Assembly (NCBI GenBank): GCA_946631295.1
Contig: CAMOZY010000001.1
Location: 62,001 to 126,000 of the forward strand
Length of the DNA stretch: 64,000 nucleotides
Source of the DNA: an uncultured Lachnospiraceae bacterium
GTDB taxonomy: Bacteria; Bacillota; Clostridia; Lachnospirales; Lachnospiraceae
Direction of reading: 5' to 3'
The notes beneath the pieces were generated by a model. It did no database searches. It was given only the letters and a program-made list of their open reading frames with translations, and was not told the DNA's origin. Position 1 is the first letter of the stretch. Each line of letters starts with the position of its first letter. Positions 1-64,000 of this stretch are shown here, piece after piece. Made by a program: the position numbers and the translations under genes.

Positions 1-240
1 TGCTTCGCTCTGCAGCTCCTCCATCCTCTTTCGAAGTGTTTCCGGTGAGGCATTATGATGGGATGCTTTGTAATGCGGAGTCAGGATCATCCTGTCAATC
101 CCGCTCTTTTCCGCAATCCTGAGCATTTCGAGCGATTCGTCCATGTCTTCCGATCCGTCATCAACTCCCGGGAGAACATGGCAGTGAATATCCGTCATCC
201 GAAGCTCGTAACTGTTTTTTTCATTCCTGAATCTGAACAC
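1..240 (-). CDS. Tyrosine-protein phosphatase, CpsB/CapC-type PHP domain (N-terminal part; continues beyond window start)
   Basis: Minus-strand reading gives ...MTDIHCHVLPGVDDGSEDMDESLEMLRIAEKSGIDRMILTPHYKASHHN, a PHP-family CpsB/YwqE signature. Probable GTG start at 240 behind GGAGG; alternative ATG at 198. Confidence 0.75.
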   Translation of the reverse strand, partial: MFRFRNEKNSYELRMTDIHCHVLPGVDDGSEDMDESLEMLRIAEKSGIDRMILTPHYKASHHNASPETLRKRMEELQSEA

Positions 241-254
241 CCTGCCTCCACGAC

Positions 255-1406
255 TCAATGGTCTGTAAGATCTGTATTATCTGTACGATCTGAATTATCT
301 GTATGATCTGCATGATCCTCAGACCTGTCAGAGCCTTCGGTTTCAATGTTTATGAATTCAATTCCTTCTTCGTCAAAATCAGCAAATTCAAGATTGCCCT
401 CGGTCAGTTTTTCTTCGATCTCCAGTCTTTCTTCTTCCCTGCGTCTCTTTGACGATCCGGTTCTTCTTGAAAGAAGCATCATGACATCGATCCACAGGAC
501 AATGAAGATAACTGCGATTATCAAAATGGCAATGGGATTACTGAAAAACGACTTCCTGTTTTCCGTAAGAGGCTGCTCTTCCTCGGTCCAAATGGCACCT
601 GCGGATTCCTGTACCGCTTCGCCTGTACCGGACTCTTCCTGTGCCTGGAGGTCTCCCACGAATTCACCTGTCTCACCGTCCGAAGTATCGGATTGAACTT
701 CATCTGTCTGAGTGTCAGATGTCGAAACATTTGTCTGAGCATCTGTTACCTGATCATCTGTCTGGGTTTCAGATGTCTGGTCAGCTGCCTGAACATCCGT
801 TGTCTGAGCATCAGTCTGGGTATCAGGTGCCGAATTATCTGTCTGAGCATCATCAGCCTGATCATCCGTCTTCGCTCCCGGCTCATTGATGGTAACAGGA
901 GCCATGGCAAGACCGGTCAATGTATATTCCGTAATTCCCCCTGCAGGTACTGATACCGGAACGCCGTCCGCGCCTAAAGCAATCGTAGTGGGAACGTAAT
1001 GTACCACTGCCGACTCTGCATAAACAACTGCCGATCCGCTGCTGACAGCTTCAAACTTCAGGATTCTCTTTATGCTCGTTCCAAACGTGCTTCCTGATCC
1101 CGTGATCTGAAGTGCACCGTTTGCGGTATCCGCCAGATCGGCACCTTCAACATATATAAGATGCTGAGTATCATATCTGATGATGACGGTGTAATCGCAT
1201 GCACCGAAATCCGACTTTACATATACTCCAAGAGGAAAGGTTTCTCCTCTGTCTGCCTCATACTGATGGGAACCGAATGTCACCGCTGCATTTGCCGCCC
1301 TGACATCCATCGGAAAACACAATACAAGCACCTGCAGCAGCACAAAGCACATAACAGGTCCAATGCATCGGAAGATCTTTTTATTTTTTGCGGATCGGTT
1401 TTTCAC
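255..1406 (-). CDS. Secreted cohesin-like domain protein with low-complexity D/T/Q linker and C-terminal TM anchor
   Basis: Signal peptide, beta-rich ~130 aa domain (VTFGSHQYEADRGETFPLGVYVKSD...), D/T/Q-rich linker, TM segment NPIAILIIAVIFIVLWIDVMMLL, charged tail. Confidence 0.6.
   Translation of the reverse strand: MKNRSAKNKKIFRCIGPVMCFVLLQVLVLCFPMDVRAANAAVTFGSHQYEADRGETFPLGVYVKSDFGACDYTVIIRYDTQHLIYVEGADLADTANGALQITGSGSTFGTSIKRILKFEAVSSGSAVVYAESAVVHYVPTTIALGADGVPVSVPAGGITEYTLTGLAMAPVTINEPGAKTDDQADDAQTDNSAPDTQTDAQTTDVQAADQTSETQTDDQVTDAQTNVSTSDTQTDEVQSDTSDGETGEFVGDLQAQEESGTGEAVQESAGAIWTEEEQPLTENRKSFFSNPIAILIIAVIFIVLWIDVMMLLSRRTGSSKRRREEERLEIEEKLTEGNLEFADFDEEGIEFINIETEGSDRSEDHADHTDNSDRTDNTDLTDH
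690..880 (-). repeat. Low-complexity degenerate repeat coding TDxQT(D/S)xQ-like linker
   Basis: Repeated CTGAGCATC/CTGATCATC/GTCTG units; protein TDDQADDAQTDNSAPDTQTDAQTTDVQAADQTSETQTDDQVTDAQT. Confidence 0.7.
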
Positions 1407-1644
1407 CGGTCTGTTACTCTCCTGATCTCAAATAGAAATTCTCACAACAAAAACACAACCGGGTGTTTTGACAATCCGACTGCTATACTAATTATATGTC
1501 TTTCAGGGGGTGTACGTCAAATGATTAACATACAAAAAACAGCGTTTTTATGCATGTTTCACGGAATTTTGTGTTGCCGGGCAGAGAGGTTTAACGCTCC
1601 GAATGTCATTGACCTTTTCCGGGCTTCATCATATTATTGATTTC

Positions 1645-2823
1645 ATGGAAAAGAAAACAGACAAAATCACACTGATAAGCCTGTTTCTGCTCGCAGTAAC
1701 AGTGCTTTTCGTCTACATCATAAACTCAAAGATCCCCTTCATGATGGACGATCTGTGGTATTCCACCCTCCTTTATTCAAACGAACCCGTGCGTTCGCTG
1801 TCAGACATCATATCTGCACAGGTCTGGCACTGGAATAACTGGGGCGGACGCAGCATGACACACGGCCTCCTTCAGATCATCCTGATAATGGGAGAAAGGG
1901 CCGCGGATATACTTAATACCATCTTTGTACTCATACTTTCAGCGGTCATAACCCTCACCTCTTCAATCTCTTTCGGAAAAGTACGCAGATTCCCTGTTTA
2001 TCTTCTCGCAGGAGCAGGACTTCTCCTCGGGCTGAACGCAAACTGGAAGATGAGCATGTTCTGGGAGGCAGGAGCCGCCAATTACCTGTACATAACGGTA
2101 TTCATAATGCTGTTCCTGCTCTGCTATCTCAGAGAAGTTCCCGAAAAGAAGCCCCTCGGGGAAAAGAATGCAGATCCCGCGGATACTTCATCAGCCATCT
2201 CACAGCTTCCGGGAATAGCCGTCTGGATCATCCCGCTTGCCATCCTCACCGGGTGGAGCAACGAGAATATGGGACCGACCTGCTTTGTGATCTCCGTCCT
2301 CGTCATGATCATTTTGCTCCGTACGGGCGGCAGGATCCGCTTCTGGATGATCGAAGGAAGCGTATTATCCCTGGCAGGCTCTGTCATGTGTATCATAGCC
2401 CCGGGCAATTTCGTAAGAAGTTCTCAGATTCCCAAAAAAGGCGCCCTCTGGACTCTTTTCCTGAGATGCTATTCCGAGTGCTGTGCAGCGTTCAAATTCC
2501 AGCTCTATGCCGTACTGACGCTTGCTGCGATACTCATCATCAGCACCGTTTTCTGCGGAATAAAGCTTAAGAATTCCGAAAAGCTCCTGCTTCTTGCATC
2601 CCTCATGTCCTGGGGAGCCATGATACTCTCACCTCACTATCCGGACAGAGCAACCTTCGGAACGATGTGCCTTATGATATGCGTGATCATCTCGCGCTCG
2701 GCACTTGTCATAAAAGAGAAAAAAGAGGCATATCTGCCTCTTTATCTCGGATTTATCATAATCTGGCTTAAAGGTATGTTCGACCTGGGCGAATTCCTCT
2801 CAGCGGTACTTGGCTGGATCTGA
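1645..2823 (+). CDS. Multi-TM membrane protein, DUF6056-like
   Basis: Many TM helices; PFMMDDLWYSTLL and NWGGRSMTHGLLQ motifs; 'APGNFVRS'. Confidence 0.6.
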   Translation: MEKKTDKITLISLFLLAVTVLFVYIINSKIPFMMDDLWYSTLLYSNEPVRSLSDIISAQVWHWNNWGGRSMTHGLLQIILIMGERAADILNTIFVLILSAVITLTSSISFGKVRRFPVYLLAGAGLLLGLNANWKMSMFWEAGAANYLYITVFIMLFLLCYLREVPEKKPLGEKNADPADTSSAISQLPGIAVWIIPLAILTGWSNENMGPTCFVISVLVMIILLRTGGRIRFWMIEGSVLSLAGSVMCIIAPGNFVRSSQIPKKGALWTLFLRCYSECCAAFKFQLYAVLTLAAILIISTVFCGIKLKNSEKLLLLASLMSWGAMILSPHYPDRATFGTMCLMICVIISRSALVIKEKKEAYLPLYLGFIIIWLKGMFDLGEFLSAVLGWI

Positions 2824-2878
2824 ACAGTTCACCCTGTACCGGGACGGATATGCCGGATCACGCGGCCAAGCCATGCGT

Positions 2879-4477
2879 TTATCTGATCACTGCATGATGA
2901 GGTGATTCATCATACTCCTTCATAAATTCTTTGGTATAATCGGCATCGGATCTGCATGGAGCATATACGGTGCCGTATTTTTGTCTGGTTTCTTCACCTT
3001 TTCCGGTGATAAGAAGAACTGTAGGTTTTCTTACTTCCATAATGGCCTTGTGGATTGCCGCGCCTCTGTCTTCAATCTCCTCATATTCGATCCCCGCTTC
3101 GGCAGCATACTTTGCCACCTCAGCTGAAATCTCTTCAGCAGGATCAGGACCCGGATCTTCTGCGCATATATACAGCTTATCCGCATACTTTGCGGCAGTC
3201 TGAGGAAGCTCATATCTTCGCTGATATGCTTTTCCACCGGGACATCCGAATATTCCTACGATGCGTGATCCGGGATATTCTTTTTTAGCCGATGAATACA
3301 GGGCTTCGAAGCTGAGTTTGTTATGGGCATAGTCGACAAATGCGTGAACCAGTCCGTCAGCACTCCTGTAATGCTCCATTCTTCCGGGCGATTTAGCCTT
3401 GCGCAGGCCATTTTTTATGCATTCAAGAGGAATTCCGTAAACAGACGATGCAGCAATAACGCCCAGTGCATTTTCAACATTGAACAGGCCGGGCATGGTA
3501 AGTTCGAATTCTTCATCAAAGTCTTCACAGTCTGCTGTAGCAGGCTTACCGTTTTTCAGTGATGCATCATCAGCTTTTCCTGCTGCTTTACTGATAACTC
3601 TGAAGAAAATACTGTCGCCTTCCTTACGTACATCATATGCATAATAGTCCGCAGACTTATCTTTACAGCTGAATGTGATGATCCTTTCAGAAGCCTCAGC
3701 CTCCTTCAAAACTCTGTCGATGCAGTCAGAATCAAGATTCACAACAGCCGTCTCAGTCAGCGCAAACATCTTCATCTTGGACGCAAGATAATCCTCGAAA
3801 TCCGCATGTTCATTAGGGCTGATATGATCCTCGGAAATGTTCATGAACACTCCGACATCAAAGTTTACCCCCAAAACTCTGTCATACTTAAGGGCCTGAC
3901 TTGAAACCTCCATCTCAAGAAATTCTATCCCGCTTGATACGGCATTATCGAAATGCATATGCAGTTCAAGGGATTCGGCAGTCGTTATATGAGATTCTTC
4001 CCTTATGACGCCGTCATAATTATCAATGGACGAAAGAACGGCGCTCTCTTTTTTTCCAAGGCTGTTAAGGTATTCATCCACAACATACTTCATGTAATAG
4101 GTTGAAGTTGATTTACCTTTGGTTCCTCCAAAGGCTGTTATTTTGAGCTTATTCTGGGGACAGTCATAGAACAGATCTCCCAAAACAGGCATAGTCTTTC
4201 TGATATCGGAGACGATGATTGCAGGAACATCGCTGCCTTCGGGGTATTCGGTTTCGGAAATATAGGAAACAGCTCCGTCAGATATTGCATTCTTAAGATA
4301 TTCAGGTTTAAAAGCAGCTCCTTTGCACACAAATAATGTGCCCGGCTTTACCTGCCTTGAATCATATGTAACATAGGATATCTCCGCAGAAAACTTATCC
4401 TCTCCCATGCATCTGACCAGAAGGCCTTTTTCTTCGATGGCTTTTTTATATTCGTCTAAATGTAAAATCTTACTCAT
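2879..4477 (-). CDS. murE: Mur ligase family protein, MurE-like (UDP-MurNAc-tripeptide synthetase)
   Basis: TKGKSTSTYYMKYVVDEYL P-loop, HITTAESLELH, DYAHN and IFGCPGGKAYQRR motifs. DNPR position reads AEDPGPDP. Confidence 0.8.
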   Translation of the reverse strand: MSKILHLDEYKKAIEEKGLLVRCMGEDKFSAEISYVTYDSRQVKPGTLFVCKGAAFKPEYLKNAISDGAVSYISETEYPEGSDVPAIIVSDIRKTMPVLGDLFYDCPQNKLKITAFGGTKGKSTSTYYMKYVVDEYLNSLGKKESAVLSSIDNYDGVIREESHITTAESLELHMHFDNAVSSGIEFLEMEVSSQALKYDRVLGVNFDVGVFMNISEDHISPNEHADFEDYLASKMKMFALTETAVVNLDSDCIDRVLKEAEASERIITFSCKDKSADYYAYDVRKEGDSIFFRVISKAAGKADDASLKNGKPATADCEDFDEEFELTMPGLFNVENALGVIAASSVYGIPLECIKNGLRKAKSPGRMEHYRSADGLVHAFVDYAHNKLSFEALYSSAKKEYPGSRIVGIFGCPGGKAYQRRYELPQTAAKYADKLYICAEDPGPDPAEEISAEVAKYAAEAGIEYEEIEDRGAAIHKAIMEVRKPTVLLITGKGEETRQKYGTVYAPCRSDADYTKEFMKEYDESPHHAVIR

Positions 4478-4527
4478 GTCATTACCGTCAGTTTAATTTT
4501 TTGCTCTTCATAAAAAAGAGCTTATGA

Positions 4528-5235
4528 TCATAATTCTTCGTACAAAGCTCCACTTCGCAAAATGGATTCTCTTACCAGGACATCCAGTGCATCGATGCAG
4601 TGGGCAGGAACCTTGTGGTGCTTTTTGTATACGCTGAGTTCGGTACACGCAAGTATTATCACATTGCATCCCTTCTCCTGAAGATTGCAGACAGCATCGT
4701 GGAATTTATCCTCATCACCGAGCTTTCCGGCCTTAATATCGTCATAGATAAGGGACATTACTTTCTTCTGATATTCAGGATCCGGAATATCAGATTCAAG
4801 TCCGTATTTCGAGCAGGCGTTCTGATAAAGACCGGTCTTGACCGCACCATCCGTTGCCATGATCCCCACTTTTCTGACCTTGATCTCTCCCTCTGCGATA
4901 GTCCTGGCAGTTTCATCGATCATGTTTATGACAGGAATGTCAGTCATTGCCTGTATCTTATCAATAAAGAAATGAGATGTATTACAGGGAATGGCAATAT
5001 TACCTGCTCCGCATTTTTCAAGCTTTTCAATCTCGCCCTTCATTGCCTTAAGAAGTGCATCATATTCACCCGTATTGATTGCTTCCGTCCTGTCGGGCAT
5101 TGATGCGTGGCTCAGAATGACCATATCTATATGATCCTGATCCCTGAGAGCCCTGGTATGAGCGATGACTTCCTCATAGAAATATGCAGTTGCCTCGGGT
5201 CCCATTCCGCCGATCACGCCTAAAATCTTCTTCAT
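4528..5235 (-). CDS. Aspartate/glutamate racemase family protein
   Basis: GVIGGMGPEAT start motif, catalytic-Cys contexts IPCNTSH and LACTELS. Confidence 0.9.
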   Translation of the reverse strand: MKKILGVIGGMGPEATAYFYEEVIAHTRALRDQDHIDMVILSHASMPDRTEAINTGEYDALLKAMKGEIEKLEKCGAGNIAIPCNTSHFFIDKIQAMTDIPVINMIDETARTIAEGEIKVRKVGIMATDGAVKTGLYQNACSKYGLESDIPDPEYQKKVMSLIYDDIKAGKLGDEDKFHDAVCNLQEKGCNVIILACTELSVYKKHHKVPAHCIDALDVLVRESILRSGALYEEL

Positions 5236-5326
5236 TCAGTCAACCTCTTATACGTACCTGCATGCTTAAAACTGTTCATCCGCTGCAGATCTGTACGCGT
5301 AAACCGTCACCCAGCAATCTGTGGCT

Positions 5327-6544
5327 TTAGCTGTAATACTTTTTGAACTTCACATAATGGCTGAAATATGTTCTGATCATCCTGTACATGCGGTCCGGTT
5401 TGCTGTCGCCCTTTAAAAATACCGGATTTACAACCTGACCCGAGCTCCACAGTTTCTTCATTCGTGACTTAAGCTCCGGATCTTTGACATACTTAAGTGC
5501 AACGCCCTTGGGAACTACAGTCCACAGATGCTCTTCCTCCGCATACTTAAGTGGAAGGTCCTTACCGTAAAAGAAATCCTCTGTGATATATTCCGCCACA
5601 TTGAATCCTGAACCTGTGACATAGAAATTACTTCTTCCCTGTCTTGTATTTATCTCAAAGAATTTGAATTTTCCGTCACGCGTGTCATATTTTATATCGA
5701 AATTTGAAAAGCCTACATAGTGCATGGATTCAAGAAGATTCTTCACTTTCTCCATGAGTTCCTTATTGGGCTCTGTTATTATAAGTGCATGATTGCCGAG
5801 TCCGTGAGGAGTATGCTCTTCAAGAAGCACATGTCCGAGACACATCATCTTAACCTTGCCGTTATGATCCGAATATGATGTGAGGACTCTCATGAATTCA
5901 TCATTTCCCGGGATCATATCCTGTATGATCATTTTATCGGTATATCCGGCTGAATAAATATCATTCAGCACACTTATAAGTTCCTTTCTGTCATGTATCG
6001 TATATACCTTCTTCTGTGTTCCGAAGGGATGCTCCCAGTACTGGATGCCATTCGAGGGTTTCATGATCACGGGATAAGGGAAATTCATCTCGAAATCATC
6101 GCCCATGCTCCTGTCATAAATAACGGTTCCGGGATAATCGATTCCCCACTTGTCACAGAGCCCGTAGAAGGTTTCCTTCATCTGAAGAGAATGCATCAGA
6201 TCATAATCTATATAGGGAGTGATGATGTTATCAGCAAGTTCACTCTTATGCTTTGAACAAAGCGCAACATATGAATCTCCGCAGCCCACAAGAAGGATCG
6301 TTTTATCCTTATGTTCAGCTGCAAAATCATTGATCCTCTTTACGAAATACTCATCCGTTTCAATCCTGGGATCAGCCTCGTATTCAATTATCCTGCTTCC
6401 ATAGCTTGGACCTGTTGGGAATTTGCCGAAAACGTAACACTTTACGTTATATTTTTCGTAGAATGCTCTTGATACGCTGTAGGTATTGATGTCTCCCCCG
6501 AGCATTACGGGAATGAATTCTTTTTCGGTAAAGCTTAATGACAT
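5327..6544 (-). CDS. ATP-grasp ligase resembling D-aspartate ligase (Asl)
   Basis: N-term FIPVMLGGDINTYSVSRAFYEKYNVKCYVFGKFPTGPSYGS; ATP-grasp motifs PVIMKPSNG and FFEINTRQGRSNFY. Start taken at internal ATG 6544. Confidence 0.7.
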   Translation of the reverse strand: MSLSFTEKEFIPVMLGGDINTYSVSRAFYEKYNVKCYVFGKFPTGPSYGSRIIEYEADPRIETDEYFVKRINDFAAEHKDKTILLVGCGDSYVALCSKHKSELADNIITPYIDYDLMHSLQMKETFYGLCDKWGIDYPGTVIYDRSMGDDFEMNFPYPVIMKPSNGIQYWEHPFGTQKKVYTIHDRKELISVLNDIYSAGYTDKMIIQDMIPGNDEFMRVLTSYSDHNGKVKMMCLGHVLLEEHTPHGLGNHALIITEPNKELMEKVKNLLESMHYVGFSNFDIKYDTRDGKFKFFEINTRQGRSNFYVTGSGFNVAEYITEDFFYGKDLPLKYAEEEHLWTVVPKGVALKYVKDPELKSRMKKLWSSGQVVNPVFLKGDSKPDRMYRMIRTYFSHYVKFKKYYS

Positions 6545-6638
6545 TACGCTCTTCCTCTCTAAAAAATAATCCAGATAAGTATACCACAAATCGGGTATTT
6601 AGCGTAAAATAGGTAAGCAATTCAAATGAGGTTTTATT

Positions 6639-7718
6639 ATGAAAAAAATTCTTAAAAAGATAATAAAGATACTGTGCCTGATCATCTTAATACCTGTAGT
6701 GCTGTTTATGCTGATGATCGTCTGGCTTACCATCCGCGAATACAAGCCTGCAGAAAATGAGAAGATTGAAGTTTCGAACGCAAATGAAATCTGTGTAAAA
6801 ACCGGCGAAGAGATACGTATGGTCACCTGGAATATGGGCTGCGGCACCCTTGGTGACAATGCGGATTTTTTCATGGATTACGGAAAAATGGTCTACTCAG
6901 CAGACAAAAACAGAGTAGGCGAAAACCTTAGCGGCATCACCATGATCCTTAAGGAGATAGATGCCGACATCATCAATCTTCAGGAGATAGATACGGATTC
7001 CTCCAGGTCCTATCACATGGATGAAACCTCCGTATTAAGAGAACTGTATCCTGATTTTGACAATACCTTTGCATATAATTACAAGGTTGATTACGTTCCC
7101 TACCCCCTGCCACCCATCGGAAAAGTAGAGAGCGGAATAATGACTCTGTCACGCTTTGATATCTTAGATGCAGAAAGAATACAGCTCCCCTGTCCCTTCA
7201 GATGGCCTGTCAGGGTTGCAAACCTGAAGCGGTGTATTACGATAAACAGGCTGCCTGTCGAAGGTACCGATAAAGAACTGGTTATCATAAATCTTCACCT
7301 TGAAGCATTTGATGACGGCGAAGGCAAGATCGCACAGACCAAAATGCTTGCAGATATTCTTGAAAGTGAACTTCAGAACGGAAATTATATAATCGCTGCA
7401 GGGGATTTTAATCAGTCATTCTCCGGAACCGACATCTCAAAATACCCTGAATATGAAGGGAAATGGCATGCAGGTCTTCTGAACGAAGATGACTTTAATG
7501 AAGCATTCACTTTCTGTCAGGATCCGGAAAGCCCGACGTGCAGAGCCCTTGATCAGCCCTATATAACTGCTGCAGATAAGGAGCATTTCCAGTTTTATGT
7601 CATCGATGGATTCATAGTATCCGAAGGGATTGAGATTTTATCGGTAGAAACTTATGATCATCAGTTTAAATGGACTGATCATAATCCCGTTATCATGGAT
7701 TTCAGGATAACCGGATAA
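6639..7718 (+). CDS. Endonuclease/exonuclease/phosphatase family protein with N-terminal TM
   Basis: MVTWNMGCG, INLQEIDTD, INLHLEAF, AAGDFNQ, DHNPVIMDF motifs. Confidence 0.85.
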   Translation: MKKILKKIIKILCLIILIPVVLFMLMIVWLTIREYKPAENEKIEVSNANEICVKTGEEIRMVTWNMGCGTLGDNADFFMDYGKMVYSADKNRVGENLSGITMILKEIDADIINLQEIDTDSSRSYHMDETSVLRELYPDFDNTFAYNYKVDYVPYPLPPIGKVESGIMTLSRFDILDAERIQLPCPFRWPVRVANLKRCITINRLPVEGTDKELVIINLHLEAFDDGEGKIAQTKMLADILESELQNGNYIIAAGDFNQSFSGTDISKYPEYEGKWHAGLLNEDDFNEAFTFCQDPESPTCRALDQPYITAADKEHFQFYVIDGFIVSEGIEILSVETYDHQFKWTDHNPVIMDFRITG

Positions 7719-7807
7719 TCCCCTGTCAGTATGCATCAGGCAATCTGACCCACAGTTCCCGGAACATATGTGTGTTTTCCAGATAAATATGTGATTTCCA
7801 AATAATC

Positions 7808-7840
7808 AGCCCCTCCCGTAAATGCACGGGAGGGGCTGTT
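7808..7840. terminator. Inverted repeat, putative intrinsic terminator between convergent genes
   Basis: AGCCCCTCCCGtaaatgcaCGGGAGGGGCT hairpin; weak T tract. Confidence 0.5.
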
Positions 7841-7900
7841 CATATACATGTCATTCTTATCTGATCTTAAACAGTTCCATCAGATTTCAAACAGTTTTCA

Positions 7901-9472
7901 TCAGATCTCAAACAGATCGCTGTATGCCTTGAGTGCTCCGTCTGTTTCGTGTGCAAGGACTTTCTTTGCAAGGACCTTACCAAGCTGTACACCTTCCTGA
8001 TCGAAGCTGTTGAGATTCCATACGAATCCCTGGAACATTACCTTGTTCTCGAAATGTGCAAGAAGTGCACCGAGAGCTTCGGGAGTAAGCTTTTCACCGA
8101 CGATAATGCTTGAAGGTCTGTTTCCTGCGAAATTCTTATTCTTGTTCTCATCAGCCTTACCGCCTGCAAAGGCCATGATCTGAGCTACAACATTTGCACA
8201 GAGCTTCTTCTGGCTGGTGCTTCCCTGAATGTCCACATCAACACCCTGCTGGCTCTCCTTAAATCCGATGAACTGAAGAGGGATGATGTCGGTTCCCTGA
8301 TGAAGGAGCTGATAGAAGGAATGCTGTCCATTGGTTCCGGGCTCACCGAAGATAACAGGACCGGTAACGTAATTAACAGGCTCTCCGAAACGGTTAACGC
8401 TCTTTCCGTTAGACTCCATGTCAAGCTGCTGGAGATGTGCAGGGAATCTGCTCATAGCCTGTGAATATGGAAGAACTGCGGTCGATCCGTATCCGAGAAC
8501 ATTTCTCTCATATACACCGATAAGCGCATCAAGAAGATCGGGATTCTTAAGTACATCCTTTTCGGTGGCAAGCTTGTCTTCTTCAGCAGCGCCGTTAAGG
8601 AATCTTGCGAAGATATCGGGGCCGAATGCAAGTGAAAGAACAGCACCGCCTACGGCTGAGGTTGAAGAATATCTTCCTCCGATATAATCATCCATGAAGA
8701 AAGCATCAAGATAATCACTGTTTCCTGCAAGAGGTGATGTCTCCGAAGTAACTGCGATCATATGCTTGGCAGGATCAAGGCCTGCCTTCTTAAGAGCATC
8801 CTTTACAAATGCCTCATTGGTAAGGGTCTCAAGAGTGGTTCCTGACTTTGAAACAAGGATGAAGATTGAATGAGCGACATCGATATTAGCAAGAACGCCT
8901 GCTGCATCATCGGGATCGACATTGGAAATGAACTGAGCTCCCATCTTGAAGCATCCGTTTACCTTAGCCCAGTTCTCAAGTGCAAGATACATAGCTCTGG
9001 GACCGAGATCGGAGCCGCCGATACCGATCTGAACAGCTGTGGTGAACTTCTCGCCCTTTTCATTGACTATCTCACCTGCATGAACCTTATTGGCAAACTC
9101 GGCGATCCTCTCCTGCTGCTTTACGTAGAAGGCTCTCTTATCGGTTCCGTCACACTCAACCTTGCTGCCGAGCTGGCCTCTTGTGAGGTGGTGAAGAACA
9201 AGTCTCTTCTCGCCGGTATTGATAACTTCTCCGTTGTAGAGTGCTTCGAATTTCTCGATAAGACCTGCCTCATCAGAAAGCTTCTGGAGATCCTTAAGTA
9301 TGGTATCATCAACATTCTTGGCTGCATAATTGTAATCCATGCCTGCAGCCATTTTTACGGAATAATTTCCCACTCTCTCTGCGGTCATAACCTTTGTAAG
9401 GTCTGCAGGGGTATCGGATGCAAGCTTTGCCGATGCATCAAGCTGATCGTAGTTAATCCATTTAATTGCCAT
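7901..9472 (-). CDS. pgi: Glucose-6-phosphate isomerase
   Basis: IGIGGSDLGPRAMYLAL, VSKSGTTLET, FGEPGTNGQHSFYQLLHQGTD, QGVQLGK motifs. Confidence 0.95.
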   Translation of the reverse strand: MAIKWINYDQLDASAKLASDTPADLTKVMTAERVGNYSVKMAAGMDYNYAAKNVDDTILKDLQKLSDEAGLIEKFEALYNGEVINTGEKRLVLHHLTRGQLGSKVECDGTDKRAFYVKQQERIAEFANKVHAGEIVNEKGEKFTTAVQIGIGGSDLGPRAMYLALENWAKVNGCFKMGAQFISNVDPDDAAGVLANIDVAHSIFILVSKSGTTLETLTNEAFVKDALKKAGLDPAKHMIAVTSETSPLAGNSDYLDAFFMDDYIGGRYSSTSAVGGAVLSLAFGPDIFARFLNGAAEEDKLATEKDVLKNPDLLDALIGVYERNVLGYGSTAVLPYSQAMSRFPAHLQQLDMESNGKSVNRFGEPVNYVTGPVIFGEPGTNGQHSFYQLLHQGTDIIPLQFIGFKESQQGVDVDIQGSTSQKKLCANVVAQIMAFAGGKADENKNKNFAGNRPSSIIVGEKLTPEALGALLAHFENKVMFQGFVWNLNSFDQEGVQLGKVLAKKVLAHETDGALKAYSDLFEI

Positions 9473-9537
9473 TTCTTCTCTCCTTTATTAGGAAAATATT
9501 GATTGCTCCAATATATTACCCGTTTAAATCACGGATT

Positions 9538-11844
9538 TCAACCGCCCATTTCTATTGAAAGGGTAGCCTCATATATCCTGACGCTTCTTGCTTTTATCCT
9601 GAATGAACCGCTGCACCTTTCCCTCACGGTTTCAAACGGCTTTTCAAGAAATGTATCGGCAACAAGAACCCAGCTATAGCCGCTGCCCTCCGAAAGAGGG
9701 GGAAGTGTTGCATCGAGATCCTCCCAGTATGTATTGACCGCAAGGAATACCGCCTGGGGATAGTTACGGTTGTATTTTCCGGGATAACCGGCAAAGCAGA
9801 CACCCACATAATGGGAGTAATCGCAGAAGTCGCTCCATGCCTGAGTATCATGAACGGACATTCCGGGAAGACCGAGAGCATCATTTCCGCAGTTTTTCCG
9901 AATACAGTCATGTTCTTTTCTGAACCTTATAAGACCCTTGAAGAAATCAAAGAGATCCCTGTTAGCCTCCAGATCCTTCCAGTTCAGCCAGGAAATGTAA
10001 TTATCCTGACAGTATGCGTTGTTATTGCCTCCCTGTGAATTACCGAACTCATCACCCATGAAGAACATCGGGGTTCCGCGGCTTATCATAAGTACAGCAG
10101 CGGCATTACGAACCATTCTTCTTCTCAGGGCATTTATTTCGGGATCGCTGGTCTCGCCTTCCGTTCCGCAGTTCCAGCTTCGGTTGTCATTGGCTCCGTC
10201 AGTATTATTCCAGTTATTTTCCTCGTTATGCTTTTCGTTGTAGACATACATGTCATGAAGGGTAAATCCGTCATGACAGTTAAGGAAATTGACTGATGCG
10301 TTATGTCCTCTGACCTCAGGAATATACAGATCCGGAGAACCGCATATTCTTTTTGCGGCATCGCACGCTTTCCCGGCATCGCCCTTTAGGAAGGACCTTA
10401 TATCATCACGGTATCTTCCGTTCCACTCAGCCCATCTGTTCCATGAAGGGAATGTTCCTACCTGATAGAGTCCGCCCGCATCCCATGCCTCTGCGATAAG
10501 CTTTACTTTTCCGAGTATCGGATCATATGCAAGGCTCTGCAGAAGAGGAGGTTTGCTCATAGGAGAACCGTCTTCATTTCTTCCGAGTATGGATGCAAGA
10601 TCGAACCTGAATCCGTCGACATGATATGTTGTGACCCAGTACCTGAGACAGTCGAGGATCAGGCTCTGAACGATGGGATGGTTGCAGTTAAGTGTATTGC
10701 CGCATCCGGAAAAATTAAAATAATGTCCGTCCGGAGTCAGCATATAGTAAATATTATTATCAATTCCCTTAAAGGAAAACGCAGGACCGTTCTCATTACC
10801 CTCTGCAGTGTGATTGAATACAACATCCAAAAGGACATCAATGTCATTTTCGTGACAGGTTTTTATGAGTTCCCTGAGTTCCGTGCCTTCACGGTTATAT
10901 TCTATTGCCGATGCATAACTGGTATTCGGCGCAAAAAATGATACCGTATTATACCCCCAGTAATCCATCAGCTCTCTTCCGTAGAAATCCCTGTGATCGA
11001 GAGTTTCGTCAAATTCGAATATCGGCATTAGCTCCAGTGCATTGACACCGAGTTCCTTAAGATACGGAAGTTTCTCCATGATGCCGGCAAATGTTCCGCC
11101 CTTATCGCCTGTACCCGAGGATCTGTCCTTGGTAAAGCCTCTGACATGCATCTCATATATGATGAGATCCTCCATGGGCTTAAGCTTTCTGGTTGTCCTG
11201 CCCCAGTCGAAATTGTTCTTGACCACGCGGGCCTTATATATTGAAGCATTATGAGTGCCCCACTTGCTCTGTCCCGTCACAGCCTTGGCATACGGATCGA
11301 GGACTATCCTGTTCTTATCAAAAATAAGTCCCTTAGCCCTGTCGTACGGACCGTCAAAACGGTATGCATATTCAAAGTCCTCGATATCTATGTCGAAGAC
11401 TATCATTGACCAAACATTTCCAATGCGGTAACTGTCAGGAAAAGGAAGGATTGCAAAGGGAGTATTGCTCTCTCTTTTGAAAAGGAGCAGTTCGCATGAG
11501 TATGCCTGATTAGAGAAGATAGTGAAATTGACTCCGGTAGGGATTGCGGTTGCGCCGTTAAGCTCGTAGATCCCGGGTCTTACACCGAACCCTTCGATGA
11601 CATCGTAAGGTTCCATGTGTATCTCACCAAGATTGGAGATAGCAGCACGGACATCCGAGATGGTCGCAAACTTTTTGACCGCATTGCGGTTTTCGAGTGC
11701 GATTGACTCTGCAGCCGCTTCAGAGGCTGATTTCTTTTTCGAAGAAGCAGTTTCAGATTTCTTTTTACCCGTAACAGTAGAGTTACTTACGCTTTTCGAC
11801 TTATCTGTTTTGGACGAGGTCTTCTTTCCGGTTTTCTCTGCCAT
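9538..11844 (-). CDS. glgX: Glycogen debranching enzyme/isoamylase-type GH13 protein with Lys/Ser-rich N-terminal extension
   Basis: YEMHVRGFTKDRSSG, DVVFNHTAEG, GFRFDLASILGR, LIAEAWDAGG, NCHDGFTLHD motifs; MAEKTGKKTSSKTDKSK... N-terminus. Confidence 0.85.
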   Translation of the reverse strand: MAEKTGKKTSSKTDKSKSVSNSTVTGKKKSETASSKKKSASEAAAESIALENRNAVKKFATISDVRAAISNLGEIHMEPYDVIEGFGVRPGIYELNGATAIPTGVNFTIFSNQAYSCELLLFKRESNTPFAILPFPDSYRIGNVWSMIVFDIDIEDFEYAYRFDGPYDRAKGLIFDKNRIVLDPYAKAVTGQSKWGTHNASIYKARVVKNNFDWGRTTRKLKPMEDLIIYEMHVRGFTKDRSSGTGDKGGTFAGIMEKLPYLKELGVNALELMPIFEFDETLDHRDFYGRELMDYWGYNTVSFFAPNTSYASAIEYNREGTELRELIKTCHENDIDVLLDVVFNHTAEGNENGPAFSFKGIDNNIYYMLTPDGHYFNFSGCGNTLNCNHPIVQSLILDCLRYWVTTYHVDGFRFDLASILGRNEDGSPMSKPPLLQSLAYDPILGKVKLIAEAWDAGGLYQVGTFPSWNRWAEWNGRYRDDIRSFLKGDAGKACDAAKRICGSPDLYIPEVRGHNASVNFLNCHDGFTLHDMYVYNEKHNEENNWNNTDGANDNRSWNCGTEGETSDPEINALRRRMVRNAAAVLMISRGTPMFFMGDEFGNSQGGNNNAYCQDNYISWLNWKDLEANRDLFDFFKGLIRFRKEHDCIRKNCGNDALGLPGMSVHDTQAWSDFCDYSHYVGVCFAGYPGKYNRNYPQAVFLAVNTYWEDLDATLPPLSEGSGYSWVLVADTFLEKPFETVRERCSGSFRIKARSVRIYEATLSIEMGG

Positions 11845-11929
11845 GAAAATTCCTCCATGAAATGTCAATATTATACCACAAATTCAGCGTTTATTTGCAT
11901 ATATCGAAGGCTTGTGATAGTATCTTTGC

Positions 11930-12180
11930 GGTACATCCGCAAGGCGCCCAGACCACGCCGGGCGTGTATGTACCGGTAACTGAATAATGAATCGCTTACA
12001 GGTGCCCGTATCCGGGCCAATACCATACAGATTTTTGTACGGATATGGATACGGGAGAATAGGGAAGCGGGTGAGATTCCCGCACGAACGCGTCGCCGTG
12101 TCGGTTTATGGCATTCACCTTTTGTCCGGCAGACAAGACCATTGAAGAAAGCCAGGGTTTACATGAATCCGGGCGCTTTG
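11930..12180 (+). ncRNA. Cobalamin riboswitch (approximate limits)
   Basis: ACAGGTGCC...GGGAGAATAGGGAAGCGGGTGAGATTCCCGCACGAACGCGTCGCCGTG...AGCCAGG core, upstream of B12-transport-like genes. Confidence 0.85.
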
Positions 12181-12340
12181 AGAAGGAATGTGAAATGTCG
12201 CTTTAAAAACCCCAGCCGAAAGACCTGCCTGTTTGTACTTTTTCAAGGTAAACTGCAATCAGTTTACTTTTGATCCCGCGTAATGGATCCGGAAAAACTT
12301 TAATCATGCACCGATCGCAAAGTGCATTATTTTTGTTGTG

Positions 12341-12368
12341 CTCCGGTTTTCCCGGAGTATTTTTTTTC
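12341..12368 (+). terminator. Intrinsic terminator, likely riboswitch expression platform
   Basis: CTCCGG-ttttc-CCGGAG followed by TATTTTTTTT, between the aptamer and the first ORF. Confidence 0.75.
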
Positions 12369-12423
12369 CCGATGGGCCGGCACTTCGTAAGCAATTCATG
12401 CAAAAAGAAGGAGTATATGAAAA

Positions 12424-13239
12424 ATGGAAAAGAAAAAAGGTCTTGTAATCGGAGTGATCGTACTCGCTGCACTCGTTGCGGTATTTTTGATCGTCTACAA
12501 CATGGCTAAGCCGAAGCCTTCATCAGGAAGTTCTTCAGGAAACCAGCAGACCGCTGCTGATAATTCTAATGCACAGGCAAATGCAGATGCAGACAACAAT
12601 GAAGCAGAAGGCAGTAACGCTGAGGGCGGAAAGCATATCACCATCGAAGTAAAGAGTGCTGACGGAAGCATCGTATCCTACGATGTTGCAACAGATGCAG
12701 ATTATCTCAGACAGGCTATGGATGAGACTGAGGGACTTACCTACAGCGGAACCGAGAGCGAGTACGGAATGATGGTCGAGGTTGTCAACGGTGAGCAGGC
12801 TGTCTATGCTGAAGACAATGCTTACTGGGCATTCTATGTGAACGGTGAGTACGGTCAGTACGGAATCGACACACAGCCCGTTAACGACGGTGACAAATAT
12901 TCTATCGTATATGAGTCTGCTGTTGCATATGTCGAAGAAGGAAGCAAGCACATCACCATCGAGGTTACCGGAGCAGACGGAACTACTGTTACTTACGAAG
13001 TTGCTACCGACGCAGATTATCTCAGACAGGCTATGGATGAGACTGAGGGACTTACCTACAGCGGAACCGAGAGCGAGTACGGAATGATGGTCGAGGTTGT
13101 CAACGGTGAGCAGGCTATCTATGCTGAGGACAATGCATACTGGGCATTCTATGTAGACGGTGAGTATGGCCAGTACGGAATCGATTCACAGCCTGTTGAG
13201 GACGGTTCAACCTACTCGATCGTATACGAAGCAGCATAA
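12424..13239 (+). CDS. Membrane-anchored protein with two tandem DUF4430 (transcobalamin C-terminal-like) domains
   Basis: N-terminal TM GLVIGVIVLAALVAVFLIVY, Ser/Gly/Asn linker, two ~105-aa repeats (KHITIEV...ATDADYLRQAMDETEGLTYSGTESEYGMMVEVVNGEQA...WAFYV(N/D)GEYGQYGID...YSIVYE). Confidence 0.85.
   Translation: MEKKKGLVIGVIVLAALVAVFLIVYNMAKPKPSSGSSSGNQQTAADNSNAQANADADNNEAEGSNAEGGKHITIEVKSADGSIVSYDVATDADYLRQAMDETEGLTYSGTESEYGMMVEVVNGEQAVYAEDNAYWAFYVNGEYGQYGIDTQPVNDGDKYSIVYESAVAYVEEGSKHITIEVTGADGTTVTYEVATDADYLRQAMDETEGLTYSGTESEYGMMVEVVNGEQAIYAEDNAYWAFYVDGEYGQYGIDSQPVEDGSTYSIVYEAA
12697..12801 (+). repeat. Intragenic direct repeat copy 1 (second copy 13012-13116, 315-nt period)
   Basis: 105-nt block read as identical in both copies, starting GCAGATTATCTCAGACAGG and ending GAGCAGGCT. 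Confidence 0.95.
13012..13116 (+). repeat. Intragenic direct repeat copy 2
   Basis: Identical to 12697-12801. Confidence 0.95.
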
Positions 13240-13288
13240 AAGCTGCGGACAATACCCGGATCATATTTACGAACATTACAGGTTATAG

Positions 13289-13816
13289 ATGAAAAAAGGA
13301 TTCAGCATAAAAGATATAGCATATATCGGAATGGCAGTTGCCCTTATAGAAAGCAGTAAGGTAGCTCTGTCATTCCTGCCGAATATCGAGCTGACTTCCT
13401 TCTGGCTTGTGATGTTCACGCTTCTGATGGGGTGGAAGGCGCTTGTGATCGTCCCTGTTTTCATCGCGATAGAAGCAGGGCTTTACGGCCCGCACATATG
13501 GGTGATCATGTATCTGTATGTATGGCCGATACTTATGATCCTGACACTCATCTTCAGAAAAAATAAATCGGCTCTGTTCTGGGCTCTGTTATCGGGATTC
13601 TTCGGGCTTGCATTCGGACTGCTCTGCACCCCGGCTCAGGTGTTTTTTTTCGTAAAACCGGATTCCATGCAGAAGGCATTAAAAGCAGGCTTTACCTGGT
13701 GGGTGGCGGGAATACCGTTTGATGTTGCCCACTGCATCGGTAATTTTTCTCTGATGCTGGCCCTGTATCATCCGATACGTATAGCGGTAAACAAGCTGAG
13801 AAAAGAGCAGCTCTGA
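13289..13816 (+). CDS. ECF transporter S-component-like membrane protein (probable cobalamin/corrinoid specificity)
   Basis: ~6 TM helices, 175 aa, MKKGFSIKDIAYIGMAVALIESSKVAL start; same riboswitch-controlled unit. Confidence 0.7.
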   Translation: MKKGFSIKDIAYIGMAVALIESSKVALSFLPNIELTSFWLVMFTLLMGWKALVIVPVFIAIEAGLYGPHIWVIMYLYVWPILMILTLIFRKNKSALFWALLSGFFGLAFGLLCTPAQVFFFVKPDSMQKALKAGFTWWVAGIPFDVAHCIGNFSLMLALYHPIRIAVNKLRKEQL

Positions 13817-13857
13817 AAGCTGCATAAAACAAGCACCATAACAGAACTTAAAAAAAA

Positions 13858-13890
13858 GGCTTCCCGGAATTTCGGGAAGCCATTTTTTCT
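13858..13890. terminator. Bidirectional intrinsic terminator
   Basis: AAAAAAAGGCTTCCCGgaattTCGGGAAGCCATTTTTTCT between convergent genes. Confidence 0.85.
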
Positions 13891-13906
13891 TACAATTTCA
13901 ATTTTC

Positions 13907-14983
13907 TTACAATCTCATTTCTGTTTCAGGATCAAACAGATATACGCTCTCATACGGAACGGAGAATTCCATCTCTGTATCCATTGCAGGTGTATTGTGA
14001 GGATTAACCTTAAGTATTGCCTTGTCATCCCCAATATTGACATACACATTGGTGTTATCGCCGAGCATTTCGGTAAGTTCCACCATGCACTTCATCGAAA
14101 ATGCTCCGTCCGTGGCAATCGGAAGTATCGCTTCAGGCCTGAATCCGATCATGATATCCTTTCCTTCGTATGCGGAAATCTTATCCGCAAACTGTGACTT
14201 AAGATCAAGCTTATTTTCACCGATAGTGGCAATACCATCCTTTATGGATGTCTTAATAAAGTTCATCGGTGGCTCGCCTATGAATCCCGCAACGAACATA
14301 TTGACCGGATCAAAATACATCTCCTTGGGAGTTCCGATCTGCTGGACAACTCCTTCCTTCATAACAACGATCCTGTCAGCCATGGTCATAGCTTCCGTCT
14401 GATCATGTGTTACGTAGATGGTAGTTGCTCCGGTCTCCTTGTGAATATTAGTGATCTCGGAACGCATCGTGACTCTCTGCTTCGCATCCAGATTGGAAAG
14501 AGGCTCATCCATGAGGAATATGCCCACCTTTCTGATGATGGCACGTCCTACCGCAACACGCTGTCTCTGACCTCCGGAAAGAGCTCTCGGGTATCTGTCA
14601 AGGTAATCCGTCAGACCCAGGATTGCCGCAACCTTGGTAACCTTCTCTTCTATCTCATCTTCATCGACTCCCTGAAGTGTCAGACCGTATCCCAGATTAT
14701 CATAAACAGTGAGCTGGGGATAAAGAGCGTAGCTCTGGAACACCATCGCTATCTCACGCTGTCTGGGTCCCATCTCATTAGCACGCTTTCCGCTAATGAG
14801 AAACTCACCCTTACTGATATCTTCAAGTCCCGCGATCATTCTGAGGGTTGTCGATTTACCACAGCCGGAAGGACCTACGAACACGATAAACTCTCCCTTC
14901 TCAATTGAGAGATTAAAATCATGTACCGCATGGAATCCGTTAGGATAAATTTTATTGATGTCTTTCAGTTCAAGATATGCCAT
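13907..14983 (-). CDS. Carbohydrate ABC transporter ATP-binding protein, MsmK/UgpC/MalK type
   Basis: FVGPSGCGKSTTLRMIAGLE, LSGGQRQRVAVGRAI, DEPLSNLDAK, THDQTEAMTMADRI, C-terminal TOBE region. Confidence 0.92.
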   Translation of the reverse strand: MAYLELKDINKIYPNGFHAVHDFNLSIEKGEFIVFVGPSGCGKSTTLRMIAGLEDISKGEFLISGKRANEMGPRQREIAMVFQSYALYPQLTVYDNLGYGLTLQGVDEDEIEEKVTKVAAILGLTDYLDRYPRALSGGQRQRVAVGRAIIRKVGIFLMDEPLSNLDAKQRVTMRSEITNIHKETGATTIYVTHDQTEAMTMADRIVVMKEGVVQQIGTPKEMYFDPVNMFVAGFIGEPPMNFIKTSIKDGIATIGENKLDLKSQFADKISAYEGKDIMIGFRPEAILPIATDGAFSMKCMVELTEMLGDNTNVYVNIGDDKAILKVNPHNTPAMDTEMEFSVPYESVYLFDPETEMRL

Positions 14984-15006
14984 TTGCCATTCTCCGGTTC
15001 CGGTTA

Positions 15007-15654
15007 TTATCTCTTAACCTTTTCCCTGGCATCCTTCACGATGCCGGAAAAAACATTTTTCATTTTGATAAGCAACATATCAAATAATGTATAAAGTGCT
15101 CCGTAAAGTACCGGTTCAACTCCAAGCGCCAGCATGTCAGGTGCTCCGCTGATTCCTGCAGCCGCTGCATTTACCGCGGCATACACGGTCATAACGAAAA
15201 ACAGGATCACGAACGAATAAATGATATTGAAAATGAAGTTCCTGTATCTTTTGTCAGGAAACATCATGTATTTATCATTTGCCCCCTTGGAGCTTTCGAT
15301 AAATCTGAGGACATTATTGACGAGAAGATCCGTAAAAACTCCGCCGGCAAGTCCGAGTATAAAGAGCTGGTCCAGCATATCCGTTATGTACAGTCCCAGT
15401 CCCCACAGGAAAAGAAAACATACACATCCTGCAAACCACCATTTGATGAGGATTGCCTTTATCAGAGGAGTACCCTTGAACTTCACCTTTTTTCCGGTGA
15501 ATTTTGCAATCTCCTCTTCGGAAACCTCCGGAGAGTTTTCCTCAGTTGCATTCACCAAGTCGTCTATGGCACCGCTGTGCAGATCGTAGTAATCAGCGGA
15601 TACCTCGCCTTTTTCTTTGCTTTCTTTTCCTTTTGTTGTTTTCTTTTTACTCAT
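15007..15654 (-). CDS. Membrane protein of unknown function (ABC operon)
   Basis: Charged N-terminus, several TM helices; coding overlap with 15651-16232. Confidence 0.7.
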   Translation of the reverse strand: MSKKKTTKGKESKEKGEVSADYYDLHSGAIDDLVNATEENSPEVSEEEIAKFTGKKVKFKGTPLIKAILIKWWFAGCVCFLFLWGLGLYITDMLDQLFILGLAGGVFTDLLVNNVLRFIESSKGANDKYMMFPDKRYRNFIFNIIYSFVILFFVMTVYAAVNAAAAGISGAPDMLALGVEPVLYGALYTLFDMLLIKMKNVFSGIVKDAREKVKR

Positions 15655-16232
15655 TGATCGTCTGAAAGTTCGATCTCGCCCATCTGGTCGTTACCCTCGA
15701 TAACAACACCGGTAGGTATCTTTGCAAGAAGCTTTTTGTAAAGCGGCATCAGAAGTGTCAGCACAGATGCAGCTATAAGGAGCATTTCATGTGTGTTGAG
15801 CATGTTATACGCATTAGCGATGTATGTCTCAACCTTGACCGGATTCTCTGCCCTGTTAAGTGCAGTAAAAACGATATTCTGATATTTGATATCGCAGAAC
15901 ACAACTGCTCCGACCATGAGAAACATTAGGATCAGCATCGGGTAGTTCGGCTTTTTCCTTCTGGGAAAAGAATTCATGAAGCAGACGATGAGCAGGATTG
16001 AAAACAGCATCGTTATGAATCCGTACAGTCCCATATTCATGCCGAGTATCCTCGCAGTGGTGTGTGAGATGTTGGTAAGATTCAGTGAATACACACAGAA
16101 TGCGATGATATAGATGAGGAAAGGAATGTTCTGGGGACGTCTCTTAAGAGAGACGATGAACTTACGTATAAATTCAGGCCCCTTAAATATGCCGTTTCCG
16201 CTCTTTTTATTTTCCTTCGGGGACTTGCCCAT
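15651..16232 (-). CDS. Membrane protein of unknown function (ABC operon)
   Basis: 193 aa, ~4 TM helices, tightly packed in operon. Confidence 0.7.
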   Translation of the reverse strand: MGKSPKENKKSGNGIFKGPEFIRKFIVSLKRRPQNIPFLIYIIAFCVYSLNLTNISHTTARILGMNMGLYGFITMLFSILLIVCFMNSFPRRKKPNYPMLILMFLMVGAVVFCDIKYQNIVFTALNRAENPVKVETYIANAYNMLNTHEMLLIAASVLTLLMPLYKKLLAKIPTGVVIEGNDQMGEIELSDDQ

Positions 16233-16234
16233 TT

Positions 16235-17308
16235 TTATGCCTCCAAGCGAATAGCATTTGTCGTTTCTTTATCGAAGAAGTGACATTTGGTGAATCCGAC
16301 ATTCACATAGTCACCGTCCTTGTAATCACACCAGCCCTTGAATTTGCCGGTTATCTTAACTGTCGAATCACCGAGATGTCCGTGCACAAGAGTGTTCATT
16401 CCCAGATTCTCGTTGGAGGTGATCCTGACCTTTATATGTCCGCCGGGTTTTACATCCTCAGGTCTGACTCCGAGTGTTACAGTCTTGCCGTTATATGAAG
16501 CAAGCATTTTCTTTTCTTCGGGAAGAAGTTCCATACTGAACTGCTCACACAACGCATTTCCTTCCGTGATGTTAACATCAAAAAAGTTCATGGGAGGAAG
16601 TCCGATGAATCCTGCGACGAAAAGATTTGCGGGGTTATCATAGAGCTCCAGAGGAGTTCCTATCTGCTGTACATGTCCCATGGACATACACACTATCCTG
16701 TCTGCAAGAGTAAGAGCTTCGGTCTGGTCATGTGTTACATACATCATCGTAGCACCGAGTCTCTTGTGAAGAAGAAGTATCTCTCTTCTCGTTGATCCTC
16801 GAAGTTTTGCGTCGAGGTTTGACAGAGGCTCGTCAAAAAGAAACAGCTTGGGACTTCTTACTATCGAACGTCCCATTGCAACTCTCTGCCTCTGTCCGCC
16901 CGAAAGCTGTGCGGGCTTTTTGTTGAGCTGCTCCGTAAGACCGAGTATCTCTGCCGCAGCAAGGACCTTCTTGTGGATCACATTGGGATTTTCCTTGCGA
17001 AGAGTAAGAGAAAACGCCATATTCTCGTAAACGGTCATATGTCCGTAGAGAGCGTAATTCTGGAAGACCATGGCCATATCACGATCCTTGGGAGGAGTCG
17101 CGGTGATATCCTTGCCGTCCATGATCAGCTGTCCGCTGGATATATCCTCAAGTCCGGCTACCATACGTAAGGTTGTGGACTTGCCGCATCCGGAAGGACC
17201 GACGAGAACTATCAACTCACCGTCTTTTACATCAAGGTTAAAGTCATAGACTGCCTGAACCTTGTTATCATATATCTTGTCGAGATGTCTAAGGGATAAT
17301 TCAGCCAT
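16235..17308 (-). CDS. Second MsmK/UgpC/MalK-type ABC ATP-binding protein
   Basis: LVGPSGCGKSTTLRMVAGLE, LSGGQRQRVAMGRSIV, DEPLSNLDAKLRGSTRREI, THDQTEALTLADRIV. Confidence 0.92.
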   Translation of the reverse strand: MAELSLRHLDKIYDNKVQAVYDFNLDVKDGELIVLVGPSGCGKSTTLRMVAGLEDISSGQLIMDGKDITATPPKDRDMAMVFQNYALYGHMTVYENMAFSLTLRKENPNVIHKKVLAAAEILGLTEQLNKKPAQLSGGQRQRVAMGRSIVRSPKLFLFDEPLSNLDAKLRGSTRREILLLHKRLGATMMYVTHDQTEALTLADRIVCMSMGHVQQIGTPLELYDNPANLFVAGFIGLPPMNFFDVNITEGNALCEQFSMELLPEEKKMLASYNGKTVTLGVRPEDVKPGGHIKVRITSNENLGMNTLVHGHLGDSTVKITGKFKGWCDYKDGDYVNVGFTKCHFFDKETTNAIRLEA

Positions 17309-17807
17309 TTGACTGCTCCTTTAATGCTTTTTCATGAGCATGAAGCTCGCTGCACTTTATCAGACCAACCACCGCCGAGATCACGCAGCATGCGGCAGAT
17401 GCGATAAGATATGCCGATACCAGTGTAAACTGTGCCTTGCCCATTACCTTTGCGGTGACTTCGCCAACTACATAGTCAGCCTGAGATGCCTTGAGAGGAA
17501 GAAGGAATATTCTTACAACCTGAATGGCACCGATAGCTATCAGGAAATAGCTGTAATTTTTCTTATAACTTTTCACACCTTCCGAGCAAAGGAATACCGC
17601 AAGCATGAAAAGAAGATTATATACAATGGACACTCCCATTCTCAGCTGATAATAATATGTTCCGACTTCATAGTTGATATCGGAAGCATATATATTGATA
17701 AAGTAGATAACATCAAACAGGATTGCCAGATATGCGAGGCTTGCTGACAGTTTGTTCTTGGTATAGCGCATGCGGTCTATCCGCGTATACTTCTCATCCG
17801 CTTCCAT
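17301..17807 (-). CDS. Membrane protein of unknown function (ABC operon)
   Basis: MEADEKYTRIDRMRYTKNK start; 4 TM helices; overlaps both neighbours. Confidence 0.65.
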   Translation of the reverse strand: MEADEKYTRIDRMRYTKNKLSASLAYLAILFDVIYFINIYASDINYEVGTYYYQLRMGVSIVYNLLFMLAVFLCSEGVKSYKKNYSYFLIAIGAIQVVRIFLLPLKASQADYVVGEVTAKVMGKAQFTLVSAYLIASAACCVISAVVGLIKCSELHAHEKALKEQSNG

Positions 17808-18397
17808 CACGCTGCCTCCTTTCCCTTGGAGATCAGTTTCTGTTCCTGATCCATGAGCATGAACTTCCATATCATGTTAGCTGCAAGAAGGAGACATGCC
17901 AAAAATGAAAAACCAAATACATATATGTGAACGTCAAACCAGAACGTTGATTCCGTATAATAAGATTTCATGAGATCCGCATATTCACGGAAAGCCTGAA
18001 AATCGACCTCATTTAAGAATTTATCCTTGTAAATGCCGATCTGTGCCGAAGCCCAGACAGCTGCTGCGATATTTGCAATGATATTTGCCGCAACAGCAAA
18101 AATATTACCGATATAGTATCTTCTTCTTACATGGGTATTGGTCACAAAAAGAAGAAGTGAAACAAGTATTAGTGCAATTCCGACCTTAAGAAAGGTCTTG
18201 TTGAAGTCCTGCATATCATAATAGATAAGAGAACCTGCGATAGGGTTTCTGGAAGGATTTTCCGTACTTCTGATCGAATAATAGAATGACTCATACAGGT
18301 CACTCATTATACCCAGTGAATAGGCAAATGTAACGACCGATGAAGCGAGCATTATAAAGCAGACTATCTTCTGCATTAACATCTGTTTCTTGTACAT
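17807..18397 (-). CDS. Membrane protein of unknown function (ABC operon)
   Basis: MYKKQMLMQKIVCFIMLASSV start; 4 TM helices. Confidence 0.65.
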   Translation of the reverse strand: MYKKQMLMQKIVCFIMLASSVVTFAYSLGIMSDLYESFYYSIRSTENPSRNPIAGSLIYYDMQDFNKTFLKVGIALILVSLLLFVTNTHVRRRYYIGNIFAVAANIIANIAAAVWASAQIGIYKDKFLNEVDFQAFREYADLMKSYYTESTFWFDVHIYVFGFSFLACLLLAANMIWKFMLMDQEQKLISKGKEAA

Positions 18398-18515
18398 GTG
18401 AAAATCCCCAAGTGTAGGTAAATCTTTTAAATTTCCGGCCCCGGACAGCGCCAAGGCTGCCCGGAACCGTAGATAAATACTTCTTAAGTTTTAAATCTTT
18501 TCCGGAAGCTTATTA

Positions 18516-20828
18516 TCAGTTTCCGAGTGATGCGTAGAAATCCTGATCCTCTGCCCATGCAGTGTTCTTGATGGTCAGATACTGCTTGCCGTTGTAGGTA
18601 TCTGATACGGTAGTTGCTGCTTCTGAAGCTGAACCGAATCCTGCAACTGCTCCGCCGTTTCCGTTAACAATGATATTAACAAGAACGTTGATCTGGTCGT
18701 CTCCCTTAGCGCCGCTGAAGTTGGTGGTCAGATCGGTGTAGCTGTTGATCAGATCATTATCAGCAGTAGTTGTAGGAAGTGTGGTAGGAACTGAGGTGTA
18801 CCAGCTGTTGGAAGCAAGTGCGAGTTCAGGATGCTTAATGGTTCCGAGACCGATAGCGTTAGAAATGTATCCTGCGCCTTCACGTCCTACTTCTGTGGTG
18901 CACTGATACTCGAATGCCTGACTCTTCATGAATGAAAGAGTTGATCCAAGGAACTGACGTGCATAGTTGGTATAGTTTCCGCTTGCCTTCTCCCAAAGCT
19001 CTGCTCTTGTTGCATCGGAGATCTCGGGCATCTGGGTTCCGTTAAAGTTGAATGTTACATAGCTTCCGTCAGCATTTGTCTTGATAAATGCATCGGGTCC
19101 GTAAGACATGAGAATGGTTCCTTCTGCACTGTATGCGTAGTCGATAAGCTTAAGAGCTGCATAGAGCTTGTCCTGGTTGCCTGCAACGCCTGCTGCAGAG
19201 ATTCCCCAACCATCGGTCTTAACAGATCTCCAGGACTCTGTAAATCTCATGTAAACGCCATTTGCATTTGATCCGTCATACCAGCGTGCTACAGGTACCA
19301 TTACTGCCATGTACTTCTCACCTGCTGCGTTATCAAGCTTGGAGTCGTTGTAAAGAGTCTGGGTCTGGTTGTAGTCATAGTGCATGAATCCGGTATCGTT
19401 CTCAAGGTAGTTCTGGGTCTTCTCATCCTGGCTCTTTACGAATGCTTCGGAGATAAGTCCTTCCTTAACCATGTCGTTCATTCTCAGAAGTGCTTCATAA
19501 GTTTCAACTTCCATACGTGAATCATGAAGCTGTCCGTCTGTTCCGACATAGAGATAATCCTGACGAGACTCAAGTCCTCTTACACCAAAGAGAGTTCCGC
19601 AGAATCTGAACATATCAACACGTCTCTGGTTATTTGCATCTTCACGTGAGAAGATACCCTGTACGGAATCGGTTCCGTTAAGAGTCTGAGGATTTGCAAC
19701 AACGCATCTGAGAAGTGCTACGAGTTCATCAGCATCCCATGCCGCATTCTGTCCGACGAAGAGGTTGGAACGTGCGGTTCCGTAATATCCGTTATATGCG
19801 GTATCAATGTAGTTACGGAGCATGTTAACTGCGTCAACACCACTCATAACTCCTGCATCGTTCATAAGCTGAACGATATTGCCTGCTGCATCATAATCCT
19901 TGGTTATGGTTTCAACAGACTTGCCATCAAGAGTAACGACATCAATGTCAACTTTTCCTGATGTAGGCATGTAAGGCTGATATGCTGCAGGCTTGGTGTT
20001 GTTGGAAGCATCTGCTGCGAACTCGCCTTCGCCGTCAAGAAGAGCTACAACCCAGTCGGTTCTCATGAGAGGCATTCTCTCGATATCGTCTACACCGTCG
20101 AAATAAGGGCTGAAATAGATAGCGCCGGTGTCAACATTTCCGGTAATGGAAAGTCTTACGATGGGGTTAGCTTCAAGATAAGCCTTGAAGTTAGGCATAA
20201 GATCAAGGTAATCTGCGATGTTTACAATAGAACCTGTCTCACCGAACTCGTTGAGCTTGGCTGCGGTACCTGATACCATATCAACCTGATCAAGCTGCTC
20301 TTTCCAGTAATCAAACTCCTTGGCTGCGGAGTTGCCCTGATATACGCTGGTGAATGACATTCCAAGTCTGTTCTGAACTTCAACCCAGGTCGGCTTAAGA
20401 TCGCCTGCCATATAGGTGTTGCCGTCAGCAAGAGTGATGGTAAGTCCTGAATAAGCTTCTGCCTTTGCATCTGCGATGGCTGCCTTGATCTCTTCCTCGG
20501 TCTTGCCGTCAGCTTCCATCTGCTCTCTGATACCGGCCTCGTCTACGGTAACCTTATTTGCCTTAGCGATGGTCTCGGAATCAAAAACGATACCTGTGGC
20601 AGCACTGTTATAACCTGTAGCCATACGGAGCTCTGTTCCGGCTGCGAATGCAAGGGGATCAACCTCTGCGGTCTGTCCTCCCTCACTGTTTCCGGCAGTA
20701 CCGGGATCAGCCTGTGCAACAGGATCACTGCTCTCGGGCGCAGGTGCTTCGATCGTATTACCGCAGCCTGTAAGCATTGCTACGGTCATGCATGATACGA
20801 GAAGCATCGATACTAACTTCTTTTTCAT
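18516..20828 (-). CDS. Extracellular solute-binding lipoprotein, unusually large (770 aa)
   Basis: Lipobox MLTGCGN; Asp/Glu-rich linker; family-1-like solute-binding features (GWGISAAGVAGNQDKLYAALKLIDYAYSAEG). Confidence 0.85.
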   Translation of the reverse strand: MKKKLVSMLLVSCMTVAMLTGCGNTIEAPAPESSDPVAQADPGTAGNSEGGQTAEVDPLAFAAGTELRMATGYNSAATGIVFDSETIAKANKVTVDEAGIREQMEADGKTEEEIKAAIADAKAEAYSGLTITLADGNTYMAGDLKPTWVEVQNRLGMSFTSVYQGNSAAKEFDYWKEQLDQVDMVSGTAAKLNEFGETGSIVNIADYLDLMPNFKAYLEANPIVRLSITGNVDTGAIYFSPYFDGVDDIERMPLMRTDWVVALLDGEGEFAADASNNTKPAAYQPYMPTSGKVDIDVVTLDGKSVETITKDYDAAGNIVQLMNDAGVMSGVDAVNMLRNYIDTAYNGYYGTARSNLFVGQNAAWDADELVALLRCVVANPQTLNGTDSVQGIFSREDANNQRRVDMFRFCGTLFGVRGLESRQDYLYVGTDGQLHDSRMEVETYEALLRMNDMVKEGLISEAFVKSQDEKTQNYLENDTGFMHYDYNQTQTLYNDSKLDNAAGEKYMAVMVPVARWYDGSNANGVYMRFTESWRSVKTDGWGISAAGVAGNQDKLYAALKLIDYAYSAEGTILMSYGPDAFIKTNADGSYVTFNFNGTQMPEISDATRAELWEKASGNYTNYARQFLGSTLSFMKSQAFEYQCTTEVGREGAGYISNAIGLGTIKHPELALASNSWYTSVPTTLPTTTADNDLINSYTDLTTNFSGAKGDDQINVLVNIIVNGNGGAVAGFGSASEAATTVSDTYNGKQYLTIKNTAWAEDQDFYASLGN

Positions 20829-20901
20829 ACTAATCCTCCTTAAAGATTAAGAAAAAACTATTATTCGGATTCTATATCCGGAATAATCGGTTGCAGGCGC
20901 A

Positions 20902-21792
20902 TCACTCCTTGACGCCGCCCATGTTAACTCCCTTTGCAAAATACTTCTGTATAAAGGGATAGATCACCAGTATCGGGATTATGGAACATACGATAAGTGC
21001 ATATATAATGGAGTCCGATGAATATACTTCATTCCAACCTGCGGTATATTCGGGATCCTGATACTGCTCAAGTAACTCTCTGATGAAAACCTGAAGAGGT
21101 TTTTCAAATCCGTTCGAGATCATCTGACGTGCCCAGAAGTATCCGTTCCATCTTGAGATTGCGAAGAACAGTGCAACCGTTGCGATCGTCGATTTGCTCA
21201 TCGGTATGTACACAGTCCTTAGAACCTGGAACTCCGTAGCACCGTCAACTATTGCCGCTTCCTCTATCTCCGAAGGAATTCCTTCAAAAGCATTTCTCAG
21301 AAGGATGATGTTCATTGCCGCCATACCCATTGCTATAACGACAAGCCACTTATCATCGGTGATGCCGGCCTTGTTAAAGATCGACTTCGTAGCCAGATAA
21401 TTAAGATACTGGGGAACGATTCCGGCCGAGAACCACATCGTAAAAACCAGGAAGAAATTAAAGAACTTTCTGAACAGGAGTCTCTTCTTGGATAATGCAT
21501 ATGCTCCGAGTATCGAATAAAACATTGCCCAGAGTGTTCCGAAAACAGTGAGGAACAGCGTATTGGAATATGCATTCCAGAACATGTTGTCATTGAACAT
21601 TTTACGGAAGGCATCAAACTGGATATTTTTGGGGAGCAGTACAATCTGATTGTAGTCAACCTCATGCGCTCCGCTTATAGATGCTGAAATCGCATATACG
21701 AAAGGATACAGACACATCAGGGCAAATACAGCCAGAAACAGATAGCTGAACACCTTGAATATTAATTCTGATATTTCAAGTTTTCTCTTCAT
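20902..21792 (-). CDS. Carbohydrate ABC transporter permease (LplC/MalG type)
   Basis: EEAAIVDGATEFQVLRTVYIPMSKSTIATVALF EAA loop; 6 TM helices. Confidence 0.9.
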   Translation of the reverse strand: MKRKLEISELIFKVFSYLFLAVFALMCLYPFVYAISASISGAHEVDYNQIVLLPKNIQFDAFRKMFNDNMFWNAYSNTLFLTVFGTLWAMFYSILGAYALSKKRLLFRKFFNFFLVFTMWFSAGIVPQYLNYLATKSIFNKAGITDDKWLVVIAMGMAAMNIILLRNAFEGIPSEIEEAAIVDGATEFQVLRTVYIPMSKSTIATVALFFAISRWNGYFWARQMISNGFEKPLQVFIRELLEQYQDPEYTAGWNEVYSSDSIIYALIVCSIIPILVIYPFIQKYFAKGVNMGGVKE

Positions 21793-21804
21793 CTCCGGCT
21801 CCTA

Positions 21805-22866
21805 TTAATAAAGTGACGTATCCGATGCCTTGCGTGCGATCGTATTTGCTCCGATGACAAGGAGCATGCTGATGACATTACTCATCATCTCTGCCGCTGA
21901 GGAAATGCCCTTTGCAGCGCCCTCAAGTCCGTACCTGTTGGCAAGCGTTGAAACAACATCTGCGGTGATGAATGTATTTGCGTTATAAAGAAGGAGAACT
22001 TTCTCATATCCTATGGAAAGAAGTGTTCCTATCCTTGTGATTAGCATGATGACGATCGTTGAAAGAATACTGGGAAGAACAACATATCTCATCTGCGCCC
22101 ACTTGCCTGCGCCGTCAATTTGAGCCGCCTCATAGCTGGTAGGCGAGATTGAGATGATTGCTGCAAAGAATACGATACTTCCGTAACCGGATCCCTCCCA
22201 GATGCCGCTGAGAATATATATCGGTCTGAAGAATCTCGGAAGATTGAGAAGTCCGGCATAAGCCGTTTCCTGATCCACCATTCCAAGCTTTACAAGAAGC
22301 TGTGAAATGATACCCATGTTTGAAGTGAGTGCACCCTGCTTGACCAGCATAACAACAAGCGATGTAATGACGACTGTGGACATGAACTTGGGCAGATATG
22401 TAAGAACCTGGAATACACTCCTGAGAATATTGGAACGTATCTCATTGAAAAACAGTGCAAGGATGATTGGAAAAGGAAATCCGAAGAGCAATCCGTAGAA
22501 GCTGAGGATAAAAGTATTTCTCAGAGCTCTCCAGAACTCATTGGAGATTGTGGTCTGTCCTGAAAGAAGAACCTTGAAGTTATAGAATCCTGCAAAAAGC
22601 TGATCTGATACAGAAAGAGTATTATCGGAAACCTTAAAGCATCCGAGCAGCTCATACATGGGAAAATAACGCCAGAATAAAAATACGAGGAGCATAGGAA
22701 CAAGCATCACATACAGACGCCAGTCCTTAACGATAGTGCGTCCGACGTGAAGCCAGTAATGCTTCTCGACATCATCTCTTACAGCCTGCTCGGGATCCAT
22801 ATGATAAGTACCATTTTCCTTATCATATATAAGATAGTCCGAGCCCTTTGCCTTTACATCAGCCAT
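21805..22866 (-). CDS. ABC transporter permease (LplB type)
   Basis: SYEAAQIDGAGKWAQMRYVVLPSILSTIVIMLI EAA loop; start at ATG 22866. Confidence 0.9.
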   Translation of the reverse strand: MADVKAKGSDYLIYDKENGTYHMDPEQAVRDDVEKHYWLHVGRTIVKDWRLYVMLVPMLLVFLFWRYFPMYELLGCFKVSDNTLSVSDQLFAGFYNFKVLLSGQTTISNEFWRALRNTFILSFYGLLFGFPFPIILALFFNEIRSNILRSVFQVLTYLPKFMSTVVITSLVVMLVKQGALTSNMGIISQLLVKLGMVDQETAYAGLLNLPRFFRPIYILSGIWEGSGYGSIVFFAAIISISPTSYEAAQIDGAGKWAQMRYVVLPSILSTIVIMLITRIGTLLSIGYEKVLLLYNANTFITADVVSTLANRYGLEGAAKGISSAAEMMSNVISMLLVIGANTIARKASDTSLY

Positions 22867-23452
22867 TTTCGTGTTCCCCGTTTTGGAAATCTTTTTCCTT
22901 CTGTAACCCAAGAAGATAGGTTTTCTGGTCTTCAAAAACTCCGTCAAGCCTCGATGCTGTAAATACTATGAGCATCGTGAACAGTTCAGAGAGTGCATCC
23001 ATTGTGATAAAGTTCAGTATCGCTCCTGCTCCGGCTCCTGTGATCATAGCAGCCACCCCGCGTCCCGTCTGCATGAGAAGCTGAACAACAAGCGCATACG
23101 ATAAGGTCAGCAGCACGTTTTTCCTGATCCTGTCTCTGCCGGCAAACTTTATAAGTAAAAGTGCGGCAAGAGCAAATTCATTTCCGATCACATAAATAAA
23201 AAGCTGTTCGGCAGATCCACCTTGTACCGCTACATATATGATCCCGGCAAGTGCAGCGTGTATGGCCGACCAGATTCCCCATCTCATCATCACTATCGAA
23301 ACGATAGCCGCCGAAACAGATACCGTATAGAGCTGTCCCGGAAACCACTTCCTCGCTGCGGTTATGATGACGGTTTCTGATATTGCCAGGATGATGCCGA
23401 ACAGGACGTTATCTATGATCCTGTATTGTCCGAAACTAATCTGTCGGTCCAT
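22859..23452 (-). CDS. Membrane protein of unknown function, first gene of ABC operon
   Basis: ~6 TM helices, overlaps downstream permease start. Confidence 0.65.
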   Translation of the reverse strand: MDRQISFGQYRIIDNVLFGIILAISETVIITAARKWFPGQLYTVSVSAAIVSIVMMRWGIWSAIHAALAGIIYVAVQGGSAEQLFIYVIGNEFALAALLLIKFAGRDRIRKNVLLTLSYALVVQLLMQTGRGVAAMITGAGAGAILNFITMDALSELFTMLIVFTASRLDGVFEDQKTYLLGLQKEKDFQNGEHENG

Positions 23453-23498
23453 TCATCCACCAAGGCCCCTCGCGCCGTTTTGTCAATGAAAATCATTA

Positions 23499-23512
23499 TG
23501 TAAGCGCTTACT
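23499..23512. promoter_or_regulatory. cre/LacI-type operator candidate 1
   Basis: TGTAAGCGCTTACT, a palindrome close to the cre consensus TGWAANCGNTNWCA. Confidence 0.65.
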
Positions 23513-23559
23513 TGATGTAAAGATTATATCAAGTCATTTTTACAAATGCAACGAAAAAA

Positions 23560-23573
23560 TGTAAGCGCTTTTA
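23560..23573. promoter_or_regulatory. cre/LacI-type operator candidate 2
   Basis: TGTAAGCGCTTTTA, 61 nt from candidate 1, upstream of the minus-strand ABC operon. Confidence 0.6.
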
Positions 23574-23945
23574 TTGTGCAAAATTAACATAAAAGTACGA
23601 TTTTATGCGGTTTTTGTGGATTGCTTTTAGATGCCCCGTGGGCTTTTCTTTCATGTTCTTTCATAAAATTTTCATAAACTTTCACCCAGCATCATGTAAA
23701 AGCGATGAAAGCCTCCAAAAGCCGAAAACCCCAATATTTATGCGCCTTTGCGGAGACGCAAGCCATATTTGGTGTAAGAAACTGTCTTAAATCCTTGAAA
23801 TTGCTTACATAGACAGCGCTCGTCATTCTTTCAATCGCCTCCCGCCCACGGTCAGTAAAACACATTGACGGACATCTCAAAAACGGATATATTATGATAG
23901 TTGGTAAAAAGAAGGCAGTGCCGCATGGGCACTGCCGCAAGATCC

Positions 23946-24031
23946 GGAGACGTATCGAAGCGGTCATAACGGGGCGCACTCGAAATGCGTTTGCCCTCCG
24001 GGGCACGAGGGTTCGAATCCCTCCGTCTCCG
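23946..24031 (+). tRNA. tRNA-Ser (anticodon CGA)
   Basis: GGAGACG...CACTCGAAATG...long variable arm CCCTCCGGGGCACGAGGG...GGGTTCGAATCCC...CGTCTCCG; 7-bp acceptor stem pairs. Confidence 0.93.
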
Positions 24032-24034
24032 CTG

Positions 24035-24064
24035 GCTTCCGCCGATTTGGCGGAGGCTTTTTTT
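24035..24064 (+). terminator. Intrinsic terminator after tRNA-Ser
   Basis: GCTTCCGCCgatttGGCGGAGGC followed by TTTTTTTT. Confidence 0.8.
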
Positions 24065-24152
24065 TGTGAGTTCTACCAAAATTCTACCAAATCTATATTA
24101 ACTATAAATTCCATTATGGATCTATAGGCACTATCGCTGTAATAAAAACGTC

Positions 24153-24485
24153 TTATTTAAGGTTCAGAACCTCCATCATTTTCTTGGCTGTTTCTTCTTT
24201 TGATTCGTACTCAAGATGAGAGTATATATTGGCTGTCGTATTATAATCGCTATGTCCGAGCCACTCCTGGATCTGTTTCATTGGAACACCTGCACGTACG
24301 AGCATAGATGCACAACTGTGACGAAGTTCATGAAACTTTATCTTACGTAATTTATGTTTCTTCAATAATACCTGGAAATGATTTGAAACATAATTAGGTT
24401 CGATAAGTTTGTCAACAGGATCAACAAATATATAGTCTTCATATTCTCTGCTTTCCTTATTGAAGGCCTTCACCCTATATAGCAC
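24153..24485 (-). pseudogene. Truncated tyrosine recombinase/integrase (C-terminal catalytic fragment)
   Basis: KFHELRHSCASMLVRAGVPMKQIQEWLGHSDYNTTANIYSH gives HxxR, H and Tyr motifs; in-frame TAA shortly upstream; no N-terminal or core-binding domain. Confidence 0.85.
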
Positions 24486-24570
24486 GAATTGAATCGTATT
24501 GGTTACACGTTTTTACTTTTTTGCACTAAAGTTACGATTCAGTATCATTTCAAAATTTAACACTATAAGC

Positions 24571-24620
24571 TATTTTTGGCACATAACTGGAATTTCGATG
24601 TATTTTTGGCGTCATAATTC
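24571..24620. repeat. Short direct repeat TATTTTTGGC..CATAA (24571 and 24601)
   Basis: tatttttggcacataact and tatttttggcgtcataatt, 30-nt period, upstream of the ATPase gene. Confidence 0.5.
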
Positions 24621-24727
24621 CAATTATCGGCAAATATTTGCGTATATTTGGAATTTGGAGTATGATGCAGGTAAGTGAAAATCCACTCCTTAAACCATTC
24701 ATGTTATTCCGAAAGGAGATGATAAGT

Positions 24728-26155
24728 TTGAAAATAATTGGCCGAAAATCGGAAAAAAACGAATTAGAAAGATGTGAAAAATCCTCCAAACCTGAACTGG
24801 TATGCGTCTATGGCAGACGCCGCGTCGGAAAAACCTATTTAATAGAACAGACATTTTCAGATTACTTTGCATTCAGGGCAACCGGTGTAGAAGGAGGAAA
24901 AACCCGGGATCAATTAATATCATTTAATCAAAGACTTAAGGAATATGGTGACGAAGAAAGAAATATCCCCAAGAACTGGTTTGAGGCTTTTTCAAGATTA
25001 GATGCTATATTAAAGAAAAATTCGGTAAGGAAATCTGCTCACGGAAAAAAAATAGTATTTTTTGATGAATTTCCCTGGTTTGTCACAGCTAAATCTGATT
25101 TCCTTATGGCATTTGGAGAGTTTTGGAACAGATGTGGATCAGCTAACCAGGACTATATGTTTATTATCTGCGGAAGCGCCACATCATGGATAATAAACAA
25201 TGTCATAGAAAATACCGGCAGCTTATATGACAGGGTAACCTGCCAGATATTTCTTAAACCTTTTTCTTTGAAAGAGACTGAGGCTTTATTTAAAGATTTA
25301 GGTTTTGGATGGTCCAGAAAGCAGATAATAGACTGTCAGTTGGTGTTCGGCGGATTACCGTATTTCTTCAGTCTGATGAATTCAAACGAAAGCCTGACTT
25401 GGAATATAAATAAACTATGCCTGGAAGATCATGCATTACTTCAAAATGAATCAAAAAAACTGTTGGAAGCTACGTTAAAAGAGTCACCTGTTTATAACCA
25501 GATAATGGAATACTTATCCCAGTTTCAATATGGCACTCTAAAAAGCGCCTGCAGAAACTGCCTGAATATCCCCGCAGGAACTTTCACAAGGGCTGTAGAA
25601 GACCTGATCAAATGCGGATATGTGCATGAATATAAAGACGTATATGTAAAAGGACAGCCTCTTAAGCTTCAATTAGTAGATCCTTTCCTACTGTTCCATT
25701 ATAAATTTTTATCTGCGGAAAAAGCCAAAAGGTATACCGATTTTAACGATTACAGAAGCGATACTGGAAGATATACAAACTGGCGCGGACATGCATTTGA
25801 AATATTATGTATGTATCACATTGACCAGATAAAAAAGGCTTTAGGAATATCCGGTGTCCGCACCACCGAGTATCAATGGACAAGTGCAGCCATTAAAGAT
25901 GGCGCACAAATAGATCTGGTAATAGATCGAGATGATGGCATAACAAATATATGCGAAGCAAAATACACAGATACACCCTTTTCGATAAGCGAATCATATG
26001 AAGCAGATATGCTGAATAAGATCAAAACCTTTAAAGAGGAGACCGGAAATACAAATGCTCTAAAAATTGTAATGATCTCCGTTTCCGGGATAGCAGGAAC
26101 AGATCATACCGATCATATATCCAAGGTATTAACGCTGGATGATCTTTTCGAGTAA
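24728..26155 (+). CDS. AAA-type ATPase with C-terminal DUF234 nuclease-like domain
   Basis: IIGRKSEKNELER, VYGRRRVGKTYLIEQ P-loop, KKIVFFDEFPW Walker B, C-terminal ...GAQIDLVIDRDDGITNICEAKYTDTPFSI. TTG start behind AAAGGAG; ATG 24719 also possible. Confidence 0.85.
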   Translation: MKIIGRKSEKNELERCEKSSKPELVCVYGRRRVGKTYLIEQTFSDYFAFRATGVEGGKTRDQLISFNQRLKEYGDEERNIPKNWFEAFSRLDAILKKNSVRKSAHGKKIVFFDEFPWFVTAKSDFLMAFGEFWNRCGSANQDYMFIICGSATSWIINNVIENTGSLYDRVTCQIFLKPFSLKETEALFKDLGFGWSRKQIIDCQLVFGGLPYFFSLMNSNESLTWNINKLCLEDHALLQNESKKLLEATLKESPVYNQIMEYLSQFQYGTLKSACRNCLNIPAGTFTRAVEDLIKCGYVHEYKDVYVKGQPLKLQLVDPFLLFHYKFLSAEKAKRYTDFNDYRSDTGRYTNWRGHAFEILCMYHIDQIKKALGISGVRTTEYQWTSAAIKDGAQIDLVIDRDDGITNICEAKYTDTPFSISESYEADMLNKIKTFKEETGNTNALKIVMISVSGIAGTDHTDHISKVLTLDDLFE

Positions 26156-26280
26156 TCTATAATCAAAAAATGGCGGGAAATTCTTCCCGCCTACAGTGGT
26201 CCAAGGAGCTCAACACTCAAACCACCAATATTATAGCATTATAAATTCAAAGTTCAAACCAACTGAAACCCTAGATAAAA

Positions 26281-26305
26281 AAAGAGCTCACAATGAGCTC
26301 TTTTT
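26281..26305. terminator. Intrinsic terminator
   Basis: AAAGAGCTCacaatGAGCTCTTTTT between convergent genes. Confidence 0.7.
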
Positions 26306-26358
26306 CTCAGAACCCATTCCGTTGGCAACTTACTATAATCAAGAAATAGGTTTCTTTA

Positions 26359-27453
26359 TCAGACTTCCGATATAATTCTATCAAATAATTCCTGAATCTC
26401 TTTTTCCTCTGATTTATCTCCTGTCACACGCAGTGTATAGAAGACATTGTCTCTTACCCAATAGGCTATAGGAAAATAATAATCTCCATTGTAATAATTT
26501 AGATTATTCAGTCCGTCAGTAATCACAACCAGTACAGGTATACCCGACCCGGTAAAAACAGTTTTGTGATCATACGTTGCCATTCCACTGTATGTACTAC
26601 CTGTTTTATATATATCATCCCTTGATGAAACCACTGCCATTAATGTAATTCGAATTCCTTCGCTATTATAACCGGATGTGATAGTTATTTCATTCAACTC
26701 CCGGCCATTTATCTGTGAAGAGGCATTTGCCATTGCCTGAACATGAGATATATCAGGAACTTCCATACCAAAGTACCCAACCTTTTCAAGCCAGTCAAAT
26801 CCTTCAAGAGGATTATATATTGTGAGTCCGATAGTCTCTTCACATTCAGTCCAAGTTTCACAGTCAAAAGAGATCATACCAGGGATACTGCTTGAAAGCA
26901 TGCGCTGTTCAGAGGTCATATTATCCCATCTGTTCCATTCCTGTTCGATCATGTCAGAAAGAGATTCCGATATAACAGAAAAATCTGTAGCCAGAAGATC
27001 TGTTTCAACCCTGTAAAAAGACTCTTCTTCATCGTTTTTTTCTTCTATAAATCGAACCTCAGAAAACTCTTGTGATTTGTTGCCAAATATAACTTCAACA
27101 TTCTGGTTTCCATCAAATTTTTCTATATATTGAACTATAGAATCTTTTTCCGTGTCAGAAAAAGTGTATTCTCCAGAATGAATCTCAACCTTTGCTATTG
27201 TCCCATCCTCTGCCATCTCAATATCGGAATAAGCAGATGAACATCCGGTACTTTGAACGATCACTTCAGCAATACACTCTTGAAGGTAGTTTAAATATTT
27301 TTCATCTGAATCGATATTCTCTGTAGAAAGAGCCACGCTGATCTCATCTTCGGAATTTAATCCATTTCGTCCGCATCCAGAAACGACAAGCATCAAAAAT
27401 GCGACCAGAACAGATATTCCTCTATACCTGTTTTTCATCATAAACCTCTCCAA
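26359..27453 (-). CDS. Lipoprotein of unknown function
   Basis: Signal peptide with lipobox VVSGCGRN; overlaps upstream ORF. Confidence 0.7.
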   Translation of the reverse strand: MERFMMKNRYRGISVLVAFLMLVVSGCGRNGLNSEDEISVALSTENIDSDEKYLNYLQECIAEVIVQSTGCSSAYSDIEMAEDGTIAKVEIHSGEYTFSDTEKDSIVQYIEKFDGNQNVEVIFGNKSQEFSEVRFIEEKNDEEESFYRVETDLLATDFSVISESLSDMIEQEWNRWDNMTSEQRMLSSSIPGMISFDCETWTECEETIGLTIYNPLEGFDWLEKVGYFGMEVPDISHVQAMANASSQINGRELNEITITSGYNSEGIRITLMAVVSSRDDIYKTGSTYSGMATYDHKTVFTGSGIPVLVVITDGLNNLNYYNGDYYFPIAYWVRDNVFYTLRVTGDKSEEKEIQELFDRIISEV

Positions 27454-28589
27454 TCAGCTTCCAAAATGGCTCCATATGTAACAAGTCTATAATGTCCCTC
27501 CGGCAAGTTTGAATAATGACTTGCTCCGGTCAAAGAAACCGTTACCCGCTTTGTTTCTCCAGCCTTGAGAACCCTACATTCATCGGTAAACGCATAATTA
27601 TAATCACAATTCATAGGAACCTTGTACCAATTTCCGTCCAGTAGTACTTCTAATGAATAATAAGAACCATACTGCCAATCCTCCGAACCGGCGTTTTCAA
27701 GTTCATAAACGATTTTTTCATCGGTCCATTCAATACAAGTAATCGAAATATTCTCCGGGCTGTCAACATCATCAGATAGATGCATATTAGAAGCAATCCA
27801 TCCACTTTCATTCCGTGCCAGATAACAACCACAGGGCATATCCGCCAATGCCACCAATTGATGCTTATCTCGCCACGAATGCTCTTCCCAAATCTTTCCG
27901 AAGTCATAATCGAACAGATATACTTTGCCGTCTCTCATCACAAGGTAACCATTCGACCAAAAGGCCAGATAACCATTTCCATCCTCGGACCCGATCATAA
28001 ATCCATATGCGGGATAAGTAATAAGATCCGGAGTCCAATCTTCGACCATAACAGCATCCACACGATTCAACGATTCAACTACGCTAACTCTGTCATCCTC
28101 GGGATTGAACAGAAAACCACTGATTCCTTCCGTCCCATCATAAAACGACATATGTATCGCGCTCGTCTTCGGTGATGCTAATGCAAACAAATTCGAACCA
28201 ATATCATCTGCTACCTGATTCCTCATCAAAATCAGATATGGTTCTGTTCCATCTGGGGTTTCATCCCACACTTTCCATCGGAAAATCAATGATGAAGAAT
28301 CATCGGGATTAGTATAAACATATCCTTCGACAGTACTATCAAAATCATCCTTCATATCCAAGCCAACATTATTGGTCGCACCTATTATTTCCGCGTTATC
28401 CGGGAGATAATAAATCACATCACCCTGATAAGAATAAAGAACCCCATCATAATGAACGCAAGGAGACAAGGCCACCGGCAAATCCACCGGTAAGTCAGAC
28501 GGTTTATCATCGGTATTTATTGCACAGCCAAGCAAAGATATTAAACACAGCAAGACAATTGTTGAAAATACCCTTTTTCTCACAATCAA
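27438..28589 (-). CDS. Lipoprotein with C-terminal Ig-like domain
   Basis: Lipobox SLLGCAIN; C-term ENISITCIEWTDEKIVYELENAGSEDWQYGSYYSLEVLLDGNWYKVP...VTVSL...LPEGHYRLV Ig-like pattern. Confidence 0.7.
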   Translation of the reverse strand: MIVRKRVFSTIVLLCLISLLGCAINTDDKPSDLPVDLPVALSPCVHYDGVLYSYQGDVIYYLPDNAEIIGATNNVGLDMKDDFDSTVEGYVYTNPDDSSSLIFRWKVWDETPDGTEPYLILMRNQVADDIGSNLFALASPKTSAIHMSFYDGTEGISGFLFNPEDDRVSVVESLNRVDAVMVEDWTPDLITYPAYGFMIGSEDGNGYLAFWSNGYLVMRDGKVYLFDYDFGKIWEEHSWRDKHQLVALADMPCGCYLARNESGWIASNMHLSDDVDSPENISITCIEWTDEKIVYELENAGSEDWQYGSYYSLEVLLDGNWYKVPMNCDYNYAFTDECRVLKAGETKRVTVSLTGASHYSNLPEGHYRLVTYGAILEADWRGL

Positions 28590-28595
28590 GCTCCT

Positions 28596-29012
28596 TTATT
28601 GATAAACTTTCAATTCTGAGTCCATAGTAGAAACAACCATGACCGCATGTTCCAGATATTGTTCAGCTATAGCCTTGCATTCTTCTGCGTTCTCTTCGGT
28701 TCCATCACAAACGATTTGTTCTGATGTAGCGAATTCGTTATCAGAATTCAGGGTATATACCTGGAGATAACATTCCCAGCTTCCCTGTCTTGCAGTAGGA
28801 GGAAAATATCTTATTAAACACGGTATATTATCTATCTCTGCGATATAGAACCTACACCACCCTGCATATGCCAATGAGAATGTATCATTCCACTTCATTT
28901 CACTTTCCCCTGGCAATGTTGGTCCAAAAACGACTTCATTCTGTTTTTTGGAGCATCCAAACAGAGATAATAAGCACATCAATATAATCGTTGTGAAAAT
29001 CTTTTTCACCAT
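28596..29012 (-). CDS. Small lipoprotein of unknown function
   Basis: Lipobox SLFGCSKK; 138 aa. Confidence 0.65.
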   Translation of the reverse strand: MVKKIFTTIILMCLLSLFGCSKKQNEVVFGPTLPGESEMKWNDTFSLAYAGWCRFYIAEIDNIPCLIRYFPPTARQGSWECYLQVYTLNSDNEFATSEQIVCDGTEENAEECKAIAEQYLEHAVMVVSTMDSELKVYQ

Positions 29013-29106
29013 AAGCTGACTCCTTTCTCTGTTTTGGAAATCATCTTACACAGGACGAACGAAACAATTTATACGACCTTCAATATATACTATAACTATA
29101 AACCGC

Positions 29107-30717
29107 TCACATGTTTCTTATAATTCCAGAAAACAATATTGATCCGTCATAGCCTGTAATGATGAACATGAAAGGCCGATCCAAAATAAAATCAATTTCA
29201 TATTCTATCTCCGGTGCTCCTCCTTCGAGCATAATATCAGTGTATGCCGCTCCCGTCACTCCATGCTCATCTATTTCTACCATTGCAGCATGCTCTGCCC
29301 TGCTTATATATATTTCATCTGCATCCCCGGTCAGAGGAGTGAAATCCGAGAGTTTGGGATCCAGAGAATCCGTAACCCCAAGTACCGTCAGCATATCCAG
29401 AAGATCCGTTTTATAGGAAATATTAAACTTCGGAACAGACATATGTACAATACAGTTTTTCCTGTGTTCATCATAATGTTCTTCAAGTGTATGATGCTCT
29501 ATTGCATTTATGATGTAAGGATCAGAAGCCAGGGAATTGATATCTACACCATCATTAGGAAGGTAAAAATACATTGATCCGCTGTCTGTCAAAGGAAGAC
29601 CAAGAGAAGTAAAGTTTTCTGTACTATATACGCTGCAAAGCAAGTCAGTATGCATCATATCCGCAACGGAATCTCTGCATATTCCATGGAACATTTCCTG
29701 AGTAGTTGCTTCTTCATTAAATTCAAAGCTCCACATTGCCTTATAATAAATAGTCGAAACAATAGCCATGACAGTTGTGGGGTCAAGATTAAGTTCCTTT
29801 ACTGATTCCTCCAATAATCCGCCGGTATTATGATTTGTCCAGTTCTGAAGTGCTTCACTCATATCCGTATTTCCGGGATCACCGATAAAAGATGCGACAT
29901 AGTATTTATCCGCTAAAGTATTCAATGTATCATCATTGTAGGTCAAGGATTCGTTAAGCCATATTGAATTAGCCAATATGCTCTTTATTTCGGGAGTATT
30001 AATATAATTACTGTTCCACAGGGTACTGACTATAGTCCTGAGATTCTCAATGTCAGAGACTCCGAGCATATCAAGTATCTGCTGCCTTGTATTCCCATCT
30101 GAAATCTCTGCGAGCACAGAAAAGGCAATGAATGTATTCAACGGTGAACATACGGTATTTTTTTCATCTGACACAAGAGTCTGTTCCATCATCGAAAGAT
30201 AATAATCATTAAGATCATGATTCAGCTCCTGTGATGCGGAATACCATTCTTTATAATCGCACCACCATTCCCAATGAGCCTCTCCATTCAAAAATTCCCG
30301 GGAGGTCATATTAGTACCTGATGGATTGGGAATATCAGCTCTTATTACACGTATGTTTTCCGGAACAGTATAATCATTGGGATAAAAATCATCATACGTA
30401 ACGGGCGAACCATCAGTGTCAACGCTATTATCCGTAGTGTTTCCAGATGGATCACCAGAATCAAGGATGATATCATATACCATACCGGGATCAGCGGTTA
30501 TAACGGAGGTTGTATTTCCAGTCTGTTCTGTATCATCAATATTGAATGTCATTATCATCGGAATGCTAATAATAACAATTAGAAGAGCAGCTGCAGCGCA
30601 AGCATACGGAAGCAATCTCACCTTCGAAAGCTTTTTCTTCGTAGTGAATGTTGCCGCTATTTTTATATCATTTTCATTTATATCGCCGAGAACTTCGAAT
30701 AGCTCCTCTGATTTCAT
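29107..30717 (-). CDS. Membrane-anchored serpin with anti-sigma-like cytoplasmic N-terminus
   Basis: N-term MKSEELFEVLGDINENDIKIAATF...LLPYACAAAALLIVIISIPMIM (short cytosolic segment + TM) then serpin fold: NTVCSPLNTFIAFSVLAE, MSVPKFNISYKTDLLDMLTVLGVTDSLDP, SRAEHAAMVEIDEHGVTGAAYTD, DRPFMFIITGYDGSILFSGIIRNM. Confidence 0.88.
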   Translation of the reverse strand: MKSEELFEVLGDINENDIKIAATFTTKKKLSKVRLLPYACAAAALLIVIISIPMIMTFNIDDTEQTGNTTSVITADPGMVYDIILDSGDPSGNTTDNSVDTDGSPVTYDDFYPNDYTVPENIRVIRADIPNPSGTNMTSREFLNGEAHWEWWCDYKEWYSASQELNHDLNDYYLSMMEQTLVSDEKNTVCSPLNTFIAFSVLAEISDGNTRQQILDMLGVSDIENLRTIVSTLWNSNYINTPEIKSILANSIWLNESLTYNDDTLNTLADKYYVASFIGDPGNTDMSEALQNWTNHNTGGLLEESVKELNLDPTTVMAIVSTIYYKAMWSFEFNEEATTQEMFHGICRDSVADMMHTDLLCSVYSTENFTSLGLPLTDSGSMYFYLPNDGVDINSLASDPYIINAIEHHTLEEHYDEHRKNCIVHMSVPKFNISYKTDLLDMLTVLGVTDSLDPKLSDFTPLTGDADEIYISRAEHAAMVEIDEHGVTGAAYTDIMLEGGAPEIEYEIDFILDRPFMFIITGYDGSILFSGIIRNM

Positions 30718-31274
30718 ATGATATAACCCCTTCCTCTTAAATGAGACCTTAGCTCCTTTCGGATCCTGCTAAGCGTTACAGACACATTATTATTGGTTGT
30801 AGCAAAACGGCTAGCAATATCTGAAATGGAATCTGCATACCAATATCTTCTGATAAACATGAATTTTTGAATATCCGGAAGTGACGATAGAAAAATATCC
30901 ATTTCTTTTTTCAGTTCGCTTTTTAGGATAGTTTCTTCTGGAGATTCATTTCCCGAAACAACATCTTCCAATTCCTCCAAGATCAGGTCAATATTGTTTC
31001 CACCTCTTTTTACCCGGTGTTTTTCCTTATATCTGTTAATAGAGAGATTCCTTGTGATCTTCCCCAAAAATGAAGACAAAAGAGAAGGCTTTTGCGGAGG
31101 CATGGAATTCCATGCGTGAAGCCATGTATCATTCACGCACTCTTTTGCATCTTCGTCATCGGATAATATATTCCAAGCAATGGTCATGCAATAGGAACCA
31201 TATTTAGCGGATGATTCTGATATTGCCTGCTCATCTCTCACCCAGTATAGCTTTACTATTTCCTCATCCTTCAT
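30714..31274 (-). CDS. RNA polymerase sigma-70 family (ECF-type) factor
   Basis: Region 2 DAKECVNDTWLHAWNSMPPQKPSLLSSFLGKITRNLSINRYK; region 4 DISDIASRFATTNNNVSVTLSRIRKEL-like. Stop overlaps serpin start (ATGA). Confidence 0.9.
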   Translation of the reverse strand: MKDEEIVKLYWVRDEQAISESSAKYGSYCMTIAWNILSDDEDAKECVNDTWLHAWNSMPPQKPSLLSSFLGKITRNLSINRYKEKHRVKRGGNNIDLILEELEDVVSGNESPEETILKSELKKEMDIFLSSLPDIQKFMFIRRYWYADSISDIASRFATTNNNVSVTLSRIRKELRSHLRGRGYII

Positions 31275-31461
31275 CTTCCGGAACCTCACTATTATAGACA
31301 ACATATATCGGTAAAACTTACACTTATTTCATAAAGATATCTAAATAATATTAGTCGGCTCATAATACTATACCGTCTATATGTACAAGAATGTTGAAAA
31401 AGAGCTCGACTTTGCCGCCGAGCTCCAGTTTTCTTCATCTATGTATCTTTCATCAATGTAT

Positions 31462-33441
31462 TTATGACGCCATCATAGCCTTTCTGCAGAATTCCTTAAA
31501 TTCCCTCTCAGGCATGGGCTTTGCAAAATAGAAGCCCTGTATGTATTCACAGCCCATCTCCGAGAACCAGTCAGCCTTTTCCTTATCTTCAACACCCTCT
31601 ACAACTATCTCAGCACCGAGGCTCTTAAGAAGGCTTATGGTCTGTCTCATTATTTCATAGCTTCTCTGATCGGTGAGACTGTCGACCAGTGATTTATCGA
31701 GCTTTATTATTCTGTAAGGGAAGCTCATCATTCTTCCGAGGTTCGAATAACCCGAGCCGTAATCATCTAGCGAGAATCCGTTTCCGTTACCGGAAATATC
31801 ATTCATCGTCCTTAAAACAGCTTCAGCAACATAATCGGATGCTGTTTCGGTTATCTCAAAATTGATCCTGTCCGGTGCTATCGAATACTGTTCAAGAACT
31901 TCCTTTATCTTATCAGCCATATTGGATTGCATGCACTGCACTACGGAAAGATTGACTTCCACAAATCTGATTCCGGTGTTCTCTTCTTCCATATCAGCCA
32001 TGAATCTGCACACATCGTTAATTACAAATTCACCGATCTGAAGAATGCTTCCGCTCTTTTCCGCAGCAGGTATGAACAATCCGGGGGATATAAATCCAAG
32101 CTGATCATCCTTCAGTCTTATGAGTGCTTCAGCTGAAACAAACTTGCCTTCCCTGGTTGAATAGATCGGCTGGTAGTACATCTCGAATCTGTCATTCTTG
32201 ATGGCATCGGATATTATCCTGTCGATATTGTTCTTAACTATGAAGTCCTTCTCGGGAGCCATCTCGGAATATCTGACGTATTTATTGAGGGGGACAGCAT
32301 TATGATAAGTCTCGGACAGCTTGATAAGTGCTCTTTCATTTCCTATTTCGTTGGGAACGATGACACCGCATATCGCAAAATCAAGTTTCAGTCTGATGCC
32401 ATCCACAACGAACAGATCTCTCAGTTTCGGGATCATGGTCTGTGCAGTGCTCTCAATGACTGAAACATTGTAATCGCCCCTGATAACAAATGCAAAGAGT
32501 CCGTTCTTGAGGTAGTAGAGGTTCATGTCCTCCTTAAAACTCATCTTGAACATCGAGTAAAAGCTGTCAGCGATGTCATGAAGAAGAGTCGTATACATCT
32601 CAGCTCCGAGAGCAGTCCTGATGGATGCCACATTGCGAAGCTTACCGAACATAACAAATGCATCATCTCCGGAGGCATATACATTCCTGATGCTGCGCCT
32701 GTATGCTGTGTAGGATTTTGCTCCGGTTTCCATATCCAGATATTCTTCCGGACTGATAACAAAGAAGCTGAGTATCAGAGCACTGATTGCAAATCCGAAC
32801 ATCTGAGCAAGAATATTCGGATACATATACTGAACTTCGAAAGAGATTATATTGAGCGGGAATACTACGATAAGAACAGCAAACTTAACCTTGTCGAGCT
32901 GACCCTTTTTAAAGCTGTACAGAATATGAATGAATGAAAAAATTACAAAGTAATATCCGACGCAGACAACTACCCATATTAAAGGTCCGCGATGATATTC
33001 GGTATCCAGCTCACCTATCTGGGTGTAATAGAAGATCGAATGAGTAAATATATTGGAGATGACTATCGCGATCTCTGCGATGACAGGAGTTATGAACGCA
33101 AATCTGAGAAGCGGTTTCTTCATGATGAGCCGGAAAGTACCGGTCATCCTTCCGACCATATAGATATATGCGGCATAATTAAGGACATTGAGGATATTGT
33201 AAATTGAACACCAGAATTCCCTGAATGCGACTGTGCCGGATATTGGCTTCATCAGAGAAAGAGGGGCGGCACGGAAGATATCCGTTACGGTGAGAACAAG
33301 AAGTATCATGACATAATGAACAAACGCGCGGTTCTCCTTGCCACGATACATTCGCCTGAATATTAATGATGCAAGAAGCGCAGTCAGCACAAAAATTGCT
33401 GCCACGTCCAGATAATATAGTCTGTACATATCTGCCCTCAC
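31462..33441 (-). CDS. Membrane EAL-domain c-di-GMP phosphodiesterase with degenerate GGDEF-like region
   Basis: N-terminal ~7 TM; YYQPIYSTREGKFVSAEALIRL, LDDYGSGYSNLGRM, EGVEDKEKADWFSEMGCEYIQGFYFAKPMP. Confidence 0.88.
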   Translation of the reverse strand: MRADMYRLYYLDVAAIFVLTALLASLIFRRMYRGKENRAFVHYVMILLVLTVTDIFRAAPLSLMKPISGTVAFREFWCSIYNILNVLNYAAYIYMVGRMTGTFRLIMKKPLLRFAFITPVIAEIAIVISNIFTHSIFYYTQIGELDTEYHRGPLIWVVVCVGYYFVIFSFIHILYSFKKGQLDKVKFAVLIVVFPLNIISFEVQYMYPNILAQMFGFAISALILSFFVISPEEYLDMETGAKSYTAYRRSIRNVYASGDDAFVMFGKLRNVASIRTALGAEMYTTLLHDIADSFYSMFKMSFKEDMNLYYLKNGLFAFVIRGDYNVSVIESTAQTMIPKLRDLFVVDGIRLKLDFAICGVIVPNEIGNERALIKLSETYHNAVPLNKYVRYSEMAPEKDFIVKNNIDRIISDAIKNDRFEMYYQPIYSTREGKFVSAEALIRLKDDQLGFISPGLFIPAAEKSGSILQIGEFVINDVCRFMADMEEENTGIRFVEVNLSVVQCMQSNMADKIKEVLEQYSIAPDRINFEITETASDYVAEAVLRTMNDISGNGNGFSLDDYGSGYSNLGRMMSFPYRIIKLDKSLVDSLTDQRSYEIMRQTISLLKSLGAEIVVEGVEDKEKADWFSEMGCEYIQGFYFAKPMPEREFKEFCRKAMMAS

Positions 33442-33506
33442 AATCCCCTATTCTCATAGTCACATATATGAAAACGGTTTTCAAGAGAGCTAATTCTTAA
33501 ATAATT

Positions 33507-35402
33507 CTAAACAGCCTTTTCCTTGATAAGTGTCTTGTCAAGACGCTTCATTACAGCTTCTTCGAGTCTCTTTCCGTTTATGGGTTTCGAAACAAAATCA
33601 TCAAAGCCCTGTCTGATATATTCGTCCCTTGCACCGGTCAGAGCATTAGCTGTTATCGCTATAAATGAGGTTCCGGAATTCTTGACTCTCTCTATCTGTC
33701 TTGCTCTCTTCAGGGCTTCGACTCCGTCCATGTCGGGCATTATATGATCGAGCAGAACCACATCATAACTGTTCCTGGAAAGTTCCTCCAGCATCTCTTT
33801 TCCACCGGCAACCTGACTGGTCCGAACCTCTGTTTCTTTAAGGAGCATAGCTTCAAGCACGCGGTTTATATCATTATCATCAACTATCAGAATCTTTGCA
33901 TCGGGTGCCTTGAAAAGAGGTCCGGTTATCACCTTATCTCCGGACAGCAGATCATCGTCCGAATTATCTACAAGATCCGACTCCTCTGCGATCTTCTGAG
34001 GTATGGTCACGGTAAAGACAGATCCCTTGCCGACATTACTGCTGACCTTTATATCTCCTTCCATCATGTCCGTAAGTTTTGACACTATGGAAAGTCCGAG
34101 ACCGAGCCCCTCTCCGCTTCTTGAATGCACATCGCCGGATCTGTCAAAAGTTCCGAATATGCCTCCAAGTTCCTCTTCCTTTATTCCTATTCCCGTGTCG
34201 GAAACCCTTATCTCCATCTCCACCATTCCGGCAGCGGTTTCCTTTGATCCGACGTACATGCTGACATTACCGTTATCCGTGAACTTGATACCGTTATCTA
34301 TCAGATTGATCATGATCTGTCGTATTCTGACACAGTCTCCGACAAGCATCTCAGGGACAAGCGACCCAAGATCACAGCTTAAGTTCAGTCCTTTCCTTTC
34401 TGCAGCAGGCTGACACAGCTTGAAGATCTCCCTTACAAGAGTCTCAACCTTATAAGGTGCATTTACTATCTCAAGCTTTCCTGCCTCGATATCGGAGTAA
34501 TCAAGGATCTTGTTGATAGTATCCATAAGGCTTTTTCCGGCAGTTGCAATATCACGTGCATATCCGGTTATATATTCGTCGCTGCTCTCCCTGAGGATCA
34601 TTTCATCCATTCCGAGAACTGTATTCATCGGAGTCTTTATCTCGCGGGATATGGACCTGAGGAATTCACTCTTGATCCTCTTTGCTTTTTCGGATTCGAT
34701 CCTGCAGGAATCAAGCTCGATCAGTGTTTCCTGAAGATGTGCATAATCAGGTGTCTCCACAAAAAGAAGTATTATAAGCACGCTGATCGATCCGAAGAAG
34801 AATGTAAGAAGCGTCCCCGGAAAAACAAGCGCCTGAAGAAGTGTACCGAATATTATGAATACAAATCCGGAAAAAGAAAGAATTTCCCTGAGTTCAAGAT
34901 TCTTATGATGGATCAGGGCATACATGAAACCGTATGTCACGAAATAGAAAGTCGGAATATAGCACAGATAGTGAAGAGGACCGAACATATAGTTCATGTT
35001 CTCATCAAAATAGAATATCCATCCCGTCTTAAGATTGACGGCCAAAACTATCGTGTAAGCAATGGCAATACCAAAGTTCACCTTTGCCAAAATCTTAAAG
35101 GCTCTTGTCATCTCGCCGACAAAAGCTTCCGCATATCTCAGATATGCATAGCCGCTTACCGCGGCAAAAAAGAAATAGATCGTGTTGGAAAGCAGAACAA
35201 CCGCATAAGGAAAAACATCACTGTGATTGATGGTCACAGCACCGAAGATATCAAACACAAGTCCGCCAAGGACAGAGATCATCAGGATCAGAAATCTCTT
35301 ATATCTGTCAGTCCTTTTTCTGCGCATCAGAATAAGACACGCAATGGATATGACCATAAAACAGACGGAAGCTGATTCAAATGAAATGTTGTACTGATTC
35401 AT
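33507..35402 (-). CDS. Hybrid sensor histidine kinase/response regulator with substituted H-box
   Basis: ~7 TM N-term; SREIKTPMNTVLGMDEM (Arg at the usual His), NLIDNGIKFT, DTGIGIKEEELGGIFGTF, GLGLGLSI; REC domain ILIVDDNDINR...VVLLDHIMPDMDG. Confidence 0.88.
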   Translation of the reverse strand: MNQYNISFESASVCFMVISIACLILMRRKRTDRYKRFLILMISVLGGLVFDIFGAVTINHSDVFPYAVVLLSNTIYFFFAAVSGYAYLRYAEAFVGEMTRAFKILAKVNFGIAIAYTIVLAVNLKTGWIFYFDENMNYMFGPLHYLCYIPTFYFVTYGFMYALIHHKNLELREILSFSGFVFIIFGTLLQALVFPGTLLTFFFGSISVLIILLFVETPDYAHLQETLIELDSCRIESEKAKRIKSEFLRSISREIKTPMNTVLGMDEMILRESSDEYITGYARDIATAGKSLMDTINKILDYSDIEAGKLEIVNAPYKVETLVREIFKLCQPAAERKGLNLSCDLGSLVPEMLVGDCVRIRQIMINLIDNGIKFTDNGNVSMYVGSKETAAGMVEMEIRVSDTGIGIKEEELGGIFGTFDRSGDVHSRSGEGLGLGLSIVSKLTDMMEGDIKVSSNVGKGSVFTVTIPQKIAEESDLVDNSDDDLLSGDKVITGPLFKAPDAKILIVDDNDINRVLEAMLLKETEVRTSQVAGGKEMLEELSRNSYDVVLLDHIMPDMDGVEALKRARQIERVKNSGTSFIAITANALTGARDEYIRQGFDDFVSKPINGKRLEEAVMKRLDKTLIKEKAV

Positions 35403-35588
35403 TCAGTCTTGTTCATTCATGCGAAAGAACAAAGATGTTCTGCGCAGCGGAATCCTCCTTCAGATTTTTAACCGCATATATTATATGATATTTTCAGGCA
35501 AAATACCATTTTAGTATTTAGGCCAGGCAACAAAATACCCGGGAAGCGCAAAACGCCTTCCGGGTATGGATCACATGCCTTTTATTTT

Positions 35589-37892
35589 TCAGTTTTCTCT
35601 TTCTGTTATCTCAAGCATCATCTGTCCGTATTCGCCCCACAGAACCGGCATCAGGATTCCCGCATTCATAAGGCTTCTTCCGCTCACGCAGCCCGGAGCA
35701 AAAACATTCCATGCATGCTTTTTTCCATGGCTGCAGAATCTGCTGCCTTCTGTATCCGCACCGATAAGTTTCAGATCATATCTTTTTTCGGGGTCAAGAC
35801 CCTTAAGCTTAATGAGTCTCTTTCCGGTCTGAGGTGAGCCCTTACACTGGACATATGTAAGAAGCGCCCTCTTTTTATCCTTGGCCACGGACATCCACGC
35901 ATCATATAGCCCTATATCGGAAACTCTGGCGATACGGTAATAATCCCCTTCTCTAACAATGTCGCCTACTCTGTGGTATATCGCCACCTGTTCAGGGATG
36001 GCCGCTCTCTCTTCATCAGGAATGGCTGTAATATCAAGTTCATATCCAAAAGTTCCGGAAAGAGCAACTGCGCCCCTTACATCAAATGGCATGACTCTTC
36101 CGGATATATGATTGGGAGATGCCGAAACATGCGCTCCCATCGTACTGAGAGGATAGATCATCTCAGTTCCGGCCTGAATTGATAGTCTCTCGTATGCATC
36201 GGTATCATCCGAACACCAAATCTGAGGTGAGAAGAAGAGCATTCCTGCATCATACCTTGCTCCTCCTCCTGAGCAGTTCTCAAGGAGAAGATCCGGGAAC
36301 TCTTCAAGAAGCCTTCCCTGCAGCTCGTAAACTCCGAGTGTGTACAGATAGGAGAGCCTTCCCATCTCACTTCCCTTAAGCCCCAGACTGCCAAGATCTG
36401 CCAGCTGTCTGTTCATATCCCACTTTACATATGATATGTCAGCGCTCCTTAGGATCTTTGCAACGCATTCATATACATAGTCCCTGACTTCACTCCTTGT
36501 AATGTCCAGAACATACTGATTCCTGATCCTTGTGGGAACTCTTCCGGGAGAGCTGATAGCCCAATCGGGGTGAGCACGGTACAGATCAGAATCAGGAGAG
36601 ATCATCTCCGGCTCAAACCATATTCCGAATTTCATACCGATCTTTTCAAGTTCATCGGATAATCTCTTTATACCGCCGGGAAGTTTCTTCTCATTGACAT
36701 GCCAGTCACCGAGTGAGGAATTGTCATCATCACGCTTGCCAAACCATCCGTCATCCATGACAAGCATTTCGATGCCGTATTTTTTTGCATCGCTCGCTAT
36801 TGCAAGAAGCTTCTCCGTATTGAAATTAAAATATGTCGCTTCCCAGTTGTTGATAAGAACAGGACGTTCCATGTGAAGATATGGGCTTCTGATCAGATGC
36901 GAGCGGTAAAGATCATGGAATATATGACTCATTCCGTCGAAGCCTTCTTCCGTAAAAACAAGAACTGCCTCGGGAGCCTGAAATGATTCGCCGGGTTTAA
37001 GATCCCAGGTGAAATGCTCGGGGCTGATACCGATATATGACCTTACAGTTTCAAACTGGTCCATTCCGGCTCCGCATACAAAATTTCCGGACCAGATAAG
37101 ATTCTGGGCATATACGGTGCCATGAGAGTCATCTGTATTCTTTTCGCACAGCGCAGAAAAAGGCTGGAACTGATGGGAGCTCTCGCCTCTTGTTGAATAG
37201 ACTTCAGAATTGCCTCTTGAAATGGGCCTTCTGTCCAGTCTTCTCTCCCTTGCCCAGCTTCCCGATAATGTAATAAGTTCGGGCTGATGATTGCCGAATG
37301 CGCTAAGATCAAGATCCAGGTTACTGCTGAGAAGTCTGTCAATCATGACAGTGGTGTCAGAATTATTGACCACCTTTACACTCTTTACAATGGCATCGCT
37401 GTCTTCGAATACCGAATAGGAAAGAAATGCTCTTATCCCGAGAACCTTTTCTTCAAGCTCTATTTCAAGACATGCAGCCTTAGAATCTCCGGCAAAAGTT
37501 GCCGGCATCCTTACTTTCCTTCCGTCAGCCATGAAGGCATACATATCTTCCTTGGTTTCGGATATTCTGTAAGAAACATACGTAAACAATGACGAATCAT
37601 GTCCATCAGGATCACGCAGGGTTATGGCAGGGGTTCTGTAATCTCCTGTTCCTCCGGAAGGAAATTCCAGTCTTGCCTTATCAAAATAGCAGCCTCTGTC
37701 CCTGTCATTTCTTGAAGGAACCGAAGGATTCTCTTTTCCGCCTATAAGGTAAAAAAGATCATCCCTTCCGACCCTGCTGCCGTAATATACATTATTCAGA
37801 AAACCTTCTTCATCAACCACGGCAAGGCACATGGTAGTATTTGCGGTTTCTATGAAAAACAGTCTGTTTTCTTCATCATAAAATATTCCCAT
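35589..37892 (-). CDS. Alpha-galactosidase, GH36 family
   Basis: LVMDDGWFGKRDDDNSSLGDW, GIWFEPEMISPDSDLYR, SYVKWDMNRQLAD, LLLENCSGGGARYDAGML. GGAGG before ATG 37892. Confidence 0.92.
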   Translation of the reverse strand: MGIFYDEENRLFFIETANTTMCLAVVDEEGFLNNVYYGSRVGRDDLFYLIGGKENPSVPSRNDRDRGCYFDKARLEFPSGGTGDYRTPAITLRDPDGHDSSLFTYVSYRISETKEDMYAFMADGRKVRMPATFAGDSKAACLEIELEEKVLGIRAFLSYSVFEDSDAIVKSVKVVNNSDTTVMIDRLLSSNLDLDLSAFGNHQPELITLSGSWARERRLDRRPISRGNSEVYSTRGESSHQFQPFSALCEKNTDDSHGTVYAQNLIWSGNFVCGAGMDQFETVRSYIGISPEHFTWDLKPGESFQAPEAVLVFTEEGFDGMSHIFHDLYRSHLIRSPYLHMERPVLINNWEATYFNFNTEKLLAIASDAKKYGIEMLVMDDGWFGKRDDDNSSLGDWHVNEKKLPGGIKRLSDELEKIGMKFGIWFEPEMISPDSDLYRAHPDWAISSPGRVPTRIRNQYVLDITRSEVRDYVYECVAKILRSADISYVKWDMNRQLADLGSLGLKGSEMGRLSYLYTLGVYELQGRLLEEFPDLLLENCSGGGARYDAGMLFFSPQIWCSDDTDAYERLSIQAGTEMIYPLSTMGAHVSASPNHISGRVMPFDVRGAVALSGTFGYELDITAIPDEERAAIPEQVAIYHRVGDIVREGDYYRIARVSDIGLYDAWMSVAKDKKRALLTYVQCKGSPQTGKRLIKLKGLDPEKRYDLKLIGADTEGSRFCSHGKKHAWNVFAPGCVSGRSLMNAGILMPVLWGEYGQMMLEITEREN

Positions 37893-37937
37893 TTTATCCT
37901 CCATGGCAGTAAGAGTCTGTAACAGACCGGGCAGATA

Positions 37938-38915
37938 TCAGTCAGCCTTTCTGGTCAGATAGAACTCCTTAAGTGTTTCCTCTGCAGGCTTTCCAAAGAT
38001 ACCAAATCCCACATCGGTCTTCGGGTCAAAGGGCCATCTGCATACAGCAACCTGATCCCACCAGAAATATCCGGCAAACCAGGGGATGTCCCATGTAGCC
38101 TCCATTGCTGTTCTGTAGAAATCCGACTGTTCCTCAAGAGAAAGTCCCTTCTCCGCCTTGGGTCTGTAATCAAAAGGATATGCAGAGCATCCGCGTTCGG
38201 AACGCATTCCTATCTCGGAAAACATGACAGGCTTTCCGAATTTTTTGTGGCATGCTTCCACCGCCTTCATCTGAACCGCCCAGCCTTTTCTCATATCATC
38301 GGCAGAAACATGTTCTCCGTCAGTCACTGCATAGTAAGCAGAAATACCGACGATATCAACATCCGAGAGCCAGTCAAAATCCAGTTCATCGCCATGGTTG
38401 ATATTGTGCATCAGCTTTCCATGATATATGCTGCGGACCTTTTCTATCATCTTCCTGCAGTGATCTGTCTGTGCATCCATTCCGGCCATCTCACATCCGG
38501 TACAGAGCATTTCACAGCCGTTCATTTCAGCGATCCTTGCATAGTGTGACATGAAAGCTGTATAGGATTCAAACCACTTATCCCACAAGGACATATTATC
38601 GAGAGGGAAGGAAACATGCGCTCTCCAGATTCCGTCAAGGCAGTCAACCATCGGCTTGAGACACACTTTAAGTCCGAGATCCTTCGCGGTTCTTATGGCA
38701 TAGATAACATCCTCGTCAGTCTGGGTTCTTCCGTATACGGGATGGATACTGAGTGAATGATATGTATCCATGTAATTGTTAACAGTGATGCAGATCCAGT
38801 CACAGCCATCGGAAGCAAGTCTCTTCATGGTCTCTCTGGCTTCCTGTGTCATATAATCTCCGGGGCGTGAATTAAATCCCCAGCTGAATCCTCTGCAGAA
38901 TATTTCCCTGTTCAT
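37938..38915 (-). CDS. Glycoside hydrolase, GH113-like (beta-mannanase/mannosidase type)
   Basis: FCRGFSWGFNSRPGDY, MLCTGCEM, VMFSEIGMRSERGCSAYPFDY, GYFWWDQVAV; no signal peptide. Confidence 0.75.
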   Translation of the reverse strand: MNREIFCRGFSWGFNSRPGDYMTQEARETMKRLASDGCDWICITVNNYMDTYHSLSIHPVYGRTQTDEDVIYAIRTAKDLGLKVCLKPMVDCLDGIWRAHVSFPLDNMSLWDKWFESYTAFMSHYARIAEMNGCEMLCTGCEMAGMDAQTDHCRKMIEKVRSIYHGKLMHNINHGDELDFDWLSDVDIVGISAYYAVTDGEHVSADDMRKGWAVQMKAVEACHKKFGKPVMFSEIGMRSERGCSAYPFDYRPKAEKGLSLEEQSDFYRTAMEATWDIPWFAGYFWWDQVAVCRWPFDPKTDVGFGIFGKPAEETLKEFYLTRKAD

Positions 38916-38965
38916 AATGAAATCCTTCCAATGCGGAATCTCATCCGCTTTTTTTTGTTTGCAGC

Positions 38966-39910
38966 CTACGCAGGCATGCAGGATATGATAAGCTCCATAT
39001 CTCCGGAAAGTTCAACCCGCTTTGCTCCTTCGGCGGTTATAAGCATATGACTTCCTTTTTTGACATCAGTGTCATAAATCTTTCCGCTTCCTTTTATTAC
39101 AGTCGCACATAAAAAGCCGGCTTCAGAGCTGAAAGAAAACTCACCCTTTACGGAAATTTCGGCTACTTTGTAATGATTGCAGGAAATAAGTTCATTCACC
39201 GAATTGTCAGCCATATTACCGGTTTTTATAACCTGCTTATCCTCAGGAAGAGCCGGAACGGTTATGACATCCTTGCTCTGATCAAGATGTAACTGTCTGG
39301 GTTTTCCGTTCTGAAGCCTTCCGTAATCATAAAGTCTGTAGGTTATGTCACTGGACTGCTGAGTTTCGAGAACGCATACACCGCCTGTTATCGCATGGAC
39401 CGTTCCGGGTTCTATCTGAATCATATCTCCGGGCTTTATCTTAACTCTGCGTATCAGTCTGTCCCATTCTCCGTTATCGATCATACGGATCAGTTCTTCC
39501 TTACTCTCAGCGTTATGTCCGGCAACCAGCTCTCCGTTTTCGGGGCAGTCCAGAACGTACCAGCATTCTGTCTTTCCGAGCGATCCGTTTTCATGCACTC
39601 CGGCATATTTATCATCAGGGTGTACCTGTATGCTAAGATCATCCCTGGCATCAATGATCTTGATAAGAAGAGGGAATCTGTCACCGGATGCATTTCCGAA
39701 TAGTTCCCTGTGTTCATCCCACAATTCCGAAAGTTTTTTCCCGTTGTATTCTCCGCCGCAGGCAACGCTTTCTCCGGATGGATGAGCTGAAATACCCCAG
39801 CATTCTCCGATATCATCACCCGGTTCATCATACCCGAACTCATCGCGAAGTCTTGTTCCGCCCCATATGGTATGAGAAAAATATGGTTTTAACATAATAA
39901 ACTTTTCCAC
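38966..39910 (-). CDS. manA: Mannose-6-phosphate isomerase, class I type
   Basis: HTIWGGTRLRDEFGY, ECWGISAHPSG, IQVHPDDKYA, GKTECWYVLD, IEPGTVHAITGGV motifs. Confidence 0.92.
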   Translation of the reverse strand: MEKFIMLKPYFSHTIWGGTRLRDEFGYDEPGDDIGECWGISAHPSGESVACGGEYNGKKLSELWDEHRELFGNASGDRFPLLIKIIDARDDLSIQVHPDDKYAGVHENGSLGKTECWYVLDCPENGELVAGHNAESKEELIRMIDNGEWDRLIRRVKIKPGDMIQIEPGTVHAITGGVCVLETQQSSDITYRLYDYGRLQNGKPRQLHLDQSKDVITVPALPEDKQVIKTGNMADNSVNELISCNHYKVAEISVKGEFSFSSEAGFLCATVIKGSGKIYDTDVKKGSHMLITAEGAKRVELSGDMELIISCMPA

Positions 39911-39961
39911 TGATCTGTTCCTCCAGCTGACATATCGGAATAGGCCGGATATGTTCTTTTT

Positions 39962-41110
39962 TTATTTGGAAGATCTTCCCGATGCGATCACGGAAGCAAG
40001 ATAAAACGGAAGTGCATCTGAGGTATGAGTATCTGTCAGTTCTATCCTTATGGTATGTTCTTTATTCTCACCATGATCAAGAACCGTTTCTGTGACAAGC
40101 TTATCTCCCCAGGTCTCCTTAAAATCGGCATCGAGGATCATTTTAGTCTCAGGGTTGCCGTCAAGGATAAGAGTTGCTGCGGGAGCAGGCTTTTGTATGG
40201 TCTTGCGGTACTGCACACCGATGCACGAACCATATACCTTAAATACGATATATGATCCCTTCTCCGTGGCAGTCCAGCCCTTTCTGAAAATATCGGTGAT
40301 AACTTCCTGAGGAAGGTGGTCCTTTTCAAAGCCCTTACAGTCAGCGACCATTCCGGAACAGTTGTCATTTCTGTATCTTACGGAATCCTCATAAGCGTTG
40401 GCCGTTTCCGGAGAAGGCATATCTCCTTCCGGTGCATCTTCTTCATCCATATGCATTCGGATATCTTCCAAAACAGAAATAATAACAGATGCAACCAGTG
40501 AATGTCCAATATCATTGGGATGAAGATCGTCATGTGTTATGACACGGTTTTCAAGTCTTCCGCTTTCAAGTTCCGGATAGATCACCTGCTGCATGGAAAC
40601 CGCAGGAACATCATATCTTCTTGCAACCTTAGAATGCTGAAGCTGTGCATTACCGCCATCGTCATATCTGACATTGTGGATCAGCATCAGTGCTCTTGAA
40701 GGATCCGATAAAAGTATCTTCCTTATAAGGCCTTCGTAGGTTTCATGAAAATGTTCGGTCGCTTCATCATTTACAGAGAATTCCACAAAGCATATATCGG
40801 GATCGTATATGAGCAGATCCGAATCAGCCCTTGCACATCCGAACTGCGAATCGGTAGCACCTATCCCGGCATTTACATATACAACCTCTGCCTTCGGAAA
40901 GCTTTCTGAAAACCATTCATAGACCTTGTGTGCATAGCATTTATCAGGATGCGTGGCAACACTTCCCTGGGTGATGGAACCACCCAGAAAACCAACGGTG
41001 ATCTTTTCACCGGCTGCAGCCCTTTTCATAACTTCCCTGATCCTGTGAAGGTTACCCCTGTTTGATACCGCCTTCGAATAATCAACATTAGGGATCTTTT
41101 CAGTTATCAT
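39962..41110 (-). CDS. SGNH/GDSL-type carbohydrate esterase (CE17-like inferred)
   Basis: [45 protein letters not shown] blocks; C-terminal beta-rich domain; cytoplasmic. Confidence 0.7.
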
Positions 41111-42297
41111 AATTTTCTCCCAAAAAGCGCTTCGTTCTTCTCAATAAGTTCTATTCTCTGTCTCACGCACTGAGCACTGTGTCCGGGATCCTGAGGGGTG
41201 TTGAATACATAATCCTCAAGTCTTTCAAGCGATGTGCCGGCAACATGAAGTCTTGTGTCGGATGATGCATAATAGATAAACACATCTCCCATCTCATTTA
41301 CAACAGCACCGTTTGTAAAGACAACATTGCTGACATCTCCGGTCCTCTCAAATCCTCTGGGACCTATGAGAAGTCCGGAAGGCTCTGCTATCACTCTCGC
41401 AGGATCATCAAGTGCCGTTGCGAAAGCATAAATGACATATCTTAGTCCCGCTGCGGTATTTCTTACTCCGTGTGCGATATGTATCCATCCTTTTTCCGTT
41501 TTGATAGGAACTGCGCCTGCACCGTTCTTGACTTCGGTAATGGTGTGATACTTGCGAAGCGATGTGAGTCTTTCCTCTTCTATCACCGCATGCTCTATAT
41601 CATCGCACAATCCAAAGCCTATTCCGCCGCCTGAACCGGTATTAATAAAGTCATCCATCGGCCTTGTATAGAATGCATACTTGCCGTTTACGAATTCGGG
41701 AAGCAGACAGCAGTTTCTCTGCTGGGGGCTGTTAATAGTCTTAAGATTATCAAGTCTCTCCCAGTGTTCAAGGTCCTTAGTCCTTACAATACCTGCGGCT
41801 GCAACCGCAGCAGAAAGATCATCGGACTGGGTATCCTTGCTCTCAGAACAGTAAATGCCGTATATATACCCGTCCTCATGAAGAGTAAGCCTCATGTCAT
41901 ACGCATTGACCTCTTCGGGGAAACGTGAATCATCGATAAGGATGGGCTTTCCCCTGAACCTGAATCCATCTACCGGGCTGTCGCTTTCCGCTATCGCAAA
42001 GAAAGACTTTCTGTCATCACCCTCTATTCTGGGACAGAGAATATATTTTCCGTTAAGATACAGAGCTCCGGAATTAAATACTGCATTGATCCCGAGTCTT
42101 TTTTCAAAGAAAGGATTAGTCTCATCATCAAGGTCATACTGCCACTCGATGGGAACGCTCTCTCTTGTCAGTACAGGATTGACATATCTGTCATAAATCC
42201 CGTTATACATATCATCATCTATATGATTTTTTCTGGACAGATATACTTCCTGTTTTGCTTTCAGTTCAAAATATTTCTGATGGATCATGTCATTCAC
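41107..42297 (-). CDS. GH130 phosphorylase, 4-O-beta-D-mannosyl-D-glucose phosphorylase type
   Basis: [78 protein letters not shown] motifs. Confidence 0.82.
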
Positions 42298-42301
42298 CTC
42301 A

Positions 42302-43540
42302 TCATAAACGTCCGGTTTTATCGGCTCTTATGAGTTCCATACACATTCTTCCGTTGTGGTAAGGGCATTTCCATTCCTCAACCATAGCTTCTGAAGGATC
42401 GGGATTGCCATCCTTATCCACGCGGTAGAACCACTCGCTTCCGTTCCTCTTATCGAATACGTACTCCTTGATAAAGTCAAGCTGGTGTATTGCGGCATCA
42501 AGATAATCCGTATGAGAGTTATCCCTCAGAAATCCGTTCAGAAATCCAAGTACCGTTTCAGCCTGTACCCACCAGTCACGTCTTTCATTGACCACGCCGT
42601 TTTCGCTCTCTGCGGGAAGAGATCTTCCGTCAAAAGCTGATTTAAATATCCTGTCTGTAAGGTCTGTGGTAATGGGTCTGATCTTTTCCTTAAGCCCTTC
42701 ATCACCAAGGATATCGATTCCCTTGTCCATAAGCCATGCGGTCTCGATATCATGACCGAATGAATGAAGATCTATTATCGACTTGAAATCATTATCAAAG
42801 AAAACATTCAGCCTGTGTAACTTAGGACAATAGATTTTTTTCTCAAACACATCACAGATATCACCTATAAGATTTCTGACACGCTTGTCACCTGTGATCC
42901 TGAAAAGCTCCGTATAGGCCTCAAACACATGAAGAAGTGTGTTCATGGTGCGGTCTGCCATAACTCCGTTCTCGGAAAGCTTGTCATTTTCTTCAGGCCC
43001 AAAATCAGCGCTCTGTGCCTCCAGATATCCGATATCATCCCTGCATTTTGTTTCGATCGTTTCAAGAAGGTTCCACGCAAGGTCAAGTGCTTCACCCTCG
43101 CCCGAAGCATCATGATAGGATGACAGGGCATATATGGCAAAAGCCTGATTATATGTGTGCTTCGTCGTATCTGAAGGTTCGCCCGTAAAATTAACGGACC
43201 AGAACACTCCGCCGTTATTCTGATCGATACATTTATCCTTCAGAAAAAGATAACCGTGGCGTGCAAGTGCCAGAACTTCTTCCGGGGCTATGCCGTACTC
43301 TTTCATCTTATCTTCTGTAAGAAAACCATCCTTATACAGAAGATAGATGTTCGAGAAAAACCATGTAATGCGGCTGTTCAGTATGCATCCCTTATCGGCA
43401 AGCGGATCCGTTTCAAGTTCATACGATACGTATCCGTAGAATCCGCCATTTTCATCATCGCGGAGATTCTTCCAGAAGGGAAGGAGCTTACCCAGAAGAT
43501 GATCGGTTGCCCATTCGGACATATGTCTTAGCTGTTCCAT
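42302..43540 (-). CDS. AGE family epimerase, cellobiose/mannobiose 2-epimerase type
   Basis: [63 protein letters not shown]. Confidence 0.88.
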
Positions 43541-43604
43541 ATTAACTCATAACTCCCATCCGGTAACACGCCGCTGCATGCAGCATGCAGGCAGCGGCTG
43601 TTCA

Positions 43605-44630
43605 TTATCTTATTCCAAGCTCTGTATCCGTATCGGTTACATGAGAGTGTGTCTTAATGTAATCAACAATAAGATCCACCTTTGTAAATGCAAGAGATAC
43701 ATAGCTGTCTGCGCATCCGTAATAAAGAGCGATCCTTCCTGTAGTGGGATCGTGAACTGTTGCGCAGGGGAAGCATACATTGGGAACAAATCCTCTTTCC
43801 TCATACCACTCTTCCGGAGTAAGAAGGAAATTCTCACATCTGTAGAGAACCTTGGAAGGCTCATTGATATCAAGGATAGCTCCGCCGATGGAATATACAT
43901 ATCCGTTACATGTTCCGGAAACACCGTGATAGAACATAAGCCATCCTTCAGTAGTTTCGATGGGAGCTGCACCTCCTCCGATCTTAAGGCTCTCCCACCA
44001 CTCATAGCTTCTGCTCATAACGTGACGGTGCTTTCCCCAGTAAACCATGTCCGGACTCTGTGAAAGGAAGATGTCACCAAAGGGAGTGTGTCCGGAATCA
44101 GAAGGTCTGGAAAGAAGAACATAATTGCCGTTTATCTTTCTGGGGAAAAGCACTGCATTTCTGTTGAAAGGAATGAACGGATTCTCAATCCTTGTAAATG
44201 TCTTGAAATCAGTTGTCTTGGCTATACCGATAGCTGCGCCGAAGAAGTCCTGACACCAGATTGCATAATAGGTATCCTCAACCTTAACAAGTCTGGGATC
44301 ATATGCATATACAGGCATGAATTCCTTGCCCTCTTCGTCAACAAACTTAATCTTGTCATGTTCAAAATCCCAGTGAATACCGTCCTTGCTTCTTCCGAAA
44401 TAGATGAATGAAACTCCGTTTCTCTGCTCACCTCTGAAAACTCCGACAAAAGCTCCTTCATATGCCACAACGGCACTGTTGAAGATTCGTGCAACTCCCT
44501 CGATGGGATTACGGTTTATGATAGGGTTCTCTGAGTATCTCCAGATGGGAGCGTCCTGAAATGATGCAGGTCCTTCCTGCCAGGGCATATTGGGTACATC
44601 GGGTGCATTGAGAATCTTGATATCGCTCAT
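43605..44630 (-). CDS. GH130 phosphorylase, beta-1,4-mannooligosaccharide phosphorylase type
   Basis: IFNSAVVAYEGAFVGVFRGEQRNGVSFIYFGRSKDGIHW, YAYDPRLVKVEDTYYAIWCQDF, KIGGGAAPIETTEGWLMFYHGV. Confidence 0.87.
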   Translation of the reverse strand: MSDIKILNAPDVPNMPWQEGPASFQDAPIWRYSENPIINRNPIEGVARIFNSAVVAYEGAFVGVFRGEQRNGVSFIYFGRSKDGIHWDFEHDKIKFVDEEGKEFMPVYAYDPRLVKVEDTYYAIWCQDFFGAAIGIAKTTDFKTFTRIENPFIPFNRNAVLFPRKINGNYVLLSRPSDSGHTPFGDIFLSQSPDMVYWGKHRHVMSRSYEWWESLKIGGGAAPIETTEGWLMFYHGVSGTCNGYVYSIGGAILDINEPSKVLYRCENFLLTPEEWYEERGFVPNVCFPCATVHDPTTGRIALYYGCADSYVSLAFTKVDLIVDYIKTHSHVTDTDTELGIR

Positions 44631-44683
44631 TTTCTTTCTCCTTTGATAATCTGATTGAATGGTTAATTTTTAACTTGTATTAG

Positions 44684-44695
44684 ATTAAATTTAAT
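44684..44695. promoter_or_regulatory. Candidate LacI-family operator upstream of mannan operon
   Basis: Perfect palindrome ATTAAATTTAAT ~50 nt upstream of the GH130 start; shares core TTAAATTTAA with the site at 45954. Confidence 0.35.
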
Positions 44696-44855
44696 TTATC
44701 CTTTGAGGTGAGTATATATCGGAAAATTCGTTTTCGCAAAGGATTTTTCGCATTTTTTCACTTTTCAGCGAATAAGATGCATTTAACTGTTTTTAACTAT
44801 GCATTATTAACTGTACTTTGATTTTCCGGGTTAAATATTCAATTCTGAAGTTTTC

Positions 44856-45869
44856 CTATTTTATCTTTCTGACGCTGTCTTTTTTCACAAGCTTGCCGCT
44901 TACGATATGAACGCCCTTCTTGTGTGCTTCTCCCCAGGCTCCCTGAAGAGCAAGTTCAACAGCCTGTCTGGACATCTCTTCAAGATCAACTCCGTATGTG
45001 GTCACTTCCGTATCACAGATTCCCGGGTACATATAGTTGTCATATCCGGCAACGGAGATATCCCTGGGAACCCTGTAACCGTTCCTTTCGAGCTTCTTGA
45101 TCAGATGCCCTGCTGTCAGATCGCAGTTGCAGAAAAACGCAGTGGGCATATCCTTGGGAAGAATAAGCTTCTTTTCGGTATCGATGAATCCGCTCTTAAG
45201 ATCTCTGTCATCGATGACCCACTCTTTCTTTATTTTTCCGCCGTGCTCGAGAACAGATTTCTGATATCCGAGATACCTGTCAGTGATCGAACCTGTAGCA
45301 AGAACCGTCCCGACATAGGCTATCTTTTCGTGTCCCATGTCAAACAGATAATTGGTCATGGCATAAGCGCCGTAGAAGCTGTCAGATATCACACAGTCAT
45401 GCGTTTCGTCCGAATCGGCAAAATCAAGATAAACAAACGGTTTATTGAATCTGCTCCTCATCGCAGACAGATACTCCGAATTAAGATTTCCCGTAACGAT
45501 ATAGGTATCAACCTTGCCCTCTTCAAGCAGCCTCGGCATCTCCAGATTCTTTTCCATATCCGGAGTGAGAACCTCAAGCATCGCAAAGCTTCCCATCATC
45601 GAAGAGATCTTGTTCATATACTGATACATCTGCCAGTAGAAGCTTGAAAACCTCGCCATATATCCATCGCGTGCGATGATCCCCACATGACAGCTCGGAT
45701 GGCGTGCGGCATAGGTATGGGGTTCATACCCCAGTTCCTTCGCAACCCTTTTTATCTCCTCAAGCTTTTCCCTGCTGACTCCCCCTTTTCCGGAAAGGGC
45801 CTTTGATACGGATACTATCGATACACCGGTTTTTTCCGCAATATCTGCAAGTCTTACTTTTTCAGCCAT
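44856..45869 (-). CDS. LacI family transcriptional regulator
   Basis: N-terminal HTH VRLADIAEKTGVSIVSVSKALSGKGGVSREKLEEIKRVAKELGY plus sugar-binding domain. Confidence 0.95.
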   Translation of the reverse strand: MAEKVRLADIAEKTGVSIVSVSKALSGKGGVSREKLEEIKRVAKELGYEPHTYAARHPSCHVGIIARDGYMARFSSFYWQMYQYMNKISSMMGSFAMLEVLTPDMEKNLEMPRLLEEGKVDTYIVTGNLNSEYLSAMRSRFNKPFVYLDFADSDETHDCVISDSFYGAYAMTNYLFDMGHEKIAYVGTVLATGSITDRYLGYQKSVLEHGGKIKKEWVIDDRDLKSGFIDTEKKLILPKDMPTAFFCNCDLTAGHLIKKLERNGYRVPRDISVAGYDNYMYPGICDTEVTTYGVDLEEMSRQAVELALQGAWGEAHKKGVHIVSGKLVKKDSVRKIK

Positions 45870-45947
45870 AGCATCACCTCTGAAATATCACCAAAACAAA
45901 AACGCCTGCATCGGGACTTATATCCCTTTGCAAGCATTTTAATATAG

Positions 45948-45965
45948 GTTTAGTTAAATTTAAAC
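45948..45965. promoter_or_regulatory. Candidate autoregulatory LacI operator
   Basis: GTTTAGTTAAATTTAAAC upstream of lacI-type gene, containing the same TTAAATTTAA core. Confidence 0.35.
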
Positions 45966-46054
45966 TTGGGAATCTTGCTAAATTTTAACTATTGTTTTAG
46001 CTATTATGAACTAAATACCCTTCCCGATGATCGTCATGACCGGATGCTCACACA

Positions 46055-47134
46055 TTACTGTCCGGCATACATGAGCGAATAATCGTAATTCAGATAAAAC
46101 TCAGAGATATCATCAAAGTACTGTTCGTAAGTTTCGACTGTAAGTTCATGTTCACCGTTCGCCATCCACACAAGGATCATATCAGAGATCTCACCGCTGT
46201 AATGCTGTGGATCCGAGAAATTATTCAGGTCGGTGATCAGGTCTGTCTCGTCGTAAAAACAGAACACATGGGCATTTTCATACTGTAAGACCTCGGACGT
46301 CAATATCTTCATGGTCTCGATATACGCATCAAAATCGCCCTCTGCAACATGACTCCACCCCCAGTCCGCAATACTGTATGGCGGTATGTAATAATAAAAC
46401 GTCACATCCGGATATGCGGCGATATTGGCAGTCAGGTTACATCTTATATTTTCGAGAAGCTGCTTTCTCTCATCATCCGTAAGCCCTCTTTGCTCCCCGG
46501 CAGGTGTAACGTTTCCGATATACTGAAGAACCGCCTCAGCGCCAAGAGGTCTGTCCTCCGCAAACCTCATATAAGTATCGAAATTATCTGAAGGAATTCC
46601 CTTAACCGTCCTTGATATCTCAGGATTAACATACAGAAAAAGAACATCCGCATTATAGATATAAGCATCATCATTAAAAGGATTGTTATCATAGATATAT
46701 GCAGGATCGGCTGCCTCCGGATTCCTGTAATCCTTATCGCTCATCGCAAAAAAGGTATCCATGCTCCTTATCACAAGTCTGATATCGGGATTGTACTCAA
46801 GTGCTCTTCTTTCCGCATCTGAGATTTCCTTATAATACCCACCGGCATATGTTGCTTTTACACTTCTTACTCCAAAGAGTTCATCCGCAAGGCTTGTCCT
46901 GAAGTTCTCAGAAACCGATGTACCGGTTATCAGAGCATCATATTCAAAATTCTTCGTAATGCCATCATTCTGGTACCTTTCATTATCAAGGATATAGGAA
47001 AAGTTCTCGTGGGGAGCATGATAATGGAAGAAAGGATCGACAAAGATAACAAGCCCCGCCACTGCAAGCATGAGCAGCGTGGTTATCACGATCTCCTGTA
47101 TTAGAAATTTTTTCCAGGTCTTTTTATCTTCCAT
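46055..47134 (-). CDS. Membrane-anchored SGNH-like protein, partner of MBOAT
   Basis: N-terminal TM; YDALITGTSVSENFRTSLADELFG; C-terminal NFSDPQHYSGEISDMIL Asp/His block. Confidence 0.65.
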   Translation of the reverse strand: MEDKKTWKKFLIQEIVITTLLMLAVAGLVIFVDPFFHYHAPHENFSYILDNERYQNDGITKNFEYDALITGTSVSENFRTSLADELFGVRSVKATYAGGYYKEISDAERRALEYNPDIRLVIRSMDTFFAMSDKDYRNPEAADPAYIYDNNPFNDDAYIYNADVLFLYVNPEISRTVKGIPSDNFDTYMRFAEDRPLGAEAVLQYIGNVTPAGEQRGLTDDERKQLLENIRCNLTANIAAYPDVTFYYYIPPYSIADWGWSHVAEGDFDAYIETMKILTSEVLQYENAHVFCFYDETDLITDLNNFSDPQHYSGEISDMILVWMANGEHELTVETYEQYFDDISEFYLNYDYSLMYAGQ

Positions 47135-47167
47135 GTGTTTTACCGAAAATCTTTCATCCCGGATTTA

Positions 47168-48580
47168 TCAAAATTTGAAATATATAAAATCGCTTACCGT
47201 ATTTGCATAAAGGAATGACCACACGAACAGTATCCCGGTGATCAGTGCCGTCCCAAAACAGGGCTTATATTTCTTTTCATAGATATTCTTAGTAAGCTGA
47301 AGGCATATAAAGGTCAGAACATAAAGAGCCGGTACTGCCAGATTCAGATGGTATCTGATAAATGGTATTGTTCCCATCTCAAAGGAATCATAAAAAGCCG
47401 CAGCAGGCATTATGTTATCGAAGCTGAACATTTCCTTAAGGAAGGTCCCGGCTTGTGATATATCAGCTGAAGCAAAAAGAACCCACCCGATATTGACCAG
47501 AGCAAAGGTTGCCGCCACCCTGATCACCTTAGGTATCTTCTTAAGTGCGTCTCCCGTAAGCCTTTCTGCAACCATCACAAGTCCGTGAAGCGTTCCCCAG
47601 AGTATGAAGGTCCAGTTTGCACCATGCCAGAATCCGCTTATGACGAAGATTGCCATCATATTGATGTAGGTACGCACCTTCCCCTTCCTGTTTCCGCCAA
47701 GCGGAAAATAGACATATTTTCTGAGGAATGATGTAAGGGATATATGCCATCTTTTCCAGAAATCACTTATCGAATCCGCCTTGTAAGGAGAATTGAAATT
47801 CATCGGGATATCGATATTGAACATCTTCGCAACGCCTGCTGCCATATCGCAGTATCCGGAAAAATCCAGATAGATCTGGAATGTATAGGCTATGGAGCAA
47901 AACCATCCTTCTGCAAGACTCATACCGCTTCCGAGCGAAAAACCGTATACGGAAGCTCCGGCAAACCGTGATGCAAGCAGAAGCTTTTTTGACATTCCGA
48001 CAGTAAACCACACAAAGCCGGTTGCGATATTTTCCGGGTCGGGAATAAATTTAGATCTGTCGTTTATCTGGGGAATGAACTCGTCATGTCTTGTTATGGG
48101 GCCAAGGATGATACGGGGGAAGAACCATACATATGCCAGATAATCAAGGACCGGGGTATTCTTTGTCTCGCCCCTGTATGAATCCACACACCAGGTGATC
48201 ATCTGGAACGTATAGTAACTGATGGCAACGGGCTGGATGATATCGATTGCGGTAAACTGCCCCCCTGCTATGCGGGCGATATTTTCACCGAAGAAATTCA
48301 GATATTTGAACGCAAGAAGCGGAAGGACATTAATGACAATGCCGGTCCCCAGAAGGAACTTATTCTTTTTTTCCGCAAGGAGTCTTGAAAAAATAAGGTT
48401 GATGACGGTCGACGCAAGAAGTATCAGAAACGAAGAAGCTCCGTACATCAGAAAAAAGATCATTGAAGAAAGGACCAAAACGACCTTGGAAATGTCGCTT
48501 TTTCCTTTACGGCCTGCCGCAAAATAAAGAACAAGGACAACCGGCAGAAATATGAAAAATTTTATCGAAAAAAAACTCAT
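47168..48580 (-). CDS. MBOAT family O-acyltransferase (AlgI/DltB-like)
   Basis: SISDFWKRWHISLTSFLRKYVYFPLGGNRKG, FVISGFWHGANWTFILWGTLHG. Confidence 0.92.
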   Translation of the reverse strand: MSFFSIKFFIFLPVVLVLYFAAGRKGKSDISKVVLVLSSMIFFLMYGASSFLILLASTVINLIFSRLLAEKKNKFLLGTGIVINVLPLLAFKYLNFFGENIARIAGGQFTAIDIIQPVAISYYTFQMITWCVDSYRGETKNTPVLDYLAYVWFFPRIILGPITRHDEFIPQINDRSKFIPDPENIATGFVWFTVGMSKKLLLASRFAGASVYGFSLGSGMSLAEGWFCSIAYTFQIYLDFSGYCDMAAGVAKMFNIDIPMNFNSPYKADSISDFWKRWHISLTSFLRKYVYFPLGGNRKGKVRTYINMMAIFVISGFWHGANWTFILWGTLHGLVMVAERLTGDALKKIPKVIRVAATFALVNIGWVLFASADISQAGTFLKEMFSFDNIMPAAAFYDSFEMGTIPFIRYHLNLAVPALYVLTFICLQLTKNIYEKKYKPCFGTALITGILFVWSFLYANTVSDFIYFKF

Positions 48581-48594
48581 CGATTTATTATAGC

Positions 48595-49521
48595 TCAAAC
48601 AAATGACATAAGAAATGTTATTGAGATAAAGGAAAAGACGGTCGTGACAATGATTCCTCTTGAAAGGACGTCCGTACGCTCCCCTGTCTTCTCAGCCTGA
48701 ATCATCGGAAGGTTTCCGACGGGCACTGCACACATAAGGCAGAAGGTCCTGATCATCTCCTGAGGAGCGGATATAGCACTGAGAGCCAGGACCGTGATCA
48801 CCGGAACTGCCACCATCCTTATAAGGATAAAGAACCACAGATGCAGGTCTTTAACCGCCTCAAAGAATCTGCTGCGCCCGACTGCGGCACCCAAAAGTAT
48901 CATTGACAAAAAGACAGTAGGTGCTCCGATATACTCCACAGTCTTTACAACAGGCTCAGGGAACCTCAGATCAAACCAGAATATGACAAGTGCCAGAATC
49001 GACATCAGGACTCCCGGACTGAATACCTTCTTGAGGTTCATTTTTTCCTTTCCGGAGGAAAGTGCGATCACACCATGCGTGTAGAACAGCAGATTATAGA
49101 AGACATTACAGATTATCACATACAGCATGGCATTTTCCGGAAGAATAGCCCTGGCTACAGGTATTCCAAGGAAACCGACATTTCCGTATATGGTCATCAT
49201 CGTATAGAATTTTCTTTCATCCTTAGGAACACGAATAATGAGGGGAATCACATAGGCAAGCACTATGAACAGAAAATAAACCGCTGCGCTGACTCCCACG
49301 CCTGTCAGAAAATCCTGATGAGTAACAGTAATATTTCCGGTCATGATAGTTGATACTATAAGGGCCGGATTACATATATCAACAATAATACGCGATATTA
49401 CCGGTGTGGACTTTTCGTCCAGCACCTTTCTTTTCTGAAGCCAGATACCGATACCGACAAGTATCGCGATCACTGACATCTGTTTTATGACCACTAAACT
49501 TCCCACATTGATTCCTTCCAA
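48595..49521 (-). CDS. AEC family transporter (auxin-efflux-carrier type)
   Basis: ~10 TM, GVSAAVYFLFIVLAYVIP, YGNVGFLGIPVARAIL, MLYVIICNVFYNLLFYTHGV. Confidence 0.88.
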   Translation of the reverse strand: MEGINVGSLVVIKQMSVIAILVGIGIWLQKRKVLDEKSTPVISRIIVDICNPALIVSTIMTGNITVTHQDFLTGVGVSAAVYFLFIVLAYVIPLIIRVPKDERKFYTMMTIYGNVGFLGIPVARAILPENAMLYVIICNVFYNLLFYTHGVIALSSGKEKMNLKKVFSPGVLMSILALVIFWFDLRFPEPVVKTVEYIGAPTVFLSMILLGAAVGRSRFFEAVKDLHLWFFILIRMVAVPVITVLALSAISAPQEMIRTFCLMCAVPVGNLPMIQAEKTGERTDVLSRGIIVTTVFSFISITFLMSFV

Positions 49522-49715
49522 TAATAAGGCCTTACAACCCTATAGATTATAGCCTCAGCGCCAAAAACGAGTCAATCCTGATATCACCTTTCAAATTTTC
49601 TAAATATTGGCAAAATATTAAAAGAAAATTTAAAAAATAATACTCAAAAACAGGGATTATTTGATATAATATCATCTGTATAATATGCAATTTTGTTCAC
49701 TTTGTTGAGGCAAAT

Positions 49716-51614
49716 ATGGCCAAAAGAAAAATAGCAGTATTCTCAACAGGATGGGCCGCAGATATCCTTGCTCAGTTCATGAGAGGAATGAGTGAGGAAG
49801 TCTCATCCGGCAATACAGATTTATATCTGTTCATGTGTTATGCGAACCCCGGCGAGATCAATGGTGCCCTCACCGGCGATCTGAACATCATGAATCTTCC
49901 GGATCTGTCATTATTTGACGGAGCTGTTGTTGTGTCCAATCTTCTGGATTACCCTGTTGAGCGTAGTGAGATTTTTGAAAAATGCAAGAAAGCAGGAATA
50001 CCTGTCGTAAGCCACGGACTTGTTGTGGATGGTGCATGCAGTGTTATTACCGAGAACGGTATCGGGATGCGCGATCTTACCAGGCACCTTATTGATAAGC
50101 ACGGCGTTAAGAATATCATATTCATAGCCGGTTCCCCCAATAACGGAGATTCAAACGACAGACTCGCTGCCGTAAGGGAAGTCTGTAAGGAAAAGGGACT
50201 GGACTTTTCAGATGACAATGTCGCATATACAAACTGGGATCTTACAAACTGCGAAAATATCATTTTAGACGCCTGCGAAAGAAACGAAATGCCGGATGCG
50301 TTCATATGTGCCAATGACGAACTGGCCATGACCGGCATTGTTGCACTTGAGAAGTACAACCTGGAGGCTCCGAAGGATGTGATAATCACAGGTTTTGACT
50401 GCCTGCAGGAAGCGCAGACCTTCTATCCTTCAATAGCATCCGTCAATCAGAATCTCAAAGAGCACGGCAGAAAATGTGCAGCCCTTATCAACGATATGAT
50501 CGATGGACGTGAAGTGGAACCTCTTATCAAACTTCCATGCTCATTCTGTGAAGGCGAGAGCTGTGGCTGCAACTGTCCCGAGGAAGCCGCAAACAGAAGG
50601 CTCAGATCGGGCACCATCACCTTCAAGAATATCCAGCTGGCAAATGCCGCAACCTGGCATACTATTGCTATCGAACGTACCATAATGGGATGTGATTCCT
50701 ATACCGAGATCAGGCGTGCCGTAACCGGAATGCTCTCAAGAACACATACCTTTGAAGGAAGCGATTTCCACATCCTTTTTGACCCTTCCTGTTACAGATC
50801 CGAGATTACAACCGAAGTCAGCAATGAAGACTTTGGTTACAGCGAGAAGATGGACGTTATCTTCTCAATGAAGGACAATGCCATCCAGAATATCCGCTCT
50901 ATCAGAACCAAGGACCTTGTCCCGGGAATAAGCGATGATGATCCCAATCATCTCTATATCTTTATCCCCGTTCACGAGCGCGGGATCAAGATCGGATACA
51001 TTGTTTTTGTTGACTGCTACGACAAGATCGAATCAAAGGCAATCCGTGAATTCCTTGAAAGATTCAATTCAGCAGTTGAAAAAGCAAGAAAGGCCATGTA
51101 CCTCAAGGCCATCAACGATTCCGTCAGAGAGCTCTCTCATATCGATGCACTGACACATGTCAAGAACCGTACCGCATATGAATTAAGGCTCGAGGAATTC
51201 AGGAAGAAGGCAGAGACAAAGAACAAGCCCGAATTCGGTATCGTTCTGTTCGACCTCAACAACCTCAAGAAGGTCAACGATGAACTCGGACACTATTCGG
51301 GTGACGAATATATCAAGAACTCCTGTAAGCTCATCTGCTCAATATACAAGAACAGCCCCGTATTCAGGATCGGCGGCGATGAATTCGTTGTAATCCTGGA
51401 TGGAAAGGCATATCTGCAGAGAAACGAGCTCATCAGGGAATTCGAGACCGAAATGAACATAGTCATGAACAGCGACCGTCCTCTCGAAGAAAGAGTCTCC
51501 ATCGCATACGGTATGGCTGTATTCGAAGAAGACGATACTGTGGACAGTGTTGTAAAGCGCGCGGACGTTGCGATGTACAACACCAAGAAAAAGATGAAGG
51601 CCGGAAGAAAATGA
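49716..51614 (+). CDS. Cytosolic LacI-type ligand-binding domain fused to GGDEF diguanylate cyclase
   Basis: KRKIAVFSTGWAADILAQFMRGM..., ANDELAMTGIVALEKYN, CSFCEGESCGCNC, FDLNNLKKVNDELGHYSGDEY, RIGGDEFVVIL; no signal peptide or HTH. Confidence 0.9.
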   Translation: MAKRKIAVFSTGWAADILAQFMRGMSEEVSSGNTDLYLFMCYANPGEINGALTGDLNIMNLPDLSLFDGAVVVSNLLDYPVERSEIFEKCKKAGIPVVSHGLVVDGACSVITENGIGMRDLTRHLIDKHGVKNIIFIAGSPNNGDSNDRLAAVREVCKEKGLDFSDDNVAYTNWDLTNCENIILDACERNEMPDAFICANDELAMTGIVALEKYNLEAPKDVIITGFDCLQEAQTFYPSIASVNQNLKEHGRKCAALINDMIDGREVEPLIKLPCSFCEGESCGCNCPEEAANRRLRSGTITFKNIQLANAATWHTIAIERTIMGCDSYTEIRRAVTGMLSRTHTFEGSDFHILFDPSCYRSEITTEVSNEDFGYSEKMDVIFSMKDNAIQNIRSIRTKDLVPGISDDDPNHLYIFIPVHERGIKIGYIVFVDCYDKIESKAIREFLERFNSAVEKARKAMYLKAINDSVRELSHIDALTHVKNRTAYELRLEEFRKKAETKNKPEFGIVLFDLNNLKKVNDELGHYSGDEYIKNSCKLICSIYKNSPVFRIGGDEFVVILDGKAYLQRNELIREFETEMNIVMNSDRPLEERVSIAYGMAVFEEDDTVDSVVKRADVAMYNTKKKMKAGRK

Positions 51615-51673
51615 TCAGGCTGTCTTAGAAGATGATCATCATCTTCAGCCATCTCCGAGAATATCAATAATAC

Positions 51674-51706
51674 AAAAAAGAGGAGCTTAAATGCTTCTCT
51701 TTTTTA
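51674..51706. terminator. Intrinsic terminator
   Basis: AAAAAAGAGGAGCttaaatGCTTCTCTTTTTT. Confidence 0.75.
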
Positions 51707-51778
51707 TATCTGCCTATACACAATCTGTTTCGACTCATCTGTTTTGACAGATCTGCTTTTACCGAATCCGCTTCCGTC

Positions 51779-52420
51779 TTACGCCCAGGGATCTTCTTCC
51801 TTAGGCTCCTTGATGCCGGGAGTAAGATATTCTTCGTTCAAAAACCATTCTCCCGTGCTTCCTTTTTTACGGAGTCTTACCTGTCTGTCACTGTCAGATC
51901 CGGAGGATTTTACCCAGAGGGTAACATATCCGTCCTTCTCGTTATCATATGAATTGGGATGATCAAAAACCGTGATCTTAAAAGGCTCAGTAGGCTTGTA
52001 ATTATTATCGGGAGTAGTTCCCTCAAAATAAGACCTCATCAGATAATCCTTACCTGTGAGCTGATCATGCATCCTTGAGATTTCCTGGTTCATAAGTCCC
52101 GCAGGTCCCTTGAGGAATGTCAGCATCTCCTTGGTCCTGTCAAGATCCTTGTTGTAGTTGTTCATGGCAAGAATGACAAGAGCAACAACACCGAACGGAT
52201 TCTGAAGATTGGCCTGGGGAAGAGCCTTCATCTCATCAAGAGTCTCGGGAATCCTGTCAAAAGTGAAGGTTTCCTTCTTCTGTTTAATATTGTTGACAGC
52301 CTGATGCGCAAGCTTGTCTGCTCCCTTGAGCGCATTATCCACAACCTTTCTGCTGCCGCTGGTGACGGCGCTTGAGATGCTGTTTCCGGCACTGTTTAAG
52401 ATACTGTCTAAAAATCCCAT
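51779..52420 (-). CDS. Unknown-function protein, possibly DUF6935
   Basis: MGFLDSILNSAGNSISSAVTSGSRK...; ORF with good RBS context (AAAGGAG). Confidence 0.6.
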   Translation of the reverse strand: MGFLDSILNSAGNSISSAVTSGSRKVVDNALKGADKLAHQAVNNIKQKKETFTFDRIPETLDEMKALPQANLQNPFGVVALVILAMNNYNKDLDRTKEMLTFLKGPAGLMNQEISRMHDQLTGKDYLMRSYFEGTTPDNNYKPTEPFKITVFDHPNSYDNEKDGYVTLWVKSSGSDSDRQVRLRKKGSTGEWFLNEEYLTPGIKEPKEEDPWA

Positions 52421-52481
52421 ATTTCAAAACTCCTTTCGGTTATCTTTTGGAAATCCGTACATATTATAACAGATTCTTATC

Positions 52482-53621
52482 TCATGGTGCCTGTTTTGCA
52501 ACATTGCCTGCCAGCAATTCGCATCTTCTTAGCATGGACCACATGAGATCGATATACTGTGTTCCGTTTGTTGCGGGATCCTTGGGGGACATGACCTCAT
52601 TAGCCACCTTACTTACATATGAATCATAATGCATGATGGAATAAGGGAATTCCTGAGTATTGTATCTGTAATTATTGAGTATATCCCTCGCCTCCTTATA
52701 AGTGGAGCGAAGGTAATCCAAAGCTTCATGAAGAATTTCGGCAAGGTAAGCCGTTGCGTTCAGGCCATTAAAATATCCGAACACTTCAGTATCGAGAGTT
52801 GCGATCTTCTGTATCTCATCGGCAAATTTCGAGATCTCGGGAAGACGTGTGATCCTCTTAGTGTCACTGTCAACTATAGTAAAATAATTGAACCAGTAAG
52901 GATCGGGATAGCTGAGAGTATCATGGATCATGTAACCGATCGGACCTGCCTGTTTAAAATCATCAAGCATGTGTTCAACAATAAGCTGTTTATTTAACTC
53001 AGGTCCGTTCTCCTTTTTGACTGCAGGCATCTCATTGAAGATTGAAGCCACCTTATAGCGGTTCAGTATCTTGTCGTAGTCGGTGCATGCATCTTCTATC
53101 ATTTCGAGAATGTCGGAATAATGCTCACTGCGTATGACAATATCCGTGTGTATGACGGTATAAATCTGCCTGAGAAGCCCGCTGCTGATTATATCCTGTA
53201 AATACATATAGATATCGTTAAGATACTTTCCGCCTTTTCCGTTTATGATGCGCCACAGTTCAAGAGAGGTCATCAGGTCGCTGCCTGTCAGACCCGCATC
53301 CTTATTGGCGAGATCATCCAGATCCGTATAATCAACATTCTTCAGCCACTTATTCTTCTCATGAAAATCATACAGGTTACCGAAAAGGATCTCATCAGCA
53401 AATGCAAGGATTGAATTTTCTGCAGAAGAATATCCCTCACCGGAATTAAGCTTGACCAGATCGTTCAGCATTTTTTTGGACAGCGATAAGGCTTTATCCA
53501 TAAGAGATGCTACATCATAACTGGACATGTTGCGTGCATCCCTGGGGCCGGCGTCTTTTTTCTTATCGGCAGTGCTTTCCGCACCCTGTTCGTTACTTAC
53601 TTCCATATTTTCATCAGCCAT
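52482..53621 (-). CDS. Cytosolic protein of unknown function
   Basis: 379-aa ORF, no TM; 15 nt from upstream ORF. Confidence 0.6.
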   Translation of the reverse strand: MADENMEVSNEQGAESTADKKKDAGPRDARNMSSYDVASLMDKALSLSKKMLNDLVKLNSGEGYSSAENSILAFADEILFGNLYDFHEKNKWLKNVDYTDLDDLANKDAGLTGSDLMTSLELWRIINGKGGKYLNDIYMYLQDIISSGLLRQIYTVIHTDIVIRSEHYSDILEMIEDACTDYDKILNRYKVASIFNEMPAVKKENGPELNKQLIVEHMLDDFKQAGPIGYMIHDTLSYPDPYWFNYFTIVDSDTKRITRLPEISKFADEIQKIATLDTEVFGYFNGLNATAYLAEILHEALDYLRSTYKEARDILNNYRYNTQEFPYSIMHYDSYVSKVANEVMSPKDPATNGTQYIDLMWSMLRRCELLAGNVAKQAP

Positions 53622-53636
53622 CGGATCATCCTCCCT

Positions 53637-54923
53637 TTAAAATCTGTTTTCGTAAGTTTCGATATACCATCTTCCGTCTCCGATCCGTCTGCAGATGTGA
53701 CTTGAGGGAGATCCGATCTGTTTTCCGTTCTTGTCAAAGGCCGAAGTCTGGACGATTGCTTCCTCTTCCTTTTCTCCGTAGGCTGCCTTTATCTTTGCCT
53801 GCTCTTCATCATCCAGGAAGAAATTGTCTATGCTCTTATCATCGTAACCCTGAATGACCCGAATCTCTGTCTTATCGGGATTGACACTTGCGTGTACGTA
53901 TTCTCCGTGGAATCTCTCCTGGTGCAGATCCCAGTGATAGCTTAAGAGGCTCTGCTGTACGGGGTTTTCTTTTCTCGACCGGCAGATACAGTCAAGGTAA
54001 AGGTTGTAATTCTTTTCCTTGATCGCTGTCATGAAGATCTCGACAAGGCGGTCAGGTGTAACATCATCAGGCACTTCCTTAACAGTGTAGAAATCATCCT
54101 TTAATTGTGCCAGTTTATCCTCGTCGATGAATCTGCCGGTATGCTCTCCGCTTTCATCATATACAGCCATGATATGTCCGGGAACATAGAGTGCGACAGG
54201 CTCAACCACCCATGCCATCACAGGACCGGAGGATTTGTTTTCACCGGCATCGGGAATATCATATGTGATATCCGTTATCTTGCCTATCACCGACCATTCC
54301 TTTACATCCATCATGGTCGTATCAACCTGACGGCGGTAACGTTTTACGGCTTCATAGGGTCCGAGCCACTCCCTTCCGTCTATGCGGAGGAAATACATAC
54401 CGTCAGAACGTGTTCCGCTCCAGATGTATTCGGCATCAGAACCGTCGAACTGATTGTCCGGATAGCGGATATTATCCAGCACCACGATCTTATCCCTCAT
54501 ATCTTCTATGGTATGCTTCTTGAAATCAGGAACAGGGAAATTCTTTTCGATCTTATTTTCCGCATTGGCGGAAAGGAAATCATTCCATGCCTTTTCACTT
54601 GCATCTGCAAAATGTCCACGGAGTTTTTCTTCGTTTACAAGATAAGCACACATCGCATCGTCTATGGTCACGATATTGCCTGCACCGCCCTTCACGCACG
54701 CCTTCGCGCGGGCATACAGATCCTTCACGCGATCATTATCGGGTGCAAACTCGACAAGCATCTTGATCCTGCCGAGAGCATCTTCCTTATTGCGGAAAAC
54801 ATAGCCTGCGGCACCCTGTGCACGTGCTACTTCCTTTTCATATTCTTCCAGATAATGTGTTGCCTGGGTGATACGTGAATCCAGACTGGATTCGGTGATG
54901 GTAAATACAGAACTGTCAAACAT
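53637..54923 (-). CDS. Cytosolic protein of unknown function
   Basis: MFDSSVFTITESSLDSRITQATHYLEEYEKEV...; tightly linked to 52482-53621. Confidence 0.6.
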   Translation of the reverse strand: MFDSSVFTITESSLDSRITQATHYLEEYEKEVARAQGAAGYVFRNKEDALGRIKMLVEFAPDNDRVKDLYARAKACVKGGAGNIVTIDDAMCAYLVNEEKLRGHFADASEKAWNDFLSANAENKIEKNFPVPDFKKHTIEDMRDKIVVLDNIRYPDNQFDGSDAEYIWSGTRSDGMYFLRIDGREWLGPYEAVKRYRRQVDTTMMDVKEWSVIGKITDITYDIPDAGENKSSGPVMAWVVEPVALYVPGHIMAVYDESGEHTGRFIDEDKLAQLKDDFYTVKEVPDDVTPDRLVEIFMTAIKEKNYNLYLDCICRSRKENPVQQSLLSYHWDLHQERFHGEYVHASVNPDKTEIRVIQGYDDKSIDNFFLDDEEQAKIKAAYGEKEEEAIVQTSAFDKNGKQIGSPSSHICRRIGDGRWYIETYENRF

Positions 54924-55067
54924 ACTTTTTTCCCTTTCTGTATAGATCATATTAACTGCCGCAGCGTTGGTCTTTTATTGCAGACACCTGCCACAACACA
55001 GATTTTCAATAATATTATAACATAGTCCGATAAGGTTTACCTTGTACTTAAGTACACCGACAAAAAA

Positions 55068-55092
55068 GCTCCCTGCCACGGCGGCAGGGAGC
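55068..55092 (-). terminator. Intrinsic terminator
   Basis: GCTCCCTGCCacggcGGCAGGGAGC with T tract in minus orientation. Confidence 0.8.
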
Positions 55093-55110
55093 AATGTCAA
55101 GTTTTTGAAA

Positions 55111-56703
55111 TCAGTTGTTTGTTCCAACAATGGCATTGATTCCGGGGAACGGATCATTCATAACATTCACATACCAGCTGTCATAGTTGAAGGGATACAT
55201 ATCAGCATATCCGGTTTCCCAGTTTACACACATGGAAGGAAGATCAGATTCGGAAACATCGTAGAAATCATCGAAATCAGATCCCCATGCGCGGAGGAAA
55301 AGCTTTATCTCAGCCCAGGTTCCGTCATCACCATAGAGCCATATATCAGCTGAAATGTAGTCAGGAAGGAGCTGTCCGTCTGCTTCGGGATCGATGTAGA
55401 AATAGGTATCCTCAACATCAAATCCGATGACATCTCCGGATTCTGACATAAGCCAGCCGATATCGGTGGAATCCTCAAGGAATTGCATGTAGCAGTCAAC
55501 ATCAGTATCACCTTCGCTGTCTACAAGTTCGAAATGAACCTGATCATCACCTTCGAAGGTAAAGGTTGCAAGGCAGTCATAAGCATATCCGATATTATCT
55601 GCATAATCGTCGCATGCATCACATACGATCCAGAAGCCGTACCAGCCTCTCTCCCACCACTCGGCATAGGAACTGAAATCAGTGGTTCCGTTTCCTGTGG
55701 AGGTGTTGGGCACTTCAGTGGTCATATATTCCACATTGATGGTAAGCGTGTTAAGAAGCTCTCTGAAATCCTCAGTTACAGCATCATCATAGCTTGAACC
55801 TGTGGTATAGATATAAACAGCCTGCATCTCACCCCAGTTGTTACGATATGTCACATCGAGGGGAACGATGAACTCTGCACTGATATCTCCCCAGAAATCC
55901 TCATAGGTGTAGAGATATCCGGTAAGATATCCTACACTGATGGTTTCTACCTTGGGATCATAATACTGGATGTCAGCAATCTTCTCATCAACGAAATCCC
56001 ATCCGCTGAGTGAAGTTACATAAATGATCTGCTTTCCGTCTGCAGATACAAGATCACCGAACTCCGATGCAGGATCTGCCTCGCGAAGTCCTGAACCGTA
56101 CTCAACACTGTAAAGTCCGTCGCCGTAAGTAAATACTCCGCCGACAGCAGTATTTCCGCCGCCTGAAACTGAAACAGGCTCTGCATCCGAATCAACTGAA
56201 AGAGATGCAAGAACTGCAACGGGAATATCATCATCGTACTTGAAGCCGTCACTTGTAACAAGGATGATCTTCTTATTGACCTTGCCGTAAACAGCGAAGG
56301 TAGTCTTATAAGAAGCACCTGTCCACTTTACGCCTTCGATGGTGAACTCAACATCCTTAGCCTTCTCTTCACCATCCTTGAAATCCTCGATGAACTGCTT
56401 TGCATCGTCCTTTTCTACAACCGTAAAATAAAGATGATTGCCATCCTCATCCTCAAGAACGATACTGCTCTCGGAATCACCTTCCTCTGCTTCTCCTCCC
56501 TTGGGAACAAGAAGTGTGAAAACACCGATGGTATCTTCCTTACCCTTTATCTCGGGAACTTCGAGAGAATCATCATCTTCTTCTTTAACCTCTGTCTGAG
56601 GTTCTCCGGTTTCCTTGCCACAGCCTGAGAGGGCAGCTGCTGCCATCATAAGGCTTAAAATGACGGCAAGGCCTTTTTTACGAAACGTCATTTTTTTGCT
56701 CAT
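55111..56703 (-). CDS. Lipoprotein of unknown function (paralogue of 61677-63299)
   Basis: Lipobox ALSGCGKE; shares VGVFTLLVPKGxEAE, GFKYxDDIPxAVLASxxVD, W(W/Q)RGWYGxWI, MxPFNY(D/E)SWY blocks with its paralogue. Confidence 0.75.
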   Translation of the reverse strand: MSKKMTFRKKGLAVILSLMMAAAALSGCGKETGEPQTEVKEEDDDSLEVPEIKGKEDTIGVFTLLVPKGGEAEEGDSESSIVLEDEDGNHLYFTVVEKDDAKQFIEDFKDGEEKAKDVEFTIEGVKWTGASYKTTFAVYGKVNKKIILVTSDGFKYDDDIPVAVLASLSVDSDAEPVSVSGGGNTAVGGVFTYGDGLYSVEYGSGLREADPASEFGDLVSADGKQIIYVTSLSGWDFVDEKIADIQYYDPKVETISVGYLTGYLYTYEDFWGDISAEFIVPLDVTYRNNWGEMQAVYIYTTGSSYDDAVTEDFRELLNTLTINVEYMTTEVPNTSTGNGTTDFSSYAEWWERGWYGFWIVCDACDDYADNIGYAYDCLATFTFEGDDQVHFELVDSEGDTDVDCYMQFLEDSTDIGWLMSESGDVIGFDVEDTYFYIDPEADGQLLPDYISADIWLYGDDGTWAEIKLFLRAWGSDFDDFYDVSESDLPSMCVNWETGYADMYPFNYDSWYVNVMNDPFPGINAIVGTNN

Positions 56704-56924
56704 AATATCTCCTTTTCTAAAACCGGTTCGTAAGAACACTATCGAATATTTTACAATAATTTAATAATTTTTAAAACCCTAATATGCATTTATTCGGAAA
56801 AAAGAGGCTTCAAATGACATAATCTATCTTTTTTACTGAAGGCTGACACTGTATAATGTATTGGATATGGCAGCTATACAGGAAGCTGACCTCGGGCTAC
56901 AGGAATCTGTAAAGGGGGCATAAT

Positions 56925-57863
56925 ATGGATTACAGACAATATCTGATTGACTACTGGAATATGATAGACAAGGGAAACGCTCAGGACTACTGCAACGGAG
57001 TAGATCCGAAGGGCTTCAGGGCCGAAAAGCACATCCCCTATCTTGGAGATTATGATCCGGCTCATATGCTGAATCTGTATTATCCCGAAGGATTTACCGC
57101 TTCAGGCGGCAAACTCCCTTCGATCATTTATATACACGGCGGCGGATGGCTGTACGGAAGCCCTGATGTTTCAGAAAGATATCTGGGATATCTTGCATCA
57201 CAGGGCTTTGCGGTTATGGGAATGAACTACAGGCTTTTAGACAGGGCAAACCTTCGTGACGAGATTGCCGATATTTTCGATGCAATGCACTGGCTCGGAA
57301 AGCACGGGGCAGAGAGAGGATTTGACCTTTCAAAAGTACTTGTCTGCGGTGATTCTGCAGGCGGACATCTTACCATACTCTCGACATGCGTAAGTTTCAG
57401 CGAAAAACTGCAGGCCATCTACAATGTTAAACCTCTGCCCTTTAAAATTACCGCATGCTCCGTGAGCAGTCCTGTCACAGAGACATCCGAACTCTATATT
57501 TCGGATGCAAAGGGAACTCCCAACGGAGAAGGAACTGCTAAGGCTTATCTTGATATGATGCTCGGTTTTCAGGGAGATGCAGCTCCCTGGAACGGACATA
57601 TGGCAGCTTCGGAAACCATTCCGGGGATTGATATGCCACCCATATATATAATCGATTCCGAGATGGATTCACTCAGCATGCATACCGGATATCTCCTCGA
57701 TACGCTGGAGAAGAACGGCTGCAGATATGAAAAGATCTTCTGGACAAAGGAAGAGGGCATTCACCTTCTTCATGTATTTAATATAAGTCACTGGGAGTGG
57801 AAGGAAAGCATCGACGCCAATAACGGAATGCTTGATTTCTTCAGAAGGGTAAATGAAACGTGA
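56925..57863 (+). CDS. Alpha/beta hydrolase (esterase/lipase-like)
   Basis: YIHGGGWLYGSPDV oxyanion motif, VCGDSAGGHLT nucleophile elbow. Confidence 0.9.
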   Translation: MDYRQYLIDYWNMIDKGNAQDYCNGVDPKGFRAEKHIPYLGDYDPAHMLNLYYPEGFTASGGKLPSIIYIHGGGWLYGSPDVSERYLGYLASQGFAVMGMNYRLLDRANLRDEIADIFDAMHWLGKHGAERGFDLSKVLVCGDSAGGHLTILSTCVSFSEKLQAIYNVKPLPFKITACSVSSPVTETSELYISDAKGTPNGEGTAKAYLDMMLGFQGDAAPWNGHMAASETIPGIDMPPIYIIDSEMDSLSMHTGYLLDTLEKNGCRYEKIFWTKEEGIHLLHVFNISHWEWKESIDANNGMLDFFRRVNET

Positions 57864-59697
57864 TCTTCTTAAGAAAATTGTATTTGGTCTGAGTGTTCTG
57901 CTTGTTTTTGTACTTGTACTGATATCCTTCGGCATCATATGGATGTACAGGATCTGGGGAAGAAACCTTACCATCAATGACTTCCTGTTCCAGGTAACGA
58001 TGCTGGAGGGCACAGGCTCCGATATGGTCATCAGCTTCCTGCTCGGTGCGCTTCTCCCTGCGGTTCTTCTTACCGGAGGACTTGTTTTTCTTTTCTTTTA
58101 TATCCGCAAAAAAAGTATATACGGCAGGCATGTGTTCATGTGGAAGTTCACGCTTGCCGCAGTCACTGTTGCATCATGGTCGGTTCTGATCTTCGGGATC
58201 AAATGGCTCGGAGTCGATTCATATTTCGGATTTGCGGGCTTCAGAGCTTCACAGGAAGAGGCCTATGTTCCACCCGTGATTGAAGAGATCACTCCGGTTG
58301 TTCCGGTCACTGCAGATCCCGAAAACGAGATGATTCCGGGCCTATGGGATGAACTTCAGAATTCCCTTACTGCTGAGATGACTCCCTGGGAAAAGGGATC
58401 TTCAAGAGATTTTGTCGAAAGCTATTATGTAGATCCTTCGACCGTATCACTCAAATTCCCTGAAGAAAAAAGAAATCTCATATATATATTCCTCGAATCC
58501 ATGGAAGTGACCTTTTCCGACACTTCCGTAGGCGGAGCTTTTGACGTTAATGTCATTCCGAGGCTTACCGCCCTGTCACAGGAAAACGAAAACTTCTCCG
58601 GATCATACGGGGAGGGAACCCTTCTTGACGGCGGATATGCTTATAACGGCGGAACCTGGACGATGGGTGCGATCTTCTCACAGACATCAGGACTTCCCCT
58701 TCAGACGGGTGGTATCGGACGAAATGATATGGACACCCAGGAGGCATTCTATCCGACCATAACCACCATCGGTGATATTCTTGAAGACGAAGGTTACAGA
58801 CAGATATTTCTCATAGGGTCTAATGCCGTTTTCGGAGGAAGACAGTTATATCTGTCGAACCACGGAAATTATGAGTTCAGAGATCTTGTCTGGGCAAGAA
58901 GGACGGGCCATATAACACCGGGATACTATGTCTGGTGGGGATACGAGGATCATAAGCTTTTTGATTTTGCAAGGGAAACAGTTCTTGAACTTGCGGAAGG
59001 CGAAGAGCCATTTAATCTTACAATGCTGACCGTAGACACTCATATGACAGGGGGATATACCTGTGACCTGTGCGGAGATGAATTTGAGAACAGCTACTCC
59101 AATGTTTATGCATGCTCAGACAAACAGGTTACGGAATTTATTTCCTGGCTTCAGGAGCAGGATTTCTATGAAAACACGACCATTGTGATCGTCGGGGATC
59201 ACCCAACGATGGACGCCTCCTATTGCAGAAATATTGATCCGAGTTATGTAAGAAGAGTTTATACCTGCATCATCAATTCCCCTGTTGAGCCTGTAAGAAA
59301 TGCCTACAGATCATATTCAACTCTTGATATGTTCCCCACGACGCTCACTGCACTCGGTGTTGAGATACCCGGAGGCAGACTGGGCCTTGGAACAAGCCTT
59401 TACACAAATCAGAGAACCCTTACGGAAGAACTGGGATATACATCTCTTTCATCATCGCTTTCCAGATACTCTTCCTATCTTGACGGACTAGGCAGTATCG
59501 TCCCCGTAGATCCTTCCGGAAACACAATAAGCATCGGAGAAGACGGAACGATAACAGTACTTTCACCGGACGGAAACACTGCAGTCATTTATCCCGACGG
59601 AACACAGATGATCACAACGCCCGAGGGCACCCAGACTGTCATTGCCCCGGACGGAACAACCACCATAACTGAAAATCCCGGACAGATCATGCCCTAA
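57853..59697 (+). CDS. LTA synthase family membrane sulfatase with repetitive C-terminal tail
   Basis: YIFLESMEVTFSD, NGGTWTMGAIFSQTSGLPL, VDTHMTGGY, IVGDHPTMD motifs; TM N-term; overlaps 56925-57863 by a few nt. Confidence 0.87.
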   Translation: MKRDLLKKIVFGLSVLLVFVLVLISFGIIWMYRIWGRNLTINDFLFQVTMLEGTGSDMVISFLLGALLPAVLLTGGLVFLFFYIRKKSIYGRHVFMWKFTLAAVTVASWSVLIFGIKWLGVDSYFGFAGFRASQEEAYVPPVIEEITPVVPVTADPENEMIPGLWDELQNSLTAEMTPWEKGSSRDFVESYYVDPSTVSLKFPEEKRNLIYIFLESMEVTFSDTSVGGAFDVNVIPRLTALSQENENFSGSYGEGTLLDGGYAYNGGTWTMGAIFSQTSGLPLQTGGIGRNDMDTQEAFYPTITTIGDILEDEGYRQIFLIGSNAVFGGRQLYLSNHGNYEFRDLVWARRTGHITPGYYVWWGYEDHKLFDFARETVLELAEGEEPFNLTMLTVDTHMTGGYTCDLCGDEFENSYSNVYACSDKQVTEFISWLQEQDFYENTTIVIVGDHPTMDASYCRNIDPSYVRRVYTCIINSPVEPVRNAYRSYSTLDMFPTTLTALGVEIPGGRLGLGTSLYTNQRTLTEELGYTSLSSSLSRYSSYLDGLGSIVPVDPSGNTISIGEDGTITVLSPDGNTAVIYPDGTQMITTPEGTQTVIAPDGTTTITENPGQIMP

Positions 59698-59718
59698 GGC
59701 TTCCTGTCCGGGATTTAT

Positions 59719-61620
59719 TTATGCCTTGCCCTTGATGACGGCTTTGTTATGATACATCTTCTCGTCGGCTCTTCTTGTTATGTCCTGAACCGATGTATCC
59801 TCTCCGTGTACATATTCCGAAATACCCGCTGCGATTGAAATATAATCTTCAGGTATCGGAAGAGTAGCGGTATATGGACTCATCCTGTTCTGAAGTCTTT
59901 CAAGAAGTTCATCGCGGCTGTTATAATCATCGCCGCTGAGAACAGCAATGAACTCATCGCCTCCGACTCTGTAAACAGGACTGTGCTTGAATACATTACA
60001 GATAAGCCTGCAGCATCTGATCAGATATTCATCACCTGCCTCATGTCCCTTGGAGTCATTGATGATCTTAAGATTATTGACATCAAACATCGCAATTGCA
60101 AACTGAACAGCCGCACCGGAATTGATCTCTGACTGAAGGAAATTCTCCTTATCCTCATATGCCATACGGTTGTTGACATTAGTAAGAGGATCTCTCTTCA
60201 TAACTTCCAGAAGTCGTTTGTTTATAAGATCCAGACTGAGTGCATGTCTGAACTTATCAAAAACAAGTCCCATCCTGGACTGGTATGTCTGAAGTGTATG
60301 ATCATATACCTTGCTCATACAGTCTCTGAAAACAACATATCCAAAGGTCTCATCACCCTCGTGAAGAGGAAGGAACACATACAGATGATTGCTTCCGTCA
60401 TCTCCGTAACCCGGGAAAAGATTGGATGCCCTAAACTCATCCCCCTTAAATTCCACACCGTTTTCAGTCGAATATATAATCTCAAGATGATTGCCGTATC
60501 CGTTCTTGCGGAGCCTTATATTCGGGTCGTTTATCGACAATCCGAAATTCGGGTCAAGGAGAATATGGAATGAATCCCCTTCAAATGTATGATTCTGTAC
60601 AAGGAGATTGTGGAGCTTTTGTACAAACTCCTTATATGTCAGACATGAAAGAACCGTTGAATCGATCAGGTTCAGTTTTCTGTTAAAGTAAGTATTGGCT
60701 GCACGCTTTGTAAAGGCTTCTCTTCCGATCCTTCTTCTTATCTTGTCACTGTTTCTGAATTCATAACAGTTGCAGCTTTCTCCCGGAATAAACTGACAGG
60801 GAACTATAACGGATTCTTCAGGTGCCTCTCCGCCAAAAATCTTGATCCAGAGTTTTCCGCATGCATCTCCCATCTGGGCAAAGCACTGATCAACCGAGGC
60901 GATCGAGGGATCAAATATCTGGCTGTCATCGATCAGATCATATCCCGTAACGAGAACATCACCCGGAACGTTAACACCGTTATCATTGAGGGTGATGGTC
61001 GTCTCCATTGCAAGACCGTCATTTGCACAGATGAAAACATCCGGTAGTTCCTTTCCGGACTTACAGTATTCATTTATGAATTTTGTAGCCTGGGCGTTTT
61101 CCCATTTTGTATAGAATACTTCCTTAAGGTCTTCGGACCTGCCGCATCCTTCGAGATAATCCTTCACCGCCTTGAGTCTGAGCTCCGAATCAAGTGAATC
61201 CTCAGTTCCCGCAAGAAATACTACATTGCGGACATTATGCTTTTCCTGAAGATGCTTACACATATCAAGAGTTGCAACATAATTATCGGACCCAATATAC
61301 GTAGCACCTTCACGTCTTGCGCCCTGCATGACAACAGGAACTCCCGCTGCCTTACTGCGCTCCATTATCTTCTCGATCTCCTCGTGGAAATCCAGGCCGC
61401 TGCCGAAAATGACAACACCATCGAAATCATTCAGGTCAGGGAGATTGAAGATGTTCAGTTCACCATGCTTATTGGCCGGAGTATCAACATATGTGGGATA
61501 GCATGTAAACAGCATTATATCCACTCTTTCCTCAGCGAGTGAATCCTGCATTCCCGTCAGAAACTGTGATAAGATCTCGCAGCACCATCCTGTTGTAAAT
61601 ACGGCAATTTTCCTTTTCAT
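59719..61620 (-). CDS. Cytosolic LacI-type ligand-binding domain fused to GGDEF (paralogue of 49716-51614)
   Basis: KRKIAVFTTGWCCEILSQFLTGM, CQFIPGESCNCYEF, MFDVNNLKIINDSKGHEAGDEY, RVGGDEFIAVL. Confidence 0.9.
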   Translation of the reverse strand: MKRKIAVFTTGWCCEILSQFLTGMQDSLAEERVDIMLFTCYPTYVDTPANKHGELNIFNLPDLNDFDGVVIFGSGLDFHEEIEKIMERSKAAGVPVVMQGARREGATYIGSDNYVATLDMCKHLQEKHNVRNVVFLAGTEDSLDSELRLKAVKDYLEGCGRSEDLKEVFYTKWENAQATKFINEYCKSGKELPDVFICANDGLAMETTITLNDNGVNVPGDVLVTGYDLIDDSQIFDPSIASVDQCFAQMGDACGKLWIKIFGGEAPEESVIVPCQFIPGESCNCYEFRNSDKIRRRIGREAFTKRAANTYFNRKLNLIDSTVLSCLTYKEFVQKLHNLLVQNHTFEGDSFHILLDPNFGLSINDPNIRLRKNGYGNHLEIIYSTENGVEFKGDEFRASNLFPGYGDDGSNHLYVFLPLHEGDETFGYVVFRDCMSKVYDHTLQTYQSRMGLVFDKFRHALSLDLINKRLLEVMKRDPLTNVNNRMAYEDKENFLQSEINSGAAVQFAIAMFDVNNLKIINDSKGHEAGDEYLIRCCRLICNVFKHSPVYRVGGDEFIAVLSGDDYNSRDELLERLQNRMSPYTATLPIPEDYISIAAGISEYVHGEDTSVQDITRRADEKMYHNKAVIKGKA

Positions 61621-61676
61621 ATGTGATAAACCTCTGATCAGAACATCTTTAATATTTTTTCATCAATGATCAAATC

Positions 61677-63299
61677 TTAGTTTGTTTGAAGTGCAGTACC
61701 TTCTATGGCATAAAGTCCGGGAAACGGTTCATCCATGATACCGATATACCAGCTTTCATAATTGAACGGGAACATGTCTCCGTAAGAAGCCCTTACTTCC
61801 TCACCGTCTCTTCTATAGATGAAGGGAAGATCATCCTCATCCAGATCACAGAAATCTGAAAAATCAGATCCCCACGGACGAAGGACTACTCTTATCTCAA
61901 CCCACTCATAATCCTCATCATATACATATGTATCAAAGAAGAGGTAATCCTGAAGGATAAACATTGTGGATTCCGGATCCACGTTGATCCATGTCTGTCC
62001 GAGTTCGGATCCGAGAATATTTCCTCTGTCGCCTACCAGCCATCCGGAAAGGGTCCCGTCCGAATACCAGGACATTTCAACATCCATATCGAGATCTCCG
62101 TCGGTATCAACAAGCTGGAAATGAACGATTTCTGTTCCGTCAAATCCCGGTTCAAAATCAAATGTTGCAAGACAGTCATAGGAATATGTGACAAGATCTG
62201 TATAAGCCGGCGATGCATCGGCGTAGATCCACCATCCGTACCAGCCCCTCTGCCAGTAATCCCTGACTGCATCTGAAGCATATTCAGCCTGTGAATAACG
62301 GGTCTCACCTGTAAAGCACTCGCCATTAAGTGCAATGCTGTCGATAACTCCCATGAACTCATCACTGAGTAATGTATCCATATCGGGAGCATAGCTGCAG
62401 ATGAAAACTCCCATTAATTCGGCAGCTGTATTGGAGTAAACATAGTCCAGTGGAAGAATGTATTCAGCAACATACCGTCCGTCATATCCTTCATATGTAT
62501 ACAGATACCCGGGCATTCCGTTTGAATAGATGGTCTCTACCTGATAATCACAGTTTTCCTCTATCGAGTACATCTCATCATCTATCAGGGCCCAGCCGCC
62601 AAATCCGCTGACGTAAATCGTCTGGGATCCGTCATGTGATACAAGGTCTCCTTCTTCCGATCCTTCAGTCTCACGAAGACCAGGTCCGTAATGTACTGAA
62701 TAGATCCCGGCACCGTAAACAAATTCTCCGCCGTTTGAAACTGCAGTACCTCCGCCAAGATTAACGGTATCGGCATCAGGATCAACCTGGATTGATGCAA
62801 GTACTGCAAGGGGGATATCGTCGGTATATTTAAATCCTTCGCCTGTTACAACTACGATCTTCTTGCCTATCTTGGCCCAGATAACAAATTTTTTCTTATA
62901 AGAGCAGCCCTTCCATGTGGTACCGTCCAAAGAGAATTCTATCTCCTTGTAGCTCTCATCCCCGTCCATCGTATACTCAACTAATTTCTTAGCATCATCC
63001 TTTTCGGTAACCTGAAGAATAAGTGCATTTAGGTCTTCATCAAGCAGCATGATCTCAGAGTCGGAAACAGTCGTTTCAGCTTCCATTCCCTTGGGAACAA
63101 GAAGTGTAAATACACCGACCTCTTCTTCCTTTCCCTTTACCTCGGGAACCTCGAGTGCATTCTCGTCCTCTTCTTCTGTCTTCTCCTCGGTCTCAGCCTG
63201 TGCGGGTTCTTTTCCGCAGCCGGACATGGTACATGCCGCCATCATCAGACCAAGCATAACAGCAAGTCCTTTTTTTCTAAGAGTCATCATCCTGCTCAT
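61677..63299 (-). CDS. Lipoprotein of unknown function (paralogue of 55111-56703)
   Basis: Lipobox TMSGCGKE; shared sequence blocks with 55111-56703. Confidence 0.75.
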   Translation of the reverse strand: MSRMMTLRKKGLAVMLGLMMAACTMSGCGKEPAQAETEEKTEEEDENALEVPEVKGKEEEVGVFTLLVPKGMEAETTVSDSEIMLLDEDLNALILQVTEKDDAKKLVEYTMDGDESYKEIEFSLDGTTWKGCSYKKKFVIWAKIGKKIVVVTGEGFKYTDDIPLAVLASIQVDPDADTVNLGGGTAVSNGGEFVYGAGIYSVHYGPGLRETEGSEEGDLVSHDGSQTIYVSGFGGWALIDDEMYSIEENCDYQVETIYSNGMPGYLYTYEGYDGRYVAEYILPLDYVYSNTAAELMGVFICSYAPDMDTLLSDEFMGVIDSIALNGECFTGETRYSQAEYASDAVRDYWQRGWYGWWIYADASPAYTDLVTYSYDCLATFDFEPGFDGTEIVHFQLVDTDGDLDMDVEMSWYSDGTLSGWLVGDRGNILGSELGQTWINVDPESTMFILQDYLFFDTYVYDEDYEWVEIRVVLRPWGSDFSDFCDLDEDDLPFIYRRDGEEVRASYGDMFPFNYESWYIGIMDEPFPGLYAIEGTALQTN

Positions 63300-63315
63300 C
63301 TTCTCTCCCCTTATA

Positions 63316-64000
63316 TCAGTTAAGTCTTACTGTATCTATGGATGTATTCGTCGAAAGCACATATCTGAATGCATTCTCGGTGGGAACTATCAGTCTGATG
63401 CTGTTCCTGAAGGAATCATCGAACTTTACTTTCCCCCTGTATGTATAGATGATGCAGTTTGATTCATTATAGATGACCAGATCATCCTTCTCAAAAAGCA
63501 CATCGGTATATTCGAAATCAATGTCATACTTTCCGACAAGCGTGTCGGAATTGTTATAAACGCTCATTCTGTATTTCACTCCCGGATCATCGGATCTGAA
63601 TACGATTCCAATATACCCGTTTCCGGAAAAAACAGATCTTATCTCATCGGATATCAGATGCTCTCCGATAGATTCAGGCTGGTCAGAACCCTTGTAGAAC
63701 ATGTATCTCTCATCACCGACCGCATACGCGGTGGAATCATCAAGGAAGCCGACTTCAGGCACTACAAGATCCGTGTAATCATAACTGCTTACAAGGAAGT
63801 CCGTATAGTTGTCACCGACTTCAGTGAGATTATAGAATGCTACCGTTGACTTGACTGTTCCCGCATCCACATAGATAAAGCTTACACACAGAAGGGTTCC
63901 GGAAGGGGACAGTGCTATATCAACCGGATAACCGCTTCCCGACATATGCATCTGACCGCTGTACAGAAGATCACCGCCCGGTGAATAAGTATTGATCAGT
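63316..64000 (-). CDS. Beta-propeller-like protein, possibly DUF5711 (C-terminal part; continues past window end)
   Basis: Frame open to window end (LINTYSPGGDLLYSGQMHMSGSGYPVDIALSPSGTLLCVSFIYVD...). Confidence 0.6.
   Translation of the reverse strand, partial: LINTYSPGGDLLYSGQMHMSGSGYPVDIALSPSGTLLCVSFIYVDAGTVKSTVAFYNLTEVGDNYTDFLVSSYDYTDLVVPEVGFLDDSTAYAVGDERYMFYKGSDQPESIGEHLISDEIRSVFSGNGYIGIVFRSDDPGVKYRMSVYNNSDTLVGKYDIDFEYTDVLFEKDDLVIYNESNCIIYTYRGKVKFDDSFRNSIRLIVPTENAFRYVLSTNTSIDTVRLN

Follow-up and report, generated by a model that had tools for sequence, protein, structure and literature searches.

The gene at positions 49716-51614 of a 64,000-nucleotide stretch of DNA (the window) from an uncultured Lachnospiraceae bacterium encodes a protein that, judged from its sequence, is well supported as a soluble LacI-type sensor joined to an apparently active cyclase without an RxxD inhibitory site (I-site). 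The protein is probably a diguanylate cyclase under the control of a small ligand inside the cell, with a carbohydrate as the leading candidate. What really marks its family is SCGC, a motif with two cysteines where the binding domain ends, not the five-cysteine cluster that a sequence-only reading of this gene had proposed.

Domain architecture of the sensor cyclase

The open reading frame is real and complete, with TTGAGG ahead of the start. The 632-aa product matches the Pfam families Peripla_BP_3 (E=5.5e-22), Peripla_BP_1 (3.6e-14) and GGDEF (8.2e-28), and has no Pfam match above cut-offs beyond the binding and GGDEF domains. Its features are:

49716..51614, + strand: CDS, 632 aa; LacI-type binding domain, SCGC, middle domain, GGDEF
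49716..50558, + strand: LacI-type periplasmic-binding-fold domain, residues 1-281 (Pfam, Foldseek, conservation)
50538..50576, + strand: CSFCEGESCGCNC, residues 275-287, including the non-conserved outer Cys 275, 278 and 287
50559..50570, + strand: SCGC signature, residues 282-285, immediately following the binding domain
50571..51134, + strand: middle domain, residues 286-473, no Pfam family, weakly GAF-like, with a terminal long helix into GGDEF
51135..51599, + strand: GGDEF diguanylate cyclase domain, residues 474-628; GGDEF motif at 51372-51386; no RxxD I-site

Pfam and hydropathy agree with the earlier description of a cytosolic LacI-type fold without helix-turn-helix or signal peptide. 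The LacI helix-turn-helix (PF00356) gave no Pfam match in the protein, whose chain begins directly with the first core strand. Hydropathy revealed neither a signal peptide nor a transmembrane helix; the highest 19-residue mean (1.52) falls within the binding domain and is below TM-like strength. Scans for promoters and terminators near the gene returned sites no more numerous than in shuffled sequence.

A conserved SCGC signature

We measured conservation across 44 full-length or near-full-length family proteins, which outside the nearest orthologues are mostly 20-45% identical to the target. The core of the cysteine-rich segment is conserved to a degree comparable to the GGDEF motif (S282 44/44, C283 43/44, G284 40/44, C285 42/44), while the outer positions are rarely Cys (C275 in 13, C278 in 3 and C287 in 4 of the 44). 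On this non-conservation we reject a five-Cys metal cluster, and no set of at least four conserved Cys per chain, of the Zn or Fe-S type, was found; of the cluster only C283 and C285 are conserved. The claimed cluster is present in the target but is not kept as a unit, and what survives of it is S282-C283-G284-C285.

As a second test, 76 proteins were collected with a profile built from only the middle domain, beginning after the motif. [ST]CxC occurs in 74/76 of these and [ST]CGC in 70/76, with partial independence, as many also belong to the 44-protein set. About 0.002 [ST]CGC per protein is expected by chance, against 0.94 observed. In an alignment to a LacI ancestor, the motif begins with the Ser of 'RES', which closes the LacI core. 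It was absent from 4/4 LacI-type regulators in the examined loci, a small control.

The motif lies exactly where ordinary LacI proteins end, as would suit a mere structural turn between the binding and middle domains with no switching role. Near-invariant cysteines, two of them, are rarely needed for a mere turn, and we regard this reading as quite possible without calling it probable. Somewhat unlikely is a redox or metal switch, in which a disulfide, or a site of four Cys shared between the two chains of a dimer, would gate the cyclase alongside the ligand. It would account for C283 and C285 nearly matching GGDEF conservation in very diverged sequences, and the hosts are anaerobic; each chain has just two such Cys, the additional Cys of the target are not conserved, and two proteins depart from the motif, L032 reading STGE (both Cys lost) and L033 SCGG (second Cys lost). 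The metal or redox role suggested earlier loses the five-Cys cluster from which it was drawn, which homologues do not keep, and may still rest on the conserved CxC within SCGC. The switch reading is about the motif alone, and neither it nor the turn reading conflicts with a ligand-controlled cyclase.

The middle domain

The middle domain was taken as the 190-residue region between the binding domain and GGDEF. Neither GAF nor any other Pfam family was found in it among 41 homologues, and a profile search returned no sequence relative in the PDB. When compared by hhalign with a GAF profile built from related genomes, its second half gave a weak match (probability 57%, P 1e-4), while control profiles (PAS, binding domain/PBP, GGDEF) scored <1%. 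At low confidence, the predicted order is three helices followed by strands and, at the C-terminal end, a long helix; the AlphaFold model of the isolated domain (pLDDT 53) was too poor for a fold search. The earlier 'GAF-like' label thus keeps a weak GAF-specific profile match and gains nothing from Pfam or the PDB; the domain is likely GAF-like, a weakly supported assignment that is not established.

Distribution and outputs of the input module

The genome itself carries four members of the family: the target, a paralogue in the window and two proteins on contig C2. Middle-domain proteins were found in 92/397 sampled Lachnospiraceae genomes. In a phylum sample they occurred in 3/399 genomes, one of them outside Lachnospiraceae, in a search that very distant relatives could escape. 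The combination of binding domain, SCGC and middle domain is a Lachnospiraceae input module, with a large family in gut and rumen members.

Architecture classes were assigned from motif patterns, and Pfam was run on eight of the long proteins, including two GH53 fusions. Among the 76 proteins, 55 have GGDEF as their only output, 16 carry EAL and 5 have GGDEF followed by a GH53 galactanase; long frames were fetched deliberately, and these counts are not frequencies. In the 16 EAL proteins the GGDEF domain is found by Pfam and the GGDEF motif is missing in the pattern search.

The five GH53 fusions (L104, L106, L108, L109, L113; e.g. L109:2480-5878, - strand) are single ORFs that read LacI-type sensor, SCGC, middle domain, intact GGDEF and GH53 galactanase. 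The L104 and L106 frames run off contig ends. The fusions form one clade (support 100/99), and their presence in five genomes makes an assembly error unlikely. This clade is separate from that of the target; the fusions therefore support 'carbohydrate' for the module and do not name the ligand of the target.

EAL proteins with the input module and a degenerate GGDEF include L069, L105, L107, L111, L112, L115-L120, L122 and L123. Several EAL proteins have an extra C-terminal extension of 200-400 aa, with no Pfam family in the scanned L107, L112 and L120; that of L069 is repetitive and beta-rich by eye. L121:4013-8083 (- strand) is a frame of 1357 aa that has EAL ahead of sensor-GGDEF, together with a TM-like segment, and may represent two fused genes. 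Other c-di-GMP components of the genome number about 27 GGDEF, 15 EAL, one PilZ and one c-di-GMP-I riboswitch.

The binding domain and its candidate ligand

The whole-chain AlphaFold model has a mean pLDDT of 71, and Foldseek matched it in the PDB to the cores of CcpA, LacI, RbsR and PurR (E down to 1.3e-16), with CcpA best. The target shares with these LacI/GalR regulators the ligand-binding core and the ligand residues: R149 (44/44), N200 (40/44) and D228 (44/44) are conserved in the family alignment (n=44), and we take them to correspond to the LacI ligand positions R197/N246/D274. Unlike the regulators, it has no DNA-binding domain and extends past their usual C-terminus into SCGC, the middle domain and the cyclase. 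Conservation of the LacI ligand residues and the galactanase fusions of relatives make a carbohydrate ligand plausible; of the earlier proposal of sugar sensing this much holds.

CcpA has the same fold, yet acts mainly via a protein partner. It is in our estimate unlikely that the binding domain responds to such a partner or to a metabolite other than a sugar (nucleoside, sugar phosphate, signalling molecule), in the manner of CcpA and PurR. CcpA is the top fold match, with PurR and LacI also high, and the locus keeps its envelope-related neighbours, as this alternative would have it; it fits less well with the 90-100% conservation of the R/N/D ligand positions and with the galactanase fusion of relatives.

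The cyclase domain

Family members with a GGDEF output conserve D513, K518, N521, D522, GGDEF and K624 at 95-100%, which bears out the earlier report of an intact GGDEF and suggests that the target is an apparently active c-di-GMP synthase. The reported lack of an RxxD I-site was also correct: the position reads YKNS in the target, and RxxD is missing in 39/40 family proteins, the target included, and present in 1/40. This inhibitory site is common, not universal, among GGDEF cyclases and is not needed for membership. A GGDEF domain that is regulatory or inactive in vivo is very improbable, for the catalytic residues are all intact and near-invariant in GGDEF-output members, and nothing specific favours it, although the EAL clade has degenerate GGDEF copies.

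Proposed mechanism

Binding of an intracellular ligand would close the binding domain, and the hinge movement would pass through the SCGC segment to a dimerising GAF-like domain and its long helix. Movement of the helix would alter the way in which two GGDEF domains meet and so change the rate of c-di-GMP synthesis. SCGC would couple hinge to linker, either as a structural element or as one that can switch (disulfide or metal). As the I-site is missing there would be no product brake at that site, and output would follow input.

We count the occurrence of the same module on EAL and GGDEF-GH53 proteins, and the other c-di-GMP components of the genome, as support for a ligand-controlled cyclase. 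Points against it are the placement of the GH53 fusions in another clade, the envelope and transport neighbours, the protein-partner mode of CcpA and the pLDDT of 53 for the middle domain. A bolder form of the proposal seems rather improbable: Lachnospiraceae would have in the module a hitherto undescribed cytosolic cassette for carbohydrate sensing, raising c-di-GMP through GGDEF or lowering it through EAL and gated at the CGC pair by redox state or metal, and the sensor-cyclase-galactanase chain of one clade would read galactan breakdown inside the cell.

Relation to known systems

To our knowledge, few direct links between sugar and c-di-GMP are known. If the proposal is true, soluble cyclases and phosphodiesterases resembling sugar repressors would give fibre-degrading gut and rumen bacteria a simple route from intracellular sugar to lifestyle decisions, with the two residues of SCGC as a sharp experimental handle. 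Public databases name such proteins 'substrate-binding and GGDEF domain-containing', a phrase not found in the open-access papers searched; nor did the open-access literature searched yield a description of a LacI-type sensor with GGDEF in Lachnospiraceae.

The pairing of Periplas_BP with a c-di-GMP enzyme, which the target shares, is already known: a 2022 review lists Periplas_BP, with no function from experiment, among the putative sensory domains of such GGDEF/EAL proteins, and points out that LacI regulators have it too and that sugars are possible ligands (PMC8846402). The PBP clan is described there as periplasmic, whereas the target is soluble and carries the SCGC/middle module. CdgH of V. 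cholerae and RmcA of P. aeruginosa likewise place a binding-protein-type sensor on a c-di-GMP enzyme, but use amino-acid-type PBPb/SBP_bac_3 domains, periplasmic in CdgH (PMC5431781, PMC8846402), in contrast to the LacI-type, cytosolic domain of the target. EIIA-Glc/PdeS of V. cholerae, cited in the review, couples sugar state to c-di-GMP, as proposed for the target, but does so through PTS phosphorylation of a separate protein that acts on a phosphodiesterase (PMC8846402). The new elements are the SCGC signature, a module common to opposite outputs and the GH53 fusion, for which no description was found in the open-access literature searched. We rejected one candidate precedent for GH53-GGDEF (PMC5457731), whose protein is a HAMP-GGDEF labelled GH53, not a fusion.

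Gene neighbourhood

The neighbours of the target in the window that recur in relatives are:

48595..49521, - strand: AEC-type transporter (Mem_trans), divergent neighbour; adjoins the orthologue in several relatives
56925..57863, + strand: alpha/beta-hydrolase-like esterase (sequence motifs); in a pair bracketed by both cyclases in relatives
57853..59697, + strand: sulfatase-superfamily protein, by eye similar to LTA synthase; the other gene of that pair
59719..61620, - strand: paralogue, 633 aa, 37% identical, same architecture with SCNC

At three loci of relatives (L022, L023, L055) the orthologue and paralogue bracket the sulfatase-superfamily and esterase-like genes, with the AEC transporter, an MBOAT acyltransferase and its partner upstream. 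The window has the same neighbour genes in rearranged order. A search around the orthologues found no sugar-utilisation operon, the nearest genes being envelope and transport genes, and modification of the envelope or of a surface polymer is a possible context of the locus. Two lipoprotein-like genes of about 540 aa (55111-56739 and 61677-63299) are paralogous by eye, the first having no Pfam family. Elsewhere in the window, Rfam places a cobalamin riboswitch at 11998-12232 and a tRNA at 23946-24031.
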